Of a stretch of 64,000 bases of DNA, positions 1 through 64,000 are shown in pieces. Position 1 is the stretch's first letter; every line of letters starts with the position of its first letter. Source of the DNA: a bacterium BMS3Bbin08 (GTDB taxonomy: Bacteria; Nitrospirota; Thermodesulfovibrionia; UBA6902; BMS3Bbin08); assembly GCA_002897775.1 (NCBI GenBank), contig BDTR01000019.1, positions 1 to 64,000 on the forward strand, given 5' to 3'. Under the pieces are notes generated by a model. That model did no database searches, was not told where the DNA came from, and saw only the letters and a list, made by a program, of their open reading frames with translations. The translations under genes were made by a program, and so were the position numbers.

Positions 1-141
1 CAAACGTCCACCTGCCTTCAGGTCGTGTCAGGTTAATTCATCGTTATAAAAAAAGGTAAAGGCATTAAAAATAAAGCGCCAGTTCAATAATGAAGTGCAA
101 CACCTGGGAGAGCAGAAAGGGAGATGCTATCCTGAGTGTTT

Positions 142-447
142 ATGGAAAAACGATATAATCATATTAACATGAACGAACGGGAAGTAATAGCAAAAATGCA
201 TTGGGAGGGCAAAAGGGTTGTAGAGATCGCCAGGGCGCTTGGTCGGAACAAAGGAACGATATCAAGAGAACTGAAGCGGAACTCTTCGGCACAATACAAA
301 TGTTACACTCCATGTCGTGCCCAGAACCGCTCGGAACAACGAAGGCAGGCAATAAGCCGACGCCCAAGGTTAAAGAACGGGGCAATCAGGCAGTATGTAA
401 AAGATAAACTTGCCCTTGGCTGGTCGCCTGAACTGACAGCTCTTTAG
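142..447 (+). pseudogene. IS30-family transposase, N-terminal fragment
   Basis: About 101 residues remain: an N-terminal helix-turn-helix region (NMNEREVIAKMHWEGKRV, then GRNKGTISRELKRN) typical of IS30-family transposases, followed by a stretch ending WSPELTAL. Full IS30 transposases are about 300 or more residues and end in a DDE integrase domain; none of that domain follows the stop codon. The element is therefore a 5' remnant without catalytic residues. A GTG two codons upstream could also start the frame. I could not define both terminal inverted repeats. It lies next to tRNA-Sec, a class of site often used for integration, but no attachment site is visible. Confidence 0.8.
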
Positions 448-531
448 AATATATGCGAAGTACATGTTCTTAAGCCAATTACTCGAAGCCTCTCGCCGTC
501 GCAAAGCCTCGCTATGGCGAAGAATAATGGC

Positions 532-567
532 ACCCGTAGTTTAGCGTACGCTAAACTAGACACGGGT
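532..567. repeat. Perfect 20-bp palindrome inside a longer hairpin, next to tRNA-Sec
   Basis: Positions 538-557 form a perfect palindrome (AGTTTAGCGT and its complement), enclosed by ACCCGT at 532-537 and ACGGGT at 562-567. It begins two bases beyond the 3' CCA of tRNA-Sec (minus strand). It could be a tRNA terminator or processing hairpin, although no strong U-run follows, or a small mobile palindrome. Confidence 0.6.
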
Positions 568-569
568 AC

Positions 570-667
570 TGGCGGGAGTGTGTGGGAATCGAACCCACCC
601 TGCCCGCTTTTGGCAGGCAACACTGGATTTGAAGTCCAGGAGGGACACCAGAACCCTATGCACTCCC
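570..667 (-). tRNA. selC: tRNA-Sec (anticodon UCA)
   Basis: On the minus strand the sequence starts GGGAGTGC and ends CACTCCC-G-CCA, so discriminator G and the CCA end are encoded (570-572). The anticodon arm reads CTGGACTTCAAATCCAG, the same loop as Escherichia coli selC, with UCA as anticodon. The gene is about 98 nt, with a long extra arm (GTTGCCTGCC paired across AAAA to GCGGGC) and a T arm containing GGTTCGATTCC. Length, long variable arm and anticodon together identify tRNA-Sec. It implies that SelA, SelB and SelD exist elsewhere, and it supports the UGA-containing gene at 38367-38834. Confidence 0.97.
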
Positions 668-801
668 ATTATGCGCTTGACTGTTTAGTATAATTAAGGC
701 TTCGCAGGTGTGTCAACTGGATGGATCAAACATCTGATCCACTTGTTATCTGTGTAATCCTTTTCTAATCTGTGCAATCAAGAGAGCGTCCCCGCTCCTT
801 A

Positions 802-830
802 TGGAAAATCCACTTAAAGCGTGATAAACT
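802..830 (+). promoter_or_regulatory. Putative promoter of the ilvE-like gene, leaderless spacing
   Basis: TGGAAA at 802-807 and TAAACT at 825-830 are separated by 17 bp. The -10 box ends exactly six bases before the GTG start at 837, so transcription would start at or next to the start codon. No Shine-Dalgarno sequence is visible. Confidence 0.4.
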
Positions 831-836
831 GTTTTT

Positions 837-1730
837 GTGATCTATCTCAATAACAAACTTGTTCCAAAATCCAAAGCCATGATCTCTGTTTTTGACCACG
901 GCTTCCTCTATGGTGACGGTGTTTACGAGACATTAAGGTCGTACAATGGCGTTGTATTTATGATCGACGAGCATATAGAACGCCTTTTCCGCTCGGCTGA
1001 GATGATCGGGCTTAAACTTCCAAAGACCCATGAAAACATAAGAAAAGCAATATACAGGACATTAACTGCCAACCGGCAAAAAAACGCGTATACAAGGATA
1101 AGTGTTTCACGGGGACCAGGGCCCATAGGCCTTGACCCGGCACTCTGCCCAAAACCGACCTTTGTTATAATTTCCAATCCGCTAAAGGGTTATCCGGCGA
1201 AGTACTACCAGAAGGGAGTGAAGATCGCCGTAGTGAGTACGCGCAGGAATTTTAAAAACTCGCTTAACCCGAAGATCAAATCCCTTAATTTTCTAAATAA
1301 CATCCTTGCAAAGATCGAATCCATAAACAGGGGGGCTTATGAGGCAATAATGCTTAACTATCAGGGATATCTGGCAGAAGGCACGATAACAAACATCTTT
1401 TTTGTTAAAAACAATATCCTTCATACCCCCAGCCTTGATCTGGGGATACTTGACGGAATAACAAGGAGGATAATCCTTGACTGCGCGAAAGAACTGAAGA
1501 TCAAAACAAAAGAGGGCAGGTTCAAACGTGAGGACCTCTACAGGGCCCGGGAAGTGTTCATCTCAAATACAACCATGGAGGTAATGCCGGTTACCACAGT
1601 TGACAACAAAAAAACAGGCAAAGAGTCGGGCAGGATAACACGGATGCTGCATTCCGCTTACAAAAAATACATAAAAACATATATCCGGGAACCGGCAGAC
1701 AGGACACAGAAAGTAGAGAGTAGAAAGTAG
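837..1730 (+). CDS. ilvE: Branched-chain/D-amino-acid aminotransferase, PLP fold type IV
   Basis: A 297-residue class IV PLP aminotransferase, probably the last step of Val/Leu/Ile synthesis. D20-H-G-F-L-Y-G-D is the family N-terminal motif, Lys148 (in KIKSLNFLNN) fits the PLP lysine, and E181GTITNIF is the cofactor-binding loop. D-amino acid transaminase or aminodeoxychorismate lyase are related alternatives. The start is GTG at 837, preceded by a -10-like box rather than a ribosome binding site. The last six residues (KVESRK) and the stop are encoded by a 7-bp tandem repeat, so the C-terminus has probably been remade by repeat insertion. deoC follows on the same strand. Confidence 0.85.
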   Translation: MIYLNNKLVPKSKAMISVFDHGFLYGDGVYETLRSYNGVVFMIDEHIERLFRSAEMIGLKLPKTHENIRKAIYRTLTANRQKNAYTRISVSRGPGPIGLDPALCPKPTFVIISNPLKGYPAKYYQKGVKIAVVSTRRNFKNSLNPKIKSLNFLNNILAKIESINRGAYEAIMLNYQGYLAEGTITNIFFVKNNILHTPSLDLGILDGITRRIILDCAKELKIKTKEGRFKREDLYRAREVFISNTTMEVMPVTTVDNKKTGKESGRITRMLHSAYKKYIKTYIREPADRTQKVESRK

Positions 1731-1737
1731 AGAGATT
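1711..1737. repeat. Degenerate heptamer array at the 3' end of ilvE
   Basis: Units of the type AGTAGAG / AGTAGAA / AGTAGAG repeat with a 7-bp period. The array overlaps the last codons and TAG stop of the upstream gene. It belongs to the same 7-/8-mer class as the arrays at 3706, 4822, 5995, 10253, 10657, 15320, 36921, 37209, 37296 and 55614. Confidence 0.7.
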
Positions 1738-1775
1738 ATGGGCATATACGGTACGGCCCGCCTGCTATTTAAATT

Positions 1776-2477
1776 ATGAACAAAGATCTCGACATCGCCA
1801 AACTGATCGATCATACACTTCTTTCGCCGGACGCGACAGAGGCTGATATCAAAAAGCTGTGTGACGAGGCAAAGAAGTACGGGTTCTTTTCAGTCTGTGT
1901 TCACCCGTCTTTTATAAAAACAGCCCGGGAAATGCTGTCCGGCACAGAGGTCCACCCTGTTAGAAAGCAGCCGGACCTTTCTTCTAACAGGGTAAAGGTA
2001 ACAACTGTAATAGGGTTCCCCCTCGGCATGACGCTCAGCCGGGTAAAGATATATGAGGCAATGGAAGCAGTTATTCTGGGTGCTGATGAACTGGATATGG
2101 TAATAAATACCGGCAACGCCTGTGCAGGCAAATGGGATGCTGTCAGAAAAGAGATATCAGACCTGGTTACAGCAACTCCGGATACAGTACATAAAATAAT
2201 AATAGAGACCTGTTACCTCCGGGACGAAGATATAATAAAGGCCTCCATTGCCGCAATGGAGGCAGGGGCAGAGTTCATAAAGACCTCTTCAGGATTCGCA
2301 CCTGCCGGCGCGGTTGTGGGCGATGTGGGAATGATAAAACAGGCTACAAAGGGGAAAATAGGCATAAAAGCCGCGGGCGGGATCAAGACCTTAAGTAATG
2401 TCCTGAGCTTTGTGGAGGCAGGAGCGACAAGGATAGGCACAAGTTCCGGGACCAGCATAATGAAGGAAGTTCGCTAA
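1776..2477 (+). CDS. deoC: Deoxyribose-phosphate aldolase carrying an in-frame repeat insertion
   Basis: A 233-residue class I aldolase that splits 2-deoxyribose 5-phosphate into glyceraldehyde 3-phosphate and acetaldehyde. Lys169 in FIKTSSGF is the Schiff-base lysine. Asp107 (DELDMVIN) and Lys198 (GIKAAGGIKT) fit the proton-relay residues. Residues about 60-73 (HPVRKQPDLSSNRV) interrupt the usual strand leading to KVTTVIGFPLG. They are encoded by a 42-bp palindromic repeat; without it the protein would be close to the normal 215-220 residues. The insertion follows an early helix and may lie in a surface loop. All catalytic residues remain, so activity is plausible. Confidence 0.93.
   Translation: MNKDLDIAKLIDHTLLSPDATEADIKKLCDEAKKYGFFSVCVHPSFIKTAREMLSGTEVHPVRKQPDLSSNRVKVTTVIGFPLGMTLSRVKIYEAMEAVILGADELDMVINTGNACAGKWDAVRKEISDLVTATPDTVHKIIIETCYLRDEDIIKASIAAMEAGAEFIKTSSGFAPAGAVVGDVGMIKQATKGKIGIKAAGGIKTLSNVLSFVEAGATRIGTSSGTSIMKEVR
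1952..1993. repeat. 42-bp palindromic element inserted in frame in deoC
   Basis: CCCTGTTAGAA (1955-1965) and TTCTAACAGGG (1982-1992) are perfect 11-bp inverted arms around a 16-nt loop. The arms match the intergenic family CCCCGTTAGAA...TTCTAACGGGG seen at 17467, 36067, 43633 and 55736. The length is 42 bp, a multiple of three, which keeps the deoC frame. Confidence 0.8.
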
Positions 2478-2615
2478 CCCCGGCCGGGAAGCCTTTTTTG
2501 CCCGGCGTCATCACCGGGAAGCCCTGATTAAATCCTTGAAAAAACATAGAAAAAATTGCTAAAGTAGCTTCTCATACGGCATTTTTACTGTTTTCAGCAG
2601 ACAGAGGGAAAAACC

Positions 2616-3686
2616 ATGAAAAAAAAGATCGACAAACTCAGAATTGAAATAGATAAGATCGACGACCATATCCTTGAACTGCTCAATAAAAGAACGGACA
2701 TTGCCCTTAAAATAAGAAAGACCAAGAACGTCAAACGTCAAAGCCCGCATTCCCCTGTAAGAGAAAAACAGATATTTGACAGGCTTACAAAACAGAACAA
2801 AGGGCTGTTCCCGAACACTGCACTCAGGTCAATATACAGGGAGATCCTTTCCGCGTCTCTTTCTCTTGAAGAGCCCCTGAAGGTCGCTTACCTGGGTCCG
2901 TCCGGCACATTCACGCACCTTGCGGCAAAGAGGCAGTTCGGCCCGTCAACCCAATACCTGCCTGAAAGCAATATAAGGGCGGTTTTTGAAGCTGTCTCAA
3001 GGGGTAATACAACATACGGCGTCGTGCCGATCGAGAATTCAACGGAGGGAGTGGTGAATTACACCCTTGATATGTTCATTGACTCAGACCTGAAGATCGC
3101 CTCAGAGATAATGCTCGGGGTATCACATAACCTGCTGTCAAAAACAGGCAAGCTGTCTGACATCAAAAGGATATACTCTCACCCTCAGGCAACTGCCCAG
3201 TGCAGGGGATGGCTGAGCGCTAACTTTCCAGGCACTCCCATTATAGAGGACCTGAGCACTGCCGCGGCCGCGGAACGCGTGGCAAAGGACAGGTCTGCCG
3301 CTGCTGTTGCGAGCGAGCTTGCCGCGTCTGTTTACAAGCTCAAGTTCGTCAAAAAAGGCATAGAAGATTACAAGAGTAATTTCACGCGGTTCCTGGTGAT
3401 CGCAAAGGAGTCATCACCAAAAACCGACAGGGACAAGACAACGATCATGTTTTCCATAAAAGACAGGCCGGGCGCGCTTTATAATATTCTGCGCCATTTC
3501 GCGAAACACAGGATAAACCTGTCCAAGATCGAATCAAGGCCTTCCAGGAGAAAGGCGTGGGAATATATATTCTTTGTGGATATGGACGCCCATATAGAGG
3601 ACAGGAAGATCAGCAAAGCGATCGAAGAAATAAAAAAAGAGTGCCTGTATCTGAAGGTACTTGGATCTTACCCGTCCGCGGAATAA
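2616..3686 (+). CDS. pheA: Chorismate mutase/prephenate dehydratase (P-protein)
   Basis: A 356-residue bifunctional enzyme that converts chorismate to prephenate and then to phenylpyruvate. An AroQ-type chorismate mutase helical domain occupies residues 1-88. Prephenate dehydratase follows from about 92, with YLGPSGTFTH, VPIENSTEGVV, SHPQATAQCR and the catalytic NFTRF. A C-terminal ACT domain (GALYNILRHFAKHRINLSKIESRP split across 278-352) should bind phenylalanine for feedback control. It is the first gene of a shikimate/aromatic run with hisC, aroF, tyrA and aroA. A weak TTGAAA-18-TAAAGT promoter-like pair lies about 50 bp upstream. Confidence 0.96.
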   Translation: MKKKIDKLRIEIDKIDDHILELLNKRTDIALKIRKTKNVKRQSPHSPVREKQIFDRLTKQNKGLFPNTALRSIYREILSASLSLEEPLKVAYLGPSGTFTHLAAKRQFGPSTQYLPESNIRAVFEAVSRGNTTYGVVPIENSTEGVVNYTLDMFIDSDLKIASEIMLGVSHNLLSKTGKLSDIKRIYSHPQATAQCRGWLSANFPGTPIIEDLSTAAAAERVAKDRSAAAVASELAASVYKLKFVKKGIEDYKSNFTRFLVIAKESSPKTDRDKTTIMFSIKDRPGALYNILRHFAKHRINLSKIESRPSRRKAWEYIFFVDMDAHIEDRKISKAIEEIKKECLYLKVLGSYPSAE

Positions 3687-3705
3687 GACGCTAACTGCGA
3701 AACTG

Positions 3706-3754
3706 GTTATACGTTATTAGTTATACGATTAACGAATAACGATTAACAAACAAC
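3706..3754. repeat. Mirrored heptamer array between pheA and hisC
   Basis: Seven heptamers: GTTATAC, GTTATTA, GTTATAC, then the opposite orientation GATTAAC, GAATAAC, GATTAAC, AAACAAC. The two halves can pair into a hairpin. The array occupies most of the intergenic gap and ends five bases before the hisC start, leaving no clear ribosome binding site. Confidence 0.75.
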
Positions 3755-3759
3755 AAGCG

Positions 3760-4839
3760 ATGCTGCACGTTCCAGAACACATAAAAACCATTAAACCGTA
3801 TGTTCCGGGCAAGCCCATAGAGGAACTTGAAAGGGAACTGGGGATCGAAGGGTCAATAAAGCTGGCCTCTAACGAGAGCCCTCTGGGGCCTTCATCCCTC
3901 GCGCTCAGGGTCCTGCGCGAGGGACTGAGCGGTCTGAACAGATACCCTGACGGGTCCTGTTATTTTCTGAGAAATGCTCTTTCCAAAACTCTGGGGACAG
4001 CGCCTGATGAGATACTGTTCGGCAATGGTTCGAACGAGATCATAGAACTGGCGGTAAGGACGTTCATGAAGCCTGGGGACGAGGCGATAATGGCGCACCC
4101 TTCCTTTGTTGTGTATTCAATGATCGTGCAGGCGGCAGGAGGGAAAAACGTTATTGTGCCTCTTAAAGACCTGCGGCACGACCTTGACGCCATGGCGTCG
4201 GAAATAACGGAAAGGACAAAGATAATTTTTATAGCGAACCCCAATAACCCGACCGGCACAATGAATACAAAGGCTGAGATGGAGGCCTTTATGGAGAAGG
4301 TCCCCGAGGGTGTGCTGGTCGCTGTTGACGAGGCATATTATGAGTACGTATCTTCTCCTGACTATGCGGACAGCTTAAAGTACTTCAGACAGGGAAAGGA
4401 TATACTTATATTAAGGACATTTTCAAAAATATACGGGCTCGCGGGCCTGAGGATAGGCTATGGCATAGCAAATATCTTGATAATTACAGAGATGGACAAG
4501 GTCCGGCAGCCGTTTAATGTCAATGCCATGGCCCAGTCAGCCGCGCGTGCCGCGTTAAAAGACAGGGCGCACGTTGAAAAGGCAAAAAAAATAAATGAAC
4601 GAGGCAAAAAGTATCTTTACAAAGAGCTTCGCGCCATGAAGATCAGGTACGTGCCCACAGAGGCAAATTTCATATATATTATCCTGGAAGACGACTCTGC
4701 CTCCGGTTTATACGAAGGCATGCTCAAACAGGGTGTTATTGTCAGGCCCATGGGCAAGCGCGAGATACGCGTAACAATAGGTCTTCCAAAAGAAAATAAA
4801 AGATTTATAGCTGTACTAAAAGAGTTATTGAGTGACTGA
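3760..4839 (+). CDS. hisC: Histidinol-phosphate/aromatic aminotransferase
   Basis: A 359-residue class I/II PLP aminotransferase. Visible features are the substrate/cofactor loop ANPNNPTGT (159-167), Asp190 in VDEAYYEY, and the PLP lysine Lys223 in RTFSKIYGLAGLRIGYG. HisC enzymes act in histidine synthesis, and many also transaminate phenylpyruvate and hydroxyphenylpyruvate. Its place between pheA and aroF suggests that Phe/Tyr formation is its main job here; that is inference from context. The last codons (ELLSD and stop) fall inside an 8-bp tandem repeat. Confidence 0.93.
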   Translation: MLHVPEHIKTIKPYVPGKPIEELERELGIEGSIKLASNESPLGPSSLALRVLREGLSGLNRYPDGSCYFLRNALSKTLGTAPDEILFGNGSNEIIELAVRTFMKPGDEAIMAHPSFVVYSMIVQAAGGKNVIVPLKDLRHDLDAMASEITERTKIIFIANPNNPTGTMNTKAEMEAFMEKVPEGVLVAVDEAYYEYVSSPDYADSLKYFRQGKDILILRTFSKIYGLAGLRIGYGIANILIITEMDKVRQPFNVNAMAQSAARAALKDRAHVEKAKKINERGKKYLYKELRAMKIRYVPTEANFIYIILEDDSASGLYEGMLKQGVIVRPMGKREIRVTIGLPKENKRFIAVLKELLSD

Positions 4840-4897
4840 GTTATTGAGTTATTAAGTGATTTTTTAATGACATAATTACTTATTGACTTAATGACTT
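4822..4897. repeat. Mirrored octamer array at the 3' end of hisC
   Basis: Five forward octamers (GAGTTATT, GAGTGACT, GAGTTATT, GAGTTATT, AAGTGATT; 4822-4861), a 4-nt spacer, then four inverted units (AATGACAT, AATTACTT, ATTGACTT, AATGACTT; 4866-4897). The hisC stop lies in the second unit. The two halves are complementary enough to fold into one long imperfect hairpin. Confidence 0.8.
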
Positions 4898-4955
4898 TTA
4901 TGTAAGGTCCCCCTTCTTTGTTTTCACAAAGAAAACAGGGGGACAAGGAGAAACA

Positions 4956-5981
4956 ATGGACATAATAGTAATGAGGACAAAGGCAACTGCCAAAGAGATA
5001 CGGCACATTGTCAAAAAGCTTGAGAAACGGGGTTTTAAGGCGCATATATCAAAAGGCACCCAGAGAACCATCATCGGGGTGATCGGAGATACCTCGAAAA
5101 TTTCCGAAGATGAAAGCAGTGCCTTTCAGGTAATGGTGGGAGTTGAAAAGATCCACCGCATAATAAAACCGTACAAGCTGGCAAGCAGGGATTTTAAGCC
5201 CAGGGACACACATATCAGGATTGGAAAATATGTTATCGGCGCGAAAAAAATACATGTTTTTGCCGGGCCGTGCGCTATTGAAAGCAAGCCTGTTCTTGTG
5301 AAAATAGCTTCAGAGGTCAAGAAAGCAGGAGCTTCATTCATCAGGGGCGGGGCATTCAAACCAAGGACATCGCCTTATAGCTTCCAGGGGCTCCGGGAAG
5401 AAGGGCTGAAAATACTGGCAGAGGCGCGAAAAAAAACCGGGTTACCGGTTGTCACAGAGATCATGGACCCCAGGGATATCGAGGCAATCCTCGAGTACTC
5501 TGACATAATTCAGATCGGCGCAAGGAACATGCAGAACTTCAGGCTTCTTCAGGAGGTGGGTTCACATGATAAACCGGTGCTTCTCAAAAGAGGGCTTTCC
5601 GCAACAATAAAAGAACTGCTCATGGCGGCTGAATACATTATGGCACAGGGCAACGACAAGGTCATACTCTGTGAACGGGGCATAAGGACATTTGAGACAG
5701 CCACAAGAAACACCCTTGATCTGAGCGCCGTCCCTGTGCTGAAAAACCTGACGCACCTTCCTGTTGTGGTTGATCCCAGTCATGGCGCGGGCAAATGGGA
5801 CCTGGTGGCGCCGATGTCAAAGGCAGCGATAGCAGCCGGGGCTGACGGACTGATGATCGAAGTACATTCAAATCCTGAAGAAGCGCTTTCAGACGGCGAG
5901 CAGTCTTTAAAGCCTGAAAAATTTGCGACACTTATGAAAGAATTAAAGGCAGTTGCCCGGGCAGTGGGAAGGGAATTATAG
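4956..5981 (+). CDS. aroF: 3-deoxy-7-phosphoheptulonate synthase (DAHP synthase, type I-beta)
   Basis: A 341-residue enzyme for the first committed step of the shikimate pathway, condensing phosphoenolpyruvate and erythrose 4-phosphate. Residues 1 to about 70 form the ferredoxin-like (ACT-like) regulatory domain of I-beta enzymes. The barrel then shows [48 protein letters not shown] and [13 protein letters not shown], which include the metal- and PEP-binding residues. A good ribosome binding site (AAGGAG) precedes the ATG. The N-terminal domain suggests feedback control by Tyr or Phe. Confidence 0.95.
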
Positions 5982-5994
5982 AAAAACTGAAGAA

Positions 5995-6057
5995 GAGAGT
6001 AGAGGGTAGCAAGCAGCAAGATTCTTTCTCTCTACTCGTTACTCGCTACACGCTACT
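5995..6057. repeat. Mirrored heptamer array between aroF and tyrA
   Basis: Nine heptamers. The forward half is GAGAGTA, GAGGGTA, GCAAGCA, GCAAGAT; the inverted half is TCTTTCT, CTCTACT, CGTTACT, CGCTACA, CGCTACT. It nearly fills the gap between the aroF stop and the tyrA start. Confidence 0.8.
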
Positions 6058-6070
6058 TCAAGGATAGGAC

Positions 6071-6937
6071 ATGGATACTAACTTCAAAAAAGCCGCAATA
6101 ATCGGAGTGGGCCTGATAGGAGGCTCTTTCGGGCTTTCGCTCAGGAAAGCGGGCTTCAGCGGCACGATAACAGGGGCGGGAAGAAAAAAGGAAAACCTTG
6201 AAAAAGCAAAAGATTCAGGGATCATTGATGAATATTTCACAAAACCTGAAGAAGCTATAAAAGATGCTGACCTGATCCTGCTCGCCACACCGGTAGGGCA
6301 GTTCCCGGGGATCATGGAAAGTATCAGCCGGCATATAAAAAAGGGCTCTGTTGTCACTGATGTCGGAAGTGTCAAGGCAGAAGTAATAAACAGGCTCGAT
6401 CCCCTTATGCCTGAAGGCGTAAGCTTTGTGGCCGGGCATCCAATAGCAGGCAAAGAATGCTCCGGCGTTGGAGCAGCCTCTGACGACCTTTTTAATAATG
6501 CCCGGTACATTATCACACCAGGCCCTGATACAGACAAAAAAGCACAGGAGAAGATCATAGCTCTCTGGAGATCATTCGGCTCTAAAATAATCTCAATGTC
6601 ACCGGATGAACACGACGCGGTCTTCGCTGCTGTAAGCCACCTGCCTCATGTAGCGGCCTATGTCCTTGTTAACACTATTTTAGACCTGAATAAAGATGAG
6701 AACATCCTCCGGCAGGGCGGACGCGGCCTTAAGGATATGACAAGAATAGCGATCAGCCCGCCGGTTCTGTGGCGGGATATATGTGAGTACAACAGGGAAC
6801 ATATCCTTAAATCTCTTAAGCTTTTTTCATCTTCTATTTCTCATATAGAAAGCCTCATAGAAAAGTCTGACTGGGACAATTTGCAGAAAGAGTTCCAAAA
6901 GGCAAGAGATGGAAGGAAAACCCTTGAATCAGACTGA
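6071..6937 (+). CDS. tyrA: Prephenate dehydrogenase
   Basis: A 288-residue NAD(P)-dependent enzyme giving 4-hydroxyphenylpyruvate (or arogenate to tyrosine). The Rossmann motif GVGLIGGSFG is at residues 12-21, and the conserved AGHPIAGKE and SHLPHVAAY segments carry substrate-binding histidines. There is no fused chorismate mutase or ACT domain. It overlaps aroA by 29 bp, so the two are surely translated together. The ATG follows AGGATAGGAC. Confidence 0.95.
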   Translation: MDTNFKKAAIIGVGLIGGSFGLSLRKAGFSGTITGAGRKKENLEKAKDSGIIDEYFTKPEEAIKDADLILLATPVGQFPGIMESISRHIKKGSVVTDVGSVKAEVINRLDPLMPEGVSFVAGHPIAGKECSGVGAASDDLFNNARYIITPGPDTDKKAQEKIIALWRSFGSKIISMSPDEHDAVFAAVSHLPHVAAYVLVNTILDLNKDENILRQGGRGLKDMTRIAISPPVLWRDICEYNREHILKSLKLFSSSISHIESLIEKSDWDNLQKEFQKARDGRKTLESD

Positions 6938-8210
6938 GATCAAGCGCCGGGGGCCGTTAAAAGGCGGGATCACGCCTCCGTCCGACAAGTCCATTTCCCA
7001 CAGGGCAATAATAATCTCCTCCCTGGCTAAAGGCAAAAGCAGGATCAAAAATTTTCTTCGCGCTGAAGACACCTTGAGAACTCTTGAGGCCTTCAAACAA
7101 ATGGGCATTAAGATAATAGATGAAGACGGCGTGATCATTGTTAACGGCAAGGGCCTTAACGGACTTTTAGAGCCGGAGAATTCCATAGAATGCGGAAACT
7201 CCGGTACAACAATGAGGCTTTTAAGCGGCGTGCTCGCGGGACAGCCTTTCGAAGCCAGACTCACAGGTGATTCGTCATTACAGCGCAGGCCCATGCAGAG
7301 AATCATTGATCCGCTCTCAAAAATGGGCGCTGAAATACTTTCAGAAAAAGGGGAACAACCACCTCTTACTATCATGGGCGGAAATCTGAAACCTGAAGAC
7401 CTTACGTTGCCCATAGCCAGCGCGCAGGTCAAGTCAGCTATCCTTTTTGCGGGCCTGTATTGCGACGGCGTTACGTCTGTAACCGGGCCGGCAAGGTCCA
7501 GGGACCATACAGAAAGAATGCTTAGAGCCGCGGGTGTAGAAGTTGAGGAAATTGGACAGAAGGTCAGTGTAACAGGCATTGCCACACTCAAACCTATGGA
7601 TATAACCATACCTGCTGATTTTTCATCAGCTGCCTTTTTTATTGTTGCGGGACTGATCATCCCCGGCTCTGAGATATTAATAAAGAACGTTGGGATAAAT
7701 CCTACGAGGATCGGGCTTATAAGTATTCTGCAGGATATGATGGGAAATCATATAGAGCTGCTTAATGTGAGTGAGATATCAGGCGAGCCCGTTGCTGATA
7801 TACTTGTTAAACATTCAAAACTCAAAGGCATTGATGCGGGAAGCAACAGGATTCTTAGTGCTATTGATGAATTCCCCATTCTCTGTGTTGCTGCCGCCGC
7901 GGCCAGCGGCAAAACTAAAATAACCGGGGCAAAGGAATTACGGATAAAGGAATCCGATCGCATTTCTTCAATGGCGCAGGAACTGCAAAAAATGGGAGCT
8001 GAAGTTAAAGAACTTGATGACGGTATCATAATTAAGGGCAGAGAGAAACTCAAACCAGCGACTATTAACAGTCACGGTGACCATAGGGTAGCAATGGCGA
8101 TGTCAATTGCCGGACTTCTTGCTGAGGGGAAAACAACCGTGAAAAACACAGATTGTATTAACACCTCTTTCCCCGGATTTTTCAGTGAGCTTGAGAAGTT
8201 AATGGAATAA
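6909..8210 (+). CDS. aroA: 3-phosphoshikimate 1-carboxyvinyltransferase (EPSP synthase)
   Basis: A 433-residue enzyme that transfers enolpyruvate from PEP to shikimate 3-phosphate. Motifs are PPSDKSISHRA near the N-terminus, ECGNSGTTMRLL, DSSLQRRPM, KESDRISSM and SHGDHRVAM. The ATG lies inside the 3' end of tyrA, preceded by the AAGAGATGG context of that gene. This completes a pheA-hisC-aroF-tyrA-aroA block covering both ends of the shikimate-to-Phe/Tyr route; the middle shikimate genes are not in this window. Confidence 0.96.
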   Translation: MEGKPLNQTEIKRRGPLKGGITPPSDKSISHRAIIISSLAKGKSRIKNFLRAEDTLRTLEAFKQMGIKIIDEDGVIIVNGKGLNGLLEPENSIECGNSGTTMRLLSGVLAGQPFEARLTGDSSLQRRPMQRIIDPLSKMGAEILSEKGEQPPLTIMGGNLKPEDLTLPIASAQVKSAILFAGLYCDGVTSVTGPARSRDHTERMLRAAGVEVEEIGQKVSVTGIATLKPMDITIPADFSSAAFFIVAGLIIPGSEILIKNVGINPTRIGLISILQDMMGNHIELLNVSEISGEPVADILVKHSKLKGIDAGSNRILSAIDEFPILCVAAAAASGKTKITGAKELRIKESDRISSMAQELQKMGAEVKELDDGIIIKGREKLKPATINSHGDHRVAMAMSIAGLLAEGKTTVKNTDCINTSFPGFFSELEKLME

Positions 8211-8284
8211 TTCACTATTCAGTGATATATTTTGAGAAATAGTGAACTGCCTGCTAATTTAAAGTGTTTGAAAGGGGACCTGAA

Positions 8285-10264
8285 ATGGCTAAGAAAGCAA
8301 AAACAGTTTCATCTGAAAAGCAGAAGACCTTTGCGCCGTCAAAGGAATTTTCAAAACGCGCGCATGTTAAAAACCTGACTGAATATGAAAAGCTTTACAA
8401 AAAATCTCTCGATGATCCCAATGGATTCTGGGCTGATATGGCAGAGAAAAACCTCTCCTGGTTTAAAAAATGGAACAAGGTAATGGAAAGTGATTTTAGC
8501 AAGCCTGAGATCAAATGGTTTAAAGGCGGCAAACTTAATGTTTCCTATAACTGCCTTGACCGGCACCTGAAGACCCACAGAAAGAACAAGGCCGCGCTTA
8601 TATGGGAAAGTGAGAACGGAGAGAATAAAATCTATACCTACCAGGAGCTTCACCGCCTTGTATGCAGGTTCGCGAACCTGCTGAAAAAGCTGGGGGTCAA
8701 AAAAGGCGACAGAGTGGTCTTTTATCTGCCTATGATACCTGAGCTTGCAATAGGAATGCTGGCTTGCAGCAGGATAGGAGCTGTACACAGCATTGTTTTC
8801 GGCGGCTTCAGCGCGATCGCCCTTAGAGGCCGGATAAACGACTGTAAGGGCAAGGTCCTGGTTACGTCTGACGGCTCATTCAGGGCAGGAAAGGTGATCT
8901 CTATCAAAAGGAACGCCGACACCGCGATGGAAGAGACCCCGAGCGTAAAAAAGTGCCTTGTCTTCAGAAGGACCGGCATCAATGTTGACATGAAGCAGGG
9001 AAGGGATATGTTTGCTGAAGATGAACTTAAAAAAGATGATATATCCTCGATCTGCGAACCTGTTGCAATGGGCGCCGAGGATCCTTTATTCATCCTGTAT
9101 ACAAGCGGAAGCACTGGAAAACCAAAGGGCCTTCTTCATACCACCGCGGGGTACCTGCTTCATACTACAGTCACGTTCAAGTATGTTTTCGATCATCGTG
9201 AGGAAGATACATTCTGGTGCACCGCGGACATAGGCTGGATAACCGGACATTCTTATATTGTTTATGGTCCGCTTAGCAACGGCGCCACAAGCATAATGTT
9301 CGAGGGTGTTCCCACTTACCCGCAGCCTGACCGGTACTGGGAAATAGTTGAAAAATACAGGGTGAACACCTTTTATACCGCTCCAACCGTAATAAGGGCC
9401 CTTGCAAGGGAAGGGGATGAATGGACGAAAAAAAGGGACATAAGCAGTCTAAGGCTTCTGGGCTCTGTAGGCGAACCCATAAACCCTGAGGCATGGCTCT
9501 GGTACCACAAAAATATAGGCCGGAAGAAGTGTCCCATCGTTGATACCTGGTGGCAGACCGAGACCGGAGGCATACTCATCTCGTCACTGCCGGGCGCTGT
9601 AGCGATGAAACCTGGCGCGGCCGGAAGGCCGTTTTTCGGTGTTGAGCCTATGATATTAGCAAGTGACGGTTCAGAGGCCAAAACCAATGAAAAAGGCTCG
9701 CTTGTATTTAAACGCGCGTGGCCGGGAATAGCAAGAACGATCTACGGAAATCCGGCCCGGTATAAAGAGACCTATTTTTCATATTATAAGGACAACTACT
9801 TCAGCGGGGACGGGGCAATGGTCGATGCTGACGGTGATTATGTGATATCAGGCCGCATAGACGACGTAATAAACGTATCAGGTCACAGGCTGGGTACCGC
9901 GGAAATAGAAAGCGCGCTTGTCGCCCACCACTCAGTAGCAGAGTCAGCTGTAGTGGGTTTTCCTCATGAGATCAAAGGACAGGGAATTTACTCATTCGTC
10001 ATCTTAAAGAGCGGGATCACAGCAAGCCCGGAACTGGAAAAAGAACTTGTCGGACAGGTAAGAAAAGACATCGGCCCAATTGCAAAACCTGACGTGATCC
10101 AGTTCGTTGACGGGCTTCCAAAGACCAGAAGCGGCAAGATAATGAGAAGGATCCTTAGAAAAATAGTCGAACACAAAGAGGCCGGGATCGGCGACACTTC
10201 CACACTGGCTGATTCGTCTGTTGTGGACAGGATAATCAGTGGCAGGAAAAAGGTTGACAATTGA
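8285..10264 (+). CDS. acsA: Acetyl-CoA synthetase (AMP-forming)
   Basis: About 659 residues, the usual length for Acs. It activates acetate with ATP and CoA. The phosphate-binding loop YTSGSTGKPKG is near residue 270, WWQTETGG near 421, the hinge/C-domain motif SGRIDDVINVSGHR near 521, and the acetylatable lysine is Lys618 in TRSGKIMRR. The ATG at 8285 is chosen because AGGGGACC lies just upstream; a GTG seven codons earlier is possible. The final KVDN and stop are encoded by a heptamer repeat. Acetate use or overflow fits an anaerobic sulfur-cycling lifestyle, but that is inference. Confidence 0.95.
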   Translation: MAKKAKTVSSEKQKTFAPSKEFSKRAHVKNLTEYEKLYKKSLDDPNGFWADMAEKNLSWFKKWNKVMESDFSKPEIKWFKGGKLNVSYNCLDRHLKTHRKNKAALIWESENGENKIYTYQELHRLVCRFANLLKKLGVKKGDRVVFYLPMIPELAIGMLACSRIGAVHSIVFGGFSAIALRGRINDCKGKVLVTSDGSFRAGKVISIKRNADTAMEETPSVKKCLVFRRTGINVDMKQGRDMFAEDELKKDDISSICEPVAMGAEDPLFILYTSGSTGKPKGLLHTTAGYLLHTTVTFKYVFDHREEDTFWCTADIGWITGHSYIVYGPLSNGATSIMFEGVPTYPQPDRYWEIVEKYRVNTFYTAPTVIRALAREGDEWTKKRDISSLRLLGSVGEPINPEAWLWYHKNIGRKKCPIVDTWWQTETGGILISSLPGAVAMKPGAAGRPFFGVEPMILASDGSEAKTNEKGSLVFKRAWPGIARTIYGNPARYKETYFSYYKDNYFSGDGAMVDADGDYVISGRIDDVINVSGHRLGTAEIESALVAHHSVAESAVVGFPHEIKGQGIYSFVILKSGITASPELEKELVGQVRKDIGPIAKPDVIQFVDGLPKTRSGKIMRRILRKIVEHKEAGIGDTSTLADSSVVDRIISGRKKVDN

Positions 10265-10294
10265 TGATCGACGAATGATGATTGACAATTGAAA
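10253..10294. repeat. Heptamer array at the 3' end of acsA
   Basis: Six consecutive 7-mers: GTTGACA, ATTGATG, ATCGACG, AATGATG, ATTGACA, ATTGAAA. The acsA stop codon is formed by the first/second units. Confidence 0.8.
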
Positions 10295-10349
10295 AATAAA
10301 CTACTTAAAACAATAAATCGAAAATTAGAAAACAGGGGGGGAGGCATAT

Positions 10350-10661
10350 ATGCTTTATATATCTGTTTTTGACGCGAAAGATAACATCCCTATTGAGGAG
10401 ATCAACAGGGAGAGGGACGAATGGTACCAGAAAGGCAAGGACAAAACTTTTCAGAAGATGTGCGAAAAAATAAGGAGGTATGAAATTGTCGGCAAATCGC
10501 CCATGAGAATAATATTCGTTGTTGAGACCAATAACCCCCAGTCCATAAACATCCTGTCCCATCATTTCGGCGAGGGATGGACATCAGTGACTTACCCTGC
10601 GGTACAAAGGGAGATACACGAGGCCCTTGAAGAAGACAAATATATTATCGGAGGATGTTGA
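10350..10661 (+). CDS. Conserved-looking small protein of unknown function
   Basis: 103 residues, soluble, with no signal peptide or transmembrane segment. The N-terminal third (ISVFDAKDNIPIEEINRERDEWYQKG) looks helical. The C-terminal half (MRIIFVVETNNPQS, then HHFGEGWTSVTYPAV) looks like a small alpha/beta domain of the kind that forms dimeric barrels. I do not recognise a named family. A GGGGGAGG ribosome binding site precedes the ATG. The last Cys and stop codon (TGT TGA) fall at the beginning of a heptamer repeat. It sits between acsA and cmk on the same strand. Confidence 0.7.
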   Translation: MLYISVFDAKDNIPIEEINRERDEWYQKGKDKTFQKMCEKIRRYEIVGKSPMRIIFVVETNNPQSINILSHHFGEGWTSVTYPAVQREIHEALEEDKYIIGGC

Positions 10662-10691
10662 CAATTGACAATTGTCAATTGAAAATCGTCG
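10657..10691. repeat. Heptamer array between the small gene and cmk
   Basis: GTTGACA, ATTGACA, ATTGTCA, ATTGAAA, ATCGTCG. The central units are mutually complementary and can fold back. The array supplies the upstream stop and runs almost to the cmk start, replacing any ribosome binding site. Confidence 0.75.
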
Positions 10692-10696
10692 ATTAA

Positions 10697-11347
10697 ATGC
10701 GGGATGTCATAACAATAGACGGCCCTTCAGGAGCGGGCAAGAGCACTGTATCAAGGCTTCTGGCAAAAAAACTGGGCTACAGATACCTTGATACAGGCGC
10801 GCTTTACAGGGCGGTCGCGTGGAAAGTACACGCCGAAGGCACAGACCCGGAAAGCGCGGATGCCCTGACCGGCCTGCTTAAAAAAACACGGATAACCTGC
10901 GAGGATAAAAAGGTCATGGTGGACGGCGCCGACGTCACAACGCAGATACGCACCCCTGAGATAGGGGAGTTGAGTTCCAGACTCTCTGCCATACCTGTTG
11001 TAAGAAAATACCTGTTCGAAATGCAGAGGCATATAGGGCTTGAAGGAAATGTGGTTATTGAAGGGAGAGATATAGGTACGGTCATATTCCCTGAATCGGA
11101 AAATAAATTTTTTATTGACGCGAGCCCTGAGGAAAGGGCGCGCAGAAGATATGAGGAACTTAAGAACAAAGGCCTTGACGTCTCTTTGTATGACATACTT
11201 GACGGCATAAAGAAAAGGGACAGGAGGGACTCGACGAGGCAAAGCGCTCCACTTAAAAAGACCGGCAGCATGGTTTATGTGGACACAAGCAGTCTCTCAA
11301 TAGATGAGGTCATTTTAAACATAATGGAGGCGTTAAAAACATCTTGA
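10697..11347 (+). CDS. cmk: Cytidylate kinase
   Basis: 216 residues, standard length. It phosphorylates CMP and dCMP. The P-loop GPSGAGKST is at residues 9-17, followed by YLDTGALYRAVAWK (nucleotide-binding) and GRDIGTVIFP. There is no Shine-Dalgarno before the ATG, because the preceding 35 bases are a heptamer repeat, so translation may be coupled or weak. The stop overlaps the TTG start of plsC. The order aroA...cmk-plsC/ispH-rpsA is a common bacterial arrangement. Confidence 0.95.
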   Translation: MRDVITIDGPSGAGKSTVSRLLAKKLGYRYLDTGALYRAVAWKVHAEGTDPESADALTGLLKKTRITCEDKKVMVDGADVTTQIRTPEIGELSSRLSAIPVVRKYLFEMQRHIGLEGNVVIEGRDIGTVIFPESENKFFIDASPEERARRRYEELKNKGLDVSLYDILDGIKKRDRRDSTRQSAPLKKTGSMVYVDTSSLSIDEVILNIMEALKTS

Positions 11348-12039
11348 CCCTGACAGACAGGCCGCGGAGCGGGATAAGGTCCAAAGACAGTTCAATAAAA
11401 AAACAGGGAGCGATCAGCTGCCTGGTTTACAGGTATGCCGCGTTTCTTATGAAATTCATATTTCGTATTAACGGCGGCCTTGTCGTAAAGGGCAGAGAAA
11501 AGATACCCGCGGAAGGAGGGGTAATAATTGCTTCAAACCACTTAAGCTACCTGGACCCCCCGCTGCTTGGAGCTGTTGCGCCGCGGAGAGCGACCTTTAT
11601 GGCGCGTAAAGGGCTGTTCAGTATACCCCTGCTGGGATGGTTCATAAGCTATTATGCTTTTTCTGTTGACCGGGAAAAAACAATGCCTTCAACCATCAAA
11701 AATTCCGTCAAAAGACTTAAGAACGGCGAACTCCTTATTATATTCCCTGAAGGCAGAAGAAGCGAGACAGGCAAACTGCTTGAAGCCAGGCGGGGGATCG
11801 GGATAATAGAACAGATGAGCAAGGCGGCAGTGGTGCCGGCGTTGATCACAGGCACTGACAAAGCGCTGCCGTTTGGCGCCCGCTGGCTTAAAAGGGCCCG
11901 GGTAACGGTCACATTTGACAACCCTATATTCCCGTCGGCAATATATTCAGAAGGCAAACAGTCATATGAGGAAATAACGCAAAAAATAATGGGGGCCATC
12001 AGAGAGTTAAAAAAACATCATGGAAATACTGATATGTAA
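11344..12039 (+). CDS. plsC: 1-acyl-sn-glycerol-3-phosphate acyltransferase
   Basis: 231 residues. It acylates lysophosphatidic acid at sn-2 on the inner membrane. The catalytic motif NHLSYLD (the family's HX4D), the RATFMARKGLF region and the FPEGRRSETG glycerol-phosphate-binding motif are all present. The start is TTG at 11344, overlapping the cmk stop; the next in-frame ATG would remove about 35 residues but leave the catalytic domain. It overlaps ispH by 20 bp. Confidence 0.92.
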   Translation: MTLTDRPRSGIRSKDSSIKKQGAISCLVYRYAAFLMKFIFRINGGLVVKGREKIPAEGGVIIASNHLSYLDPPLLGAVAPRRATFMARKGLFSIPLLGWFISYYAFSVDREKTMPSTIKNSVKRLKNGELLIIFPEGRRSETGKLLEARRGIGIIEQMSKAAVVPALITGTDKALPFGARWLKRARVTVTFDNPIFPSAIYSEGKQSYEEITQKIMGAIRELKKHHGNTDM

Positions 12040-12859
12040 AAGGGCCGGCTTCTGTTTCGGGGTCAAACGTGCCATAGATATAGCCTTTGACCTGGCCAGG
12101 AACAGGGATGGAGGTGTATACAGTTTTGGGCCTCTTATTCATAACCCCCAGGTAATTGAGGAGCTTCGTTCAAAAGGAATAGCCCCTATTGATGATATTC
12201 ATTCTCCTGGAATAAAGACCCTTATTGTCAGGACACACGGTATTTCTCCATCGGTTTACGATGAAATTTCCGGGATGGACTATGAACTTGTTGATGCCAC
12301 CTGTCCTTTTGTTAAAAAGGCCCAGCAGCATGCTCAGACCCTTAAGGAAGAGGGATACAAAATACTTATTCTGGGCGATAAAAAACACCCGGAGGTCCAG
12401 GCCCTTCTTGGTTTTGCGGGAGATAATGTTATTACAGTAAGCGGCAGCGACCCCATACCTGCTTTGAAGGGAAAAGTTGGGATAATCGTCCAGACCACCC
12501 AGCCTGTCGAGACCCTGAAAAAGAGGGTCTGCGGCATTCTTGATACCGCGAAGGAAGTAAAGGTTTATAATACTATATGTGACTCTACGTCTTTAATGCT
12601 GGACGAGACAAAAAAACTCGCCGGCGCCGTGGACCTTATGATCGTTGTGGGCGGCAAGAACAGCGCCAACACTACCCAGCTGACTGTGCTTGCAAAGGGC
12701 ATATGTGATAAAGTATATCACATAGAGACTTCTGACGAGCTCATTGAGGAGTGGTTCAAAGACGTCAAAAAGGCCGGAATAACCGGGGGGGCTTCAACAC
12801 CCCGGTGGATAATAGACGATGTGGCAGAAAAACTTAGGAAAATTTCTGGCAAGACATAA
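12020..12859 (+). CDS. ispH: 4-hydroxy-3-methylbut-2-enyl diphosphate reductase
   Basis: 279 residues. It is the last enzyme of the MEP isoprenoid pathway, making IPP and DMAPP with a [4Fe-4S] cluster. The three cluster cysteines are Cys12 (AGFCFGVKRA), Cys95 (DATCPFV) and Cys187 (NTICDST). Glu125 in KKHPEV fits the proton-donor glutamate. The substrate loop GGKNSANT is near residue 213. Fusion to S1 domains occurs in some Firmicutes; here rpsA is a separate gene 14 bp downstream. Confidence 0.96.
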   Translation: MEILICKRAGFCFGVKRAIDIAFDLARNRDGGVYSFGPLIHNPQVIEELRSKGIAPIDDIHSPGIKTLIVRTHGISPSVYDEISGMDYELVDATCPFVKKAQQHAQTLKEEGYKILILGDKKHPEVQALLGFAGDNVITVSGSDPIPALKGKVGIIVQTTQPVETLKKRVCGILDTAKEVKVYNTICDSTSLMLDETKKLAGAVDLMIVVGGKNSANTTQLTVLAKGICDKVYHIETSDELIEEWFKDVKKAGITGGASTPRWIIDDVAEKLRKISGKT

Positions 12860-12867
12860 TATAATAT
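12860..12867 (+). promoter_or_regulatory. Putative -10 region just before rpsA
   Basis: TATAAT (12860-12865) overlaps TAATAT (12862-12867). The latter ends exactly six bases before the rpsA ATG. There is no good -35 and no Shine-Dalgarno. It may give a leaderless internal transcript; rpsA can also be read through from ispH. Confidence 0.35.
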
Positions 12868-12873
12868 AGCGTT

Positions 12874-14454
12874 ATGGAACTACAACAGGAAGACCTGGAA
12901 AAATTTTATGCCGACAGCTTTAAAGGCCTGCGGGAAGGCGAAGTCGTCAACGGCAAAGTCCTGCAGATCAGGCAGGACGGGATCATCGTGGACATCGGGA
13001 CGAAATGTGAAGGCTTTATCCCTGCCGCGGAATTCTCAACCGAAGAACGCAACAGTTTAAAGCCTGGCGAAAATATTGAAGTCTTTGTAATTAGCACCGG
13101 GAACCTCGAAGACTTTGTCCGCCTTTCAAAGGAAAGGGCGACGAGGATAAAGACATGGGAGGTCCTGGAAGAGGCTTATCAAAAAGGGATGGAAATTGAA
13201 GGCAAAATAGTCGGGAAAGTAAAAGGCGGCATGACAGTCGAGATATCCGACGTAAAGGCATTTCTCCCCGGTTCCCATGTAGACCTGAAGAGCATAAGGG
13301 ACACCGACCATCTCCTGGGACAGGTTTGCCGGTTCAGGGTCATTAAGTTGAACAGCAAGAGGTCCAATGTAATAGTATCCCGCCGGATCATACTGGAAGA
13401 AGAACGGGAAAAACTCCGTGAAAAGACCCTTACCCTCATAAAAGAGGGGGCCGCGGTCTCAGGCATAGTCAAAAATCTCACTGACTACGGCGCCTTCATT
13501 GACCTGGGCGGAGTGGACGGCCTGCTTCATATTTCCGATATGTCCTGGGGAAGGATAAGCCACCCCGGAGAACTTTTCAGCATTGGCGATGATATTGACG
13601 TGATCGTACTTAAATTCGATCCTGACGCTCAGAGGGTCACGCTGGGCTATAAGCAGAAAAAACCCGATCCATGGACTGGGGCGGAGGACAAATACCCGCC
13701 CGGGGAAAAAATCACCGGCAAGATCATTAACACAGTGGATTACGGGATCTTTATCGAGCTGGAGGAAGGGCTGGAAGGGCTAATACACGTAACAGAGCTT
13801 GACTGGCTGGAGAAGATCAAAAAGCCTTCCAAATATTTTTCGATCGGCGACACTGTTGAAGCGGTTGTCCTGAATGTGAACGGCACAGAGAAAAGAACTT
13901 CTCTGAGCATAAAACGGCTGAAACCGAACCCTTGGGAGATTATAAAGCAAAAGTACTCAGAGGGGCAGAAGATCTCCGGCATTGTAAAAAACTTTACTGA
14001 TTTCGGAGCCTTCATAAGTCTTGAAGAAGGGGTCGACGCCCTGCTTCATATTTCTGATATGTCGTGGACAAAACATGTAAAACACCCCGCGGACATCCTG
14101 AAAAAGGGACAGAACATTGAGGTTGTGGTCCTGAACATCGACGTGGAAAAAGAGAAAATGTCCGTTGGTCTGAAAGAGCTTGCTCCGGACCCGTGGATGG
14201 AGGAGATCGCGAACAAGTATAAGCTCGGAGACCACGTCAAGGTAAAGATAATCAAGATTGCCGGCTTTGGCCTGTTTGTTGAGCTTGAAGACGGGGTTGA
14301 AGGACTAATATATTCCCCTGACGCGCAGCAGACCCTGGACAGCAACCTTGAGGAGAGTTTTAAAATAGGCGGGGAATTAACCGCCAGGATAATTAAAGTG
14401 GATACCTCCGAAAGAAAGATCGGTCTCAGCATGATAGAGACCACGGAAGTCTGA
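12874..14454 (+). CDS. rpsA: 30S ribosomal protein S1, six S1 domains
   Basis: 526 residues with six S1 OB-fold repeats, at roughly 20-85, 105-175, 192-262, 277-349, 364-436 and 451-523. Repeats 3 and 5 are the most canonical (GAFIDLGGVDGLLHISDMSW; GAFISLEEGVDALLHISD). S1 unfolds and docks mRNA on the 30S subunit. The first two repeats are more diverged, as in other S1 proteins where they bind the ribosome. It is followed three bases later by sppA. Confidence 0.95.
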   Translation: MELQQEDLEKFYADSFKGLREGEVVNGKVLQIRQDGIIVDIGTKCEGFIPAAEFSTEERNSLKPGENIEVFVISTGNLEDFVRLSKERATRIKTWEVLEEAYQKGMEIEGKIVGKVKGGMTVEISDVKAFLPGSHVDLKSIRDTDHLLGQVCRFRVIKLNSKRSNVIVSRRIILEEEREKLREKTLTLIKEGAAVSGIVKNLTDYGAFIDLGGVDGLLHISDMSWGRISHPGELFSIGDDIDVIVLKFDPDAQRVTLGYKQKKPDPWTGAEDKYPPGEKITGKIINTVDYGIFIELEEGLEGLIHVTELDWLEKIKKPSKYFSIGDTVEAVVLNVNGTEKRTSLSIKRLKPNPWEIIKQKYSEGQKISGIVKNFTDFGAFISLEEGVDALLHISDMSWTKHVKHPADILKKGQNIEVVVLNIDVEKEKMSVGLKELAPDPWMEEIANKYKLGDHVKVKIIKIAGFGLFVELEDGVEGLIYSPDAQQTLDSNLEESFKIGGELTARIIKVDTSERKIGLSMIETTEV

Positions 14455-14457
14455 GAC

Positions 14458-15318
14458 ATGAAGAAGATCCTGCTTTTTTTTCTTATTATAATAGTATTTA
14501 TTGCTTTGTTCAGTCTTGTACTGGCGCTCGTGCACAATACGGCAATGCCGATCCAGATAGGTGAAAAGGTAGCCCTCATCCGCGTGGAAGGGATAATCCT
14601 CGACTCAAAAAAGACTATCGAAGAGATCAGGAAGTATGCCAAAGATTCATCGGTAAAAGCCGTTGTGCTCAGGGTCGACAGCCCGGGCGGGGGCGTTGCT
14701 CCTTCGCAGGAAATATACGACGAAATAATAAAACTGAAAGAGAAAAAAAAGGTGGTCGTCTCCATGGGCTCTATCGCCGCTTCAGGCGGCTACTATATCT
14801 CCAGTCCGGCTGATATGATAATCGCTAACGCGGGGACTCTGACAGGTTCTATCGGGGTGATAATGGAACTGCCGAATTTTGAGGGCCTCATGGAAAAAAT
14901 AGGGGTAAAGACCGTTGTAATAAAAAGCGGCCGCCATAAGGACATGGCGTCAGCCTTCAGGACAATGACAGCGCAGGAGCGGAAAATACTTCAGGACCTT
15001 CTGGACGACGTTCATGACCAGTTTATCACCGCTGTCTCAGAAGGCCGGGGCATGGAATATGAAGAGGTAAAAAAACTGTCTGACGGCCGTATATTTACAG
15101 GAAAGAAAGCCATGGAACTGGGCCTTGTTGATGAACTGGGAAATCTTAATTATGCCATCAAAAAGGCCGGGGAACTAGGCGGCATTGAAGGAGAACCCAG
15201 GGTTGTTTCCAGCAAAAAAAGGATTGGTTTCTGGGACATTTTAAGCGGCAATCTACCTGAAGAACTTATGAAAAAAGGCTTAACAACCGTTCGGCTGAGC
15301 TACATATTCGCACCTTAA
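14458..15318 (+). CDS. sppA: Signal peptide peptidase SppA, 36K type
   Basis: 286 residues. One N-terminal transmembrane segment (residues 3-25) anchors it in the inner membrane. The S49 protease domain carries the nucleophile Ser109 in SIAASGGYY and general base Lys161 in SGRHKDMAS, plus RVDSPGGGV near 72-80. It degrades cleaved signal peptides in the membrane. The short single-domain form is usual outside enterobacteria. The stop lies directly before a heptamer repeat. Confidence 0.94.
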   Translation: MKKILLFFLIIIVFIALFSLVLALVHNTAMPIQIGEKVALIRVEGIILDSKKTIEEIRKYAKDSSVKAVVLRVDSPGGGVAPSQEIYDEIIKLKEKKKVVVSMGSIAASGGYYISSPADMIIANAGTLTGSIGVIMELPNFEGLMEKIGVKTVVIKSGRHKDMASAFRTMTAQERKILQDLLDDVHDQFITAVSEGRGMEYEEVKKLSDGRIFTGKKAMELGLVDELGNLNYAIKKAGELGGIEGEPRVVSSKKRIGFWDILSGNLPEELMKKGLTTVRLSYIFAP

Positions 15319-15319
15319 A

Positions 15320-15362
15320 ATTGACCATTGACCATTGATCATTGACAAATTGATGATCGTTG
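15320..15362. repeat. Heptamer array downstream of sppA
   Basis: ATTGACC, ATTGACC, ATTGATC, ATTGACA, then ATTGATG and ATCGTTG with one extra base. It starts two bases after the sppA TAA. Degraded units (AAATCGTAAATCGAAAATCG) continue toward the IHF gene. Confidence 0.75.
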
Positions 15363-15423
15363 AAACAGATTAAATCGTAAATCGAAAATCGGTAATTATC
15401 AATTCATTCAAAGGGAGGTATTT

Positions 15424-15708
15424 ATGACAAAATCAGAACTTATCGAGACAATATCGGAAAAAGTCAAAGGGCTCACAAAAAAACAGACAGAGGTGGTGCT
15501 GGAGACCGTTTTTTCGAGCATAAAAGAGGCCCTTGCGCAGGGCGGAAAAGTAGAGATAAGAGGTTTTGGCAATTTTAAGCTCCGCAGCAGGAAGGCCAGG
15601 AAGGCCAGGAACCCGAAAACCGGTGCGTCAGTAGACGTACCGCCCAAAAAAGTCCCTTATTTCAAGGTCGGAAAAGAATTAAGGGAAATGATAAATAAGA
15701 ACGTTTAG
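15424..15708 (+). CDS. IHF/HU-family nucleoid protein
   Basis: 94 residues with the full DNABII fold: an N-terminal helix pair (TKSELIETISEKVKGLTKKQTE split at 2-21), then VEIRGFGNFKLRSRKAR and the minor-groove arm RNPKTGASVDVPPKK with its tip proline. It bends DNA as a dimer. The GRGFGNF and NPKTG motifs fit IHF alpha or beta as well as HU; I cannot assign a subunit. GGGAGG precedes the ATG. Confidence 0.93.
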   Translation: MTKSELIETISEKVKGLTKKQTEVVLETVFSSIKEALAQGGKVEIRGFGNFKLRSRKARKARNPKTGASVDVPPKKVPYFKVGKELREMINKNV

Positions 15709-15812
15709 CAGCCGCTTTCACAGGACCTCATTCCATGTAATAAAGGGAGGAGGACGCTGTTCCAGGGCGACTCCTGCTCCTTATCTCATGACACATACGT
15801 AATGTCAAAGCC

Positions 15813-16664
15813 ATGCTTGATAACCGCAAATCCCTGAACCTTAAACACACCCTCAATAAATTCTACAGGGAATATGATTTCAATGAGAAACTCAGGAATG
15901 ACCCTCTTGAGTTCCCTCACAGGTACTCAAGGCCCGAGGATATTGAGGTCGCGGGGTTCATTGCCTCCTGTTTTGCATATGGTAAGATCAACCTCTTTAA
16001 ACCTGTCATTGAAAAGATCCTGAAACCCGGGGGCCGGCACCCTGCCCGTTTTTTTGCCGGTTTCAACGTGAAAAGGGATAAAAAATATCTTAAAGACATA
16101 AGCTACCGGTTCAATAAGGAAAAAGATATCCTCTGCCTGGCTTACATGACCGGACAGGCACTGAAGACATGGGGCTCACTTAAGGCCCTTTTCTACAATT
16201 ACTACGGGCCTGAGCAGGAAGACACATGTAAAGCGCTCCGCGGTTTTATGGATTTTTTTCTGGGCATTGATACGTCCGCTGTCTACGGAAAGAACATCAG
16301 GCCTTCCGGCTTAAAGCAGCTCTTCCCTCATCCTGTTAAGGGAAGCGCGTGCAAACGAATGAACCTGTTTCTCAGATGGATGGTAAGAACCAGGGACATA
16401 GACCTTGGTATCTGGGATAAGGTGCCGGCCTCAAAACTGATCATACCCCTTGATACTCACATAGCAAAGATCTCAAAATGTCTCGGCCTGACAAAAAGGG
16501 CCTCGTCCGACTGGAAGACCGCCCGGGAAATTACACTCTCGCTGAAGAGATTAGACCCCGGAGACCCCCTGAAATATGATTTCGCGCTCTGCCATCATGG
16601 CATGTCAGGACTCTGCAAGGGCAGAAAGTCTGCGACCTGCGCGACCTGCGCTCTTGCCGGCTGA
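15813..16664 (+). CDS. DUF2400/TIGR02757 protein, helix-hairpin-helix glycosylase-like
   Basis: 283 residues of the TIGR02757 (DUF2400) family, related to HhH-GPD DNA glycosylases; its substrate is not established. Recognisable parts are PLEFPHRYSRPEDIEVAGFIAS near the N-terminus, LDTHIAKISKCLGL near 212-225, and RLDPGDPLKYDFALCHHG near 249-266. The C-terminus has four cysteines spaced C-x7-C-x7-C-x2-C (LCHHGMSGLC, then CATC), which resembles the [4Fe-4S] loop of endonuclease III and MutY. The start ATG has no strong ribosome binding site. Confidence 0.85.
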   Translation: MLDNRKSLNLKHTLNKFYREYDFNEKLRNDPLEFPHRYSRPEDIEVAGFIASCFAYGKINLFKPVIEKILKPGGRHPARFFAGFNVKRDKKYLKDISYRFNKEKDILCLAYMTGQALKTWGSLKALFYNYYGPEQEDTCKALRGFMDFFLGIDTSAVYGKNIRPSGLKQLFPHPVKGSACKRMNLFLRWMVRTRDIDLGIWDKVPASKLIIPLDTHIAKISKCLGLTKRASSDWKTAREITLSLKRLDPGDPLKYDFALCHHGMSGLCKGRKSATCATCALAG

Positions 16665-16694
16665 TATCTTAACAAACACAGAAAACTGTGATAT

Positions 16695-16726
16695 ATATTG
16701 ACTATGATCCCGATCATGGTCAATAT
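16695..16726 (+). promoter_or_regulatory. Promoter-embedded dyad upstream of the cupin gene
   Basis: A 32-bp near-perfect inverted repeat: left arm ATATTGACTATGATC, right arm GATCATGGTCAATAT, with CC in the centre. The same bases form TTGACT-17-CAATAT, a plausible -35/-10 pair, so a dimeric regulator bound here would sit directly on the promoter. The regulator is unknown. Confidence 0.55.
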
Positions 16727-16786
16727 CCATAATAATAAGTACTATCTAATCTGAAGAGTTCGCGTTAAAAAAGGAAGGGGGATTTA

Positions 16787-17101
16787 ATGGAAATACTCGA
16801 TCTAAAGAAACTGATAAAGTTCAAGCCTGACAAGATCTCAAGGGAAATGCTTGCCGACACTCCGGAGATGAGGGTCGCGCTCATGTGCCTTGAGCCGGGA
16901 CAGAAACTTGAACCGCACAAGGCCCCCCTCAGACTGCTGATGTATGTGGTCGAGGGCAAAGGCACCATCACTGTGGGAGATGAAAAGACCGAAGCAGACG
17001 AGAAGACCGGGATACTTTGCGATCCAATGGTGCCTCATGGATTTGAAGCGGACAAAGGGGAAAAAATGGTTGTAATGGCGGTTGTAACGCCGGTAGACTA
17101 A
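16787..17101 (+). CDS. Small cupin-domain protein
   Basis: 104 residues, a single cupin barrel. LEPGQKLEPHKAP (around 43-55) and the second motif around DPMVPHGFEADKGE (around 80-94) supply His and Glu positions of a metal site, though the first motif has one His rather than two. Small cupins of this kind sense or bind metals or small acids; the function is unknown. GGAAGGGGG is a strong ribosome binding site. A dyad overlaps its likely promoter, so expression is probably regulated. Confidence 0.82.
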   Translation: MEILDLKKLIKFKPDKISREMLADTPEMRVALMCLEPGQKLEPHKAPLRLLMYVVEGKGTITVGDEKTEADEKTGILCDPMVPHGFEADKGEKMVVMAVVTPVD

Positions 17102-17251
17102 AACTGTTATTTGTTGTTCGTTATTGGGGAAACAACTCTTTTCAAAGCGGCTACATCATGATATTTATATTTTTAATAGAAATCCCCGTTTACTTTAAAA
17201 TAAAATATGTTAAAATAACACCTGCACACTATCTTATAAAAGGAGGTTCAC

Positions 17252-17437
17252 ATGGGAAAACCAGTCATTAACTTTGACGAGTGCACAGGATGCGCCACAT
17301 GTGTCGAGCTCTGCCCTGAAGTTTTTGAGCTCAGGGATGATGAAAAAGCATATGTGATAGGCGAAGACAAGTGCGATACATGCGACTGTCAGGAAGCTGC
17401 TGACACATGTCCGTCAGAAGCAATAACCATTGAATAG
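17252..17437 (+). CDS. Ferredoxin, two cysteine clusters
   Basis: 61 residues. The first cluster motif is Cys11-Cys14-Cys17 with Cys21 followed by Pro. The second half has Cys41, Cys44, Cys46 and Cys53-Pro, an irregular CxxCxC arrangement. Other anaerobes' ferredoxins of this length carry one or two [4Fe-4S] clusters; the first is certain, the second probable. AAGGAGG precedes the ATG. A palindrome that could act as terminator follows. Confidence 0.93.
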   Translation: MGKPVINFDECTGCATCVELCPEVFELRDDEKAYVIGEDKCDTCDCQEAADTCPSEAITIE

Positions 17438-17466
17438 TAATAAGGCTTCTGCTGATCAAGAAAAAG

Positions 17467-17512
17467 ATACCCCGTTAGCAATAACCACCAGATATTTCTA
17501 ACGGGGTATTTC
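17467..17512 (+). terminator. CCCCGTTAG-type palindrome acting as probable terminator after ferredoxin
   Basis: ATACCCCGTTAG (17467-17478) and CTAACGGGGTAT (17498-17509) are perfect 12-bp inverted arms around a 19-nt loop. A T-rich run follows. It is also a member of the dispersed CCCCGTTAGAA palindrome family, so its terminator role may be secondary. Confidence 0.65.
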
Positions 17513-17594
17513 TTTTGTTAATTCTCCCAGCTTTTCACATCCAGGCGCTTGAGGTCACAAAAACGCCCGTTCCCGTCAGACCTGGGGAAATTTT

Positions 17595-17613
17595 GAAAAT
17601 GAATTTCATTTTC
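17595..17613. promoter_or_regulatory. Fur box upstream of fur-feoB
   Basis: GAAAATGAATTTCATTTTC is a perfect 9-1-9 dyad. It matches 14 of 19 positions of the consensus Fur box (GATAATGATAATCATTATC). It ends one base before the -35 box, so iron-loaded Fur should repress its own gene and feoB. Confidence 0.8.
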
Positions 17614-17614
17614 C

Positions 17615-17643
17615 TTGACAAACCATCTGTCCGGCGATAAAAT
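17615..17643 (+). promoter_or_regulatory. fur promoter with leaderless spacing
   Basis: TTGACA (17615-17620), a 17-bp spacer and TAAAAT (17638-17643): a near-consensus sigma-70-type promoter. The -10 ends six bases before the ATG at 17650, so the predicted transcription start coincides with the start codon. Confidence 0.75.
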
Positions 17644-17649
17644 AAGGAC

Positions 17650-18189
17650 ATGCCAAAAAGACGCAAGCCCGCGGGAGCCCGCGGGATCTCGGAAAAAAAA
17701 GAGCTGTTAAATACTTTCCTGAAGGAATGGGGGCTTAAATCCACCAGGCAGCGGGACATAATTGTAACCGAATTCCTGAAGACAGGCGGGCATATTACCG
17801 CGGAAGACATATACAGGAAGATAAGCAAAAAACATCAGGATATCGGTTTTACAACCGTTTACAGGACGCTCAAACTCCTGGTAAAATCCAGGCTTGCCAC
17901 CGAGAGGGTCTTTGCTGACAACCTTACAAGGTACGAACCCCTGTCAGCAGAGGACCATCACGACCATCTTATATGCCTGGGCTGCGGCTCAATAACAGAG
18001 TTTGAGAACGCGAGAATGGAGAGACTGCAGGAAAAGATCGCCCGGGAATCAGGCTTCAACACCGTGGCTCATAAAATGGAACTTTACGGTTATTGCGGCA
18101 GATGCGGATCAGGCAGCCGCGGCGGGAAAAAACAACCGGGAACCAAAAAAAATGCACCAGCACCACAAAAAAACAGGAACAACCGATAA
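17650..18189 (+). CDS. fur: Fur-family ferric uptake regulator
   Basis: 179 residues. A basic 14-residue N-terminal extension (MPKRRKPAGARGIS) precedes the usual winged helix (about 17-95, with TTVYRTLKLL as recognition region). Metal ligands are His103, His104 and His106 in DHHDHL. Zinc-type cysteines are Cys109, Cys112, Cys149 and Cys152. The C-terminal tail from about 155 is basic and low-complexity (KKQPGTKKNAPAPQKN) and overlaps the feoB start by 38 bp. With a Fur box and feoB next door, iron sensing is the most likely role; PerR or Zur cannot be excluded by sequence alone. Confidence 0.92.
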   Translation: MPKRRKPAGARGISEKKELLNTFLKEWGLKSTRQRDIIVTEFLKTGGHITAEDIYRKISKKHQDIGFTTVYRTLKLLVKSRLATERVFADNLTRYEPLSAEDHHDHLICLGCGSITEFENARMERLQEKIARESGFNTVAHKMELYGYCGRCGSGSRGGKKQPGTKKNAPAPQKNRNNR

Positions 18190-20128
18190 AAACACTCCCA
18201 GGATCGCCCTTGTAGGCAACCCTAATGTAGGCAAAAGCTCTATATTTTCCCTGCTGACGGGCCGGTATGTGACGGTATCGAATTATCCCGGCACAACAGT
18301 TGAGATAGTGACCGGAAACACGGCCATCGGCAAAAAAAGGTTCCTGATCATAGATTCTCCGGGCGTAAACAGCCTCATGCCGATGAGCGAGGACGAGAAG
18401 GTCACCCGGGACATCCTGCTTGAAGAAGAAACAGCTTCGGTAATACAGGTCGCGGACACAAAAAACATTAAAAGGTCTTTGTTCCTTACCCTCCAGCTCG
18501 TGGAAATGGGGCTTCCTGTCGTTCTTGACCTGAACATGCGGGACGAGTCATTAAGCCGGGGGATAAAGATCGAGGAAGACGTGCTTGGGGACATTCTGGG
18601 CATTGAGATCGTTTCAACCATAGCTGTACAGAAAAAAGGCATAGACAGTCTCAAAAAAGCGGTCCTGAGATCCAACGTCTCAAGTTACAGTTTTTCCTAC
18701 GATATGAACATCGAAGAGCACATCTCCAGGATCGAGTCGCTGCTGCCCGAAGCGCATATATCCAAACGCTCGATCGCCCTGATGATCCTTTCAGGGGATA
18801 AGACATTAAAAGACTGGCTCCATAAAAAAGTTAAAGGAAAAGACCTGGACCGCATTGAAGAACTCAGAGACCGGCTGTCGGAAAAATACGCCCACCCCCT
18901 GAATTATGTCATCAGCCAGCAGCGTTTTAAGATAGTAGATGATATCGCGCAGAGAGTATTTACAAAAATACCTGTCAGAAGATCAGGCGCCTCAGCCCTT
19001 CTTGATAAGATCACGACACACCCGGTGCTGGGCTTCCCGTTTCTGTTCCTGGTGCTTTTCGTCCTTTATGAGTTTGTGGGGGTCTTTGGCGCGGGCACGC
19101 TGGTGGATCTGATAGAAGATGTTGTTTTTGAAAAGTATTTAAATCCCCTGGCAACAAATATTATTACAGCGGTTCTGCCGGTCAAGTTCATCCAGGATCT
19201 TTTAGTCGGTCCATACGGGATCATAACAATGGCCATAACCTACGCGATCGCCATCATACTGCCCATAACAGCGACCTTTTTTATCGCGTTCGCCGTCATG
19301 GAGGATTCAGGCTACCTCCCGCGCCTGGCGACCATGCTGAACCGGGTCTTCAGGGCGATCGGACTTAACGGCAAGGCTGTGCTGCCCATGGTCCTGGGCC
19401 TTGGCTGCGACACCATGGCAACCCTTACCGCCCGGATAATGGACACCAGAAAAGAAAGGATAATCGTAACCCTCCTTCTTGCCCTCGGCGTGCCGTGTTC
19501 AGCCCAGCTCGGGGTAATACTGGGCATGTTCGGAAAACAGCCGATAGAGGCCCTGTTGATCTGGATCGCGGTATTAACAGGTGTTATGCTATTTGTAGGT
19601 TATATCTCATCAAAAATTGTACCTGGTCAGGATTCTGATTTCATTCTGGAGATCCCGCCGCTCAGACTGCCGCAGTTGTCGAACATACTCATAAAGACCA
19701 TGGGCCGTATCGAGTGGTATCTGAAAGAGGCCGTTCCCCTGTTCATCCTCGGAACATTGGTCCTGTTTACCGCCGACAAACTGAAACTTCTGCCTCTTAT
19801 TGAAAAAGCGGCGTCACCGGTAATTGTAAATTTCCTCGGGCTTCCGGCCAAGGCAGCGGAATCGTTTATAATCGGGTTTCTCAGGAGGGACTACGGCGCC
19901 GCCGGCCTTTTCGCGCTGCAGGAGCAGGGGATGCTCAACACCGAACAGGTCGTAGTGAGCTTAACCACGATAACGCTGTTCATCCCCTGCATAGCGAACC
20001 TGTTTGTGATAATAAAAGAGCGGGGGCTGAAAACAGCCCTGATAATAACTGCTTTTGTTTTTCCCTTTTCTATCATGGTCGGCGGATTGCTTCATCACCT
20101 GCTCTCATGGCTGAGGGTATTTAATTGA
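18152..20128 (+). CDS. feoB: Ferrous iron transporter FeoB
   Basis: 658 residues. The cytosolic G domain has the P-loop GNPNVGKSS (22-30), G3 DSPGVN and the FeoB-type G4 LNMRD. It is followed by a helical GDI region and a polytopic membrane domain with two gate repeats (GYLPRLATMLNR..., then the second half with RRDYGAAGLF). It imports Fe2+. The ATG at 18152, inside the 3' end of fur, is preferred: the frame is open further upstream but would only add a non-homologous extension. No feoA is adjacent, which is unusual but not rare. Confidence 0.94.
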   Translation: MHQHHKKTGTTDKNTPRIALVGNPNVGKSSIFSLLTGRYVTVSNYPGTTVEIVTGNTAIGKKRFLIIDSPGVNSLMPMSEDEKVTRDILLEEETASVIQVADTKNIKRSLFLTLQLVEMGLPVVLDLNMRDESLSRGIKIEEDVLGDILGIEIVSTIAVQKKGIDSLKKAVLRSNVSSYSFSYDMNIEEHISRIESLLPEAHISKRSIALMILSGDKTLKDWLHKKVKGKDLDRIEELRDRLSEKYAHPLNYVISQQRFKIVDDIAQRVFTKIPVRRSGASALLDKITTHPVLGFPFLFLVLFVLYEFVGVFGAGTLVDLIEDVVFEKYLNPLATNIITAVLPVKFIQDLLVGPYGIITMAITYAIAIILPITATFFIAFAVMEDSGYLPRLATMLNRVFRAIGLNGKAVLPMVLGLGCDTMATLTARIMDTRKERIIVTLLLALGVPCSAQLGVILGMFGKQPIEALLIWIAVLTGVMLFVGYISSKIVPGQDSDFILEIPPLRLPQLSNILIKTMGRIEWYLKEAVPLFILGTLVLFTADKLKLLPLIEKAASPVIVNFLGLPAKAAESFIIGFLRRDYGAAGLFALQEQGMLNTEQVVVSLTTITLFIPCIANLFVIIKERGLKTALIITAFVFPFSIMVGGLLHHLLSWLRVFN

Positions 20129-20261
20129 CCGGCCTGATAATAATTAAGGTAATTATCGGTGGCTTTCTCTAACGGGGTAAACCGGACGACAAAGGCCGCG
20201 GCCCCGTGAATTCCCGGGGAATGCTGCCTCCTTCAGAAAACGGATGCAAGCTATTTAAAAC

Positions 20262-20642
20262 ATGGGAAAAATAAAAGCCGTGATCTCAAGCTGGGTCTTC
20301 TGGTTCGTGACCATAGCGTACATGCGGGCTGTTTTTTATCTGTCCTCCCGCCCCGCGACAGAAATGTTTGTCCTGCCAGGGAATTTTGACAAGGCGCTGC
20401 ATTTTGGTGTTTATGCCGGTCTGGCCTTTCTGATCCACATCTCCATGAAGAAGAGCTCGATCAAAAAAAATGTGTTCTTTATCTCGGTTTCACTTGCCGT
20501 GATCTACGGTGTTGCTAACGAGCTTTACCAGATGCGCGTGCCTGGCAGGGATGCCAGTGTTGCTGATGTCCTGGCAAACTGTCTCGGCGCTTTTTTGGGC
20601 GGCTATTCGGCCGGGTTCATACACACAAAAAAAAGCGTATAA
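20262..20642 (+). CDS. VanZ-family membrane protein
   Basis: 126 residues with about four hydrophobic segments. The VanZ-like signature is present: DKALHFGVYAGLAF (around 45-58) and ANELYQMRVPGRDASVADVLANCLG (around 85-109). The family's role is poorly known (teicoplanin resistance in VanA clusters; elsewhere general envelope proteins). No clear ribosome binding site; TATTTAAAAC lies directly before the ATG. Upstream there is a hairpin ATAATTA-AGG-TAATTAT and a half copy of the CTAACGGGG repeat. Confidence 0.85.
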   Translation: MGKIKAVISSWVFWFVTIAYMRAVFYLSSRPATEMFVLPGNFDKALHFGVYAGLAFLIHISMKKSSIKKNVFFISVSLAVIYGVANELYQMRVPGRDASVADVLANCLGAFLGGYSAGFIHTKKSV

Positions 20643-20691
20643 ACCGAAATATTACCTCTAATATAAGGATTTTTTATAACCCTTTTACTCC

Positions 20692-20719
20692 TTGACAAAG
20701 ACCTCTCATTGTATTTAAA
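20692..20719 (+). promoter_or_regulatory. Putative promoter of the dsrH-E-F-like cluster
   Basis: A consensus TTGACA (20692-20697) is followed after 16 bp by TTTAAA (20714-20719), about 50 bp before the dsrH-like start. Confidence 0.5.
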
Positions 20720-20771
20720 CTTCTGTGTATTCTTTGTGCTTCTAATCATTTCCACCCCAGGAGGTAAAACG

Positions 20772-21068
20772 ATGAAATTGGCTGCTTTTGTAAGTGATTA
20801 CAGGATGACAGTTGACACACTTGAAAGATTAAAGCCGGAAAAACTCGGGATAATACTGGTGGGTAACGGTGTTTATCATGCCACCATAAAGGAAAACGGC
20901 AGCGCCTCCCTGCTTTTGAACACAGCCGCCGACTTTTACGCCCTTTCCGAGGACCTGGAGACACGGGGGCTTAGCAGCTCAAGTGTTGACAGCAAGGTCA
21001 AGGTCGTAACCTACGGCGATGTAGTTGACCTGATATTTAACGACTACGATAAAACAGCGTGGATATAG
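20772..21068 (+). CDS. DsrH/TusB-like sulfur-relay protein lacking cysteine
   Basis: 98 residues. GIILVGNGVYHATI (near 25-38) and the end SKVKVVTYGDVVDLIFNDYDKTAW match the DsrH/TusB pattern, including the typical C-terminal aromatic. In DsrEFH and TusBCD complexes DsrH/TusB carries a conserved cysteine; this copy contains no cysteine at all, so it may be a structural subunit. The ATG at 20772 is preferred because AGGAGG lies just before it; the longer frame adds a spurious hydrophobic N-terminus. It heads a dsrH-E-F-like operon. Confidence 0.8.
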   Translation: MKLAAFVSDYRMTVDTLERLKPEKLGIILVGNGVYHATIKENGSASLLLNTAADFYALSEDLETRGLSSSSVDSKVKVVTYGDVVDLIFNDYDKTAWI

Positions 21069-21082
21069 GAGGACAATAAAAA

Positions 21083-21442
21083 ATGGGTAAATTTACAATT
21101 GGTTGTTTTGCTTCACTTGTAGGTTCAATGAACCTTGATTTTGCCGTAAAGCTTGCGGGCGCGGCCATGGAAAAAGGTCATAAGGTTGACCTCTGGGTCT
21201 CCGGCAACGCGACCATGATCTCAATTAAGGGCCAGCGCGCATTTAAAGACTATTCTTCGCTTGAAAAACCCTTAAAAGAACTCATGGACAAGGGTCTCAA
21301 CGTAACCGCCTGCGAGGCGTGCGCAGAGGCAAGGGGATATACCAAAGACAATACAATGGAAGGCGTTAAAAGACACAGCATGGACTGGTACCTTGCAAGC
21401 GCTTTTGACGCCGACAGGGTCCTTCATATAGGAGGTGAGTAG
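21083..21442 (+). CDS. DsrE-like sulfurtransferase subunit
   Basis: 119 residues of the DsrE/DsrF alpha/beta fold. Cys77 and Cys80 in NVTACEACAEARGYT lie where DsrE/TusD proteins carry the persulfide cysteine; Cys8 is an additional one. These proteins pass sulfane sulfur between TusA and DsrC. The gene is 14 bp after dsrH-like and 2 bp before dsrF-like, each with its own ribosome binding site (AGGAGG, GGAGGTGAG). Exact orthology to DsrE versus other DsrE-family proteins needs a tree. Confidence 0.85.
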   Translation: MGKFTIGCFASLVGSMNLDFAVKLAGAAMEKGHKVDLWVSGNATMISIKGQRAFKDYSSLEKPLKELMDKGLNVTACEACAEARGYTKDNTMEGVKRHSMDWYLASAFDADRVLHIGGE

Positions 21443-21444
21443 AA

Positions 21445-21858
21445 ATGGCAACCACTAAACTGGGATTCATCGTTCAAAGACCCCCTTACAAGAGTGAAAA
21501 CCCGAAACTCGCGCTTACTCACGCGATCGCGTCTCAGAGCGTTGAGGTGTATTTGAATGATGGCGATGTGGTAACAGCGGATGTAGCGTTTATAGGCGAC
21601 GGGGTACTGAACTGCTTAAAAGACCAGAAGGCCATGGAGCAATACGACCTTTCAAGCACCGAATCCCACATTAAAATGGGACTTCTTGTTGACCTGAACA
21701 TACTTGTATGTAAAGAAGACCTCGAAAAATTAGGGCTTACAGAGAATGATATTGTACTGGATGCCGAGGAGTTCGGCGCAGATCTGAAGATCAATGTTGT
21801 TCCATATCAGGATATTAATAAAATGATGGAAGAAATGAACCATCTTCTTTTCTTTTAA
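21445..21858 (+). CDS. DsrF-like sulfur-relay subunit
   Basis: 137 residues of the DsrE/F superfamily. GDVVTADVAFIGDGVLNCL holds Cys57, and the ILVCKEDLEKLGL segment holds Cys89 at the position expected of DsrF/TusC-type cysteines. It is probably the third partner of a DsrEFH-type hexamer with the two genes before it. The cluster faces tusA and the dsr membrane-complex operon. Confidence 0.78.
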   Translation: MATTKLGFIVQRPPYKSENPKLALTHAIASQSVEVYLNDGDVVTADVAFIGDGVLNCLKDQKAMEQYDLSSTESHIKMGLLVDLNILVCKEDLEKLGLTENDIVLDAEEFGADLKINVVPYQDINKMMEEMNHLLFF

Positions 21859-21986
21859 AATTAAAAGCTGTCACGAAACTCGTTCCAGCTTATGATTACA
21901 CAGATTTTAAAAAGATTGCACAGATTTCCTCTTATAAATATTTAATCGGTGTAATCAGGATAATAAAATTATACAAGGAGGCAGTT

Positions 21987-22238
21987 ATGGCTGACTTAAA
22001 ATCACAGGAAGTGACGCAGACCCTTGATGTACTTGGAAGGGTATGCCCGTATCCTCTCGTATTAACGAAAAAGACCATTGAAAAAGCGTCAGGAGGTACT
22101 CTTCTTAAGGTCCTTTGCGACGCGCCGGCATCTGCCGAAGACACGATTCCCAAATACTGTGAGAAGAAGGGCCTTGAGTTCGAACTGGTAAAGCTGGAAG
22201 ACAAGGGCTACTGGGAAATTTACATAAAGAAAGCGTAA
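21987..22238 (+). CDS. tusA: TusA-family sulfur carrier
   Basis: 83 residues, the normal TusA size. The active-site Cys20 is in the C-P-x-P motif (VCPYPLVLTKK). TusA carries a persulfide and hands it to DsrEFH or TusBCD and on to DsrC. A strong AAGGAGG precedes the ATG. It lies 128 bp after the DsrF-like gene; the gap holds an AATCTGTGTAATC-type repeat remnant. A good terminator follows. Confidence 0.94.
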   Translation: MADLKSQEVTQTLDVLGRVCPYPLVLTKKTIEKASGGTLLKVLCDAPASAEDTIPKYCEKKGLEFELVKLEDKGYWEIYIKKA

Positions 22239-22301
22239 GAAAACTCCTCTTGCGTTGTCTGAGATCAGCGCTTTCTAAAAAATAAAATGCCGGAAATACT
22301 G

Positions 22302-22330
22302 AAAGGCGGGTTAAAACCCGCCTTTTTTTC
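22302..22330 (+). terminator. Rho-independent terminator after tusA
   Basis: AAAGGCGGGTT-AAA-ACCCGCC followed by TTTTTTT: a stable GC-rich stem with a seven-base T run. Confidence 0.9.
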
Positions 22331-22469
22331 GGCCGTCGCGCTGGAAGGCCCTGACCCGCGTTATGAAAAATGGCCCAGGGTTAAGAACCCGACCCAAAAA
22401 AAGAAAAAAGAGTTTATCCGGGTGAACTGAGCAAACTTTTCAAAGGTAAAAACCAGTGGTAAGGACTAA

Positions 22470-23642
22470 TTAATGCTCCAGTGTAGTGGCTTCCTGCGTG
22501 ACAGAAACCACTACTTTGTAAAGCACAGTCAGCACCAGAAATCCGACAGCCCAGACCCCGAGCGAGATCAGTAACTCAGGGGCTGTAGGGAAATACCCGG
22601 TTACCCTTTCAAGTGGATTGGGCACAAAACCGCCGATAACAAGGCCGAACCCTTTGTCTATCCACAGCGCGATAAATACCGTCACGCACGCCATGGAAAG
22701 GGTCCTCTCGTTCTGTCTCAGCTTTGGGAAGATCAAAAGTATAAGAGAAACTACTGAAAATATCGCGGATATCCACATAAGAAAAACAAGCTCGCTGTGT
22801 CCTCCCAGGCCCACGTAGAGGTACACAAAAGAATGCATATGTCCGGGTATCTGGCTATAGAACGCGGTAAAGAACTCAAGCCCAAGGAAAAACACATTGG
22901 CGATCATGGCATATGCCACGATCTTGCCCACAGCCTGAATGGCCTCTTTGCCCGGATCGAACCTTGTGTATTTCCTTACGATAAAGCAGAGAAGGATAAG
23001 AAGGGCCGGTCCGGCGGCAAAAGCTGAAGCCAGAAAACGCGCGGCCATGATCGCTGTAAGCCAGAACTCCCTTCCGGGAAGTCCTGCATATAAAAAGGCT
23101 GTGACAGTGTGAATGCTGACTGCCCAGGGTATGGACAGATATATCAGCGGTTTTACCCATTTCGGCGCCGGCAGGCCCTTGCGGTCCGCGCCAAGAGTGG
23201 TCCAGCCGATAATAATATTAAGAAACAGGTACCCATTAAGCACGATCATGTCCCAGAAAAGGATAGAGTTGGGAGTCGGATGCAGCATTACGTTCAGGAT
23301 ACGGGTAGGCTGTCCCAGGTCCACAAAAATAAATAGAATGCACATGGACACCGCGGAAACAGCCAGGAACTCGCCAAGGATAATGATCTTCCCGAATTTT
23401 TTAAAATTGTGCAGGTAATAAGGTATAACAAGCATAACTGCCGAGGCTGCAACACCGACCAGAAAAGTGAACTGGGCAATATAAAATCCCCATGAAACAT
23501 CCCTGCTCATGCCTGTAATTCCCAGCCCGGTCTTAAACTGCTCAAGGTAGTTAATGAACCCCACCCCAATAATTGCAAGCAGAATGAATATCCATACCCA
23601 GTATCCGCGATTACCGGTCAGCGCCTTCTCAAGCATGTTCAT
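22470..23642 (-). CDS. dsrP: DsrP, NrfD/PsrC-type quinone-interacting membrane subunit
   Basis: 390 residues with about ten transmembrane helices, of the NrfD/PsrC family. It is the integral membrane subunit of DsrMKJOP that works with the FeS protein DsrO and exchanges electrons with (mena)quinone. The start overlaps dsrO by 14 bp. As last gene of the dsrC-rsbRD-dsrMKJOP order it completes the complex. No terminator with a strong T run is visible on this strand. Confidence 0.93.
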
Positions 23643-24429
23643 TACCTCCTATCACATAGTAAATACTGGGACCTGTTCCAAGGTTCGGCTTGCGCCGGAT
23701 GGCGTATCTGGAGCTAAGAATTTCTCTGACCTCTGAAGAAGGGTCGTGAAGGTCGCCGAAAACAAGCGCGCCGTTCGAAGCCTCCACACAGGCGGGCTGA
23801 AGGCCTGCGGACAGCCTTTCAGCGCAGAAATTACATTTCTCCACAACCCCCTTTGTCCTGGTTGGAAAAGATGTATTTAATTTCCTGATATAAGGCCTCG
23901 GATCTGTCCAGTTGAAACTCCTTGCTCCAAAAGGACACGCTGCCATACAGAACCTGCATCCGATACAGCGGTGGTAATCCATCATTACGACCCCGTCGCT
24001 CTTTCTCTTGAAAGTGGCCTTTGTCGGGCACACCCTTACACAGGGGGGTTTTGCGCAGTGGTTGCAAAGCACGGGGAAAGGCAGGCGCATTATGTTCTCA
24101 GCCATATATTGATCCGCCTGGCCCGGAAACACGTGCTCATATGTGTCGGTCCATATCCATTTAATTTCGTGTTTCAGATTGTCGATACTGGGTACATTAT
24201 GGATACTGTGGCAGGCGTAGGAAACCCTTTTGTAATCATCAGGCGATTTAAATTTGCTTACGTCAATGACCATTGCCAATCTTTTTCCGGCAGAGGCGCC
24301 CGGAGCGGTGTGAGCCTGCGAAGCCAGCGCGCCATCCTTTACAAACCCATCGAAAACCGACAAACCGCCCAGACCGACCAGGGTGGAAGCACCTGCCAAT
24401 TTTAAGAAATCCCTCCTGTCCATGCTCAT
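23629..24429 (-). CDS. dsrO: DsrO, periplasmic iron-sulfur subunit with Tat signal
   Basis: 266 residues. A twin-arginine signal ([20 protein letters not shown]) sends the folded protein to the periplasm. Three cysteine-rich blocks follow ([24 protein letters not shown] and [16 protein letters not shown]), as in the ferredoxin-like subunits that bind several [4Fe-4S] clusters. It should link the cytochrome DsrJ to DsrP. The start is the ATG after AGGAGAAGAAC. The gap to dsrJ is filled by a short repeat. Confidence 0.94.
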
Positions 24430-24444
24430 GTTCTCTTCTCCTTT

Positions 24445-24476
24445 GTACCTACGTACCTACTACATACCTATATGAC
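24445..24476. repeat. GTACCTAC-type short tandem repeat between dsrJ and dsrO
   Basis: GTACCTAC, GTACCTAC, TACATACCTATATGAC on the plus strand: two perfect octamers and decayed units. The dsrJ stop codon (TAG, 24460-24462) lies inside it, and the last dsrJ residues IGM are encoded by its edge. Confidence 0.55.
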
Positions 24477-24825
24477 AATCCCAGCAGTAAGGCCTGACGC
24501 CTACAAAAGTATGGCATTTAGTGCAAAAATCCTCCTTTTCATGACAGCTCAGGCAGCCGTTTTGAAGGCTCTTTTCATACTCGTCTCCATCAAACATTAT
24601 ATACCTTTCATCCTCCCGGACAACTTCTTCCCTCCACCGGTTCAGGAGCTGCATATGTTCAGACCGCATGTTGACTAAAGGGATATCCCCTAAATGCATC
24701 TCACCAGGATCAGCTTCGAGTGTGCTGGGCAATTCAACGGTCTTTCCGAAATTTGCGTAGAACGGGAATGTTACCAGTCCGATAACAATAATAAGTCCGG
24801 CAATTATTTTCCAACCGTCACTCAT
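24460..24825 (-). CDS. dsrJ: DsrJ, triheme cytochrome c
   Basis: 121 residues from the ATG at 24825, chosen because GGAGGGTGAAGAAA precedes it; it overlaps the dsrK stop in ATGAGTGA. One N-terminal hydrophobic segment (about 6-23) acts as uncleaved anchor or signal. Three CxxCH heme sites start at Cys91, Cys101 and Cys114. In DsrMKJOP it is the periplasmic heme subunit. The C-terminus ends only three residues after the last heme site (CHIGM), and the stop lies in a repeat, so the natural tail may have been replaced. Confidence 0.93.
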   Translation of the reverse strand: MSDGWKIIAGLIIVIGLVTFPFYANFGKTVELPSTLEADPGEMHLGDIPLVNMRSEHMQLLNRWREEVVREDERYIMFDGDEYEKSLQNGCLSCHEKEDFCTKCHTFVGVRPYCWDCHIGM

Positions 24826-26434
24826 TTTCTTCACCCTCCATTCCGGAAAGCGGTTCACCGCGTATGTCGGTTTCCCTCTTTTTCTCGCCCTTCATAATAA
24901 GGGCGTTCGCTACAAGCTCGTGCACCCCTGTAACTCCCACGCCCGGAACCCAGTAATCCATAAGAGGAGGCAGAGCCGCCCTGTCTATGGCGCAGATATT
25001 CGCGAGCATGTTCACTCCGTGTTTTTCCGCCACGTCTTTCACGGCATTAGCCCTCGGCAATCCGCCCCTCATCCTCTGCTCCATATTCTCTCCGGCGTTC
25101 AGGCCTGAGCCGCTTCCGCAGCAAAAGGTCTTTTCCCTTATTGTATTCGGATGCATTTCGTGAAAGTTATTACAGACGTTATTGATTATGTAACGGGGCT
25201 CTTCAAAGATGCCCATTCCCCGCGCGGTATTACAGGAATCATGGAAAGTTACCTTCAGGTTGTCATTCCTGCCGGGGTCAAGGTTAAGTTTTTTGTTCTT
25301 TATAAGGTCTGCTGTGAATTCAGCGATATGCACCATCTTTGTGGATCTGGCGTTCTCAAATTTTGTCCCGGTTATCGGCGATACAGGTTCTTCAAGAAAG
25401 TCCGCGGGTCCGTTCCACGTATCCATGTACTGGTTCAGAACCCTCCACATATGGCCGCACTCGCCGCCGAGTACCCATTTCACTCCGAGTCGTTTGGCTT
25501 CAGCGTATATTTTGGAGTTCAGCCTTTTAGCCAGCTCATTGGTCGTGAAAAAACCGAAATTTCCGCCCTCGGAAGCATAGGTGCTCCAGGTATAGTCAAG
25601 TCCAAGCTCATGGAAAAGCATTAGATACCCCATGCACGTATAAGTGCCCGGGTCGGCAAAGAGATCGCCCGAAGGCGTCACAAACAGGATCTCAGCCCCT
25701 TTCCTGTTGAATGTCGGATTAATCCTGATGCCGGTTATATCCTCTATGTCATCCAGCATATACTCTATGTTAGAGGTGATCGCGTGGGGCTCAAGGCCGA
25801 GATGATTCCCCTTCATAAAGCAGTTCGCAGCCGGGCCTGCGATCCACCCGGTGTTCAATCCAAGCAGGTTAAGAAGCTCCCTGCCCATCATGGTGATCTC
25901 CGCCGTATCGATTCCATAAGGGCAGAACACCGAACATCGCCTGCATTCGGTGCACTGGAAGAAATAATACCACCATTCCTTAAGCACATCTAATGTCAGC
26001 TTTCTTGCGCCGGCAAGTCTTTTCAGTATCTTGCCTGCCGTTGTAAAGTGTCCCCTGTAGACAGAACGCAGGAGCTCAGCCCTGAGAACCGGCATGTTCT
26101 TCGGGTCCCCGGAGCCGATAAAAAAGTGGCATTTGTCAGCACAGGCGCCGCATCTGACGCAAATATCCATAAAGATCTTGAAAGACCTGTACTTGCCGAG
26201 GAGATCTTTCATTCCCTTAAGTATTATTTCCTGCCAGTTCTCGGGAAGTTTCCAGTCCTCTTCAACCGGAGACCACTGTCTCGGATTCGGGAAATCAAGG
26301 GTTTCAAGGTCCTTTGGTTTTGAGGCATAACACCACATCCCCTCTTTGAACTCAGCAGGTGTGTCCATCCACTTGCTTTTTGGCGGTGTGTAGTCTATCC
26401 TGGACAATTCGTCCGCATTTGGAAGTTTTGCCAT
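24818..26434 (-). CDS. dsrK: DsrK, HdrD-like iron-sulfur catalytic subunit
   Basis: 538 residues. A ferredoxin-type pair of cluster motifs lies at Cys92-Cys95-Cys98-Cys102 and around 155-170 (CTECRRCSVFCPYG). The C-terminal CCG domains (HDSCNTARG; FCCGSGSG) form the HdrD-type noncubane cluster. DsrK faces the cytoplasm and is thought to reduce the DsrC trisulfide or heterodisulfide with electrons from DsrM. The gene is two bases after dsrM and overlaps dsrJ. Confidence 0.95.
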   Translation of the reverse strand: MAKLPNADELSRIDYTPPKSKWMDTPAEFKEGMWCYASKPKDLETLDFPNPRQWSPVEEDWKLPENWQEIILKGMKDLLGKYRSFKIFMDICVRCGACADKCHFFIGSGDPKNMPVLRAELLRSVYRGHFTTAGKILKRLAGARKLTLDVLKEWWYYFFQCTECRRCSVFCPYGIDTAEITMMGRELLNLLGLNTGWIAGPAANCFMKGNHLGLEPHAITSNIEYMLDDIEDITGIRINPTFNRKGAEILFVTPSGDLFADPGTYTCMGYLMLFHELGLDYTWSTYASEGGNFGFFTTNELAKRLNSKIYAEAKRLGVKWVLGGECGHMWRVLNQYMDTWNGPADFLEEPVSPITGTKFENARSTKMVHIAEFTADLIKNKKLNLDPGRNDNLKVTFHDSCNTARGMGIFEEPRYIINNVCNNFHEMHPNTIREKTFCCGSGSGLNAGENMEQRMRGGLPRANAVKDVAEKHGVNMLANICAIDRAALPPLMDYWVPGVGVTGVHELVANALIMKGEKKRETDIRGEPLSGMEGEENE

Positions 26435-26436
26435 AT

Positions 26437-27429
26437 TTACTCCTTATCTAACGGTAATCCGGCCTCTTTCATTTTATCTCTGAACTCATCTTCATATTCC
26501 TCATAAGTATGGAGCTTAACAGGATAATTCCATGGGTTTATATGTCTTTTTACGCGGCTGTCATTAGCCAGATTTCTGGTGGGGCTGAGAAATACACCGC
26601 CAAAGTGCATGAGCTTGCTGAACGGGATGTACGCGAGCAGGATACTGACCAGAAATAAATGAACGTAAAAAAGAACGCCGATCCCTTCAGGAACAGACGC
26701 ATTAAGGCTGAACAGTCCCAGAGTCAGGCCCTTTATACTGACAACGTCAACCTTGATAAAATAACGCATCAGAATTCCGGAAACAGCTATGGCGATAATA
26801 AGAAAGAGCGGGAAATAATCAGCAGGCAGGGAAATATAGCGGACCTGCGGGATAAAGACCCTCCTGAGGAAAAGATATGTCGCCGCGGCCAGAAGCACCA
26901 CTCCGGATATAAAAAGTCCGGGCAACCCGATCTGCAGGAAGCCGTCCATAACCTCTATCTTCTGCAAAAACGCGGGCGGCGGATCCATGAACAGCCTGGT
27001 ATGCCTGAGCAGAACAACTAAAAAAGACCAGTGAAACGCCAACCCTCCCAGCCACAGCCATTTGGTTGACCCGTGGGCAAGTTTGGGGCCTTCCTTTAAT
27101 TCGACCGTTGTGTTGCCAAACAGAGAACGGAACAGCAGAACCTCCAGAAGCATTCTGCCGATAACCCCGAGAGCAGATGAAGGGTTATCCAGTTTGTTCT
27201 GCCTGATCCATGGTAAAGATTTCTGCTGTCCACAGGTCGTGGGTATCTTGAACGGTACAGGTGAACGCCCCCATTTCAGAGCTTTGCCGATGACCCCTAA
27301 AATAAAAATGATAACGGCCGCGTAAGGCAAGACAACCCCGAAAAAGAACTGCATGTTCGCCACCTTGATCCCTGCCACTGCCATCAGAATAAGGACTATG
27401 ACTACGAATAATGAAAATAAGCTGCCCAT
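26437..27429 (-). CDS. dsrM: DsrM, NarI-like b-type cytochrome membrane subunit
   Basis: 330 residues with about six to seven transmembrane helices. Histidines in helices (for example FHWSFLVVLLRHTRLF, YVHLF and SKLMHFGG) are candidate heme b ligands of a NarI-like cytochrome. It transfers menaquinol electrons to DsrK. Its stop is followed two bases later by dsrK, and its start abuts the RsbRD-like gene, so the operon is tightly packed. Confidence 0.93.
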   Translation of the reverse strand: MGSLFSLFVVIVLILMAVAGIKVANMQFFFGVVLPYAAVIIFILGVIGKALKWGRSPVPFKIPTTCGQQKSLPWIRQNKLDNPSSALGVIGRMLLEVLLFRSLFGNTTVELKEGPKLAHGSTKWLWLGGLAFHWSFLVVLLRHTRLFMDPPPAFLQKIEVMDGFLQIGLPGLFISGVVLLAAATYLFLRRVFIPQVRYISLPADYFPLFLIIAIAVSGILMRYFIKVDVVSIKGLTLGLFSLNASVPEGIGVLFYVHLFLVSILLAYIPFSKLMHFGGVFLSPTRNLANDSRVKRHINPWNYPVKLHTYEEYEDEFRDKMKEAGLPLDKE

Positions 27430-28011
27430 TTAATTGCCCCTTTTCTTCATTGTGTCATCAATGCTGCTGAATTTCATATCATCATGCTCTGTCTTACTGC
27501 TGTCACATAGCCGGTCTGCTCTCTGCAGCCGCCTGAATGTCCATTTTTGTATTTCACTGGCCTTGAACTCGTAGATCTTCTCGCGGCATTTCACATATAC
27601 GTCAAAAGACAGCAGAGCCACACTGTCTATCCTGGATTCAAGGTCTGACAACTCCGTGTAAACGCTGTGCTCTTTTATACCCTCTCCTAATTCTTCCCTG
27701 ATAACGTTCTTTAAAAGGAAAACAAAAGAAACAGCCTGTGAAGGGGTAAAGTCCTGAACCGCGCGTATCCTTATGATACTGTCCAGAAAGGCAGGCGCTG
27801 TGTCAAAATCCATTCCTTTAAGGATCCCCTCAAAAAGACCCTCCAGGCCCTGAAAGATCGTGGGCCCGACCGGATTTGCAAAGGGATTCTTTTGAGTTTT
27901 TAAGAAATTTGCCGAGTCAGCGGGATAGGTTTCCAGTATTTTGTCAAACCATTTCTCCAGAATAGCGGTTTTTCTTTCTGACAAAAGACTCAACAGCTTC
28001 ATATCCTGCAA
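27430..28011 (-). CDS. RsbRD N-terminal-domain protein in the dsr operon
   Basis: 193 residues, helical, cytosolic. The N-terminal 150 residues (LLSERKTAILEKWFDKILETYP; FANPVGPTIFQGLEGLFEGI; PSQAVSFVFLLKNVIREELG) resemble the RsbRD N-terminal domain, related to non-heme globin sensors of stressosome proteins. No STAS or kinase domain follows. It abuts dsrM with no gap. A similar gene accompanies dsrMKJOP in various sulfate reducers as far as I know. It may sense redox state or assist the complex; its function is unproven. Confidence 0.8.
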   Translation of the reverse strand: MQDMKLLSLLSERKTAILEKWFDKILETYPADSANFLKTQKNPFANPVGPTIFQGLEGLFEGILKGMDFDTAPAFLDSIIRIRAVQDFTPSQAVSFVFLLKNVIREELGEGIKEHSVYTELSDLESRIDSVALLSFDVYVKCREKIYEFKASEIQKWTFRRLQRADRLCDSSKTEHDDMKFSSIDDTMKKRGN

Positions 28012-28119
28012 TACACGCGGCTCCTTATCTTGAGAGGTTTTATGCGTTTAAAACACACCGGTTCCCTTTATAGATCGTAAGGGCAACCTGTCTAAGCGTC
28101 CACAAAAGAAACTTAAGGT

Positions 28120-28455
28120 CTATACGCAGCCAGTCGGCTTTGGAAGACCGGCATACCTGCAGGCCTGCTTTGCCGGACCTGCCGGGTAAAGCTGATAGAG
28201 ATACTTGGTGTTGCCTTTCTCTTTACCCATGGTCTTTGCGATCTCTTTTGTCAGGATCTTGATCATTGGGGCTATCTGGTATTTTGTGAAATATGATCTG
28301 AGAAACTTAATGATATCCCAGTGCTCGCCTGTCAGCTCAAGGCCGTCAGCCTTTGCCATTTCACCAGCCATTCCTTCTTCCCAGACCTGCCAGTCAGTAA
28401 GATAACCTTCCTCATCAACTTCAAAGCTCTTGCCGTTAAATTCAAACATTGGCAT
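28120..28455 (-). CDS. dsrC: DsrC sulfur carrier with both C-terminal cysteines
   Basis: 111 residues, family-typical length. The C-terminal arm contains Cys99 and Cys110 in AKQACRYAGLPKPTGCV, the two cysteines that form the trisulfide with sulfite-derived sulfur during dissimilatory sulfite reduction; TusE-type proteins keep only the last one. It should therefore be a true DsrC, the substrate of DsrK. AAGGAG precedes the ATG, and a good promoter lies about 80 bp upstream. dsrAB is not in this window. Confidence 0.96.
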   Translation of the reverse strand: MPMFEFNGKSFEVDEEGYLTDWQVWEEGMAGEMAKADGLELTGEHWDIIKFLRSYFTKYQIAPMIKILTKEIAKTMGKEKGNTKYLYQLYPAGPAKQACRYAGLPKPTGCV

Positions 28456-28535
28456 ACGATACTCCTTTCTACTTTTTTGGGATTTCAGAAATAAAACCCT
28501 TAAACATAAGGGATCTTTTAAAAAACATTCTAACT

Positions 28536-28564
28536 AATATAGAAAGCATTGTGCGCAAGGTCAA
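28536..28564 (-). promoter_or_regulatory. Promoter of the dsrC-dsrMKJOP operon
   Basis: On the minus strand, TTGACC (28564-28559), 17 bp, TATATT (28541-28536). The leader that follows contains a small hairpin CCCTTA-AACA-TAAGGG (28497-28512). Confidence 0.7.
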
Positions 28565-28716
28565 ATAAAAAAAATTTATATTACTATTATCAAAATATTT
28601 TATACTAGACATATTAAAAATATCAATTAAAATAGAGCTGTGCTGCCGTCACTTTGGGCGAGGCATGGACAGCTATGTTTCGATGCGGCGAAAATCCTTT
28701 ATACAGGTATAGTTAC

Positions 28717-29502
28717 ATGCATCAAAAACTCGGACAGCACTTTCTGTTCGACAAAAATATTTTAAGGAAAATAGTGAACTGCAGCGGGGTAATATCCGGC
28801 GACAGCGTTATTGAGATAGGGCCAGGGCTCGGCACTCTGACAGCGCTGCTGGCCGGGCGCGCGAAAAGGGTACTTGCCATAGAAATTGACAGGAAGCTGG
28901 TTCAGAAGTTAAACGAGGTATTGCTTCCCATAAAAAATGTTTCTGTCATAAATGCCGACGCCCTGAAATTCCCGTTTGATACAGTAAAAGGAAAGTTCAA
29001 GGTCGTTGCCAATATACCTTATTACATTACAACTCCGATCCTGTTCAGACTGCTGGAGTTCAGAAAAAAAATAACCAGCATGACACTGCTAATGCAAAAA
29101 GAAGTTGCCAGACGGATAGTCGCGGCTCCGGGCGGCAGGGATTACGGCGTTCTTTCCATCGGTATACAGGTATACACAAAACCAAAGATAAAGTTCACGG
29201 TCTCAAAAAGAGCTTTTTCACCGCCGCCTAAAGTCGATTCCGCGGTTGTGTATTTTGACGTCCCGGCCCAGCCTGTTCACAGGATAAAAGACGAGGCGTT
29301 CTTCCATGAGGTCGTGAAAACCGCATTCTCTCAGAGGCGCAAGACCCTGTTAAACAGCCTGAGATCATTGGAAGAAAAATTTCCCGGCAGTTTGAAGGGC
29401 ATTAAAGAGTCACTCCTTGAGGCCGGCATTGACCCGGGGCTCAGGCCCGAAGTTCTTGGCATAGAGGATTTTGCAAGGCTTGCGCAGGCCCTGCGGAAAT
29501 GA
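28717..29502 (+). CDS. rsmA: 16S rRNA dimethyladenosine methyltransferase
   Basis: 261 residues. It dimethylates two adjacent adenines near the 3' end of 16S rRNA. The signature QKLGQHFLFD starts the protein, the SAM motif EIGPGLGTLT is near residue 38, and the catalytic NIPYYIT is near 105. RRKTLLNSLR near 207 is in the C-terminal helical domain. The ATG at 28717 gives the family N-terminus; the frame is open 21 codons further but that extension is not family-like. It is divergent from dsrC. Confidence 0.95.
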   Translation: MHQKLGQHFLFDKNILRKIVNCSGVISGDSVIEIGPGLGTLTALLAGRAKRVLAIEIDRKLVQKLNEVLLPIKNVSVINADALKFPFDTVKGKFKVVANIPYYITTPILFRLLEFRKKITSMTLLMQKEVARRIVAAPGGRDYGVLSIGIQVYTKPKIKFTVSKRAFSPPPKVDSAVVYFDVPAQPVHRIKDEAFFHEVVKTAFSQRRKTLLNSLRSLEEKFPGSLKGIKESLLEAGIDPGLRPEVLGIEDFARLAQALRK

Positions 29503-29699
29503 CCTTCAGTCTGCTCTAAAAGTCACGCGTTGCCGCAATATTTTTACAGATTGCCCCGTGATACAGCTCACATAATTAACCCCGTATATTACCTTAAAAT
29601 ATGTTTTAGATCCCCTTAATTCCCAGCCTAAAGCGTGGGGCTTTAGTATTGTACGGGGTAAACTGCAAATTATTTGTTATTTTAGTTACAATAATAAAT

Positions 29700-30164
29700 A
29701 TGCGTATACGTTCAATGTTAAGTAAAACTACTCTGCCTGTTGTCCTGCTGACCATAATAATGCTGTTCGCGTGCAACAGCGCCTCTGTTGTCGCGGACGA
29801 AAAAGAACCTGCTTCTCCCCCGAAAGGGCCGACGGGCAGGTTACTGGTCCCTGCCGCGCCGAACCAGAGTATTGTGAGGGGGACCGTGTCCGCGTACTGC
29901 GTTGTATCAGCGCGGCTGCTGAATATTAAACCTGCTGACCAGACGCTTTACAAGATCACACTTTTGATTGAGTCTTCAGAAAATGCAAAGAGCTTTCGCA
30001 ATTTCATTAAAGACAAAGAAGGAGAGGATATAGAGTTTTACACAAAAGAAAAACAGCTTCTGGAGATCTTTGGCAAGAGGATAAAGGCACGGGCATCGTA
30101 CACAGGCGACGAGAGAGGCGGTTCTTACTGGATAAGAGATATTGAGCTTATACCCGGTAAATAA
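29700..30164 (+). CDS. Hypothetical lipoprotein
   Basis: 154 residues. A signal peptide with lipobox (LTIIMLFAC) puts the lipidated cysteine near residue 26, so the mature protein is membrane-anchored outside the cytoplasm. The remainder (SIVRGTVSAYCVVSARLL; FYTKEKQLLEIFGKRIKARASYTGDERGG split) looks like a small beta-rich, OB-like domain. No family is recognised. A second Met five codons later could be the start. It is 24 bp before the secreted protease and may be co-transcribed with it. Confidence 0.72.
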   Translation: MRIRSMLSKTTLPVVLLTIIMLFACNSASVVADEKEPASPPKGPTGRLLVPAAPNQSIVRGTVSAYCVVSARLLNIKPADQTLYKITLLIESSENAKSFRNFIKDKEGEDIEFYTKEKQLLEIFGKRIKARASYTGDERGGSYWIRDIELIPGK

Positions 30165-30188
30165 TAGATAGCGGAGGGAGTAATACCT

Positions 30189-32738
30189 ATGATAAAGATA
30201 AGGATCAACCTTTGTTTAGTTTTTTTTATTTTAATTACTGCAACAGGTCTTATATTTCCTTTCAAAAGCTATGCTGTACCTGCTTCACCGAGAATTTTTG
30301 AGCTTGAACAGCCTGACGGAACAGTTTTTTATGCACGCCAATGGGGTGATGAATGGGCCCATGGGATGGAAACCACGGACGGTCATTCAATCGTCCTTGA
30401 CAGATCCACAAAAAAATGGACTTACGCTGTAATAGATAAAACGGGAAAACTTGTAGCATCAAAAAGGATCGTCGGGACAGACTACCCGCCTTTTGATACT
30501 CCGATCAGGCCGACCGGAGAAGCAAGGGCCATGATCAGGCAATTAAGGGCTTCGGCCGTAAGCCAGAGGGTCGTTCCGCCAACCGGCACTGCAAACGTCC
30601 CGGTTATACTTATTAATTTTAATGGTACATCCTATACATATTCTTCCGGAGACTTTGACACCCTTCTCTTCGGTACAGGCAGCAAGAGCATGAAGGATTA
30701 CTATGACGAGGTTTCATACGGCAATTTTAGTGTTTCTGCGGGCATAAGCGGTATTGCCGGGTGGTATACAGCAGCAAACATCCATGATTATTATGGTACC
30801 AACGTTTCATGCTCTGGTACCACGTATGATCAGCACGTTGCAGAACTTGTAATAGAGGCAGTAAACGCTGCAGACTCAGCCGGCTTCAACTTTGATCCAT
30901 ACGATCAGGATAACGATTGTTATGTGGATATCGTAGGGATAGTCCATCAGGGTACCGGCGAGGAAACCGGCGGTCCCTCAACAGATATCTGGTCCCACAG
31001 CTGGAACCTGAAGAGCGCTCTATCGTTTTGTGGAGACGGCACAGGAGCAGTGACTACCAATGCTAACTGTTCTGCCAACCCAACGGAGAAAATCAAAGTA
31101 AACGATTATATTATCATGCCGGAACTTTACGATACCTCACCAACTCAGTCAACAATAGGTGTCTTTGCCCATGAATACGGTCACGCTCTTGGACTCCCTG
31201 ATCTGTACGACACTGACTGGCCAACAGATTCATCGGGCATAGGAGACTGGGGTGTAATGGCTTCAGGATCATGGAACGCTGTAGTATTATCAGGCGACAC
31301 TCCTGCCCATACGTCTGCATGGAGCAAATATTTTCTTGGATGGGTCACGCCAACCCAGGTTATAACAACTCTTACAAACGAACAGATTGATGCGGCATCC
31401 GGCAATTCAGACGTATACCAGCTTCTTAATGGAACCTCTACAGCAGGTGAATACTTTCTTGTAGAAAACAGGCAAAGAACCGGCTTTGATGCCGGATTAC
31501 CCGGAGACGGCCTTCTTATCTGGCATATAGACGCAGGACAACAAAACAACAATAACGAGTGTGTTGACCATTCCAATTGTCCGGTCAATCATTACCGAGT
31601 TGCACTGGAACAGGCTGATAACCTCTGGGATCTCGAAAATAACCAGAACAGGGGAGATGCCGGGGACCCTTTTCCGGGGACCCAGGCAAATATTGCTTTT
31701 ACTGACTCTACTGACCCGGACAGTTACCTCTACAATGGAAATGCAAGCAATGTCTCTGTCACCGCCATAAGTACCTCACAGACAAATATGACCGCAACGC
31801 TCATCCCAGGACCTCCACCAGCAGCGCCAAGCGGCCTTTCAGCAGCAGCTGTTTCGTCCAGCAGGATAGATCTAAGCTGGACAGACAATTCAAACAATGA
31901 AGTAGGCTTTAAGATCGAACGAAAAACAACAGCCGGTGGCACATACAGCCAGATCGCTTCAGTCGGAGTGAATGTCACCACATTTCCCAGTACAGGACTT
32001 AGCGCTTCAACAGAATATTATTATCGGGTAAGGGCCTATAACCTGGTGGGAGACTCAGCTTGGTCAAATGAAGCCAATGCCACAACAGGCACACCACCTG
32101 ACGCGCCAATCCTCCTTTCAGCAACTGCTGTTTCATCCAGCGCAATAGACCTAAGCTGGCAAGACAATTCAATTGATGAGGACGGCTTTAAGATCGAGCG
32201 CAAGACAGGTGCTGGAGGAACATACAGCGAGATCGCTACAGTTTTGATGAATATCACAACATACAGTAACACTGGACTTAGTGCCTCAACAGAATATTTT
32301 TATCAGGTAAAAGCCTATAATGCACAGGGAGACTCTTTACCTTCAAATGAGTTAAGTGCCACCACCAACGCGTCATCCGGCGGAGGCAGTTCAAGCAGCA
32401 GCTCTGGTGACGGAGGCGGTGGCGGCGGATGTTTTATAGCTAGCGCGGCATATGGAAGTTACATGGCGGATGAAGTAATGGTGTTAAGGGAGTTCAGGGA
32501 CAAATATCTTTTAACAAATTCATTGGGTAGGGAGTTTGTGGGCCTGTATTACGCATACTCTCCGCCAATAGCAGAAGTTATAAAAGGCAATGAGTTTTTG
32601 AGGACTGTTACAAGGGCTGTATTGACCCCTGTTGTCATGGGTGTAGTTTACCCGTATCGATCACTTGCCGTATTTATTGTATTTCTTACCGCGGCAATTG
32701 CCCTTCGTATCAAAAGAAAAAGGGCATTAACAGTTTAA
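30189..32738 (+). CDS. Secreted M6-family metalloprotease with Fn3 repeats and CFI-box C-terminus
   Basis: 849 residues. An N-terminal signal peptide (about 1-31) is followed by an M6 (immune-inhibitor-A-like) protease domain; the zinc motif HEYGHALGLPDLYD begins at His328. Two fibronectin type III repeats follow (about 545-630 and 635-722, each with a SSSxIDLSWxDNS strand). Then a Ser/Gly-rich linker leads to a CFI-box sorting signal starting at Cys748 (CFIASAAYGSYM) and a final hydrophobic helix plus basic tail (RIKRKRALTV). It is probably exported and anchored or sorted at the surface. AGGGAG precedes the ATG. Confidence 0.93.
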   Translation: MIKIRINLCLVFFILITATGLIFPFKSYAVPASPRIFELEQPDGTVFYARQWGDEWAHGMETTDGHSIVLDRSTKKWTYAVIDKTGKLVASKRIVGTDYPPFDTPIRPTGEARAMIRQLRASAVSQRVVPPTGTANVPVILINFNGTSYTYSSGDFDTLLFGTGSKSMKDYYDEVSYGNFSVSAGISGIAGWYTAANIHDYYGTNVSCSGTTYDQHVAELVIEAVNAADSAGFNFDPYDQDNDCYVDIVGIVHQGTGEETGGPSTDIWSHSWNLKSALSFCGDGTGAVTTNANCSANPTEKIKVNDYIIMPELYDTSPTQSTIGVFAHEYGHALGLPDLYDTDWPTDSSGIGDWGVMASGSWNAVVLSGDTPAHTSAWSKYFLGWVTPTQVITTLTNEQIDAASGNSDVYQLLNGTSTAGEYFLVENRQRTGFDAGLPGDGLLIWHIDAGQQNNNNECVDHSNCPVNHYRVALEQADNLWDLENNQNRGDAGDPFPGTQANIAFTDSTDPDSYLYNGNASNVSVTAISTSQTNMTATLIPGPPPAAPSGLSAAAVSSSRIDLSWTDNSNNEVGFKIERKTTAGGTYSQIASVGVNVTTFPSTGLSASTEYYYRVRAYNLVGDSAWSNEANATTGTPPDAPILLSATAVSSSAIDLSWQDNSIDEDGFKIERKTGAGGTYSEIATVLMNITTYSNTGLSASTEYFYQVKAYNAQGDSLPSNELSATTNASSGGGSSSSSSGDGGGGGGCFIASAAYGSYMADEVMVLREFRDKYLLTNSLGREFVGLYYAYSPPIAEVIKGNEFLRTVTRAVLTPVVMGVVYPYRSLAVFIVFLTAAIALRIKRKRALTV

Positions 32739-32760
32739 TTTTTTTATAACACCCGCGTCC

Positions 32761-32826
32761 AGTTTTGTGTTAGCAAAACTGTGGGTGCGGAATCTAACGG
32801 GGCTCTCTACTCTCTACTTATTAAAA
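32761..32826. repeat. Hairpin, half palindrome and heptamers between the protease gene and hepT
   Basis: AGTTTTG-TGTTAG-CAAAACT (32761-32780) is a hairpin. TCTAACGGGG near 32792 is a half copy of the dispersed palindrome. CTCTCTA-CTCTCTA-CTTATTA are three heptamers of the mirrored-array class. The stretch may terminate the protease transcript. Confidence 0.5.
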
Positions 32827-32838
32827 CAGGTCTACCCC

Positions 32839-33258
32839 TTACTCTTTTAGAAAGTTATCAATAAATTTTAAATACTCCAAATAATCTCTGATTTCATTTT
32901 TGATATCGTCAATCATTCTTTTAAAGTCTACTCTGCCGTATCTGTGAATAATCAAATTTCGTAAACCAACCGAGGGAGCGATTTTGCCGGCAAAATCCAT
33001 CGGCAGAACTTTATTTTCGCCCAGAACAATAAAAGTACTTTGATAATCGTTGGGTATATTAAAACCGGACTCAACTATGATATGAGTATTAATGTCAATC
33101 GCAGAATCAACTATTAATTGAAACAGTCTTTCAACAGTGTGAAGTTTTAAATTGTTCCCGATAATATCCCGCGATTCTTCTTTGAGAATCGGCTGCAGTT
33201 CCTTAAAATAGCCCTGGACATCCGCCATTTTATTTTTTATTAATTCTTTATCAATCAT
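32839..33258 (-). CDS. hepT: HepT-like ribonuclease toxin (DUF86)
   Basis: 139 residues, all-helical HEPN protein. The RX4HXY ribonuclease motif is Arg100...His105-Arg-Tyr107 in GLRNLIIHRYGRVD. It forms a toxin-antitoxin pair with the nucleotidyltransferase gene directly upstream; the start and stop overlap by four bases. In studied pairs MntA adds AMP to a HepT tyrosine near this motif to silence it, and Tyr107 is the likely site. The pair is AT-rich compared with its neighbours, which suggests recent arrival. Confidence 0.9.
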   Translation of the reverse strand: MIDKELIKNKMADVQGYFKELQPILKEESRDIIGNNLKLHTVERLFQLIVDSAIDINTHIIVESGFNIPNDYQSTFIVLGENKVLPMDFAGKIAPSVGLRNLIIHRYGRVDFKRMIDDIKNEIRDYLEYLKFIDNFLKE

Positions 33259-33683
33259 ACATTTTGCAAAAACTTATCAAGTGACGATTTTCTTAAATCA
33301 AAAAGTTTTTTGGCCTCCATAAAACATTTTAGAGCATAAATTTTAAAATTAGCGAACAAAAACGGCTCTTTTTCATAAAGGAGAACCGACTTTTCCGCTG
33401 CCTGTTTTAATAAAAGCGGCGCAGCGGTTTTTAGATCCACCAGCTCTAAATTCTTTAATTTAAGTTTTTGAGAAAATACAATCTGCATTTTGGCAATTTC
33501 AATTAAACTCATTCGTTTTTCCGATAAAAAAGCAATATCAACATCACTTTGAGGATGTGTTCTCCCGCTTACTTGCGAACCGAACAGAAGCACTAAAGGA
33601 AGACGGTATTTTTCAGCTATTTTTCTAACTTCGGGTTTTGTTTTCGCGATGTTAAACATAATCATAGAATAACACGAAAACAT
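33255..33683 (-). CDS. mntA: MntA-like nucleotidyltransferase antitoxin
   Basis: 142 residues at most. The minimal nucleotidyltransferase motif GSQVSGRTHPQSDVD (GSx...SDxD) carries the metal-binding aspartates. ATG codons at 33683, 33665 and 33659 are all possible starts; the last is preceded by TATTCT and six bases, the leaderless spacing seen elsewhere here. It should AMPylate HepT. It is the first gene of the pair; the promoter is not obvious. Confidence 0.88.
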   Translation of the reverse strand: MFSCYSMIMFNIAKTKPEVRKIAEKYRLPLVLLFGSQVSGRTHPQSDVDIAFLSEKRMSLIEIAKMQIVFSQKLKLKNLELVDLKTAAPLLLKQAAEKSVLLYEKEPFLFANFKIYALKCFMEAKKLFDLRKSSLDKFLQNV

Positions 33684-33759
33684 TCAAAATCAAAATAAAA
33701 ACACAAATTAAGTTTTCCTTTTTGTAGCAGGACGTTTTGGCCCGCTGCAAGGGTGGACG

Positions 33760-34236
33760 TCAGGATAGTAAAACCGGTTTATCCCTTCCGGCAGATACCA
33801 CGCAGATAAACCCGAAAGGCTCATCAGAGGGGTTTTGAAACTGGTGGGGCGTGTCCGGGGAGACATAAACAACGTCAAGAAACCCTATTTTGTATCTCTT
33901 CCTGTCTAAAAGAACTGTTCCCTTGCCCTTTATCCCGACAACTATATGCTCGTGCCTGTGCTTTTCAAAACTGCTGCTGCCGCCCGGAGCTATCTCAAAG
34001 TACCTGACATGGGACTTCGCGTTCATTCCTTCTCCGACAAGAACCCTGCGGATGATCCCGCTCCAGTCTTCTTTCCCCTTTTTATACGCTTCTGTTCTTA
34101 CTCCCTTCCAGGTACAATTGCCCCTGTGCTTAACAACGGGGCTTGCAAAGGTTTTTCCAGTCTTTGAATGACCTGAACGCCAGTCGCACGAAGAGGCGGT
34201 TTTCTTGCGTGATGACTTTTTAGCCGGTTTTTTCAT
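33760..34236 (-). CDS. Cupin-domain protein
   Basis: 158 residues. A basic N-terminus (KKPAKKSSRKKTASS) leads to a cupin domain from about 75: EIAPGGSSSFEKHRHEHIVVGIKGKGTV has the first metal motif (His-x-His plus Glu and Gly), and VSPDTPHQFQNPSDEP has the second-motif His. A metal-binding small-molecule role is likely, but the substrate is unknown. It is 7 bp downstream of the pilB-like gene on the same strand. Confidence 0.85.
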   Translation of the reverse strand: MKKPAKKSSRKKTASSCDWRSGHSKTGKTFASPVVKHRGNCTWKGVRTEAYKKGKEDWSGIIRRVLVGEGMNAKSHVRYFEIAPGGSSSFEKHRHEHIVVGIKGKGTVLLDRKRYKIGFLDVVYVSPDTPHQFQNPSDEPFGFICVVSAGRDKPVLLS

Positions 34237-34243
34237 TTGCGGA

Positions 34244-36040
34244 TCATACTGAGAACCCCGTGACCCTTACGATCTCGTCAAACGTGGTCATGCCTTCAAG
34301 TAATATCTTTATCGCGTTTTCCCTGAGTGTGCTGAAGCCTTCGGTGCGCGCGATCTCTTTTATTCTGACGGGCGGTTCTTTCCTTTCAACCGCGGCCCTT
34401 ATCTTGTCTGTTATTTCCATGATCTCAAAGACGGCTATTCTTCCGTAGTAGCCGGTCCCCCTGCACTGCGGGCATCCCGCGCCGACCGAAACGCTTATGC
34501 CCCTGGTTGCTTCATAATCTATTTCCAGTATCCTGCATTCGTTCTCAGAAAGATGGTATTCCTCGGCGCAATAAGTACAAACCCTTCTGACAAGTCTCTG
34601 CGCTATAACACCGATAAGGGTGGAATTGATCAGAAAAGTCGGCACCCCCAGATCAAGAAGCCTGGTAACACTGCTCGGAGCGTCATTGGTATGAAGTGTT
34701 GACATTACAAGATGTCCTGTAAGCGCTGCCTGAATGGAATTGTCCGCGGTCTCAAAATCCCTTATTTCCCCGACCATGATCACGTCCGGGTCCTGCCTCA
34801 GGATCGTCCTGATACTGCTGGCGAATGTAATGCCTATCTGCGGCTGTACGGCTATCTGGTTAAAGTCCTCATGTATCATTTCAATAGGGTCCTCTATGGT
34901 GATAAGGTTAACCTCGGGGCTTGAGAGGATCTTCAGAGCGGAGTACAGGGTTGTGGTTTTCCCGCTTCCGGTCGGGCCTGTTACAAGTATCAGGCCGTAC
35001 GGGGCGGCAATAAAAGACTTGAATATATCCAGTTCGCGCTTCAACAGCCCAAGCTTCCCTATGTCCTGCATCAGCACCATTGGATCGAATATCCTTATAA
35101 CGATCTTCTCTCCAAAGGACACCGGCAGGGTCGATATACGAAGTTCAACCTCCTTGCCCCCGTGTTCTGTTTTGATCCTGCCGTCCTGCGGTCTTCTCTT
35201 CTCAGCGATGTCCATGCGGCATAACGTCTTTATACGGGAAACAAACGCCGGGTGAACGGCCTTGGGGACCTTGTGGATGTTGTGCAGTATGCCGTCTATC
35301 CTGAAACGGACAAGAGTGTGGTCCCTTTTGGGTTCGATGTGTATATCCGAAGCGCGCTGGGAATAGGCATAATGCAAAAGATATTCAACCGCATTGATTA
35401 TATGCTCGCTGGTTGCCCCAAGCTCTGAGATCGACTTTAGTTTTACATACTGTTCAAGATTGCCAAGGTCTATCTGAGACGTCAGGTCGACCTGTGCCGC
35501 GTCTATAGAAGATTTAAAGCCATAGAATTCTGTGATGATCTTCATCAGCTCCGACTTGGTGGTTACAACCAGGTCTATATCATATCCCTGGGACTGCCTG
35601 ATCCCGTCAATACCTTCACGTTCAAACGGATTGGATGTCGCGAGCTTAAGCGTATTATCAACAAGATCAAGGGGAACAAGCTGATATTTTATGGCATAAG
35701 GCCTTGATATGACCCTGGTCACTATGTCAGAGTCCAGCTTCAGGGGGTCGATCTTTATGAAAGGTATGTCTAATTGCCTTGAGACCTCTTTCATAATGAC
35801 TTCTTCGGTCAGGAACGCGGATTCCTTGCCCGGCATTTTTAGTTTCAGGGAGTCGATTATATCTATGATGGAAATATCGGGATCGATCACCCCGCTCCTG
35901 CTGACGGCCTTACCCCTTGATTTAAGCAGGCGCGCGTAAAACACGTTCTCTTTCAGATGGATATCTTTAAGCTGTTTTTTTGACAGAAGTCCCGCGTCCG
36001 TAAGGATATCCAGAACGGTTTTCTTTATTTTTTCATTCAT
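34244..36040 (-). CDS. Type IV pilus/type II secretion assembly ATPase (PilB/GspE)
   Basis: 598 residues. N-terminal MshEN-like domains (about 1-180) precede the AAA+ secretion ATPase core with Walker A GPTGSGKTTT, the Asp box region ITIEDPIE, the Walker B-like DPDVIMVGEIRD and the His box TGHLVMSTLHTND. A tetracysteine zinc motif (CTYC...CPQC) is near the C-terminus. It powers pilus or pseudopilus extension. A pilT retraction ATPase is at 46066. Other pilus genes are not here, so PilB versus GspE cannot be decided. Confidence 0.93.
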   Translation of the reverse strand: MNEKIKKTVLDILTDAGLLSKKQLKDIHLKENVFYARLLKSRGKAVSRSGVIDPDISIIDIIDSLKLKMPGKESAFLTEEVIMKEVSRQLDIPFIKIDPLKLDSDIVTRVISRPYAIKYQLVPLDLVDNTLKLATSNPFEREGIDGIRQSQGYDIDLVVTTKSELMKIITEFYGFKSSIDAAQVDLTSQIDLGNLEQYVKLKSISELGATSEHIINAVEYLLHYAYSQRASDIHIEPKRDHTLVRFRIDGILHNIHKVPKAVHPAFVSRIKTLCRMDIAEKRRPQDGRIKTEHGGKEVELRISTLPVSFGEKIVIRIFDPMVLMQDIGKLGLLKRELDIFKSFIAAPYGLILVTGPTGSGKTTTLYSALKILSSPEVNLITIEDPIEMIHEDFNQIAVQPQIGITFASSIRTILRQDPDVIMVGEIRDFETADNSIQAALTGHLVMSTLHTNDAPSSVTRLLDLGVPTFLINSTLIGVIAQRLVRRVCTYCAEEYHLSENECRILEIDYEATRGISVSVGAGCPQCRGTGYYGRIAVFEIMEITDKIRAAVERKEPPVRIKEIARTEGFSTLRENAIKILLEGMTTFDEIVRVTGFSV

Positions 36041-36066
36041 ATCGAGTTCTTAAAATTTATAATAAC

Positions 36067-36104
36067 ACCCCGTTAGAAAACTTGCCTGCGCCTTTCTAAC
36101 GGGA
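36067..36104. repeat. CCCCGTTAGAA-family palindrome between pilB-like and dehydrogenase genes
   Basis: CCCGTTAGAAA (36069-36079) and TTTCTAACGGG (36093-36103) are perfect 11-bp arms around a 13-nt loop. The element sits in the gap downstream of the dehydrogenase gene. Confidence 0.75.
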
Positions 36105-36114
36105 TAAACGTTTA

Positions 36115-37197
36115 TTAAAAAATAACCACAACCTTTAATGAATCTTCTGCCTTTGCGGTCAGTCTGAAGGCCTCAGATGCCTTTTCCAAAGGGAAACGGT
36201 GAGTAATAAGCCTCTGGGCATCGACCGACCCTTCTGATATGAGGTCAAGCGCGGCCTTTGTATCGTCAGGGCCGCAGGAATAACTGGTTATAATGTTAAT
36301 GTCCCTGAAATATATGTCATGGGGTCTAAGCTGTAGAATATCGTCAGGCCCGGCAGGTGTAAAGAAAAGCACTTTCCCTGCCCGGGCGGCACAACCGATG
36401 CCCTGGGACATTGCCTTAATATCTCCCGGGCCCACAACCACAATATCAGCCATGCCCCCATCGGTTAGCCTGCTGACAGCATCCGCAAGGTCTTCCCGGG
36501 ATATATCTATAACGCTGTCAGCCCCGAATTCCATGGCTTTTTCAAGCCTGAAAGGCACTTTGTCTGCCCCTATCACCTTTGCGCCGTATTTTTTCGCGAG
36601 CATTATATGTATCTGGCCCATAACACCCAGGCCCATTACAAGTACCGTGTCACCGTGCTTCATGCCGGCCCTTTTCAGCCCTTTCACAACACACGCGACC
36701 GGCTCAACAAGCGTGGCATGGTCAAATGATATTTTTTCAGGAAGCAGGAGTGTGTCGCCCCTGAGGTTCACCTCAGGGACAAGCGCGTACTCTGATATGC
36801 CGCCGGGGATTATCCCTGATCCCCTCCAGGTACTGCACTGAACATGATCACCCCTTTTACAATACGCGCAATTAAAACATGGGGCATGGTGGTGAAAAAA
36901 GACCCTGTCTCCTTTTTTAAAGAAGTTGCGAGGCTGAGAAGTTGAGAAGTTAATGTGCTTACCCTCTGAACCTCTTATCTTCTTAGCTTCTAATCCCCTG
37001 CCCAGCTTAACTATCTCTCCCGCCGGCTCATGCCCCAGGACAAGAGGGGCTTTTTTTTCGATATACCATGGCATGACATCGCCTGAGCAGATGCCGCACG
37101 ACCTGACCCTGACAAGCGCGTCGCCTGCTCCTATGTCAGGGACCGGCATGTCCTCAACGCGGATGTCATCAAAACTGTACAGTTTAACAACTCTCAT
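36115..37197 (-). CDS. Zinc-dependent medium-chain dehydrogenase with in-frame repeat insertion
   Basis: 360 residues of the threonine/sorbitol dehydrogenase-like MDR family. Catalytic-zinc ligands are in SCGICSGD and GHEPAGE; structural-zinc cysteines are in CFNCAYCKRGDHVQC. The Rossmann motif is GLGVMGQ. About 24 residues (from L69-E-A-K-K-I-R to P-R-N-F92) between GRG and FKKGDRVFFHHH are encoded by an octamer array and have no place in the family fold; they would extend a surface loop of the catalytic domain. The substrate is unknown. It lies in a run with a second dehydrogenase and the PCYCGC-type protein, behind a repeat. Confidence 0.88.
   Translation of the reverse strand: MRVVKLYSFDDIRVEDMPVPDIGAGDALVRVRSCGICSGDVMPWYIEKKAPLVLGHEPAGEIVKLGRGLEAKKIRGSEGKHINFSTSQPRNFFKKGDRVFFHHHAPCFNCAYCKRGDHVQCSTWRGSGIIPGGISEYALVPEVNLRGDTLLLPEKISFDHATLVEPVACVVKGLKRAGMKHGDTVLVMGLGVMGQIHIMLAKKYGAKVIGADKVPFRLEKAMEFGADSVIDISREDLADAVSRLTDGGMADIVVVGPGDIKAMSQGIGCAARAGKVLFFTPAGPDDILQLRPHDIYFRDINIITSYSCGPDDTKAALDLISEGSVDAQRLITHRFPLEKASEAFRLTAKAEDSLKVVVIF
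36921..36992. repeat. 72-bp mirrored octamer array inside the dehydrogenase gene
   Basis: Nine octamers on the plus strand: AGAAGTTG, CGAGGCTG, AGAAGTTG, AGAAGTTA, ATGTGCTT (centre), ACCCTCTG, AACCTCTT, ATCTTCTT, AGCTTCTA. The first four are the reverse complement pattern of the last four. 72 bp equals 24 codons, so the host frame is intact. Confidence 0.85.
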
Positions 37198-37208
37198 AAA
37201 AGACCGTG

Positions 37209-37331
37209 ATTCGTTATGCGTTATACGTTATAAGTAACGGATAGAACAACTACTTATAATGCGTCACTCGCTACTTGTTTATCTTAGATTTATATATTTC
37301 TCTCGCTTCTCGTTGCTCTCTACTCGCTACT
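37209..37331. repeat. Two heptamer arrays between the two dehydrogenase genes
   Basis: TTCGTTA, TGCGTTA, TACGTTA, TAAGTAA (37209-37236), and TTCTCTC, GCTTCTC, GTTGCTC, TCTACTC, GCTACTT (about 37296-37330). The second array begins a few bases after the stop of the upstream dehydrogenase (minus strand). Confidence 0.7.
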
Positions 37332-37334
37332 TTT

Positions 37335-38357
37335 TTAGGGAATGATCGCGTATTTTATGCCTTCGCCTGACGAAAGTTTATTGAACGCGGTTTCAAGGTT
37401 ATGGAGAGGATATTTCCCGGAGATCAGCCCCTTAACTTTTATCTTTCGCCCGGATAGCAGTTTATACGCGTTTGCCACATCAGCAGGTATAAAATGAAAT
37501 ACCCCTTTTAAGGTTATCTCGTCATAGTGGATCCGTGCGGCATCATACGTAACCCGGGCATCCGGTTTTAACCCTCCGAAGAGTATCACTGATCCGCCTT
37601 TGCGTACATACCATAGGGCTGACTCCCATACCAGTGGTATCCCTGTGCATTCAAAAACGACATCCGCGCCCTTATTCCCGGTAAAGTTCATGATCTCAGT
37701 TTTCACATCCCCTTTGTCAGGGCTTATCACGCTGTCGGCTTTAAGGTCTTTTGCTTTATTAATGCGGCCTTTCTGCTTCTCAACAACGATCGTTTTTAAT
37801 CCCATTGCCTTTAAAACCATAACATGAAGCAGTCCGATGGGACCCGCGCCCATGACCACAGCCGTATCGCCCCCGGATATGTCCGAGGAGCGGACACTGT
37901 GCACGACACAGGAAAGCGGTTCAAGAAAGGCTGCTTCAGCAAAAGAGAGTGTTTCTGGTTTTATGAACACATTATACTTCACCACATGTTTCGGCAGTAA
38001 TATGTACTCTGCAAAAGCACCAAGGGCCTTTGTCCTCATGATATCCTCACAGAGATTGTATAAGTTCTTCCTGCAGAAGTAACACTTCCCGCATGGGGCG
38101 CTGTGCACAGCCATTATCGCGGTGCCTTTTGGAAATTTTCTCACTCCTTGTCCGGCCTTTTCCACAACACCTGAGAACTCATGGCCAAATACTGTAGGCA
38201 TCGGCATCAGGGGATGTCCTCTTTTAAAGGCTTTAAGGTCTGTACCGCAGGTAAGAGCGGCCTTTATCCTAACCAGGATCTCGCCATGAGAAGGTTCGGG
38301 TAGATCAACCTCTCTCAACTCAAGCTTTCCCGGTTTTACCAGGAGGTTTGCTAACAT
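37335..38357 (-). CDS. Zinc-dependent alcohol dehydrogenase-like MDR protein
   Basis: 340 residues. The catalytic zinc region ALTCGTDLKAF and GHEFSGVVE, the structural-zinc lobe CGKCYFCRKNLYNLC and the Rossmann motif GAGPIGLLHV are all present. It resembles threonine or sugar-alcohol dehydrogenases; the substrate is not predictable. The ATG is only nine bases after the TAA that ends the extended, UGA-containing upstream gene, which supports one transcription unit and the longer reading of that gene. Confidence 0.88.
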   Translation of the reverse strand: MLANLLVKPGKLELREVDLPEPSHGEILVRIKAALTCGTDLKAFKRGHPLMPMPTVFGHEFSGVVEKAGQGVRKFPKGTAIMAVHSAPCGKCYFCRKNLYNLCEDIMRTKALGAFAEYILLPKHVVKYNVFIKPETLSFAEAAFLEPLSCVVHSVRSSDISGGDTAVVMGAGPIGLLHVMVLKAMGLKTIVVEKQKGRINKAKDLKADSVISPDKGDVKTEIMNFTGNKGADVVFECTGIPLVWESALWYVRKGGSVILFGGLKPDARVTYDAARIHYDEITLKGVFHFIPADVANAYKLLSGRKIKVKGLISGKYPLHNLETAFNKLSSGEGIKYAIIP

Positions 38358-38366
38358 TCGAATTTC

Positions 38367-38834
38367 TTAACCGAATTCGCCGTCTATAATTTCCCTTATC
38401 TCTTTTATGCTTTTGCCTTCTTTATACAATTTTGAAGCCCGCCGGGCTTCGTTGAGACAGATACCTCAACCAGCCGCATGAGTGCCTACATAACAACTGA
38501 GAAGACTCTTGTGGTTAAACGGCTCACTATCGCAGAAGCAGTAACATTTCAGACTGTCCAGGACCTGCGGTATGTCTTGTGCTATCTGATAGGCGCCCGC
38601 AATAAACGGATCACTGAATTGTGCGGGCGAGAGGGGTGGTCCTGTCTCACCCCCCCGCAGGGAATTATCATCAACGGCAGATACAGAATCAGATGTTTTC
38701 TTTAATTGCAAGGCAACCACCACCGCGGCAACGGCTAACATCACCGCAATGGCAATAATTATATTTTTAGTGTTTTTATTCTTCTCGGGTTTTCTTTCAG
38801 GTCTGTTTTTTCTGGATTTTTTCTTTCTGGACAC
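38367..38834 (-). CDS. PCYCGC-type membrane-anchored protein, predicted selenoprotein (UGA-encoded Sec123)
   Basis: Read through one in-frame TGA (38468-38466), the gene encodes 155 residues. A basic N-terminus and one transmembrane helix (about 25-43) anchor it. The outer domain carries the CYCFC motif, HKSLLSCYV, then THAAG-Sec-GIC, NEARRA and a final helix GKSIKEIREIIDGEFG. In the PCYCGC family a cysteine stands at the Sec position (H-A-A-G-C-x-x-C), as I recall it. The tail after the TGA is in frame, family-like, and ends with TAA nine bases before the next start. A hairpin with a GGC apical loop lies 22 nt after the TGA, and tRNA-Sec is at 570-667. Otherwise it is a 122-residue truncated protein. 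Function unknown; redox or metal binding is likely. Confidence 0.85.
38434..38450 (-). promoter_or_regulatory. Candidate bacterial SECIS hairpin
   Basis: On the minus strand GAAGCCC-GGC-GGGCTTC is a perfect 7-bp stem with a three-base loop that starts with G. The loop begins 22 nt after the UGA, inside the 16-37 nt window described for bacterial SECIS elements. A TGAG...CTCA pairing lies in the 15-nt spacer. Confidence 0.75.
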
Positions 38835-38930
38835 AGGCTCTTACCTCCTTTTCAGTTCCAGATAATGGTTGTTTAATATACCACAATAACTGCGGTATTT
38901 GCGATTGACAGGGTATTATGCTAAATTTCT

Positions 38931-39350
38931 ATGATGAAACCTGTTCGGGTCGGACCTATGACTGATGACGGATATTGTTTTGTGTGCGGGCAAAAAAACC
39001 CTATTGGCCTTAAGCTTGATTTTGATTTTAACGGCAAAACAATAAAAACAGAGTTCGTCTCCAGGAAAGAGCATCAGGGGTATTTAAATATTGTTCACGG
39101 CGGGATCATCATGACCCTGCTTGATGAGGCGATGGTCAAGCTCGCCATTGCCATGGACATTCCGGCTGTTACCGCGCGGATGGATATTCGTCTCAGAAAG
39201 GCGCTGGATGTCGGGAAGAAGATAACGGTTGAGGCTGAAATAACCGATGAAACAAGAAGGACGCTGGACGCATATGCAAAGGCTGTTACAGCGGACAATG
39301 AGATCATTGCTGACGCGAAAGGCAAGCTGATAAAAGCGCAACCCGGTTAA
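38931..39350 (+). CDS. PaaI-type hotdog-fold thioesterase
   Basis: 139 residues. A YCFVCGQKNPIGLKL N-terminal segment (around 16-30) is typical of a hotdog subgroup. The core HGGIIMTLLDEAM (around 60-72) contains the catalytic-helix Asp/Glu. It probably hydrolyses an acyl-CoA, with unknown chain. It is divergent from the selenoprotein gene. Two adjacent ATG codons exist; the second has TAAATT six bases upstream. Confidence 0.85.
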   Translation: MMKPVRVGPMTDDGYCFVCGQKNPIGLKLDFDFNGKTIKTEFVSRKEHQGYLNIVHGGIIMTLLDEAMVKLAIAMDIPAVTARMDIRLRKALDVGKKITVEAEITDETRRTLDAYAKAVTADNEIIADAKGKLIKAQPG

Positions 39351-39363
39351 CAGGCCCGGCAGA

Positions 39364-39765
39364 CTAATACTTTCTGTTAAAGTAATCCTCAAGTATTTGC
39401 CTGTGATCAAAGGCTATATCATCCGGAAGATCGCCTTTTGTGAAAACACCGGCCTCACCGGCATCGTCGCCTGCCTGCGGCTCCCCCTGGGCAGTGGCAA
39501 TAAATATGGTCGAAATAGTGTGGTGCCTGGGGTCTCTGGCCGGGTCTGAGTATGTATGGAACTGTCTTACAAGCTGTATGTCAAGACCGGTCTCTTCTTT
39601 GGCCTCCCTGCGTACGGCATTTTCAAGTGATTCTCCGTAGTCAACAAATCCGCCGGGCATGGCCCATCCGGGAGGAGGGTTCTTTCTCTTAATGAGGATT
39701 ATCCCTCTTCCGGCCTCTATGATAACGTCGACAGTGCAGAAGGGGTTCCGCGGCTCAGCCTGCAA
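39364..39765 (-). CDS. NUDIX hydrolase
   Basis: 133 residues. The Nudix box is complete (G-x5-E-x7-REAKEET-G) in [24 protein letters not shown] split around 37-60. It hydrolyses a nucleoside-diphosphate-linked substrate. [10 protein letters not shown] before the box resembles ADP-ribose or dihydroneopterin-type members. It overlaps the hfq stop by 11 bp and is the last gene of miaA-hfq-nudix. Confidence 0.92.
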
Positions 39766-40009
39766 GGGTCGGCTCTCCCCCTGAAGCTTCCGCGTTTAAA
39801 TTGACATCTTTTTCAGGAATGATCGTGGAGATGGCGTGTTTATATATAAGCTGCTGTTTGTCCTGTTTTATCAGAACCACAAAATTATCAAAACCTTTAA
39901 TGATCCCTTTCAGGCGCGCGCCGTTCGTAAGATAAATGACAACCGGGGTCTTGCTCTTTCTTAACGCGTTCAGATAAAGGTCCTGCACATTATGGTTTTT
40001 ATTCGTCAT
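39755..40009 (-). CDS. hfq: RNA chaperone Hfq
   Basis: 84 residues. Sm1 ([29 protein letters not shown] split; Gln8-type residue and GxxLKG) and Sm2 ([10 protein letters not shown], the YKHA motif) are both clear. It forms the hexameric ring that pairs small RNAs with mRNAs. The order miaA-hfq is conserved in many bacteria. The C-terminal tail is short. GGTGGTC may serve as ribosome binding site. Confidence 0.97.
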
Positions 40010-40104
40010 AAGACCACCATTGAATTTTCAGCGCTCATCTTTAACATAAAGTAATTTGTTGTGAATTTCAACCCTGTTAGAGTACTGGAACGCGAAAGGT
40101 GTTC

Positions 40105-41085
40105 TTATCCGGTCAGGAGTTTTCTAATGGGAGCAACATCATTTATGATTTTCTTAAAAATTTTTTCCATATCAGTCATGCCGGTTATGTCTATCCATCT
40201 TATATGCCGTTCTTTTTTGAACCACGTGAACTGCCTTTTAGCATACATCTTCGTGCGTTTTTTCAACAGCCTGACAGATTCTTCAAGGCTGGTTATGCCG
40301 TTCATGTAAAGCTGCATTTCTTTGTAGCCAAGTGCCTGCAGGGCGGTTCTGCCGGGTTTTGTTTTTAACAGCTTTTCAGTCTCCCGCAAAAGACCTTTTT
40401 CCATCATTACATCGACCCTCTGCTCTATAAGGCGGTACAGTTCCTTTCTTTCTCTTGAAAGCCCTATTTTGATAAAACTATAAGGTTGAGGCACTGTAGA
40501 CAGGTGCTGGAGTTCCGATATGGGCTTACTGCCGCTAAGCGCCACTTCAAGCGCCCTTACCACTCTCCTTGTATCTTTCCGGCTGATCTTGCCTGCCGAC
40601 ACAGGGTCAATTTGTTTCAGACGTTCATAAAGATGTCCTTCACCAGAGCTTCTCTCTTCTTCAAGCAGCTTTTCCCTCAATGTCCAGTCAGCTTCCGGCC
40701 CTTCAAAAAGCCCTGTTGTAAGTGTTTTTATGTAAAGTCCCGTGCCGCCGACAACTACCGGAGTCATGCTCCTGGAATGAAGGCCGCCTATGATCTCTGT
40801 TGCCATTTTTTTAAACATGCCCGCGCTGAAGGAGCCGGCAGGAGATAGTATGTTAATTAAGTGATGCCTTACCTCTTTCAGCTCACTGTCTGATGGTTTG
40901 GAAGTGCCTATATCCATGCCGCAATAGATCTGCATTGAATCAGCGCTTATGATCTCTGTATCCAATGCCCTGGCCAGCAAAATAGACAATGATGTTTTGC
41001 CAACGCCCGTAGGCCCGGCAACTATGACGACCGGCTTATCCTGACCGCTCAGGACGGATCCCGGCCTCTCGGGGTTTGTTGTCAT
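40105..41085 (-). CDS. miaA: tRNA dimethylallyltransferase
   Basis: 326 residues. It adds the dimethylallyl group to A37 of tRNAs reading UNN codons. The P-loop GPTGVGKTS is at 24-32, with SADSMQIYCGMDIGTSKPS, VGGTGLYIKTL and RDTRRVVRALEV also present. YKEMQLYMNG and RQFTWFKKE are C-terminal family motifs. The ATG follows TATAAT by exactly six bases with no ribosome binding site. A half palindrome (CCCTGTTAGAG) lies between miaA and hfq. Confidence 0.96.
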   Translation of the reverse strand: MTTNPERPGSVLSGQDKPVVIVAGPTGVGKTSLSILLARALDTEIISADSMQIYCGMDIGTSKPSDSELKEVRHHLINILSPAGSFSAGMFKKMATEIIGGLHSRSMTPVVVGGTGLYIKTLTTGLFEGPEADWTLREKLLEEERSSGEGHLYERLKQIDPVSAGKISRKDTRRVVRALEVALSGSKPISELQHLSTVPQPYSFIKIGLSRERKELYRLIEQRVDVMMEKGLLRETEKLLKTKPGRTALQALGYKEMQLYMNGITSLEESVRLLKKRTKMYAKRQFTWFKKERHIRWIDITGMTDMEKIFKKIINDVAPIRKLLTG

Positions 41086-41091
41086 GACCGT

Positions 41092-41097
41092 ATTATA
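41092..41097 (-). promoter_or_regulatory. -10 box six bases before miaA
   Basis: A perfect TATAAT (41097-41092) is followed by ACGGTC and then ATG. No strong -35 is seen. It predicts a leaderless miaA-hfq transcript. Confidence 0.55.
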
Positions 41098-41289
41098 ATA
41101 TCTGCGGGACGATTAAAACATTCCAGTTCTGAAATATCGCCTGGGAACCCGGGAACCGGCAGTTAAAACGGAAGGCGTGTGCGAAGAAAGTCAGATCATT
41201 ATTTAAAGATATTCTCGGAGAAAGTTACAAGCGCGAATATTCCTTTTTCAGGAAATAATATTTAATGTCTACCCAAAAGAACAAAGCGT

Positions 41290-41595
41290 TCAGTCAGCCA
41301 GTTTGTTCAGTATATCCTTTGCCTTTTGATGTTTTTCTCCTTCTTCTTTCATAACGAGTCTGTAGAACTCGCACTTCAGGCAGTTACCCAGTTTCATGGC
41401 AAAGGTCCCCTGGATCACTCCGCCGCAGAGTGTGCCGGCTACAGCCCAGCATGCGCGGCCCGCGTTCTTTCCCTCATTCACGCCGTTGGCGCGGATCTCC
41501 GTAGTGGCTGAGCAGACTCCGAGATCACCAACCTTGGCGCCCCCCGGTTCTCTGCCGCATTTTTTGAACTCCCAGCAGTTTATCTTTTTAGGCAT
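41290..41595 (-). CDS. Two-CW domain protein, copy 1
   Basis: 101 residues with seven cysteines. NCWEFKKCGREPGG opens the domain and RACWAVAGTLC repeats the CW motif; NCLKCEFYRLV closes it. Such two-CW proteins are small, probably metal- or FeS-binding, and are found in anaerobes, often next to signalling genes; the function is unknown. A GGGAGGGGAG ribosome binding site precedes the ATG. A paralogue lies 144 bp away upstream on the same strand. Confidence 0.85.
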   Translation of the reverse strand: MPKKINCWEFKKCGREPGGAKVGDLGVCSATTEIRANGVNEGKNAGRACWAVAGTLCGGVIQGTFAMKLGNCLKCEFYRLVMKEEGEKHQKAKDILNKLAD

Positions 41596-41739
41596 CTATG
41601 CTCCCCTCCCTAAATTTATAAAAACGCGGACCAGATCAAACTACCTAAATTTAATATAACTCAAAACGGAACACTTTGCAAGAGTTAAAAAAGGTTTTAA
41701 AGGGCATTACCGGGGATAACGGTCATAAAACCGAAAAAA

Positions 41740-42057
41740 TTATTTGTCGCGCGCGTGCTTCAAAAAGTACCTGTGCAGGTCCCTTTTTTCGAGCTCGCGG
41801 AGTATATCGTCCGCTGTCACATACTTGGCTCCTTCCTCTTTAATTACGCGTTTGTAGAACCTGCATTTCTCGCAATCACCGAGTTTTTTGGCATAGCTCC
41901 CCTGTACTTTTCCCCGGCAAAATGTACCAGCCACAGCCCAGCATGAACGGCCGGCATTCTCGCCGTGGTTTATTCCGCCCGCCCTGATGTCAGTAGCAGC
42001 AAGACAGACTCCGAACTCAGAAACTTTCGCTCCGTCAGGCTCTCTCCCGCACTCCAT
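41740..42057 (-). CDS. Two-CW domain protein, copy 2, probable disrupted start
   Basis: 105 residues from the first in-frame ATG, about half identical to copy 1 over the shared domain (MECGREPDGAKV; RSCWAVAGTFC; DCEKCRFYKRV). The frame is open upstream and encodes TKLKNCWEV, the missing first CW motif, but contains no ATG, GTG or TTG before a stop. An ATG-ACT-AAG lies at about 42108 in another frame, so a one-base indel near 42100 would restore a full start. It is either a recently frameshifted gene, an unusual start, or a sequencing error. Confidence 0.75.
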   Translation of the reverse strand: MECGREPDGAKVSEFGVCLAATDIRAGGINHGENAGRSCWAVAGTFCRGKVQGSYAKKLGDCEKCRFYKRVIKEEGAKYVTADDILRELEKRDLHRYFLKHARDK

Positions 42058-42292
42058 AACTTCCCAGCAGTTTTTTAATTTAGTTCGTTTCCTGGCTTTA
42101 CTTAGTCATTAATGCGGCTCCAATAAAACTTAATTATAATATATAAAACTATAAGATCGATACAAAGCAGACATGATATACTATATTAACCCTGCTGAGT
42201 CAATATAAAAATTTAAATTAAAATATAATCTTTACTTATAAACGGCGGGCAGTTAGGTCAAATATGACAATTTACCAAGAAACGCCTTAACG

Positions 42293-42988
42293 CTATTTTG
42301 AAAAGCGTAATTTGAATATGGTCCGGATGATCCTGTAACCGACCTTCAGTATCCCCTTTACATTCCCGGTGATCTTGGATCTTCCGCTTCCTTTCCTGTA
42401 ACTTACCGGCACCTCGGTTATGCTGTAACCTTTCTTTATCGCCTTGACCTGCATCTCGATCGTCCATCCCAGATTACCCTTCATATCCAGCTCCAGGAGT
42501 TTGTCAAACCTGATCGCCCTGAACGGCCCCATATCAGAGTATTTAAACCCGTACAGCAGCCTTATCAGGGCCGACGCCAGAAAATTACCGAATCGCACCG
42601 GCGGCCTTAAAGCCCCTTTTTCGCATTTGCCCATCACCCTGGAGCCAAGAACCAGGTCGTAACCTTCCTTAACAACAGGATCAACCAGCCTTATTATCTC
42701 CTCGGGGTGATCACTGTAATTGCCGTCCAGAAAAACAACCACATCGGGGTTTCTGTCCTTCAGATATTCAATCCCTTTCAGACACGGATAACCATAACCT
42801 CTCCTGGGTTCAAACAAGACCGTTGCCCCCCATTCCCTGGCTATTGAAGGCGTACTGTCCGTGCTTCCGTTATCCACAACTACAACCTCATCCACGAGGT
42901 CACGCGGGATGTCCCTGAGAGTCCGGGGCAAAGACGCCTCCTCATTGAGGGCGGGGATTATCACACTTATATTTTTATTGGAACGCAT
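42293..42988 (-). CDS. Family 2 glycosyltransferase (dolichyl-phosphate mannose synthase-like)
   Basis: 231 residues from the ATG at 42988. SVIIPALNEEASLP, VVVDNGSTD and VFLDGNYSDHPE are the GT-A nucleotide-sugar and metal-binding motifs (DxD-like DGN). There are no clear transmembrane helices, so it is a soluble or peripheral polyprenyl-phosphate sugar transferase-like enzyme. The frame is open upstream but the extension does not match the family. TATAAT lies exactly six bases before this ATG. Confidence 0.88.
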   Translation of the reverse strand: MRSNKNISVIIPALNEEASLPRTLRDIPRDLVDEVVVVDNGSTDSTPSIAREWGATVLFEPRRGYGYPCLKGIEYLKDRNPDVVVFLDGNYSDHPEEIIRLVDPVVKEGYDLVLGSRVMGKCEKGALRPPVRFGNFLASALIRLLYGFKYSDMGPFRAIRFDKLLELDMKGNLGWTIEMQVKAIKKGYSITEVPVSYRKGSGRSKITGNVKGILKVGYRIIRTIFKLRFSK

Positions 42989-42994
42989 CGATAA

Positions 42995-43000
42995 ATTATA
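42995..43000 (-). promoter_or_regulatory. -10 box six bases before the glycosyltransferase gene
   Basis: TATAAT (43000-42995), then TTATCG, then ATG. No Shine-Dalgarno is visible. The -35 is weak. Confidence 0.5.
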
Positions 43001-43208
43001 GCAAATTCCCTGCGCATAACCTAATCCGCTGACGCATAGATACTTAGACCTTTGCGTTTTCTGCGCCCGCTTCGCCGAATCGAGGCGAGTAGGCGGATAA
43101 ATTGACAAAAGCGGGAATTATTCATACCATTAAAAAACGGATTTGATCTCTCAGGTTTAAACGATTCTGTTCACACAGATAAAAAAATACGCGGGAGGTA
43201 TTAAAACA

Positions 43209-43631
43209 ATGGGAAAGGCCAGGGTTACTCTTATTAATAACCTTCAGTTCGTCGGCACTGCTGATTCAGGCCATGCTGTGGTAATGGATGCTCCAGGGTC
43301 TGTCGGCGGAACCAATGCCGCTTCAACTCCTATGGAACTTGTTCTGATGGCATTTGGGGGATGCTCGGGGATGGACGTAGTGTCTATCTTAAAAAAGAAA
43401 AAACAGGATGTGCGCAATTTAGAAATAAACCTGGACGGTAAAAAAGCGGACAACCACCCTCACATGTTTACAGAAATGCATATCGAATATGTACTGACAG
43501 GCAAGGACCTGTCAGAAGAGGCTGTAAAACGCTCCATCCAGCTTTCTCTGGAGAAATACTGTTCGGTAGGCGCAACACTTTCTAAAGCGGCAAAAATAAC
43601 GCATTCATACAGGATCGTAAAGCAGGATTAA
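43209..43631 (+). CDS. OsmC-family protein
   Basis: 140 residues. The OsmC/Ohr fold shows GGTNAASTPMELVLMAFGGCSGMDVV (around 36-60) with Cys at about 55, and LSLEKYCSVGATLSKAA with the second Cys at about 120. These two cysteines form the peroxide-reacting site in Ohr/OsmC; the substrate may be an organic hydroperoxide. GGGAGG precedes the ATG. A CCCCGTTAG palindrome begins right after the stop. Confidence 0.9.
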   Translation: MGKARVTLINNLQFVGTADSGHAVVMDAPGSVGGTNAASTPMELVLMAFGGCSGMDVVSILKKKKQDVRNLEINLDGKKADNHPHMFTEMHIEYVLTGKDLSEEAVKRSIQLSLEKYCSVGATLSKAAKITHSYRIVKQD

Positions 43632-43632
43632 A

Positions 43633-43665
43633 CCCCGTTAGAAGACTTCGCATTCTAACGGGGTA
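43633..43665. repeat. CCCCGTTAGAA-family palindrome between osmC and pgpA
   Basis: ACCCCGTTAGAA and TTCTAACGGGGT are perfect 12-bp arms around a 9-nt loop. It is the cleanest copy in the window and lies between the osmC stop and the pgpA start. Confidence 0.85.
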
Positions 43666-43677
43666 AAGGCATACTAA

Positions 43678-44130
43678 ATGACATTGAACACCAGATTTCA
43701 ACAGGCTATCGCGACAATTGGTTTTCTGGGTTACCTGCCTCATGCTCCGGGCACTTTTGGCACGGCTGCCGCTTTTTTGCTGATACTCGCGCTTAAACCA
43801 GGTAATTTTGAGCTTTTTATTATTTTCCTGCCGGTTTTTCTGCTTGGGGTATTGACCTCCCACACTGCCGAAAAAAAGCTCGGTAAAGACAGCGGGCATA
43901 TAGTCATAGATGAATTTTCAGGTTATTTGCCGGCTGTTCTGTTCGTTCCAAAGAGCGCCGGCTATCTTCTTGCGGCGTTTGTTCTGTTCAGGATCATTGA
44001 CATAGTAAAACCCCCTCCCATACGTAAAATGGAGCGCCTTATCTCCGGGGGAGCCGGCATTATGCTGGATGATATCGTCGCGGCCGTCTATGCCAATCTC
44101 CTGATTCAGCTATGGAGGCTCTTTTTTTAA
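43678..44130 (+). CDS. pgpA: Phosphatidylglycerophosphatase A
   Basis: 150 residues with about four hydrophobic segments. GYLPHAPGTFGTAAA (around 18-32) and DEFSGY (around 79-84), KPPPIRKMERLISGGAGIMLDDIVAAV (around 104-130) are PgpA motifs carrying the acidic catalytic residues. It dephosphorylates phosphatidylglycerophosphate in the inner membrane. There is no Shine-Dalgarno; the upstream palindrome ends 12 bases before the ATG. Confidence 0.92.
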   Translation: MTLNTRFQQAIATIGFLGYLPHAPGTFGTAAAFLLILALKPGNFELFIIFLPVFLLGVLTSHTAEKKLGKDSGHIVIDEFSGYLPAVLFVPKSAGYLLAAFVLFRIIDIVKPPPIRKMERLISGGAGIMLDDIVAAVYANLLIQLWRLFF

Positions 44131-44154
44131 AGCCGCAGTTTTGTCTGGTTCCCT

Positions 44155-44182
44155 CCGGTCACTGATCACCGATCATTGGTCA
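44155..44182. repeat. Short heptamer array between pgpA and thpR
   Basis: GGTCACT, GATCACC, GATCATT, GGTCATG: four units, partly self-complementary. Confidence 0.5.
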
Positions 44183-44251
44183 TGGTTTTATATAATTTAT
44201 TGACTGTTATGTGCTATCCTATATCAAAGCGGGAGTTTTTTTGTTTGGACC

Positions 44252-44824
44252 TTGAGAAGTTTTATAGCCATAGAACTGCCTGGCACAATAAGAGCTGCAT
44301 TAGCTGACCTTCAGCAGGAGCTTAAAGGATGCGGGGCGGACGTCAGGTGGGTCGATCCGGCAAATATTCACCTTACGCTTAAGTTTTTTGGGGACATTAA
44401 AGAGGAAACCGCAGAAGAAATAATCAGACTGATGCAGAGAACTTGCCACAACCATGACCCCCTTAACCTTGAGATCAAAGGGGTGGGCATGTTCCCGGGT
44501 CCAGGATCCCCCAGGGTTTTATGGGTAGGCATTGACAGCAATGACGCCCTGGCAGATCTTCATAAGGAGCTTGAGAACAAAATGTCTTCACTGGGATTTG
44601 AGAGCGAGAAAAGGAGATTCACACCCCATCTGACACTGGGCAGGTTCAGGTCCTTAAAAGGCAAAGAATGCCTTCTGGAGAAGATCCGTCTGCGCGAAAA
44701 GGACAGTTTGGTCCCCATGCATATCAGGTCCCTGTCCCTGATGAAAAGCGAATTGGATCCGGCCGGGGCACGGCATACAAAAATCGGCGGGGCTTCTCTG
44801 GATAAATCCGCCCGAAATATTTAA
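44252..44824 (+). CDS. thpR: RNA 2',3'-cyclic phosphodiesterase
   Basis: 190 residues of the 2H phosphoesterase family (LigT/ThpR). The two HxTx motifs are His40-Leu-Thr in NIHLTLKFFGD and the second HLTL near residue 126 in FTPHLTLGRFR. The start is TTG at 44252, giving the family N-terminus MRSFIAIELP; GGGAG lies about 20 bases upstream. The ThpR role in RNA processing is not well defined in vivo. It is often near recA and pgpA, as here. Confidence 0.93.
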   Translation: MRSFIAIELPGTIRAALADLQQELKGCGADVRWVDPANIHLTLKFFGDIKEETAEEIIRLMQRTCHNHDPLNLEIKGVGMFPGPGSPRVLWVGIDSNDALADLHKELENKMSSLGFESEKRRFTPHLTLGRFRSLKGKECLLEKIRLREKDSLVPMHIRSLSLMKSELDPAGARHTKIGGASLDKSARNI

Positions 44825-44861
44825 AATAAATCATATGGGTTTTATCCGCCTTCACAGAACA

Positions 44862-45035
44862 CCACGGGTTTACCCCGTGGATGCCCGTTCTCCGTAGAGG
44901 TAGAGCTTCTACTCCGGAGGATGGAAATGCGAACAAAGTGCTACGGCGAGACGTCACCGAAAGGGCAGGCATCTGCCTCTTGTGGCGGGTAATATAATGT
45001 ACCATGGGCTTGTCTGCCGACAGGCAGGCTTGCCC
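44862..45035 (+). ncRNA. Candidate structured RNA or mobile-element RNA scaffold upstream of recA
   Basis: Many compatible helices: CCACGGG/CCCGTGG (44862-44868/44874-44880), TGCCC/GGGCA (44882-44886/44963-44967), CCGTAG/CTACGG (44892-44897/44941-44946), GTAGA/TCTAC (44900-44904/44908-44912), GGCAG/CTGCC (44964-44968/44973-44977), and a final hairpin GGGC...GCCC at 45006-45035. It could be a recA leader RNA, an independent small RNA, or a remnant of an IS200/IS605-like (TnpB guide-RNA-type) end. No transposase gene is next to it. Confidence 0.45.
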
Positions 45036-45066
45036 GTAGGATCCAGAAAACAGGGAGGAGGCAAAA

Positions 45067-46062
45067 ATGTCTAATAAAGAGCGCACAAAAGCTCTGGAAA
45101 TGGCTATCGCCCAGATAGAAAAACAGTTTGGCAAAGGTTCTATAATGAGGCTCGGCTCTGAAGTGGCCGTGGAAATAGGCTTCATACCAAGCGGCTCCAT
45201 TGGCCTGGATATCGCGCTCGGGATCGGCGGTTTTCCCAGGGGCAGGGTCATGGAGATCTACGGGCCTGAATCATCGGGAAAGACCACGCTTGCGTTAAGC
45301 GCGGTCGCGCAGGCACAAAAAGCCGGCGGATCAGCCGCCTTTGTCGACGCGGAACACGCGCTTGACGTCGGTTATGCCACAAAGCTGGGGGTTAATATAG
45401 ACGACCTTTTAATAAGCCAGCCGGATACGGGTGAACAGGCGCTGGAGGTCACTGAAACACTGGTCCGCAGCGGAGCGCTTGATATAATAGTAATAGACTC
45501 GGTTGCCGCGCTTGTTCCGCGTGCTGAGATCGAGGGCGAGATGGGAGACAGTCTGCCCGGTCTCCAGGCAAGGCTTATGAGCCAGGCGCTTCGAAAACTT
45601 ACCGCGACAATATCAAAGAGCCGGACAACCGTTGTGTTCATCAACCAGCTAAGGATAAAGATAGGCGTTATGTTTGGAAACCCCGAGACAACCACCGGGG
45701 GCAATGCCCTTAAATTTTATTCGTCCTGCAGGCTGGATATTAGACGGATCGAGACCCTGAAGATCGGTCAGGAGGCCGTTGGGAACAGGGTGCGCGTAAA
45801 GGTGGTCAAGAACAAGATCGCACCGCCGTTCAAACAGGCGGAGTTTGACATAAACTATAATGAAGGCATATCAAAAACAGGCGAGCTCATCGACCTGGGC
45901 GCTGCGAAAGGAATTATAGACAAGTCCGGCTCGTGGTATTCATACAACGGAACCCGTATCGGGCAGGGCAGGGAAAACTCCAAGGAATTTCTAAAATCAA
46001 AACCTGAAGTATCAAAAGAGATCGAATTAAAGATATTTGAAGCTTATAACCTCAGGAGGTAG
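45067..46062 (+). CDS. recA: Recombinase RecA
   Basis: 331 residues. Walker [11 protein letters not shown] begins at residue 66, Walker B is around [10 protein letters not shown], and the L1/L2 loops are intact ([25 protein letters not shown]). It forms filaments on single-stranded DNA for repair and LexA cleavage. AGGGAGGAGG is a strong ribosome binding site. No recognisable LexA box was seen upstream; a structured leader lies there instead. It is followed four bases later by pilT. Confidence 0.97.
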
Positions 46063-46065
46063 ATT

Positions 46066-47220
46066 ATGTCTATCAACATTGATGAACTCCTTAAAAAGGC
46101 CGTCAAGTTGGGAGCGTCAGACGTTCATGTAAAGGTCGGGAACGCGCCTATTATCAGAATCAACGGCGAACTGTCATTTATGCCCGGCGAAAAAAGGCTC
46201 TCGTCAGAAGACTCCATGAACATGGCCTACACCGTTATGAGCGCTCCGCAGAAAGAGGCCTTTAAAAAGAGGAACGACCTTGATATCGCATACAGCGTTC
46301 CCGGACTGGGAAGGTTCAGATGTAACGCGTTTGTGCAAAGGGGGACGATAGGCATGGTCTTCAGGATCATTCCAATGAAGATCCTCGATACTGACCAGCT
46401 TCACCTGCCTCCTATCGTAAGGACGATCTCCCTGGAACCCAGGGGCCTTATCCTGGTAACAGGGACCACCGGGAGCGGCAAAACAACCACGCTTGCCGCA
46501 ATGGTTGACTACATAAATTCGAACAGGACCGACCATGTCATGACGATCGAGGACCCGATCGAATTCCTTCACCGCGACAAGCGAAGCATTGTAAATCAGC
46601 GCGAAGTCGGCACTGATACAGAGTCATTCAGCAGGGCGCTCAGGGCAGCTATGAGGCAGGACCCTGACGTGATCCTCGTTGGTGAGATGCGGGATTTTGA
46701 GACGATCCAGACAGCGCTCATCGCGGCTGAAACCGGTCATCTGGTGTTAAGCACCCTGCACACCGTTGACTCGGCTGAAACCATAAACAGGATCATATCT
46801 GTCTTCCCTCCTTACCAGCACAAGCAGGTGAGGGTACAGCTTGCGTCTGTCCTGAGGGCCATAATATCCATGAGGCTGACGCCCATGGCCGACGGCAAAG
46901 GAAGAGTGCCCGCTGTTGAGATACTAAGGGCAACTGCCACAATAAAGGGATGCATAGAGGACCCTGACAAGACAAAATTAATTCCTGATGTCATTGCCCA
47001 GAGTTACAGTCAGTACCAGATGCAGACATTTGACCAGTCGCTGATGCAGCTTTATAAAGACGAGCTTATCACGTATGAAGATGCCCTGCGCAGGGCTACC
47101 AATCCGGATGATTTCATACTTAAGGTCAAAGGCGTCCAGTCAACAAGCGACCTGCAGACAGAAGCGGACGAGTCCATAAAAAATAAGCAAGAACCTGAGA
47201 TTGAAAGATTCAACCGCTGA
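46066..47220 (+). CDS. pilT: Twitching motility ATPase PilT
   Basis: 384 residues. Walker A GTTGSGKTTT starts near residue 132, the Asp box is ITIEDPIEF (split), Walker B is PDVILVGEMRDFET, the His box is TGHLVLSTLHTVD. It drives type IV pilus retraction. The order recA-pilT-recX is unusual in that a motility ATPase separates recA from its inhibitor. AGGAGG precedes the ATG. The C-terminal 30 residues are acidic and variable. Confidence 0.95.
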   Translation: MSINIDELLKKAVKLGASDVHVKVGNAPIIRINGELSFMPGEKRLSSEDSMNMAYTVMSAPQKEAFKKRNDLDIAYSVPGLGRFRCNAFVQRGTIGMVFRIIPMKILDTDQLHLPPIVRTISLEPRGLILVTGTTGSGKTTTLAAMVDYINSNRTDHVMTIEDPIEFLHRDKRSIVNQREVGTDTESFSRALRAAMRQDPDVILVGEMRDFETIQTALIAAETGHLVLSTLHTVDSAETINRIISVFPPYQHKQVRVQLASVLRAIISMRLTPMADGKGRVPAVEILRATATIKGCIEDPDKTKLIPDVIAQSYSQYQMQTFDQSLMQLYKDELITYEDALRRATNPDDFILKVKGVQSTSDLQTEADESIKNKQEPEIERFNR

Positions 47221-47701
47221 TACGGGCCGCACAGCACGTATTACTGACGCCAGAAGCTATGCCCTGAGACTCCTTGGCTACCGCTCAAGAAGCAGAAAGG
47301 AAATGCGGGAGCGGCTCAGTAGGAAAAAATTCAGCGACGATCAGATAAACCCCACGATAAAGTTCCTTGAAGACGCCGGCCTGATGAATGATAAGGCCGT
47401 AGCGCTGGAACTCCTCAGATACGCCGCAGAAAGAAAGAACCTTGGAAGAAGAGGCCTTGAGATGTTTCTCTTCAGGCGTGGAATAGGAAGAGATTTGATA
47501 AGTGAGATCCTGTCAAACCATACCGCGGAAATGGAAAAAGAGGCCGCATCAAAACTCGTGGAGAAAAAAATGATGACATTAAGGCATCATCCGGAAAATG
47601 TTATAAGACGCAGGCTCTGGGGCATGCTCCAGCGCAGAGGGATCTCAGCTGACATAGCGCACCGGGTGATTAAAGATATCGATAAGGAAAATATTCAATA
47701 A
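47201..47701 (+). CDS. recX: Regulatory protein RecX
   Basis: 166 residues, helical, with three tandem three-helix RecX repeats (ALRLLGYRSRSRKEMRERL at about 22-40 is the signature). It inhibits RecA filaments. The start is TTG at 47201, overlapping the pilT end by 20 bp, so translation should be coupled. The first 15 residues are not conserved, and a later start is possible. Confidence 0.9.
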   Translation: MKDSTADTGRTARITDARSYALRLLGYRSRSRKEMRERLSRKKFSDDQINPTIKFLEDAGLMNDKAVALELLRYAAERKNLGRRGLEMFLFRRGIGRDLISEILSNHTAEMEKEAASKLVEKKMMTLRHHPENVIRRRLWGMLQRRGISADIAHRVIKDIDKENIQ

Positions 47702-48182
47702 CAACTCCACTTAATTCTTGTTTATTTGTTACTTAGTCAAAAAACGAAGTTTTTTCTATGGGTTCTCTTTGGAGATTAATGTTCCTTTCAGGAAGCATCA
47801 ATGTGCGGAGAAAGGATATATTTGTATTCGTTCGCTATTCACTCACTATGCATTGGTAGGTTATGAGATAAGCGAGTTTGCAATGCAAAGCTCCCAAAGG
47901 GAGCGAATTTAATGATAATTAATCCTTATATTTGTAGAACCAGAAGGGTCTACTAATAGCTCCCTGTCAGTTGAGTGAAGAGCCGTGTAGAAATCTCCCC
48001 GGGCTGCCTTTCTTTGCCTACTTTCTTTAGCAGTTAAAGAAAGTAGGTCCGCCGGGAAGGCTAAAATATGTCCTGTAGTTGTTTTAGGGTGTGGGATTTC
48101 ATCCCACTTTAAATCGTTATTTCCCTAAAAGTATCGAACTCCCGGTAAAAAACGTTTCTGCTTCTGTATTTTTTAATCCCGG
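47702..48182. other. Gene-free stretch with small hairpins between recX and the aldolase gene
   Basis: No credible gene. It contains GCTCCCAAAGGGAGC (47890-47904), a perfect 13-bp hairpin at 48017-48047, and decayed low-complexity sequence. A 64-codon open frame at 47718 shows no family features and is probably chance. Confidence 0.6.
48017..48047. repeat. CCTACTTTCTTTA palindrome
   Basis: CCTACTTTCTTTA (48017-48029) and TAAAGAAAGTAGG (48035-48047) are perfect 13-bp arms around GCAGT. The shape is that of a small dispersed REP-like hairpin, distinct from the other families here. It could also end convergent transcripts. Confidence 0.7.
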
Positions 48183-49124
48183 CTATGTGGCACTCGTTAT
48201 TTGATCATAGAACTGCGTAACTTTATTCTTTTTGTCTGACTCCATATGTGCCATGGCAGTGCGCGGGTGCTGGTTCATGGTGCCTGTGACCATATAAGGA
48301 ATGTGGTACCCCCAGTCGATCTTTTCCTGCCAGGGAAGGATCTCAGCCTCTATGGCCTCGATAAGAGGACGCACTTTAAATTTGGGGTTCTTCAGAAATG
48401 CAATGAGAAGTTCCAGGCAACAGTTGCCTGCGCCGCGCCCAATGCCGTACAAGCTGGCGTCAAGGTAATTGATGCCGGAAATAATGGCGGATATGGTATT
48501 CGCGAATGCCAGCTGTTGATTGTTGTGGCAATGGATACCAATGGTCTTGCCGGGCAGTCGCTCCATGTATTTTTTAGCGAGTGTTTCTATATCCTCTGAA
48601 TAAAAAGCGCCAAAGCTGTCCACTACATAAACTGTCGGCACCCTGCTCCTGGAAAGGTCGTCAAGAGCTTCATCCAGTTCCCTCAGCCCAACGGTGGAGA
48701 CCGCCATAAGATTAATGGTCGTCTCATACCCTTTATCAATGCACTGATGCACCAGGTCTATGGCGGCGTCGACCTGATGGGCGTAACACGCGACCCTTAT
48801 CATATCCAGCGAGCTTTCGGATCTTTGCGGGATGTCGTCATATTTGATCCGGCCTATATCAGCCATTGCTGAAAGCTTGATCTTTTTTTCGCTGTCACCA
48901 ATAATGCGTTTAATATCCGGTTCAGCGCAGAATTTCCATGGCCCGACCTCATCCCGTGAAAAAGCGGATTCTGAGCTCAGATAACCGATCTCCATATAAT
49001 CAATGCCCGCCTCTGTTAAAGCCGTATAAACCTTGTGGACGAAAGAATCGTCGAACTGCCACTTGTTCATCAGCCCGCCGTCACGCACTGTGCAGTCTAT
49101 AACCTTGATCTCCGGTCTGTACAT
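48183..49124 (-). CDS. DRE-TIM (HMG-CoA lyase-like) aldolase-domain protein
   Basis: 313 residues. The metal/substrate motif DCTVRDGG (residues 10-17) and HCHNNQQLAFAN (near 198) are those of the DRE-TIM metallolyase superfamily (homocitrate synthase, 4-hydroxy-2-oxovalerate aldolase, HMG-CoA lyase). DASLYGIGRGAGNCCLELL is the glycine-rich substrate loop. There is no regulatory C-terminal domain, so an aldolase is more likely than isopropylmalate synthase. The substrate is unknown. A KDPG aldolase-like gene lies upstream on the same strand. Confidence 0.85.
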   Translation of the reverse strand: MYRPEIKVIDCTVRDGGLMNKWQFDDSFVHKVYTALTEAGIDYMEIGYLSSESAFSRDEVGPWKFCAEPDIKRIIGDSEKKIKLSAMADIGRIKYDDIPQRSESSLDMIRVACYAHQVDAAIDLVHQCIDKGYETTINLMAVSTVGLRELDEALDDLSRSRVPTVYVVDSFGAFYSEDIETLAKKYMERLPGKTIGIHCHNNQQLAFANTISAIISGINYLDASLYGIGRGAGNCCLELLIAFLKNPKFKVRPLIEAIEAEILPWQEKIDWGYHIPYMVTGTMNQHPRTAMAHMESDKKNKVTQFYDQITSAT

Positions 49125-49177
49125 TTTTCATTCTCCTTTTAGTATCTGGAAGTATTATCTGAAATGAATATTATAAA

Positions 49178-49801
49178 TTATTTGTCCCTGTCCGGGCAAA
49201 GGGCTATGAATTTTTTGACATTTCGCGCGAGCCCTTCAAGATCACGCTCCATCAATGCCTTTCTGCCAAAAAGCGCCGTGCTTGTCCCCACAGCACTGGC
49301 CCCCGCGGAAAAATACTCCCTGATGTTGTCCGGGCTTACACCGCCTACCGCAACCAGAGATATCCGGTCATAGGGCCCTCGGAGCTCGCGGATATACCGG
49401 GGGCCGAACAACCCGGCTGGAAAGACCTTTACCATTTCAGCGCCGCTGGACCAGGCAGTATATACTTCCGTTGGAGTAAGTGCTCCGGATATGACAGGGA
49501 TCGACTTTGATCCGGCATATTCGATCACAGAGGTGTCTGTATTGGGAGTAACCAGGAACATGGCGCCTGATCCCACGGCTTTTTTTGCATCCTCAAGGCT
49601 GCAGACCGTTCCCATTCCCAGTAATTTCCCGGGGGGGACAGCGGATCTGTTTTCCGAAACGATCTTCAGGGCATGCTCTGTGTTCATTGTGATCTCAATG
49701 GCCTGCAGGCCTGAAGCAAACGAGGCGTCCATTACGCCGCGGAAAAAAGCCGCGTCAACACCGCGTAAAATTCCGATAACAGGCACATCCAGTTTCATCA
49801 T
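49178..49801 (-). CDS. eda: KDPG/KHG aldolase
   Basis: About 207 residues from the ATG at 49801, preceded by AAGGAAAAT; the frame is open 11 codons further. The class I aldolase motifs are ILRGVD, the catalytic Glu region (AIEITMNTEHAL), FLVTPNTD and the Schiff-base lysine in EMVKVFPAGLFG. It cleaves 2-keto-3-deoxy-6-phosphogluconate or 4-hydroxy-2-oxoglutarate to pyruvate. No edd gene is nearby, so a full Entner-Doudoroff pathway is not shown. Confidence 0.9.
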   Translation of the reverse strand: MMKLDVPVIGILRGVDAAFFRGVMDASFASGLQAIEITMNTEHALKIVSENRSAVPPGKLLGMGTVCSLEDAKKAVGSGAMFLVTPNTDTSVIEYAGSKSIPVISGALTPTEVYTAWSSGAEMVKVFPAGLFGPRYIRELRGPYDRISLVAVGGVSPDNIREYFSAGASAVGTSTALFGRKALMERDLEGLARNVKKFIALCPDRDK

Positions 49802-49879
49802 ATTTTCCTTTAGCCCCTGCGTCTCACGCCGCAAGACGTGGCAGCGGGCGAAAGTAAGAAGGGGGATTACAGATACATT

Positions 49880-50380
49880 TTAATCAAAAGAATTCCTCGA
49901 AGCTTGCTTCGGGGTTTCAATAGTTTTCGTCATTTTTGTCATTCCGGCTTGTCCGGAATCTATCTTTGATACAGGAAGATTCCGGACAAGCCGGAATGAC
50001 AGACTTGATACCTCGCAGCTTGCTGCGGGGTAGTTCATTAAATTGTCCGGTATATGTCTTCGAGTGCTAACTTTGCTATTTGACGATAATATTGACCGTT
50101 TGAACAACACAATTTCATCAAGCTTGATATATGTGAAAATAACCTTGTTTCCACTCACGACGTATATGTAATCCGGCGGCCCGTGTTCTGTCACATGATG
50201 TTGGATAGTTGCATCATAATCCATCTCTATTTTTAGCCGTTTGGCTCCGTGACTTGATTTTGTTGACATCAACTGTTCCTGATAGAAATCTGTTGTCCAG
50301 CCATGCTGCCATGCTGCACAGCCACATAGAGAAATAACCATTAAAACAAAACAATATAAGAATTTCTTTTGCACTTCCAT
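49880..50380 (-). CDS. Hypothetical lipoprotein with repeat-encoded C-terminus
   Basis: 166 residues. A signal peptide with lipobox (MVISLCGC) anchors it near Cys20. The middle (VTEHGPPDYIYVVSGNKVIFTYIKLDE) suggests a small beta-rich SmpA/OmlA-like fold, but I cannot name the family. From about residue 115 (MNYPAASCEV onward) the sequence is translated from a dispersed palindromic repeat, so the original C-terminus was lost or extended. Confidence 0.7.
   Translation of the reverse strand: MEVQKKFLYCFVLMVISLCGCAAWQHGWTTDFYQEQLMSTKSSHGAKRLKIEMDYDATIQHHVTEHGPPDYIYVVSGNKVIFTYIKLDEIVLFKRSILSSNSKVSTRRHIPDNLMNYPAASCEVSSLSFRLVRNLPVSKIDSGQAGMTKMTKTIETPKQASRNSFD
49895..50030. repeat. Composite palindromic repeat (ATTCCGGCTTGTCCGGAAT type) at the lipoprotein 3' end
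   Basis: A perfect 24-bp inverted repeat (arms 49938-49961 and 49977-50000; core ATTCCGGCTTGTCCGGAAT) with a 15-nt loop. It is flanked by two related small hairpins, CCTCGAAGCTTGCTTCGGGG (49895-49914) and CCTCGCAGCTTGCTGCGGGG (50011-50030). The symmetry suggests one mobile unit. Confidence 0.8.
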
Positions 50381-50396
50381 TATATCCCCCCTACTC

Positions 50397-50984
50397 TTAC
50401 TGACTCTGTTTCAAAACATGGATCCCGAACTTTTTCAGGCCTTCAGTAAGGGCGCATAAAGGAAGGCCCATAACGTTAAAAAAATCCCCTTCAATTTTTT
50501 CAATAAGGATTGCCCCAATGCCCTGAATCGCGTATGCTCCTGCCTTATCCAGAGGCTCTTTTGACCTTATATAGGCGCTTATCTCTTCCCGGTCAAGCTT
50601 CCTGAAATACACCTTTGTTGACACTGACCTTGATAGTATTTTGTTGCTGGCAGTGTCCATGATCGTAAAACCGGTGATCACTGAATGCGCTTTTCCGTTA
50701 AGCATCATAAGCATTTTACGGGCTTCTCTGTCAGTATGGGGTTTACCGAGCAGCCTGTTTTTAAAGACGATGAATGTATCTGCCGCTATGATGATCGCGT
50801 TTCTGTATTTATGCGCCACGGCTTCCGCCTTTTTGAGCGACAGGTACCTTGCGAGCGCGCGGGGACTTAACGGAAGACCGAGGTCCTCTTTATAACCACC
50901 GTCACAGACAGTGAAATTCAGACCTGTAATTTTCAGGATCTCCTTTCTCCTCGGTGATCTGGAAGCAAGTATTATTTTTCTCAT
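50397..50984 (-). CDS. maf: Maf-like nucleoside triphosphate pyrophosphatase
   Basis: 195 residues. The N-terminal ILASRSPRRKEIL and AADTFIVFKNRLLGKP (catalytic Asp near 70) are Maf signatures; a GITGFTIMD-like strand follows. It hydrolyses non-canonical or normal dTTP/UTP-type nucleotides to monophosphates. GGAGTAACAT lies before the ATG. The lipoprotein gene follows on the same strand 16 bp away. Confidence 0.92.
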   Translation of the reverse strand: MRKIILASRSPRRKEILKITGLNFTVCDGGYKEDLGLPLSPRALARYLSLKKAEAVAHKYRNAIIIAADTFIVFKNRLLGKPHTDREARKMLMMLNGKAHSVITGFTIMDTASNKILSRSVSTKVYFRKLDREEISAYIRSKEPLDKAGAYAIQGIGAILIEKIEGDFFNVMGLPLCALTEGLKKFGIHVLKQSQ

Positions 50985-51054
50985 AGCAGATATGTTACTC
51001 CATTTTTATAAAAACGATATATAGTAATGTGTAAAATAGAGAATAGCCTGATGT

Positions 51055-52350
51055 ATGTCCGATGCTAAAAACAATGAAGAGATGAGATCCGCTGTTCAAA
51101 AAAAGAAGTATGACCTTGCAATAATAGGAGCCGGGCCTGCCGGTATGATGGCCGCGTTACGCGCGTCTGAATGCGGGGCCGCTGTTGTTCTTCTTGAAAA
51201 AAATCATATGCCGGGGATAAAACTCTTAATGACAGGCAAAGAAAGGTGTAACATAACGAACGCTGAAACCGATACACGAAAATTCGCGTCCAGATACGGG
51301 AAGAACGGGAAATTCCTCCTTAGCGCCCTTTACCGCTTTGGAATAGAGGAGACAATTGATTTTTTTCATAAGAACAGATTAAAGACAAAGGTTGAGCGCG
51401 GAGGCCGGGTATTCCCTGAGAGTGATAGATCAGGAGATGTGCGGGAACTCTTTCTCGGACTCATCAAAGAAAATAATATCACACTACTTACCAACTGCGG
51501 GATAAAGAGAATCTCCCTGAAGCAGAACGCGATAGAAAATATTATTATGGATAATATCCAGATCACGGCGGCAAATTATCTCATATGCACAGGCGGGCTT
51601 TCTTATCCACGGACAGGATCTACGGGCGAAGGGTATAAGTGGGCAAGACAGATGGGTCATACAGTAATAGCACCTGCCCCCGCGCTTACTCCGGTACTGG
51701 TAAGAGAGAGATGGGTAAAAGAGCTGGAAGGGTTAAGCCTGAAGAACGTTAGTATCTCTGTTTATCAGAACAATAAAAAACAGGATGCCCGCTTTGGCGA
51801 AGCCTTATTCACCGGTGCCGGCATGAGCGGGCCAATAATACTGGATATGAGCAGATCGATAGGCAAACTGATCGTCAATGGACAAACATATATCTTTATT
51901 GATCTCAAACCGGCTTTAGACTTTAATAAATTAGATAAAAGGATCCTGCGGGATCTGGAGAATCACAAAAATATGTCTATAAAGAATATACTCCCTGAAC
52001 TGCTCCCCAAGAAACTGATCCCGGTAATACTTAAATTGGCAAATATAGCTCCTGAGAAGAAAGGACACTCCATAACAAAAGATGAACGTAGAAAACTTAA
52101 GGCGCTCTTAAAACAGTTCCCCCTGACGATAAAAGGTCTTTCAGGATTCAACAGGGCAATAATCACCTCCGGGGGTGTAAATTTAAAAGAGGTTGACCCT
52201 AAGACCATGCGCTCAAGAATAGTAAACAACCTGTATTTTGCCGGAGAGATCCTTGACCTTGACGGGCCTACCGGGGGATATAACCTGCAGGTCTGCTGGA
52301 GCACAGGATACCTTGCCGGAGAAAGCGCCGCCCGGAATTCAACACGATAA
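51055..52350 (+). CDS. HI0933/YhiN-family flavoprotein
   Basis: 431 residues. An FAD-binding Rossmann motif IIGAGPAGMMAALRAS is near residues 22-37, and TGKERCNITNAE and SYPRTGSTGEGYKWA are family blocks. The C-terminal LDLDGPTGGYNLQVCWSTGYLAGESAA split is the second FAD contact. These BaiN/YhiN-like oxidoreductases are of uncertain substrate. A later Met (13 residues in) is also possible. It is divergent from maf. Confidence 0.92.
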   Translation: MSDAKNNEEMRSAVQKKKYDLAIIGAGPAGMMAALRASECGAAVVLLEKNHMPGIKLLMTGKERCNITNAETDTRKFASRYGKNGKFLLSALYRFGIEETIDFFHKNRLKTKVERGGRVFPESDRSGDVRELFLGLIKENNITLLTNCGIKRISLKQNAIENIIMDNIQITAANYLICTGGLSYPRTGSTGEGYKWARQMGHTVIAPAPALTPVLVRERWVKELEGLSLKNVSISVYQNNKKQDARFGEALFTGAGMSGPIILDMSRSIGKLIVNGQTYIFIDLKPALDFNKLDKRILRDLENHKNMSIKNILPELLPKKLIPVILKLANIAPEKKGHSITKDERRKLKALLKQFPLTIKGLSGFNRAIITSGGVNLKEVDPKTMRSRIVNNLYFAGEILDLDGPTGGYNLQVCWSTGYLAGESAARNSTR

Positions 52351-52421
52351 GTGGGGCCAGGTCTTCATTGTCCACTTAATTAAGATGCCTTATGTCACGT
52401 TTGAAGACCTGACCCTGTGTC

Positions 52422-52682
52422 TCACTCGCAATACGAATTAGTCAGAGCTGACTCTTCTGGTGTATCGCAAATGATCTTCCCGGGCATGGATTCAGAGTCA
52501 CAATAAGCAGCTGCAAAGACCTTATACCGTTCACAGGCCCAAAGCGTGTGGAATCCGGCTACTAATTTACAATCCTCAGACTTATCATCACATACATAGA
52601 ACTTTACAGGTGTTTCCTCACAGCCAACCAGGGGTATTATCGCGACAATTAAAAAGACAGCCAGGGTTGTGAGCTTTCTCAC
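52422..52682 (-). CDS. Small cysteine-rich lipoprotein
   Basis: 86 residues. The signal peptide ends in LVGC (lipidated Cys near 21). The mature part has six further cysteines (FYVCDD; EDCKLV; ACERYK; AYCDSE; IICDTP; NSYCE), probably paired as disulfides outside the cytoplasm. The function and family are unknown. Downstream of it is the 3' end of the flavoprotein gene, convergent. Confidence 0.7.
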   Translation of the reverse strand: MRKLTTLAVFLIVAIIPLVGCEETPVKFYVCDDKSEDCKLVAGFHTLWACERYKVFAAAYCDSESMPGKIICDTPEESALTNSYCE

Positions 52683-52719
52683 TTGCTTTCGCTGGATATT
52701 TGCCCCTCCTTGAAATAGA

Positions 52720-53892
52720 TTAAGACTTAATACTAAATTCCTTATCTATAAATCCTTCATGAGTTAATGACTCTATTACACCCCGTAAGAGATAACTATG
52801 CTTAAAATGAATGATATACTTTCTTGCTTTTTCTTTAACCGGAACCAGCATTTTTTTCTGTTTCAACTTTCTTAGTATCCTGGATTTTTCTGATGGCAGT
52901 TTTCCCGGAATTATTTTTTCTAAATCAGAAGCTGTTAGTTCCATATTATCTGTGGTAATCGATGATTTTAATATTGCGTGTTCCCGTTTCATAATATTCT
53001 CGCGATCCAAACAGAAATCAAGCGCGGGCATTAATATTTTTTGCACCAGGTAATCACGATCTAACAGTCTATCTATCTTGTGGATCTCTTCCAGTAAACC
53101 TTTTAAAACATACTCACACCAGGCCAGTATATCGCTGTCTCTCCCCCTGTCTGCCTGTGAAAGCATTTCGTAATATCGGTCCCTGTTAATACAAAATATC
53201 GCGGTTGGATTAATAATTCTACCCATTTTAACGTTGAATCCCTGTTTGATCAGCATAGCGTAAGTAAGTAATCGGACTACCCGGCCATTACCATTATCAA
53301 AGGGATGTATCCAGGCAAATCGATGGTGGGCTATGGCTGTAATAAGTAAGTCGTATTTTTTTTGTTTTTTTTGATTAATAAAATCAACTAATTCATCAAA
53401 ATGTTTTTTTACATTTGTGTAAGGCAGCGGCTTGTGAGCACCAACTCCTACATCAACAAATCTCAATTCGCCCGGGTTTCTACTTCCTTCTCTGGCTAAA
53501 TTTTCAACGACTATTTTATGTAAGTTGAGTATAAAAGCCTGGTCAATTTTTGAATTATTTTTAATGCGGCTCTCTATGAAATCCATTGCTCTTTCCGCAT
53601 TTCTTATTTCATTAATTTCATCGTCACCAATTATTTCGTCATCATTCCTGCTTCCAGATATCTCTTTTTCAACTAATTCTGCGATAGTGGTATTGTTTCC
53701 TTCTATTCTGGCAGATCCAAGACTTTCCAATAATTGGAAAATATGTTTAATTTGGAAGAAAATACCAGGGTGTGTCTTACTATCCAGGCGGTTATCTCTA
53801 AGTTTCTCTAAATCGATAATAACCGATGTTAGCGGCGAATCGAAACTGGGCTCGACAATTCTCAGTTTAGGAATCCCATGCTCTGTTGCCAT
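52720..53892 (-). CDS. Fic-family AMPylase-like protein
   Basis: 390 residues. The Fic motif HPFDNGNGR is complete at 196-204. An N-terminal inhibitory helix motif, Ser60-A-R-I-Glu64-Gly-Asn66, makes it a class II (self-inhibited) Fic protein. A C-terminal winged-helix-like region (from about 290) follows. Fic enzymes transfer AMP to target hydroxyls. The gene is AT-rich, lies in an accessory stretch, and has no partner antitoxin. Confidence 0.92.
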   Translation of the reverse strand: MATEHGIPKLRIVEPSFDSPLTSVIIDLEKLRDNRLDSKTHPGIFFQIKHIFQLLESLGSARIEGNNTTIAELVEKEISGSRNDDEIIGDDEINEIRNAERAMDFIESRIKNNSKIDQAFILNLHKIVVENLAREGSRNPGELRFVDVGVGAHKPLPYTNVKKHFDELVDFINQKKQKKYDLLITAIAHHRFAWIHPFDNGNGRVVRLLTYAMLIKQGFNVKMGRIINPTAIFCINRDRYYEMLSQADRGRDSDILAWCEYVLKGLLEEIHKIDRLLDRDYLVQKILMPALDFCLDRENIMKREHAILKSSITTDNMELTASDLEKIIPGKLPSEKSRILRKLKQKKMLVPVKEKARKYIIHFKHSYLLRGVIESLTHEGFIDKEFSIKS

Positions 53893-53981
53893 ATTTGCTC
53901 GCTATTTCAGAAACATTTAACAATATATCTAAAATTAATGTTGTATTGCAGTAAGTTAACTGATTATAGTATAGCTCAACA

Positions 53982-54172
53982 TTTAACAAATTGCAAGTTT
54001 AGGATTTAACCGATTGGTGAATAATCATTTACCATTAAACATTTGCTGATCTTGTTGCTTACAATTAACAGCAGATGAGTAAATAGCTTGTAATAATCAG
54101 TAGTTGTGCAACTATGCATTGACGCGTTATTTAACAAATTACAAGTTTAGGATTTAACTGTTTGGTGAATAA
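53982..54172. repeat. Pair of 43-bp direct repeats
   Basis: TTTAACAAATTGCAAGTTTA...GGTGAATAA at 53982-54024 and again at 54130-54172 with only a few mismatches; starts are 148 bp apart. It may be a duplicated insertion border or a decayed array. Confidence 0.75.
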
Positions 54173-54347
54173 ATTTAATTAGTGGAGCGACCTTTCCCCG
54201 TAGGATTAGGCCATTGAAAATGAGAGTTCTCTTCATTCAAACTATTTAAGGAGTGGACTTACTCCTGCCCGGCAAATGGACAATTTTTTTCTTAAGATGG
54301 AAATAATAATTATAATCTGATAAATTTAGTTGAATTTCAAACCATTC

Positions 54348-54378
54348 ACCATGTCCCACCTCAGAGGTGGGACATGGT
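54348..54378. repeat. Near-perfect 31-bp palindrome upstream of the methyltransferase gene
   Basis: ACCATGTCCCACCTC and GAGGTGGGACATGGT are 15-bp arms with one central base. It ends 29 bases before the gene start. It may be an operator or a mobile palindrome. Confidence 0.7.
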
Positions 54379-54407
54379 ACGCCTGAACAATGAAAAGGGA
54401 GGGAGCA

Positions 54408-55108
54408 TGAGAAAAAAACTTTTGAAGACAGTAGCAGTCTGCGCGGTCCTGCTCTCAGTCCTTCTGGCATATCCATTCGCGGGTTATGCAGAGGATAAGG
54501 AACATAAGACTCAGCCCGCGTCTGAGCAGAGGTTCAGTGATATTGATATGTGGGTCAAGGTTTTTGAAGACCCTGAACGCGATAAATGGCAGAAACCCGC
54601 TGAAGTGGTTAAAAGTCTTAATTTAAAACAGGGCGATGTGATAGCTGACATTGGGGCGGGCACAGGTTATTTTACCCGTCTGTTTGCCAAAGCTGTCGGC
54701 CCTCTGGGCAAGGCCCTTGGTCTTGATATTGAACCTTCAATGGTGAAGCATATGAAAGAAGACGCCCAAAAACTGGGCCTTAAAAACTACGAGGCCCGTG
54801 TGGTCAAGACTGATGACCCTGAGCTAAAGCCCGGCTCAGTTGATGTTGTATTTATGTGCGACACATATCACCATATTGAAGACAGGGTGAATTATTTAAA
54901 ACAGATGTCCAAAGGCCTTAAGACGGACGGAAGGGTCGTAATCGTTGATTTTTATAAAAACTCTCCCGTCGGGCCGCAGGATCCCGGACATAAACTGGCT
55001 GAAAAAGTTGTTCTTGAGGAGTTCAGGCAGGCGGGTTACAGCCTGATACGTTCTCACAAGATCTTGCCGCATCAGTATTTTCTGGAGTTCGGATTAAAGG
55101 GGAAATAG
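54408..55108 (+). CDS. Exported SAM-dependent methyltransferase-like protein
   Basis: 233 residues from the ATG at 54408, preceded by AGGGAGGG. A Sec signal peptide (MRKKLLKTVAVCAVLLSVLLA to about GYAED) is clear. A class I methyltransferase fold follows: motif I DIGAGTGYFTRLFAK near residue 82, GLDIEPSMV, VDVVFMCDTYHHIED and RVVIVDF. SAM is not known to be available in the periplasm, so an exported methyltransferase is odd; it may bind another ligand. A more 5' ATG at 54374 lies in the palindrome and is unlikely. Confidence 0.85.
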
Positions 55109-55129
55109 ATATAGCTGAGTGTTTTGCAG

Positions 55130-55564
55130 CTAACTTTGTTTTTCTGTTTTGTTCTCTTTTTTTGTTATTTTTCTTAAATAACCGCCCAGCATTGCGAAAG
55201 GTATTATAAAGATCAGGAGCAGGAACCCCTTTGGATCGGTCGTCATCATAATTGTAAATATAAAGCTTACTGCCAGAGATAGAACACCGACTGCAAAGGC
55301 ATGCCGTGTTTCCTCTTCTTTGGCAATAAAGGCAGCTACAAAACCGCCGATAAAAGTAAATGAAAAACCAATGAACAGTGAAAAGTTCAAGAAAGCCTTT
55401 GAGCCGGCCAGTTTGTCCGGGATCTGGTCCGCGCCAACACCCTGCGCCGCCATAAAAGCAGTTGTCAGGATGGCGATGATAATTCCGGCTATAAACGTGC
55501 CGCCTGTGTCAACAAGCCAGCCTATAACTATGGCCTTGGTATTTAATTTTCTTTTTTCAGTCAT
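55130..55564 (-). CDS. Hypothetical four-helix membrane protein
   Basis: 144 residues with four predicted transmembrane segments (about 12-35, 55-78, 85-105, 108-128) and charged ends; a TIGR04086-like small membrane protein in shape, but I cannot assign a family. It is convergent with the methyltransferase gene. Confidence 0.7.
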   Translation of the reverse strand: MTEKRKLNTKAIVIGWLVDTGGTFIAGIIIAILTTAFMAAQGVGADQIPDKLAGSKAFLNFSLFIGFSFTFIGGFVAAFIAKEEETRHAFAVGVLSLAVSFIFTIMMTTDPKGFLLLIFIIPFAMLGGYLRKITKKENKTEKQS

Positions 55565-55613
55565 TTATAAGTGAACCGTCCCTTGTATTAAGTGTAATAG
55601 TATAGCAGATTCA

Positions 55614-55648
55614 ATTGTTGATTGACGATTGACAATTGATGATTGATA
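55614..55648. repeat. Heptamer array upstream of fdhD
   Basis: ATTGTTG, ATTGACG, ATTGACA, ATTGATG, ATTGATA: five consecutive units of the same type as at 10253 and 15320. Confidence 0.8.
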
Positions 55649-55735
55649 ACTGCCACGGAGAAACTAAAAACAATAATTTAAAAAATATTAATGCTGGTGA
55701 ATAATAGTGGCTGTCAATTGACCATTAAGGGGTTT

Positions 55736-55771
55736 ACCCCGTTTGAAAGTTTTTTACCTTTCTAACGGGGA
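55736..55771. repeat. CCCCGTTAGAA-family palindrome upstream of fdhD
   Basis: CCCCGTTTGAAAG (55737-55749) and CTTTCTAACGGGG (55758-55770) form 13-bp arms with one mismatch around an 8-nt loop. Confidence 0.75.
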
Positions 55772-55830
55772 TTGCCACAAACATTGATCTGTAGTATTAT
55801 TACCAGGTATCATAACTTCCGCTGAAAAAA

Positions 55831-56622
55831 ATGGATCCTTTAAAAAAGATCAATATCATTGAGTACCGTGACGGGTCATTTTCCGAAAGCGCTGACAGCG
55901 TAACTTCGGAAAAAAGGCTCAGGATATTTTCTAATGACAAAGAGGTCCTCAGTCTGCTGTGTACTCCTACCATGGTCAGGGAGCTGGTTGTTGGTTTTGC
56001 CCTTTCAGAAGGCCTGGTTGAAAACAAGGGCCGCAAAGACCTGCAGCAGCCCTGGTGCGCTGAAAGGATAGAGATCATGTGGAAGCAGGATGAAATAGAG
56101 GTTCATCTGCCTGTTGAGTTTCCCGAGGCCCCGGCAACCCTTACATCCGGCTGTGCCAAAGGCATAACATTCATATCAAATGTATCAGAAGAACAGATCC
56201 CGGTTATTAAGGATAATGTAAGTGTAAATATCAGCGCGATAATCGGGCAGTATCAGGAGTTTCAGAAAAGATCAGAGCTTTTCAGGGCAACAGGCGGTGT
56301 TCACAGCGCTGCCCTGTGTGATGAGCAGGAGATAATAGTTTTTGCCGATGACATAGGCAGGCATAATGCGGTTGACAAGATAATTGGCTATGCCTTTCTT
56401 GAGAACATACCTTTAAAAGGCAAGCTACTGCTTTTAAGCGGAAGATTGTCATCAGAGATCACAACAAAAACAATAACAGCCGGTATTCCCATACTAGTCA
56501 GCCGTGCTGCTCCAACCGATCTGTCCATTGATATCGCGAGGAGATCCAAACTTACGTTAATAGGGTTTCTCAGGGGCCGGCGCCTTAATATTTATAGCGG
56601 CGCAGACAGGATTTTAAAATAG
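55831..56622 (+). CDS. fdhD: FdhD sulfur-carrier protein for formate dehydrogenase
   Basis: 263 residues. FdhD hands sulfur from the cysteine desulfurase to the molybdenum/tungsten cofactor of formate dehydrogenase. The active loop SGCAKGITF (near 108-116) keeps one cysteine instead of the CxxC of E. coli. TGGVHSAALCD (near 152) and DIGRHNAVDKIIG (near 172) are the strongest family blocks. Many FdhD clients are selenoproteins, matching the tRNA-Sec at 570. The TAG stop lies in the hairpin that borders the downstream transposase. Confidence 0.93.
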   Translation: MDPLKKINIIEYRDGSFSESADSVTSEKRLRIFSNDKEVLSLLCTPTMVRELVVGFALSEGLVENKGRKDLQQPWCAERIEIMWKQDEIEVHLPVEFPEAPATLTSGCAKGITFISNVSEEQIPVIKDNVSVNISAIIGQYQEFQKRSELFRATGGVHSAALCDEQEIIVFADDIGRHNAVDKIIGYAFLENIPLKGKLLLLSGRLSSEITTKTITAGIPILVSRAAPTDLSIDIARRSKLTLIGFLRGRRLNIYSGADRILK

Positions 56623-56672
56623 GGACAGGCCTATTGGCAATCAAGAAAATAGGGACACGTATTATTTTCTTG
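56618..56672. repeat. REP-like hairpins on the left of the RAYT gene
   Basis: AATAGG-GACAGG-CCTATT (56618-56635), then a 10-bp perfect stem CAAGAAAATA/TATTTTCTTG (56642-56651/56663-56672). Both contain AATAGGGACA. A related hairpin with the same core follows the gene at 57390-57404. Confidence 0.75.
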
Positions 56673-56705
56673 ACAAATTTATTCTTTTATTATAGGCTGT
56701 TATCA

Positions 56706-57383
56706 ATGGTAAGGATCGCAAGAGCAGTTGCTGCTGGTTATCCCCATCATGTGCTTCAATGGGGGAACAATAAGGCTGATGTCTTTATGGATGACAAGGA
56801 CAGCCTGGTCTACTTATACCTGCTTAAGAAATATGCTGATAAATACTCGTGTCCTGTGCTTGCCTACTGCCTGATGCCAAATCATGTTCACCTGCTTTTG
56901 AAACCAGCCAGGGATGTTTTTCTTTCAAAGACCATGCAGGGGCTAAGTCTGAGCTACGCACAGTACTTTAACAAAAAACATAATAAAAGCGGCAGGTTGT
57001 GGGAAAGCCGATATTATTCCTGTATTGTAGATAAAGAAAATTATTTATGGACGGTTGCCCGCTACATAGAGCAGAACCCGAAGCGTTCCGGTCTTGTGGG
57101 CATAGAAGAGAGATATCCTTATTCAAGTGCCAAGGCGCATATCGCCAGCATAGATGACGGGATATTGGGGGAAGAGATCTTTGGTGATGAGGGCCGCAGT
57201 GAATATATAGATTTTTTGCACCGCCCCGTCAGATATGAAGAAGTAGACAAAATCAGTTACTGCACAAGATCTGGCGTGCCTTTTGGCAACGAAGCGTTTG
57301 TCAAGGCCATGGGACAAAGCCTTGGCATTGATCTGGTTAAAAGACCGCGCGGAAGACCAGGAAAAAAGGCCATTTTAGAATAA
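56706..57383 (+). mobile_element. REP-associated tyrosine transposase (RAYT, Y1/HUH family)
   Basis: 225 residues from the ATG at 56706, which gives the family N-terminus MVRIARAVAAGYPHHVLQWG. The HUH motif is NHVHLLLKP (near 58-66), and a catalytic tyrosine candidate is in SLSYAQYFNKKH (near 89). The C-terminal basic tail (RPRGRPGKK) is typical. RAYTs are domesticated IS200-like single-strand transposases that mobilise REP hairpins. It is intact and flanked on both sides by AATAGGGACA hairpins, its likely REP substrates. Confidence 0.92.
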
Positions 57384-57389
57384 AAAAAC

Positions 57390-57404
57390 TAGGGACACAT
57401 CCTA
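57390..57404. repeat. REP-like hairpin on the right of the RAYT gene
   Basis: TAGG-GACACAT-CCTA, with the same AGGGACA core as the left hairpins. Confidence 0.65.
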
Positions 57405-57835
57405 TTTAACCACCCTATTTCCAAGTTTTTCCAGGGCTGTTAAGTTCTTTGAGTGTTATTACCGCGTAAATGCTTTTTGAAAATCGTGTAAACAGGGCAA
57501 TATGAGTAAAAAAAAAAATTTATTTTGTTTCCGGTTTTCTTATTTAATTCATTAAAGTGAATTCTCAGTCGGAAAATGACAATTTTGTAGCTGTTTTTTT
57601 ATTTTTAAATAAGAATGGTTTTAAAGCCTCTTGCGTTTGCAAAGTAAAAATCAATGAAAATTTTTTTGTTATAAGGCAAAAAAAAAGGTCAAAAAACACT
57701 TGCCTCTTACGGTGGGTATGGTTTATACTAAGGCACCTTACGAGTAGAGTTTTCAACACCTTGTTAACAAATGTTTATAACTTGATTTATCCTTCCTTAG
57801 GGAACAGAGTAATTCTAAAGAAACAATAGGGAATA
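57405..57835. other. Intergenic region upstream of dnaA, possible origin
   Basis: AT-rich with long A and T runs (for example 57507-57530). Degenerate DnaA-box-like 9-mers are present: TTTTCAACA near 57750, TTGTTAACA near 57761 and TTATAAACA on the minus strand near 57770; none matches TTATCCACA exactly. With dnaA, dnaN, gyrB and gyrA next to it, it may be all or part of oriC. A 90-codon open frame at 57557 has no protein-like features. Confidence 0.5.
57700..57729 (+). promoter_or_regulatory. Putative dnaA promoter
   Basis: TTGCCT (57700-57705), 18-bp spacer, TATACT (57724-57729), about 105 bp before the dnaA start. The DnaA-box-like 9-mers fall just downstream of it, which would allow autoregulation. 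Confidence 0.55.
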
Positions 57836-59176
57836 ATGAAGATAGAGGATGCATGGGTCCAGGCCCTGGACGCCATAAAGGAAAAAGTCGGCACTCAGAC
57901 CTTTGAGCTCTGGTTCAAACCCCTGAAATTCCTGCAATTTAAGGACCATAATCTTGTTTTGGAGGTTCCGAACAGGTTTTTCAGGGAGTGGATAGAGGAC
58001 CACTACCTGAGGATAATCTCTGAGACGATCGAAGGCTTTATGAAGGAGAAGGTTGGTGTTGACTTCAAACTTGGGGAAGTTCAGGGAACCACTGCCCTGA
58101 AAAAGATCGAATCCAGGAGGGAAAACAGGCGGGTGAAACTGGCGAGCCGCGGTATTTTCCTGAACCCAAAATATACGTTTGCTAATTTTGTCGTGGGCGC
58201 CAGTAACCAGTTCGCCCGTGCCGCGGCACGGGCGGTTGCCGAGTCTCCGGGAAGAGAGTATAACCCTCTGTTTATATACGGCGGTGTTGGTCTTGGGAAA
58301 ACCCATCTGATGAACGCGATAGGCAATTTGATCATAGACAGTTCACGCGATGTTAAATTGCTCTATATGCCGGCAGAGCAGTTTACGAACGAGTTTGTTT
58401 ATTCCATGAGAAATAACCGCATGGATGAGTTTAAAGGCAAATTCAGAAACCTGGACGTCATACTTATTGATGATATACAATTCATTGCGGGCAAGAGCGG
58501 AACACAGGAGGAACTGTTCCATACGTTTAACGCTCTTTATGATACGCATAAGCAGATCGTTTTTTCGAGTGACCGGCCGCCCAGGGATATATCGCCTATT
58601 ACAGAGAGGCTGCGTTCAAGGTTCGGCATGGGACTGATAGCTGACATTCAGCTCCCGGATACCGAGACAAAGCTGGCGATCCTGGGGAAAAAGTCAGAGC
58701 TCGAGGGCATACCGCTGCCTCAGGACGTCGCCCTGCTGCTGGCAAGCAAGATAAAGTCCAATATCAGGGAGCTTGAAGCATGCATGATAAGGCTCGGGGC
58801 CCACTCTTCTCTTTCGGGCAGGCCCATAACTCTGGAAATGGCAAAGGAAGTTTTGAAGGACCTGATACGCGACGATGAAAGGGCCTTAAGCGTTGAATCC
58901 ATTCAGAAAACGGTCTGCGAATATTACGGACTTAAGATCCAGGATATCAAGGCAAAGAAAAGAACCAGGGACATTGCCTTTCCAAGACAGGTTGCCATGT
59001 TCCTGAGCAAGACCCTGACCGACTCCTCGCTCAGCGATGTGGGAAAGCACTTCGGCGGTAAAGACCACTCTACCGTCATACACGCCTGCAAGCAGGTCGA
59101 AATAAGAAGGGATAAAGACGAGGATTTTAAGAGAAGGCTGGACTACCTCGTAAGAAAGATAAGAAGCTGCGAATAA
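57836..59176 (+). CDS. dnaA: Chromosomal replication initiator DnaA
   Basis: 446 residues. Domain I is at about 1-85 (AWVQALDAIKEKVGTQTFELWF), a short linker follows, then the AAA+ domain III: NPKYTFANFVVG, Walker A GGVGLGKTHL near 144, Walker B VILIDDIQFI. Domain IV is at the C-terminus with the DNA-binding signature FGGKDHSTVIHA near 405. It binds DnaA boxes and opens the origin. AATAATG precedes with only a weak AGGGA ribosome binding site. Confidence 0.97.
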   Translation: MKIEDAWVQALDAIKEKVGTQTFELWFKPLKFLQFKDHNLVLEVPNRFFREWIEDHYLRIISETIEGFMKEKVGVDFKLGEVQGTTALKKIESRRENRRVKLASRGIFLNPKYTFANFVVGASNQFARAAARAVAESPGREYNPLFIYGGVGLGKTHLMNAIGNLIIDSSRDVKLLYMPAEQFTNEFVYSMRNNRMDEFKGKFRNLDVILIDDIQFIAGKSGTQEELFHTFNALYDTHKQIVFSSDRPPRDISPITERLRSRFGMGLIADIQLPDTETKLAILGKKSELEGIPLPQDVALLLASKIKSNIRELEACMIRLGAHSSLSGRPITLEMAKEVLKDLIRDDERALSVESIQKTVCEYYGLKIQDIKAKKRTRDIAFPRQVAMFLSKTLTDSSLSDVGKHFGGKDHSTVIHACKQVEIRRDKDEDFKRRLDYLVRKIRSCE

Positions 59177-59218
59177 TATGAATTTATTATTTAATGTTAA
59201 ACGCCACGGGGGGACATC

Positions 59219-62754
<3,536 letters not shown>

Positions 62755-62858
62755 AAAAAGATGATTTCTCAGATTAAAAAAACTAAGATTACACAGATTA
62801 AATGCAACAGCGAGCCTGGAGCGAGCGGATATAATTAAATGAGCATTTCCTTACATTA

Positions 62859-62937
62859 GTGTTTCCATTGGAAACACAACGCAGGGAAGGAATCTATTAT
62901 TAATATGCGTTCACTAACGTTCACTAAACGTTCAGTG
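62859..62937. repeat. Palindrome and three 10-bp direct repeats between gyrB and gyrA
   Basis: GTGTTTCC-ATT-GGAAACAC (62859-62877) is a perfect hairpin. CGTTCACTAA (62908-62917), CGTTCACTAA (62918-62927) and CGTTCAGTG (62929-62937) are tandem direct repeats. The rest of 62755-63039 holds two AATCGGTGTAATC units just before gyrA and no gene. The arrangement could bind a regulator of gyrA or a replication protein. Confidence 0.6.
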
Positions 62938-63039
62938 TTTCTGAAAGGAACATTAAATCAGGATTTTTTATCTGCTAACAAAAATAATCGGTGTAATCGT
63001 CTTTAAGAAATCGGTGTAATCATATTTAAAGGAGAATAA

Positions 63040-64000
63040 ATGGCAAGACTGGCTGTAAATATTGAAGAAGAAATGAAGACATCCTACCTCAATTACGCGA
63101 TGAGCGTAATTGTGGGAAGGGCGCTGCCTGATGTAAAGGACGGGCTTAAGCCTGTTCAGCGGAGAATACTCTACGCGATGCTCAGGGAAGGACTTCTTCC
63201 CGGGAAAAAATATTCCAAGTGCGCGGGTGTTGTTGGCGAGGTCCTGAAGAAATATCATCCTCATGGTGACTCCGCGGTATATGAGGCCCTTGTTAGGCTT
63301 GCCCAGGATTTTAACATGCGCAATGTGCTTGTTGACGGCCAGGGGAACTTTGGTTCTGTTGACGGCGACCCTGCCGCGGCATACCGCTACACAGAGGCGC
63401 GTCTTACCAGGATCGCGGAGGAAATGCTGGTTGATATTGATAAGGAGACCGTTGATTTTATTCCGAACTTTGATGAAACCACATCGGAGCCTGTTGTATT
63501 GCCCGCAAAAGTTCCTAATCTGATCATAAACGGCTCCTCGGGCATAGCTGTTGGAATGGCAACCAACATACCGCCGCATAACCTCGGAGAGGTTGTTGAA
63601 GGGCTTTTGCTGTTAATAGACAAGCCGGAGACAACAGTAAAAGAATTAATGAAAAAAATAAAAGGGCCTGATTTCCCCACAGGAAGCACTATCCACGGCA
63701 GGCAGGGGATCTTCAATGCCTATACGACAGGCAGGGGGCTGATAAAGGTCAGGGCAAATGTAACGATCGAAGATCAGGGCAAGAATCAGAGCATAATAAT
63801 AAATGAGCTGCCTTATCAGGTGAACAAGGCCAGGCTTATTGAAAAGATCGCGGAACTTGTAAGAAACAAAAAAATTGAGGGGCTCTCAGACCTCAGGGAT
63901 GAATCAGACAGACAGGGAATAAGGGTCGTGATGGAGGTGAAAAGAGGCGATATCCCCCAGGTTATCCTTAACCAGCTTTATAAACATACTGCCATGGAAA
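63040..64000 (+). CDS. gyrA: DNA gyrase subunit A, 5' part (runs off the window)
   Basis: The first 320 codons are present and open to the edge. The quinolone-resistance region reads [19 protein letters not shown], with Ser at the E. coli 83 position and Glu at 87; the active-site tyrosine is in [35 protein letters not shown] split is also standard. The ATG follows AAAGGAGAATAA. Together with GyrB it makes the supercoiling enzyme. The 3' half lies beyond the window. Confidence 0.96.

Follow-up and report, generated by a model that had tools for sequence, protein, structure and literature searches.

Positions 38,367–38,834 of the window (the whole stretch of 64,000 nucleotides that was analysed) raise the question of whether an in-frame TGA on the minus strand ends a short reading frame or is read as selenocysteine (Sec) and, in the latter case, what the completed protein would do. 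Comparison with relatives makes this, with a probability of about 0.93, a true selenoprotein gene belonging to the known OS_HP4/CYCXC (PCYCGC, PF13798) family. A role in extracytoplasmic redox or metal chemistry is suggested more tentatively, by the surroundings of part of the relatives.

Gene, motifs and family record

The features of the gene, together with the tRNA gene on which its decoding would depend, are as follows.

38367–38834, minus strand: predicted selenoprotein gene of the OS_HP4/CYCXC (PCYCGC) type, running from a GTG start to a TAA stop and coding for 155 residues, of which number 123 is Sec; it matches PF13798 and NF041379
38466–38468, minus strand: in-frame TGA, read as Sec123 on the comparison of UGA and Cys at this column across relatives
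38434–38450, minus strand: SECIS-type stem-loop of 7 bp with loop GGC, assigned from stem conservation and covariation in UGA genes
38370–38465, minus strand: 32-codon tail after the UGA (GIC...EFG), conserved in relatives and predicted to form a helical hairpin (helical in the model of the mature domain, whose pLDDT is 73.4)
38532–38546, minus strand: CYCXC motif with Cys97, Cys99 and Cys101, invariant columns in the 26 sequences aligned (of 83)
38457–38480, minus strand: HxxxUxxC motif with His119, Sec123 and Cys126, invariant columns when Sec is entered as C
38709–38765, minus strand: likely N-terminal membrane anchor, residues 24–42, judged by eye from the translation; a helix spans residues 20–49 in the low-confidence full-length model
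38844–38849, minus strand: AGGAGG, a possible ribosome-binding site 9 nt upstream of the GTG, found by eye
570–667, minus strand: tRNA-Sec gene called by ARAGORN; Rfam RF01852 matches at 574–667 with 72.6 bits (gathering cut-off 47)

The GTG start lies at 38834–38832, the in-frame TGA at 38468–38466 and the TAA at 38369–38367, and nine bases separate the TAA from the ATG of the next ORF. Read conventionally, the gene is listed as an ORF of 122 aa at 38466–38834. An earlier note on this DNA had claimed that the frame runs on for 32 codons after the TGA to end nine bases before the next gene, and that a full tRNA-Sec is present in the window; both claims are borne out at the coordinates above. 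With the TGA read through, the translation has a hydrophobic N-terminal stretch followed by CYCFC at residues 97–101, HKSLLSC ending at residue 114 and HAAGUGIC at residues 119–126. The last position of the HxxxUxxC motif is also Sec, giving UxxU, in 1 of the 26 aligned sequences.

The window protein passes both family models, scoring 47.9 bits against Pfam PF13798 (PCYCGC; gathering cut-off 25) and 116 bits (E 5.9e-34) against NCBIfam NF041379 (OS_HP4, ‘CYCXC family (seleno)protein’; curated cut-off 90). The two OS_HP4 motifs, CYCXC and a downstream UxxC, are both present, with Sec predicted at the listed UxxC position, and PF13798 was matched by all 26 members scanned. No family-defining difference from NF041379 is apparent, although the window neighbourhood lacks the TlpA and efflux genes that accompany some relatives. 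A scan of named genomes turned up a single relative, from Sutcliffiella deserti, which is a Cys member of PF13798: it has Cys at the Sec column, a longer loop before its CxxC and, by eye, a lipobox-like LAGC near its start, whereas the window protein has Sec instead of Cys and a plain hydrophobic anchor.

The hint in the earlier note that this family had gone undescribed as a selenoprotein does not hold. OS_HP4 is entered with a UxxC motif in tables of a 2022 review (PMC9312934) and of a 2026 review (PMC13188914); both entries cite Zhang and Gladyshev 2007, and both name it a ‘hypothetical protein’ with no function given in the entry. A novel selenoprotein family is ruled out by NF041379 and these two reviews. 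Because the reviews already record OS_HP4/CYCXC as a selenoprotein family, the window selenoprotein is not new in kind; the call is sound and adds one member to the recorded family, and its interest lies mainly in function. A passage of a 2026 Parageobacillus paper places a PCYCGC lipoprotein among lipoproteins of unknown function, and passages of a 2008 paper from the Olavius algarvensis selenoprotein literature name OS_HP1 and OS_HP2 only. A literature search joining ‘PCYCGC’ with ‘selenoprotein’ found no paper, and a search on selenoproteins in Nitrospirota gave nothing relevant, as judged by its listing.

Decoding of the in-frame UGA

Of the 230 genomes of the class, 85 have an NF041379 match, and in 77 of them a match exceeds the cut-off. 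The class comparison set comprises the 82 over-cut-off matches other than the window copy; ten under-cut-off matches (L145–L154), which are truncated, decaying or spurious, were excluded from the count at the Sec column. Across the 82 relatives this column is UGA in 77, of which 76 have UxxC and 1, in genome G273, has UxxU with two UGA codons; 4 relatives have CxxC, and the codon of the remaining 1 contains an N. Outside the class, 20 sampled genomes had a PF13798 match, and in the 17 loci counted (three were left out) the column is Cys in 16 and UGA in 1. The Cys residues of these 16 loci, and of the 4 within the class, confirm that the TGA stands where a cysteine is expected, as had been claimed from the window alone.

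The read-through protein is matched by all 82 class relatives, the worst E being 1.4e-16, and the tail is present in every one of these over-cut-off matches, in frame where the relative has Cys. Mean column conservation over the 26 aligned sequences is 0.62 after the UGA, compared with 0.68 for residues 67–122 and 0.34 for residues 1–66. The earlier note had looked to relatives for Cys or UGA at this column together with a conserved tail, which is the pattern found; homologues that end at the UGA, the contrary prospect, are contradicted by all 82. That the UGA is an ordinary stop, the product ending at residue 122 and the tail being a remnant, is thus highly improbable: the 122-aa conventional ORF and the decay of some class copies (L146 has an internal TAG and has lost the motif's last Cys) would accord with it, but the tail is kept, the UGA alternates with Cys, and the genome has complete Sec machinery. 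An ordinary stop followed by a chance tail is rejected on the Cys/UGA pairing and the conservation of the tail.

Several copies are of note in their own right. Genome G273 carries four family copies, two with Cys, one with UxxC and one with UxxU; in the last (L130, 4175–4237) a second in-frame UGA replaces the final Cys of the motif. An origin of the class's Cys forms through loss of the Sec trait finds no support, since SelB scores above the cut-off in each of G174, G273 and G393. Five copies (L148, L149, L150, L151 and L152, each around base 4000 in reading orientation) are beheaded: the CYCXC half is gone, and what is left is a handful of codons followed by the UGA, its stem-loop and a 33-codon tail, with an ambiguous start codon in L149–L151. 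The beheaded tails of three species of one genus differ by 3–6 synonymous and 1–2 non-synonymous codon changes, so that, small as the numbers are, these tails may still be under selection. On viral contigs, 32 stretches fitted a pattern and zero were confirmed as homologues.

A G among the first two bases of the apical loop is usual in bacterial SECIS elements, and the earlier note had described a hairpin with a G-first loop close behind the UGA. The hairpin itself stands, with 7 bp, a 3-nt loop GGC and loop onset 22 nt after the UGA, but a G-first loop is not general in the family: of 78 UGA genes, 3 open the loop with G and 75 with T, though 62 have a G at one of its first two positions. Taken alone, the window hairpin gives a modest signal, with a fraction of 0.040 against codon-resampled versions and a z of −1.67 against dinucleotide shuffles, 13 of 200 of which were as good. 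The strong evidence for a SECIS element is comparative, and comes from the 63 bases from the UGA, aligned ungapped, in 78 UGA genes (the window gene and 77 others). For codon resampling, 300 synonymous versions were made per gene from an uncurated codon pool, consisting of open frames of at least 150 codons around the gene in all six frames, and the hairpin at nucleotides 16–39 was compared. Against the resampled versions it reaches the 5% level or better in 70 of the 78 UGA genes, 8 falling short, and the 1% level or better in 48. The same test on the four Cys genes returned 0.493, 0.427, 0.067 and 0.010, the strong value (0.010) belonging to G174.

Covariation was assessed in 47 of the 78 UGA genes, hand-picked for variety. 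The 8-pair stem is formed in 92.8% of cells, one of its pairs failing in 14 of the 47 genes, and versions of the stem slid out of place score lower (at most 0.148 vs 0.247). Of 500 shuffles, none reached three of the five measures (cells paired, cells with double changes and the covariation score), and some reached the other two, namely pairs with double changes (10 of 500) and further pair types (32 of 500); kinship alone can push sequences above such shuffles in a structure-free manner.

SelA, SelB, SelD and tRNA-Sec are all encoded in the window genome. The genes for SelA (621.8 bits) and SelB (376.2 bits) adjoin on contig C48, and two SelD genes pass the cut-off. These selD genes, at C32:17258–18172 and C19:67245–68159, both contain a single in-frame TGA. 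The complete Sec machinery, the Cys/UGA column, the conserved tail and the conserved SECIS-type stem together support the earlier note in calling this gene a selenoprotein gene. We infer that SelB, bound to the stem-loop just 3′ of the UGA, would bring Sec-tRNA to codon 123. The resulting protein of 155 residues would be anchored in the membrane by its N-terminus, and its helical domain, outside the cytoplasm, would bear CYCXC, HxSLLxC and HxxxUxxC.

Neighbouring genes and a possible role

The ORFs flanking the gene at 83 loci (the 82 class relatives and the window) were clustered; flanks extended to 4 kb at most, and many were shortened by contig ends. At least one gene for efflux, a two-component system, a YtkA-type protein, the small Cys protein or an ATPase occurs in 47 of the 83 loci. 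This count, like those that follow, is a raw one from related genomes, uncorrected for a genome-wide background. TolC-, CusB- or CusA-like clusters are found in 24 loci, a two-component gene in 25, YtkA-typed or resembling clusters (5, 9 or 11) in 25 and a Cu-type P-ATPase in 6. Representatives of clusters 2, 4 and 5 are typed by Pfam as CusB-type HlyD_D23, response regulator and YtkA, and those of clusters 6, 7 and 11 as ACR_tran, AhpC-TSA and YtkA; cluster 9 does not match Pfam YtkA, and the names kinase, TolC-like and P-ATPase were assigned by eye from sequence. The small Cys protein of cluster 3 is present in 22 loci, among them L072, where it is encoded upstream of the family gene. It has a signal-like start and the motif PYGDxCTRCxxYGxCK; at E 0.001 neither Pfam nor NCBIfam gives a match.

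In 4 of the 83 loci the full order on one strand is regulator, kinase, small Cys protein, family gene, YtkA, TolC-like, CusB-like and CusA-like; a two-component gene upstream combined with an efflux gene downstream occurs in 9. Gaps to immediate same-strand neighbours range from −4 to 135 bases.

A TlpA-like thioredoxin gene is located within three ORFs of the family gene in 14 of the 83 loci, as the next ORF in 12 and as the third in 2, and its motif is UxxC in 9 of these and CxxC in 5. Like the OS_HP4 proteins beside them, these are proteins with UxxC or CxxC, of a redox type; however, they belong to the AhpC-TSA/thioredoxin family, reach a profile probability of 5.6% vs OS_HP4 and are absent from the window flanks examined. 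The UGA-bearing TlpA-like genes, with W(A/T)TWUxxC, are those near the family gene in L072, L073, L084, L090, L095, L113, L125, L136 and L141; 8 of the 9 adjoin UGA family forms, and that of L095 adjoins a Cys form.

The neighbours of part of the relatives suggest extracytoplasmic metal handling or redox chemistry. In the favoured role, rated only just short of even odds, the protein would carry out thiol/selenol redox chemistry or handle soft metals (Cu(I)-type) at the outer face of the membrane, perhaps kept in reduced form by TlpA-like thioredoxins. The redox or metal role that the earlier note had proposed for Sec123 and its Cys thus gains some support from the neighbours of relatives but none from those of the window copy, which are alcohol-dehydrogenase-like and other unrelated genes; the 10 ORFs scanned there offered no helpful functional clue. 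For the window copy the role is conjectural, because these neighbours are unrelated and 31 of the 83 loci, the window among them, are without metal-type or regulator clusters and without TlpA. Elsewhere in the window, two adjoining small proteins on the minus strand (41290–41595 and 41740–42057) both match the two-CW domain model NF045718.

Resemblance to CcmH and other readings of the role

The redox side of this role could be refined, and would not be excluded, if the OS_HP4 family were a distant relative of CcmH (PF03918), that is, a three-helix thiol-disulfide oxidoreductase with Sec first in the redox pair. Profile and model comparisons leave this relationship plausible, if somewhat less likely than not. 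CcmH was picked by eye, on reading the tail, before any test; the two families have a similar helical hairpin that includes a G-x-S-x-x-E-I turn and, in one register, a CxxC. Among 148 genomes of the phylum 50 CcmH matches were collected, and profile comparison with the best 30 of these, partly from one genus, gave 63.3% for the 82 class sequences and 73.9% for 100 sequences, placing the UxxC column opposite the CxxC of CcmH. This score was reached by 0 of 150 column shuffles in either test (top shuffle probability 1.9%); the reversed profile gave 0.4%, and 11 of 12 neighbour families gave 0.6% or less. However, the twelfth neighbour family, an unrelated small Cys protein, reached 27.4% vs the OS_HP4 family, and a first comparison, with three near-relative CcmH sequences (of 4 matches), gave 2.3%. 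The alignment also requires a 13-residue gap; by eye, a register free of gaps would not set UxxC against CxxC.

The structural comparison is likewise divided. The mature-domain model was built with two sequences in its alignment, and its top PDB fold match is the N-terminal domain of E. coli CcmH (2kw0; prob 0.87, TM 0.50/0.56), but the E for this match is 0.86 and none of the five PDB fold matches reached 0.001. The full-length model has a pLDDT of 60.1, and confidence in the two models is low to middling. The window protein has no match to Pfam CcmH at its cut-off, and CcmH is absent among the 24 families matched by the 26 members. A PDB sequence search returned no CcmH chain, and its single candidate for a solved relative, at E 0.26, is not meaningful. 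Additionally, OS_HP4 proteins have CYCXC and HxSLLxC, neither of which was seen in the CcmH sequences examined. CcmH may be taken as a weak lead and not as a family assignment.

A structural metal site is the other alternative: CYCXC, the two His, Cys114 and UxxC would bind a metal ion or cluster, with no redox turnover. The three Cys of CYCXC and the further invariant His, Cys and Sec/Cys residues would suit such a site, as would the metal-efflux genes near part of the relatives, but UxxC and the TlpA neighbours, some with a UxxC of their own, suit redox chemistry at least equally, and a purely structural site appears possible though rather doubtful.

Carried further, the redox reading would make OS_HP4/PCYCGC a distant CcmH-type oxidoreductase of thiols that took on selenocysteine and works in copper-type efflux or cuproprotein assembly at the cell surface, paired with TlpA-like thioredoxins that are often selenoproteins themselves, and mini-selenoproteins (some 43–52 residues, reduced to UGA, SECIS and tail) would still be under selection in some lineages; this combination is speculative and, as a whole, unlikely. 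The neighbours of the relatives and the CcmH likeness lead to a testable idea, the use of selenium in extracytoplasmic metal or cytochrome-type redox chemistry, set in a class in which SelB is over the cut-off in 206 of 230 genomes.
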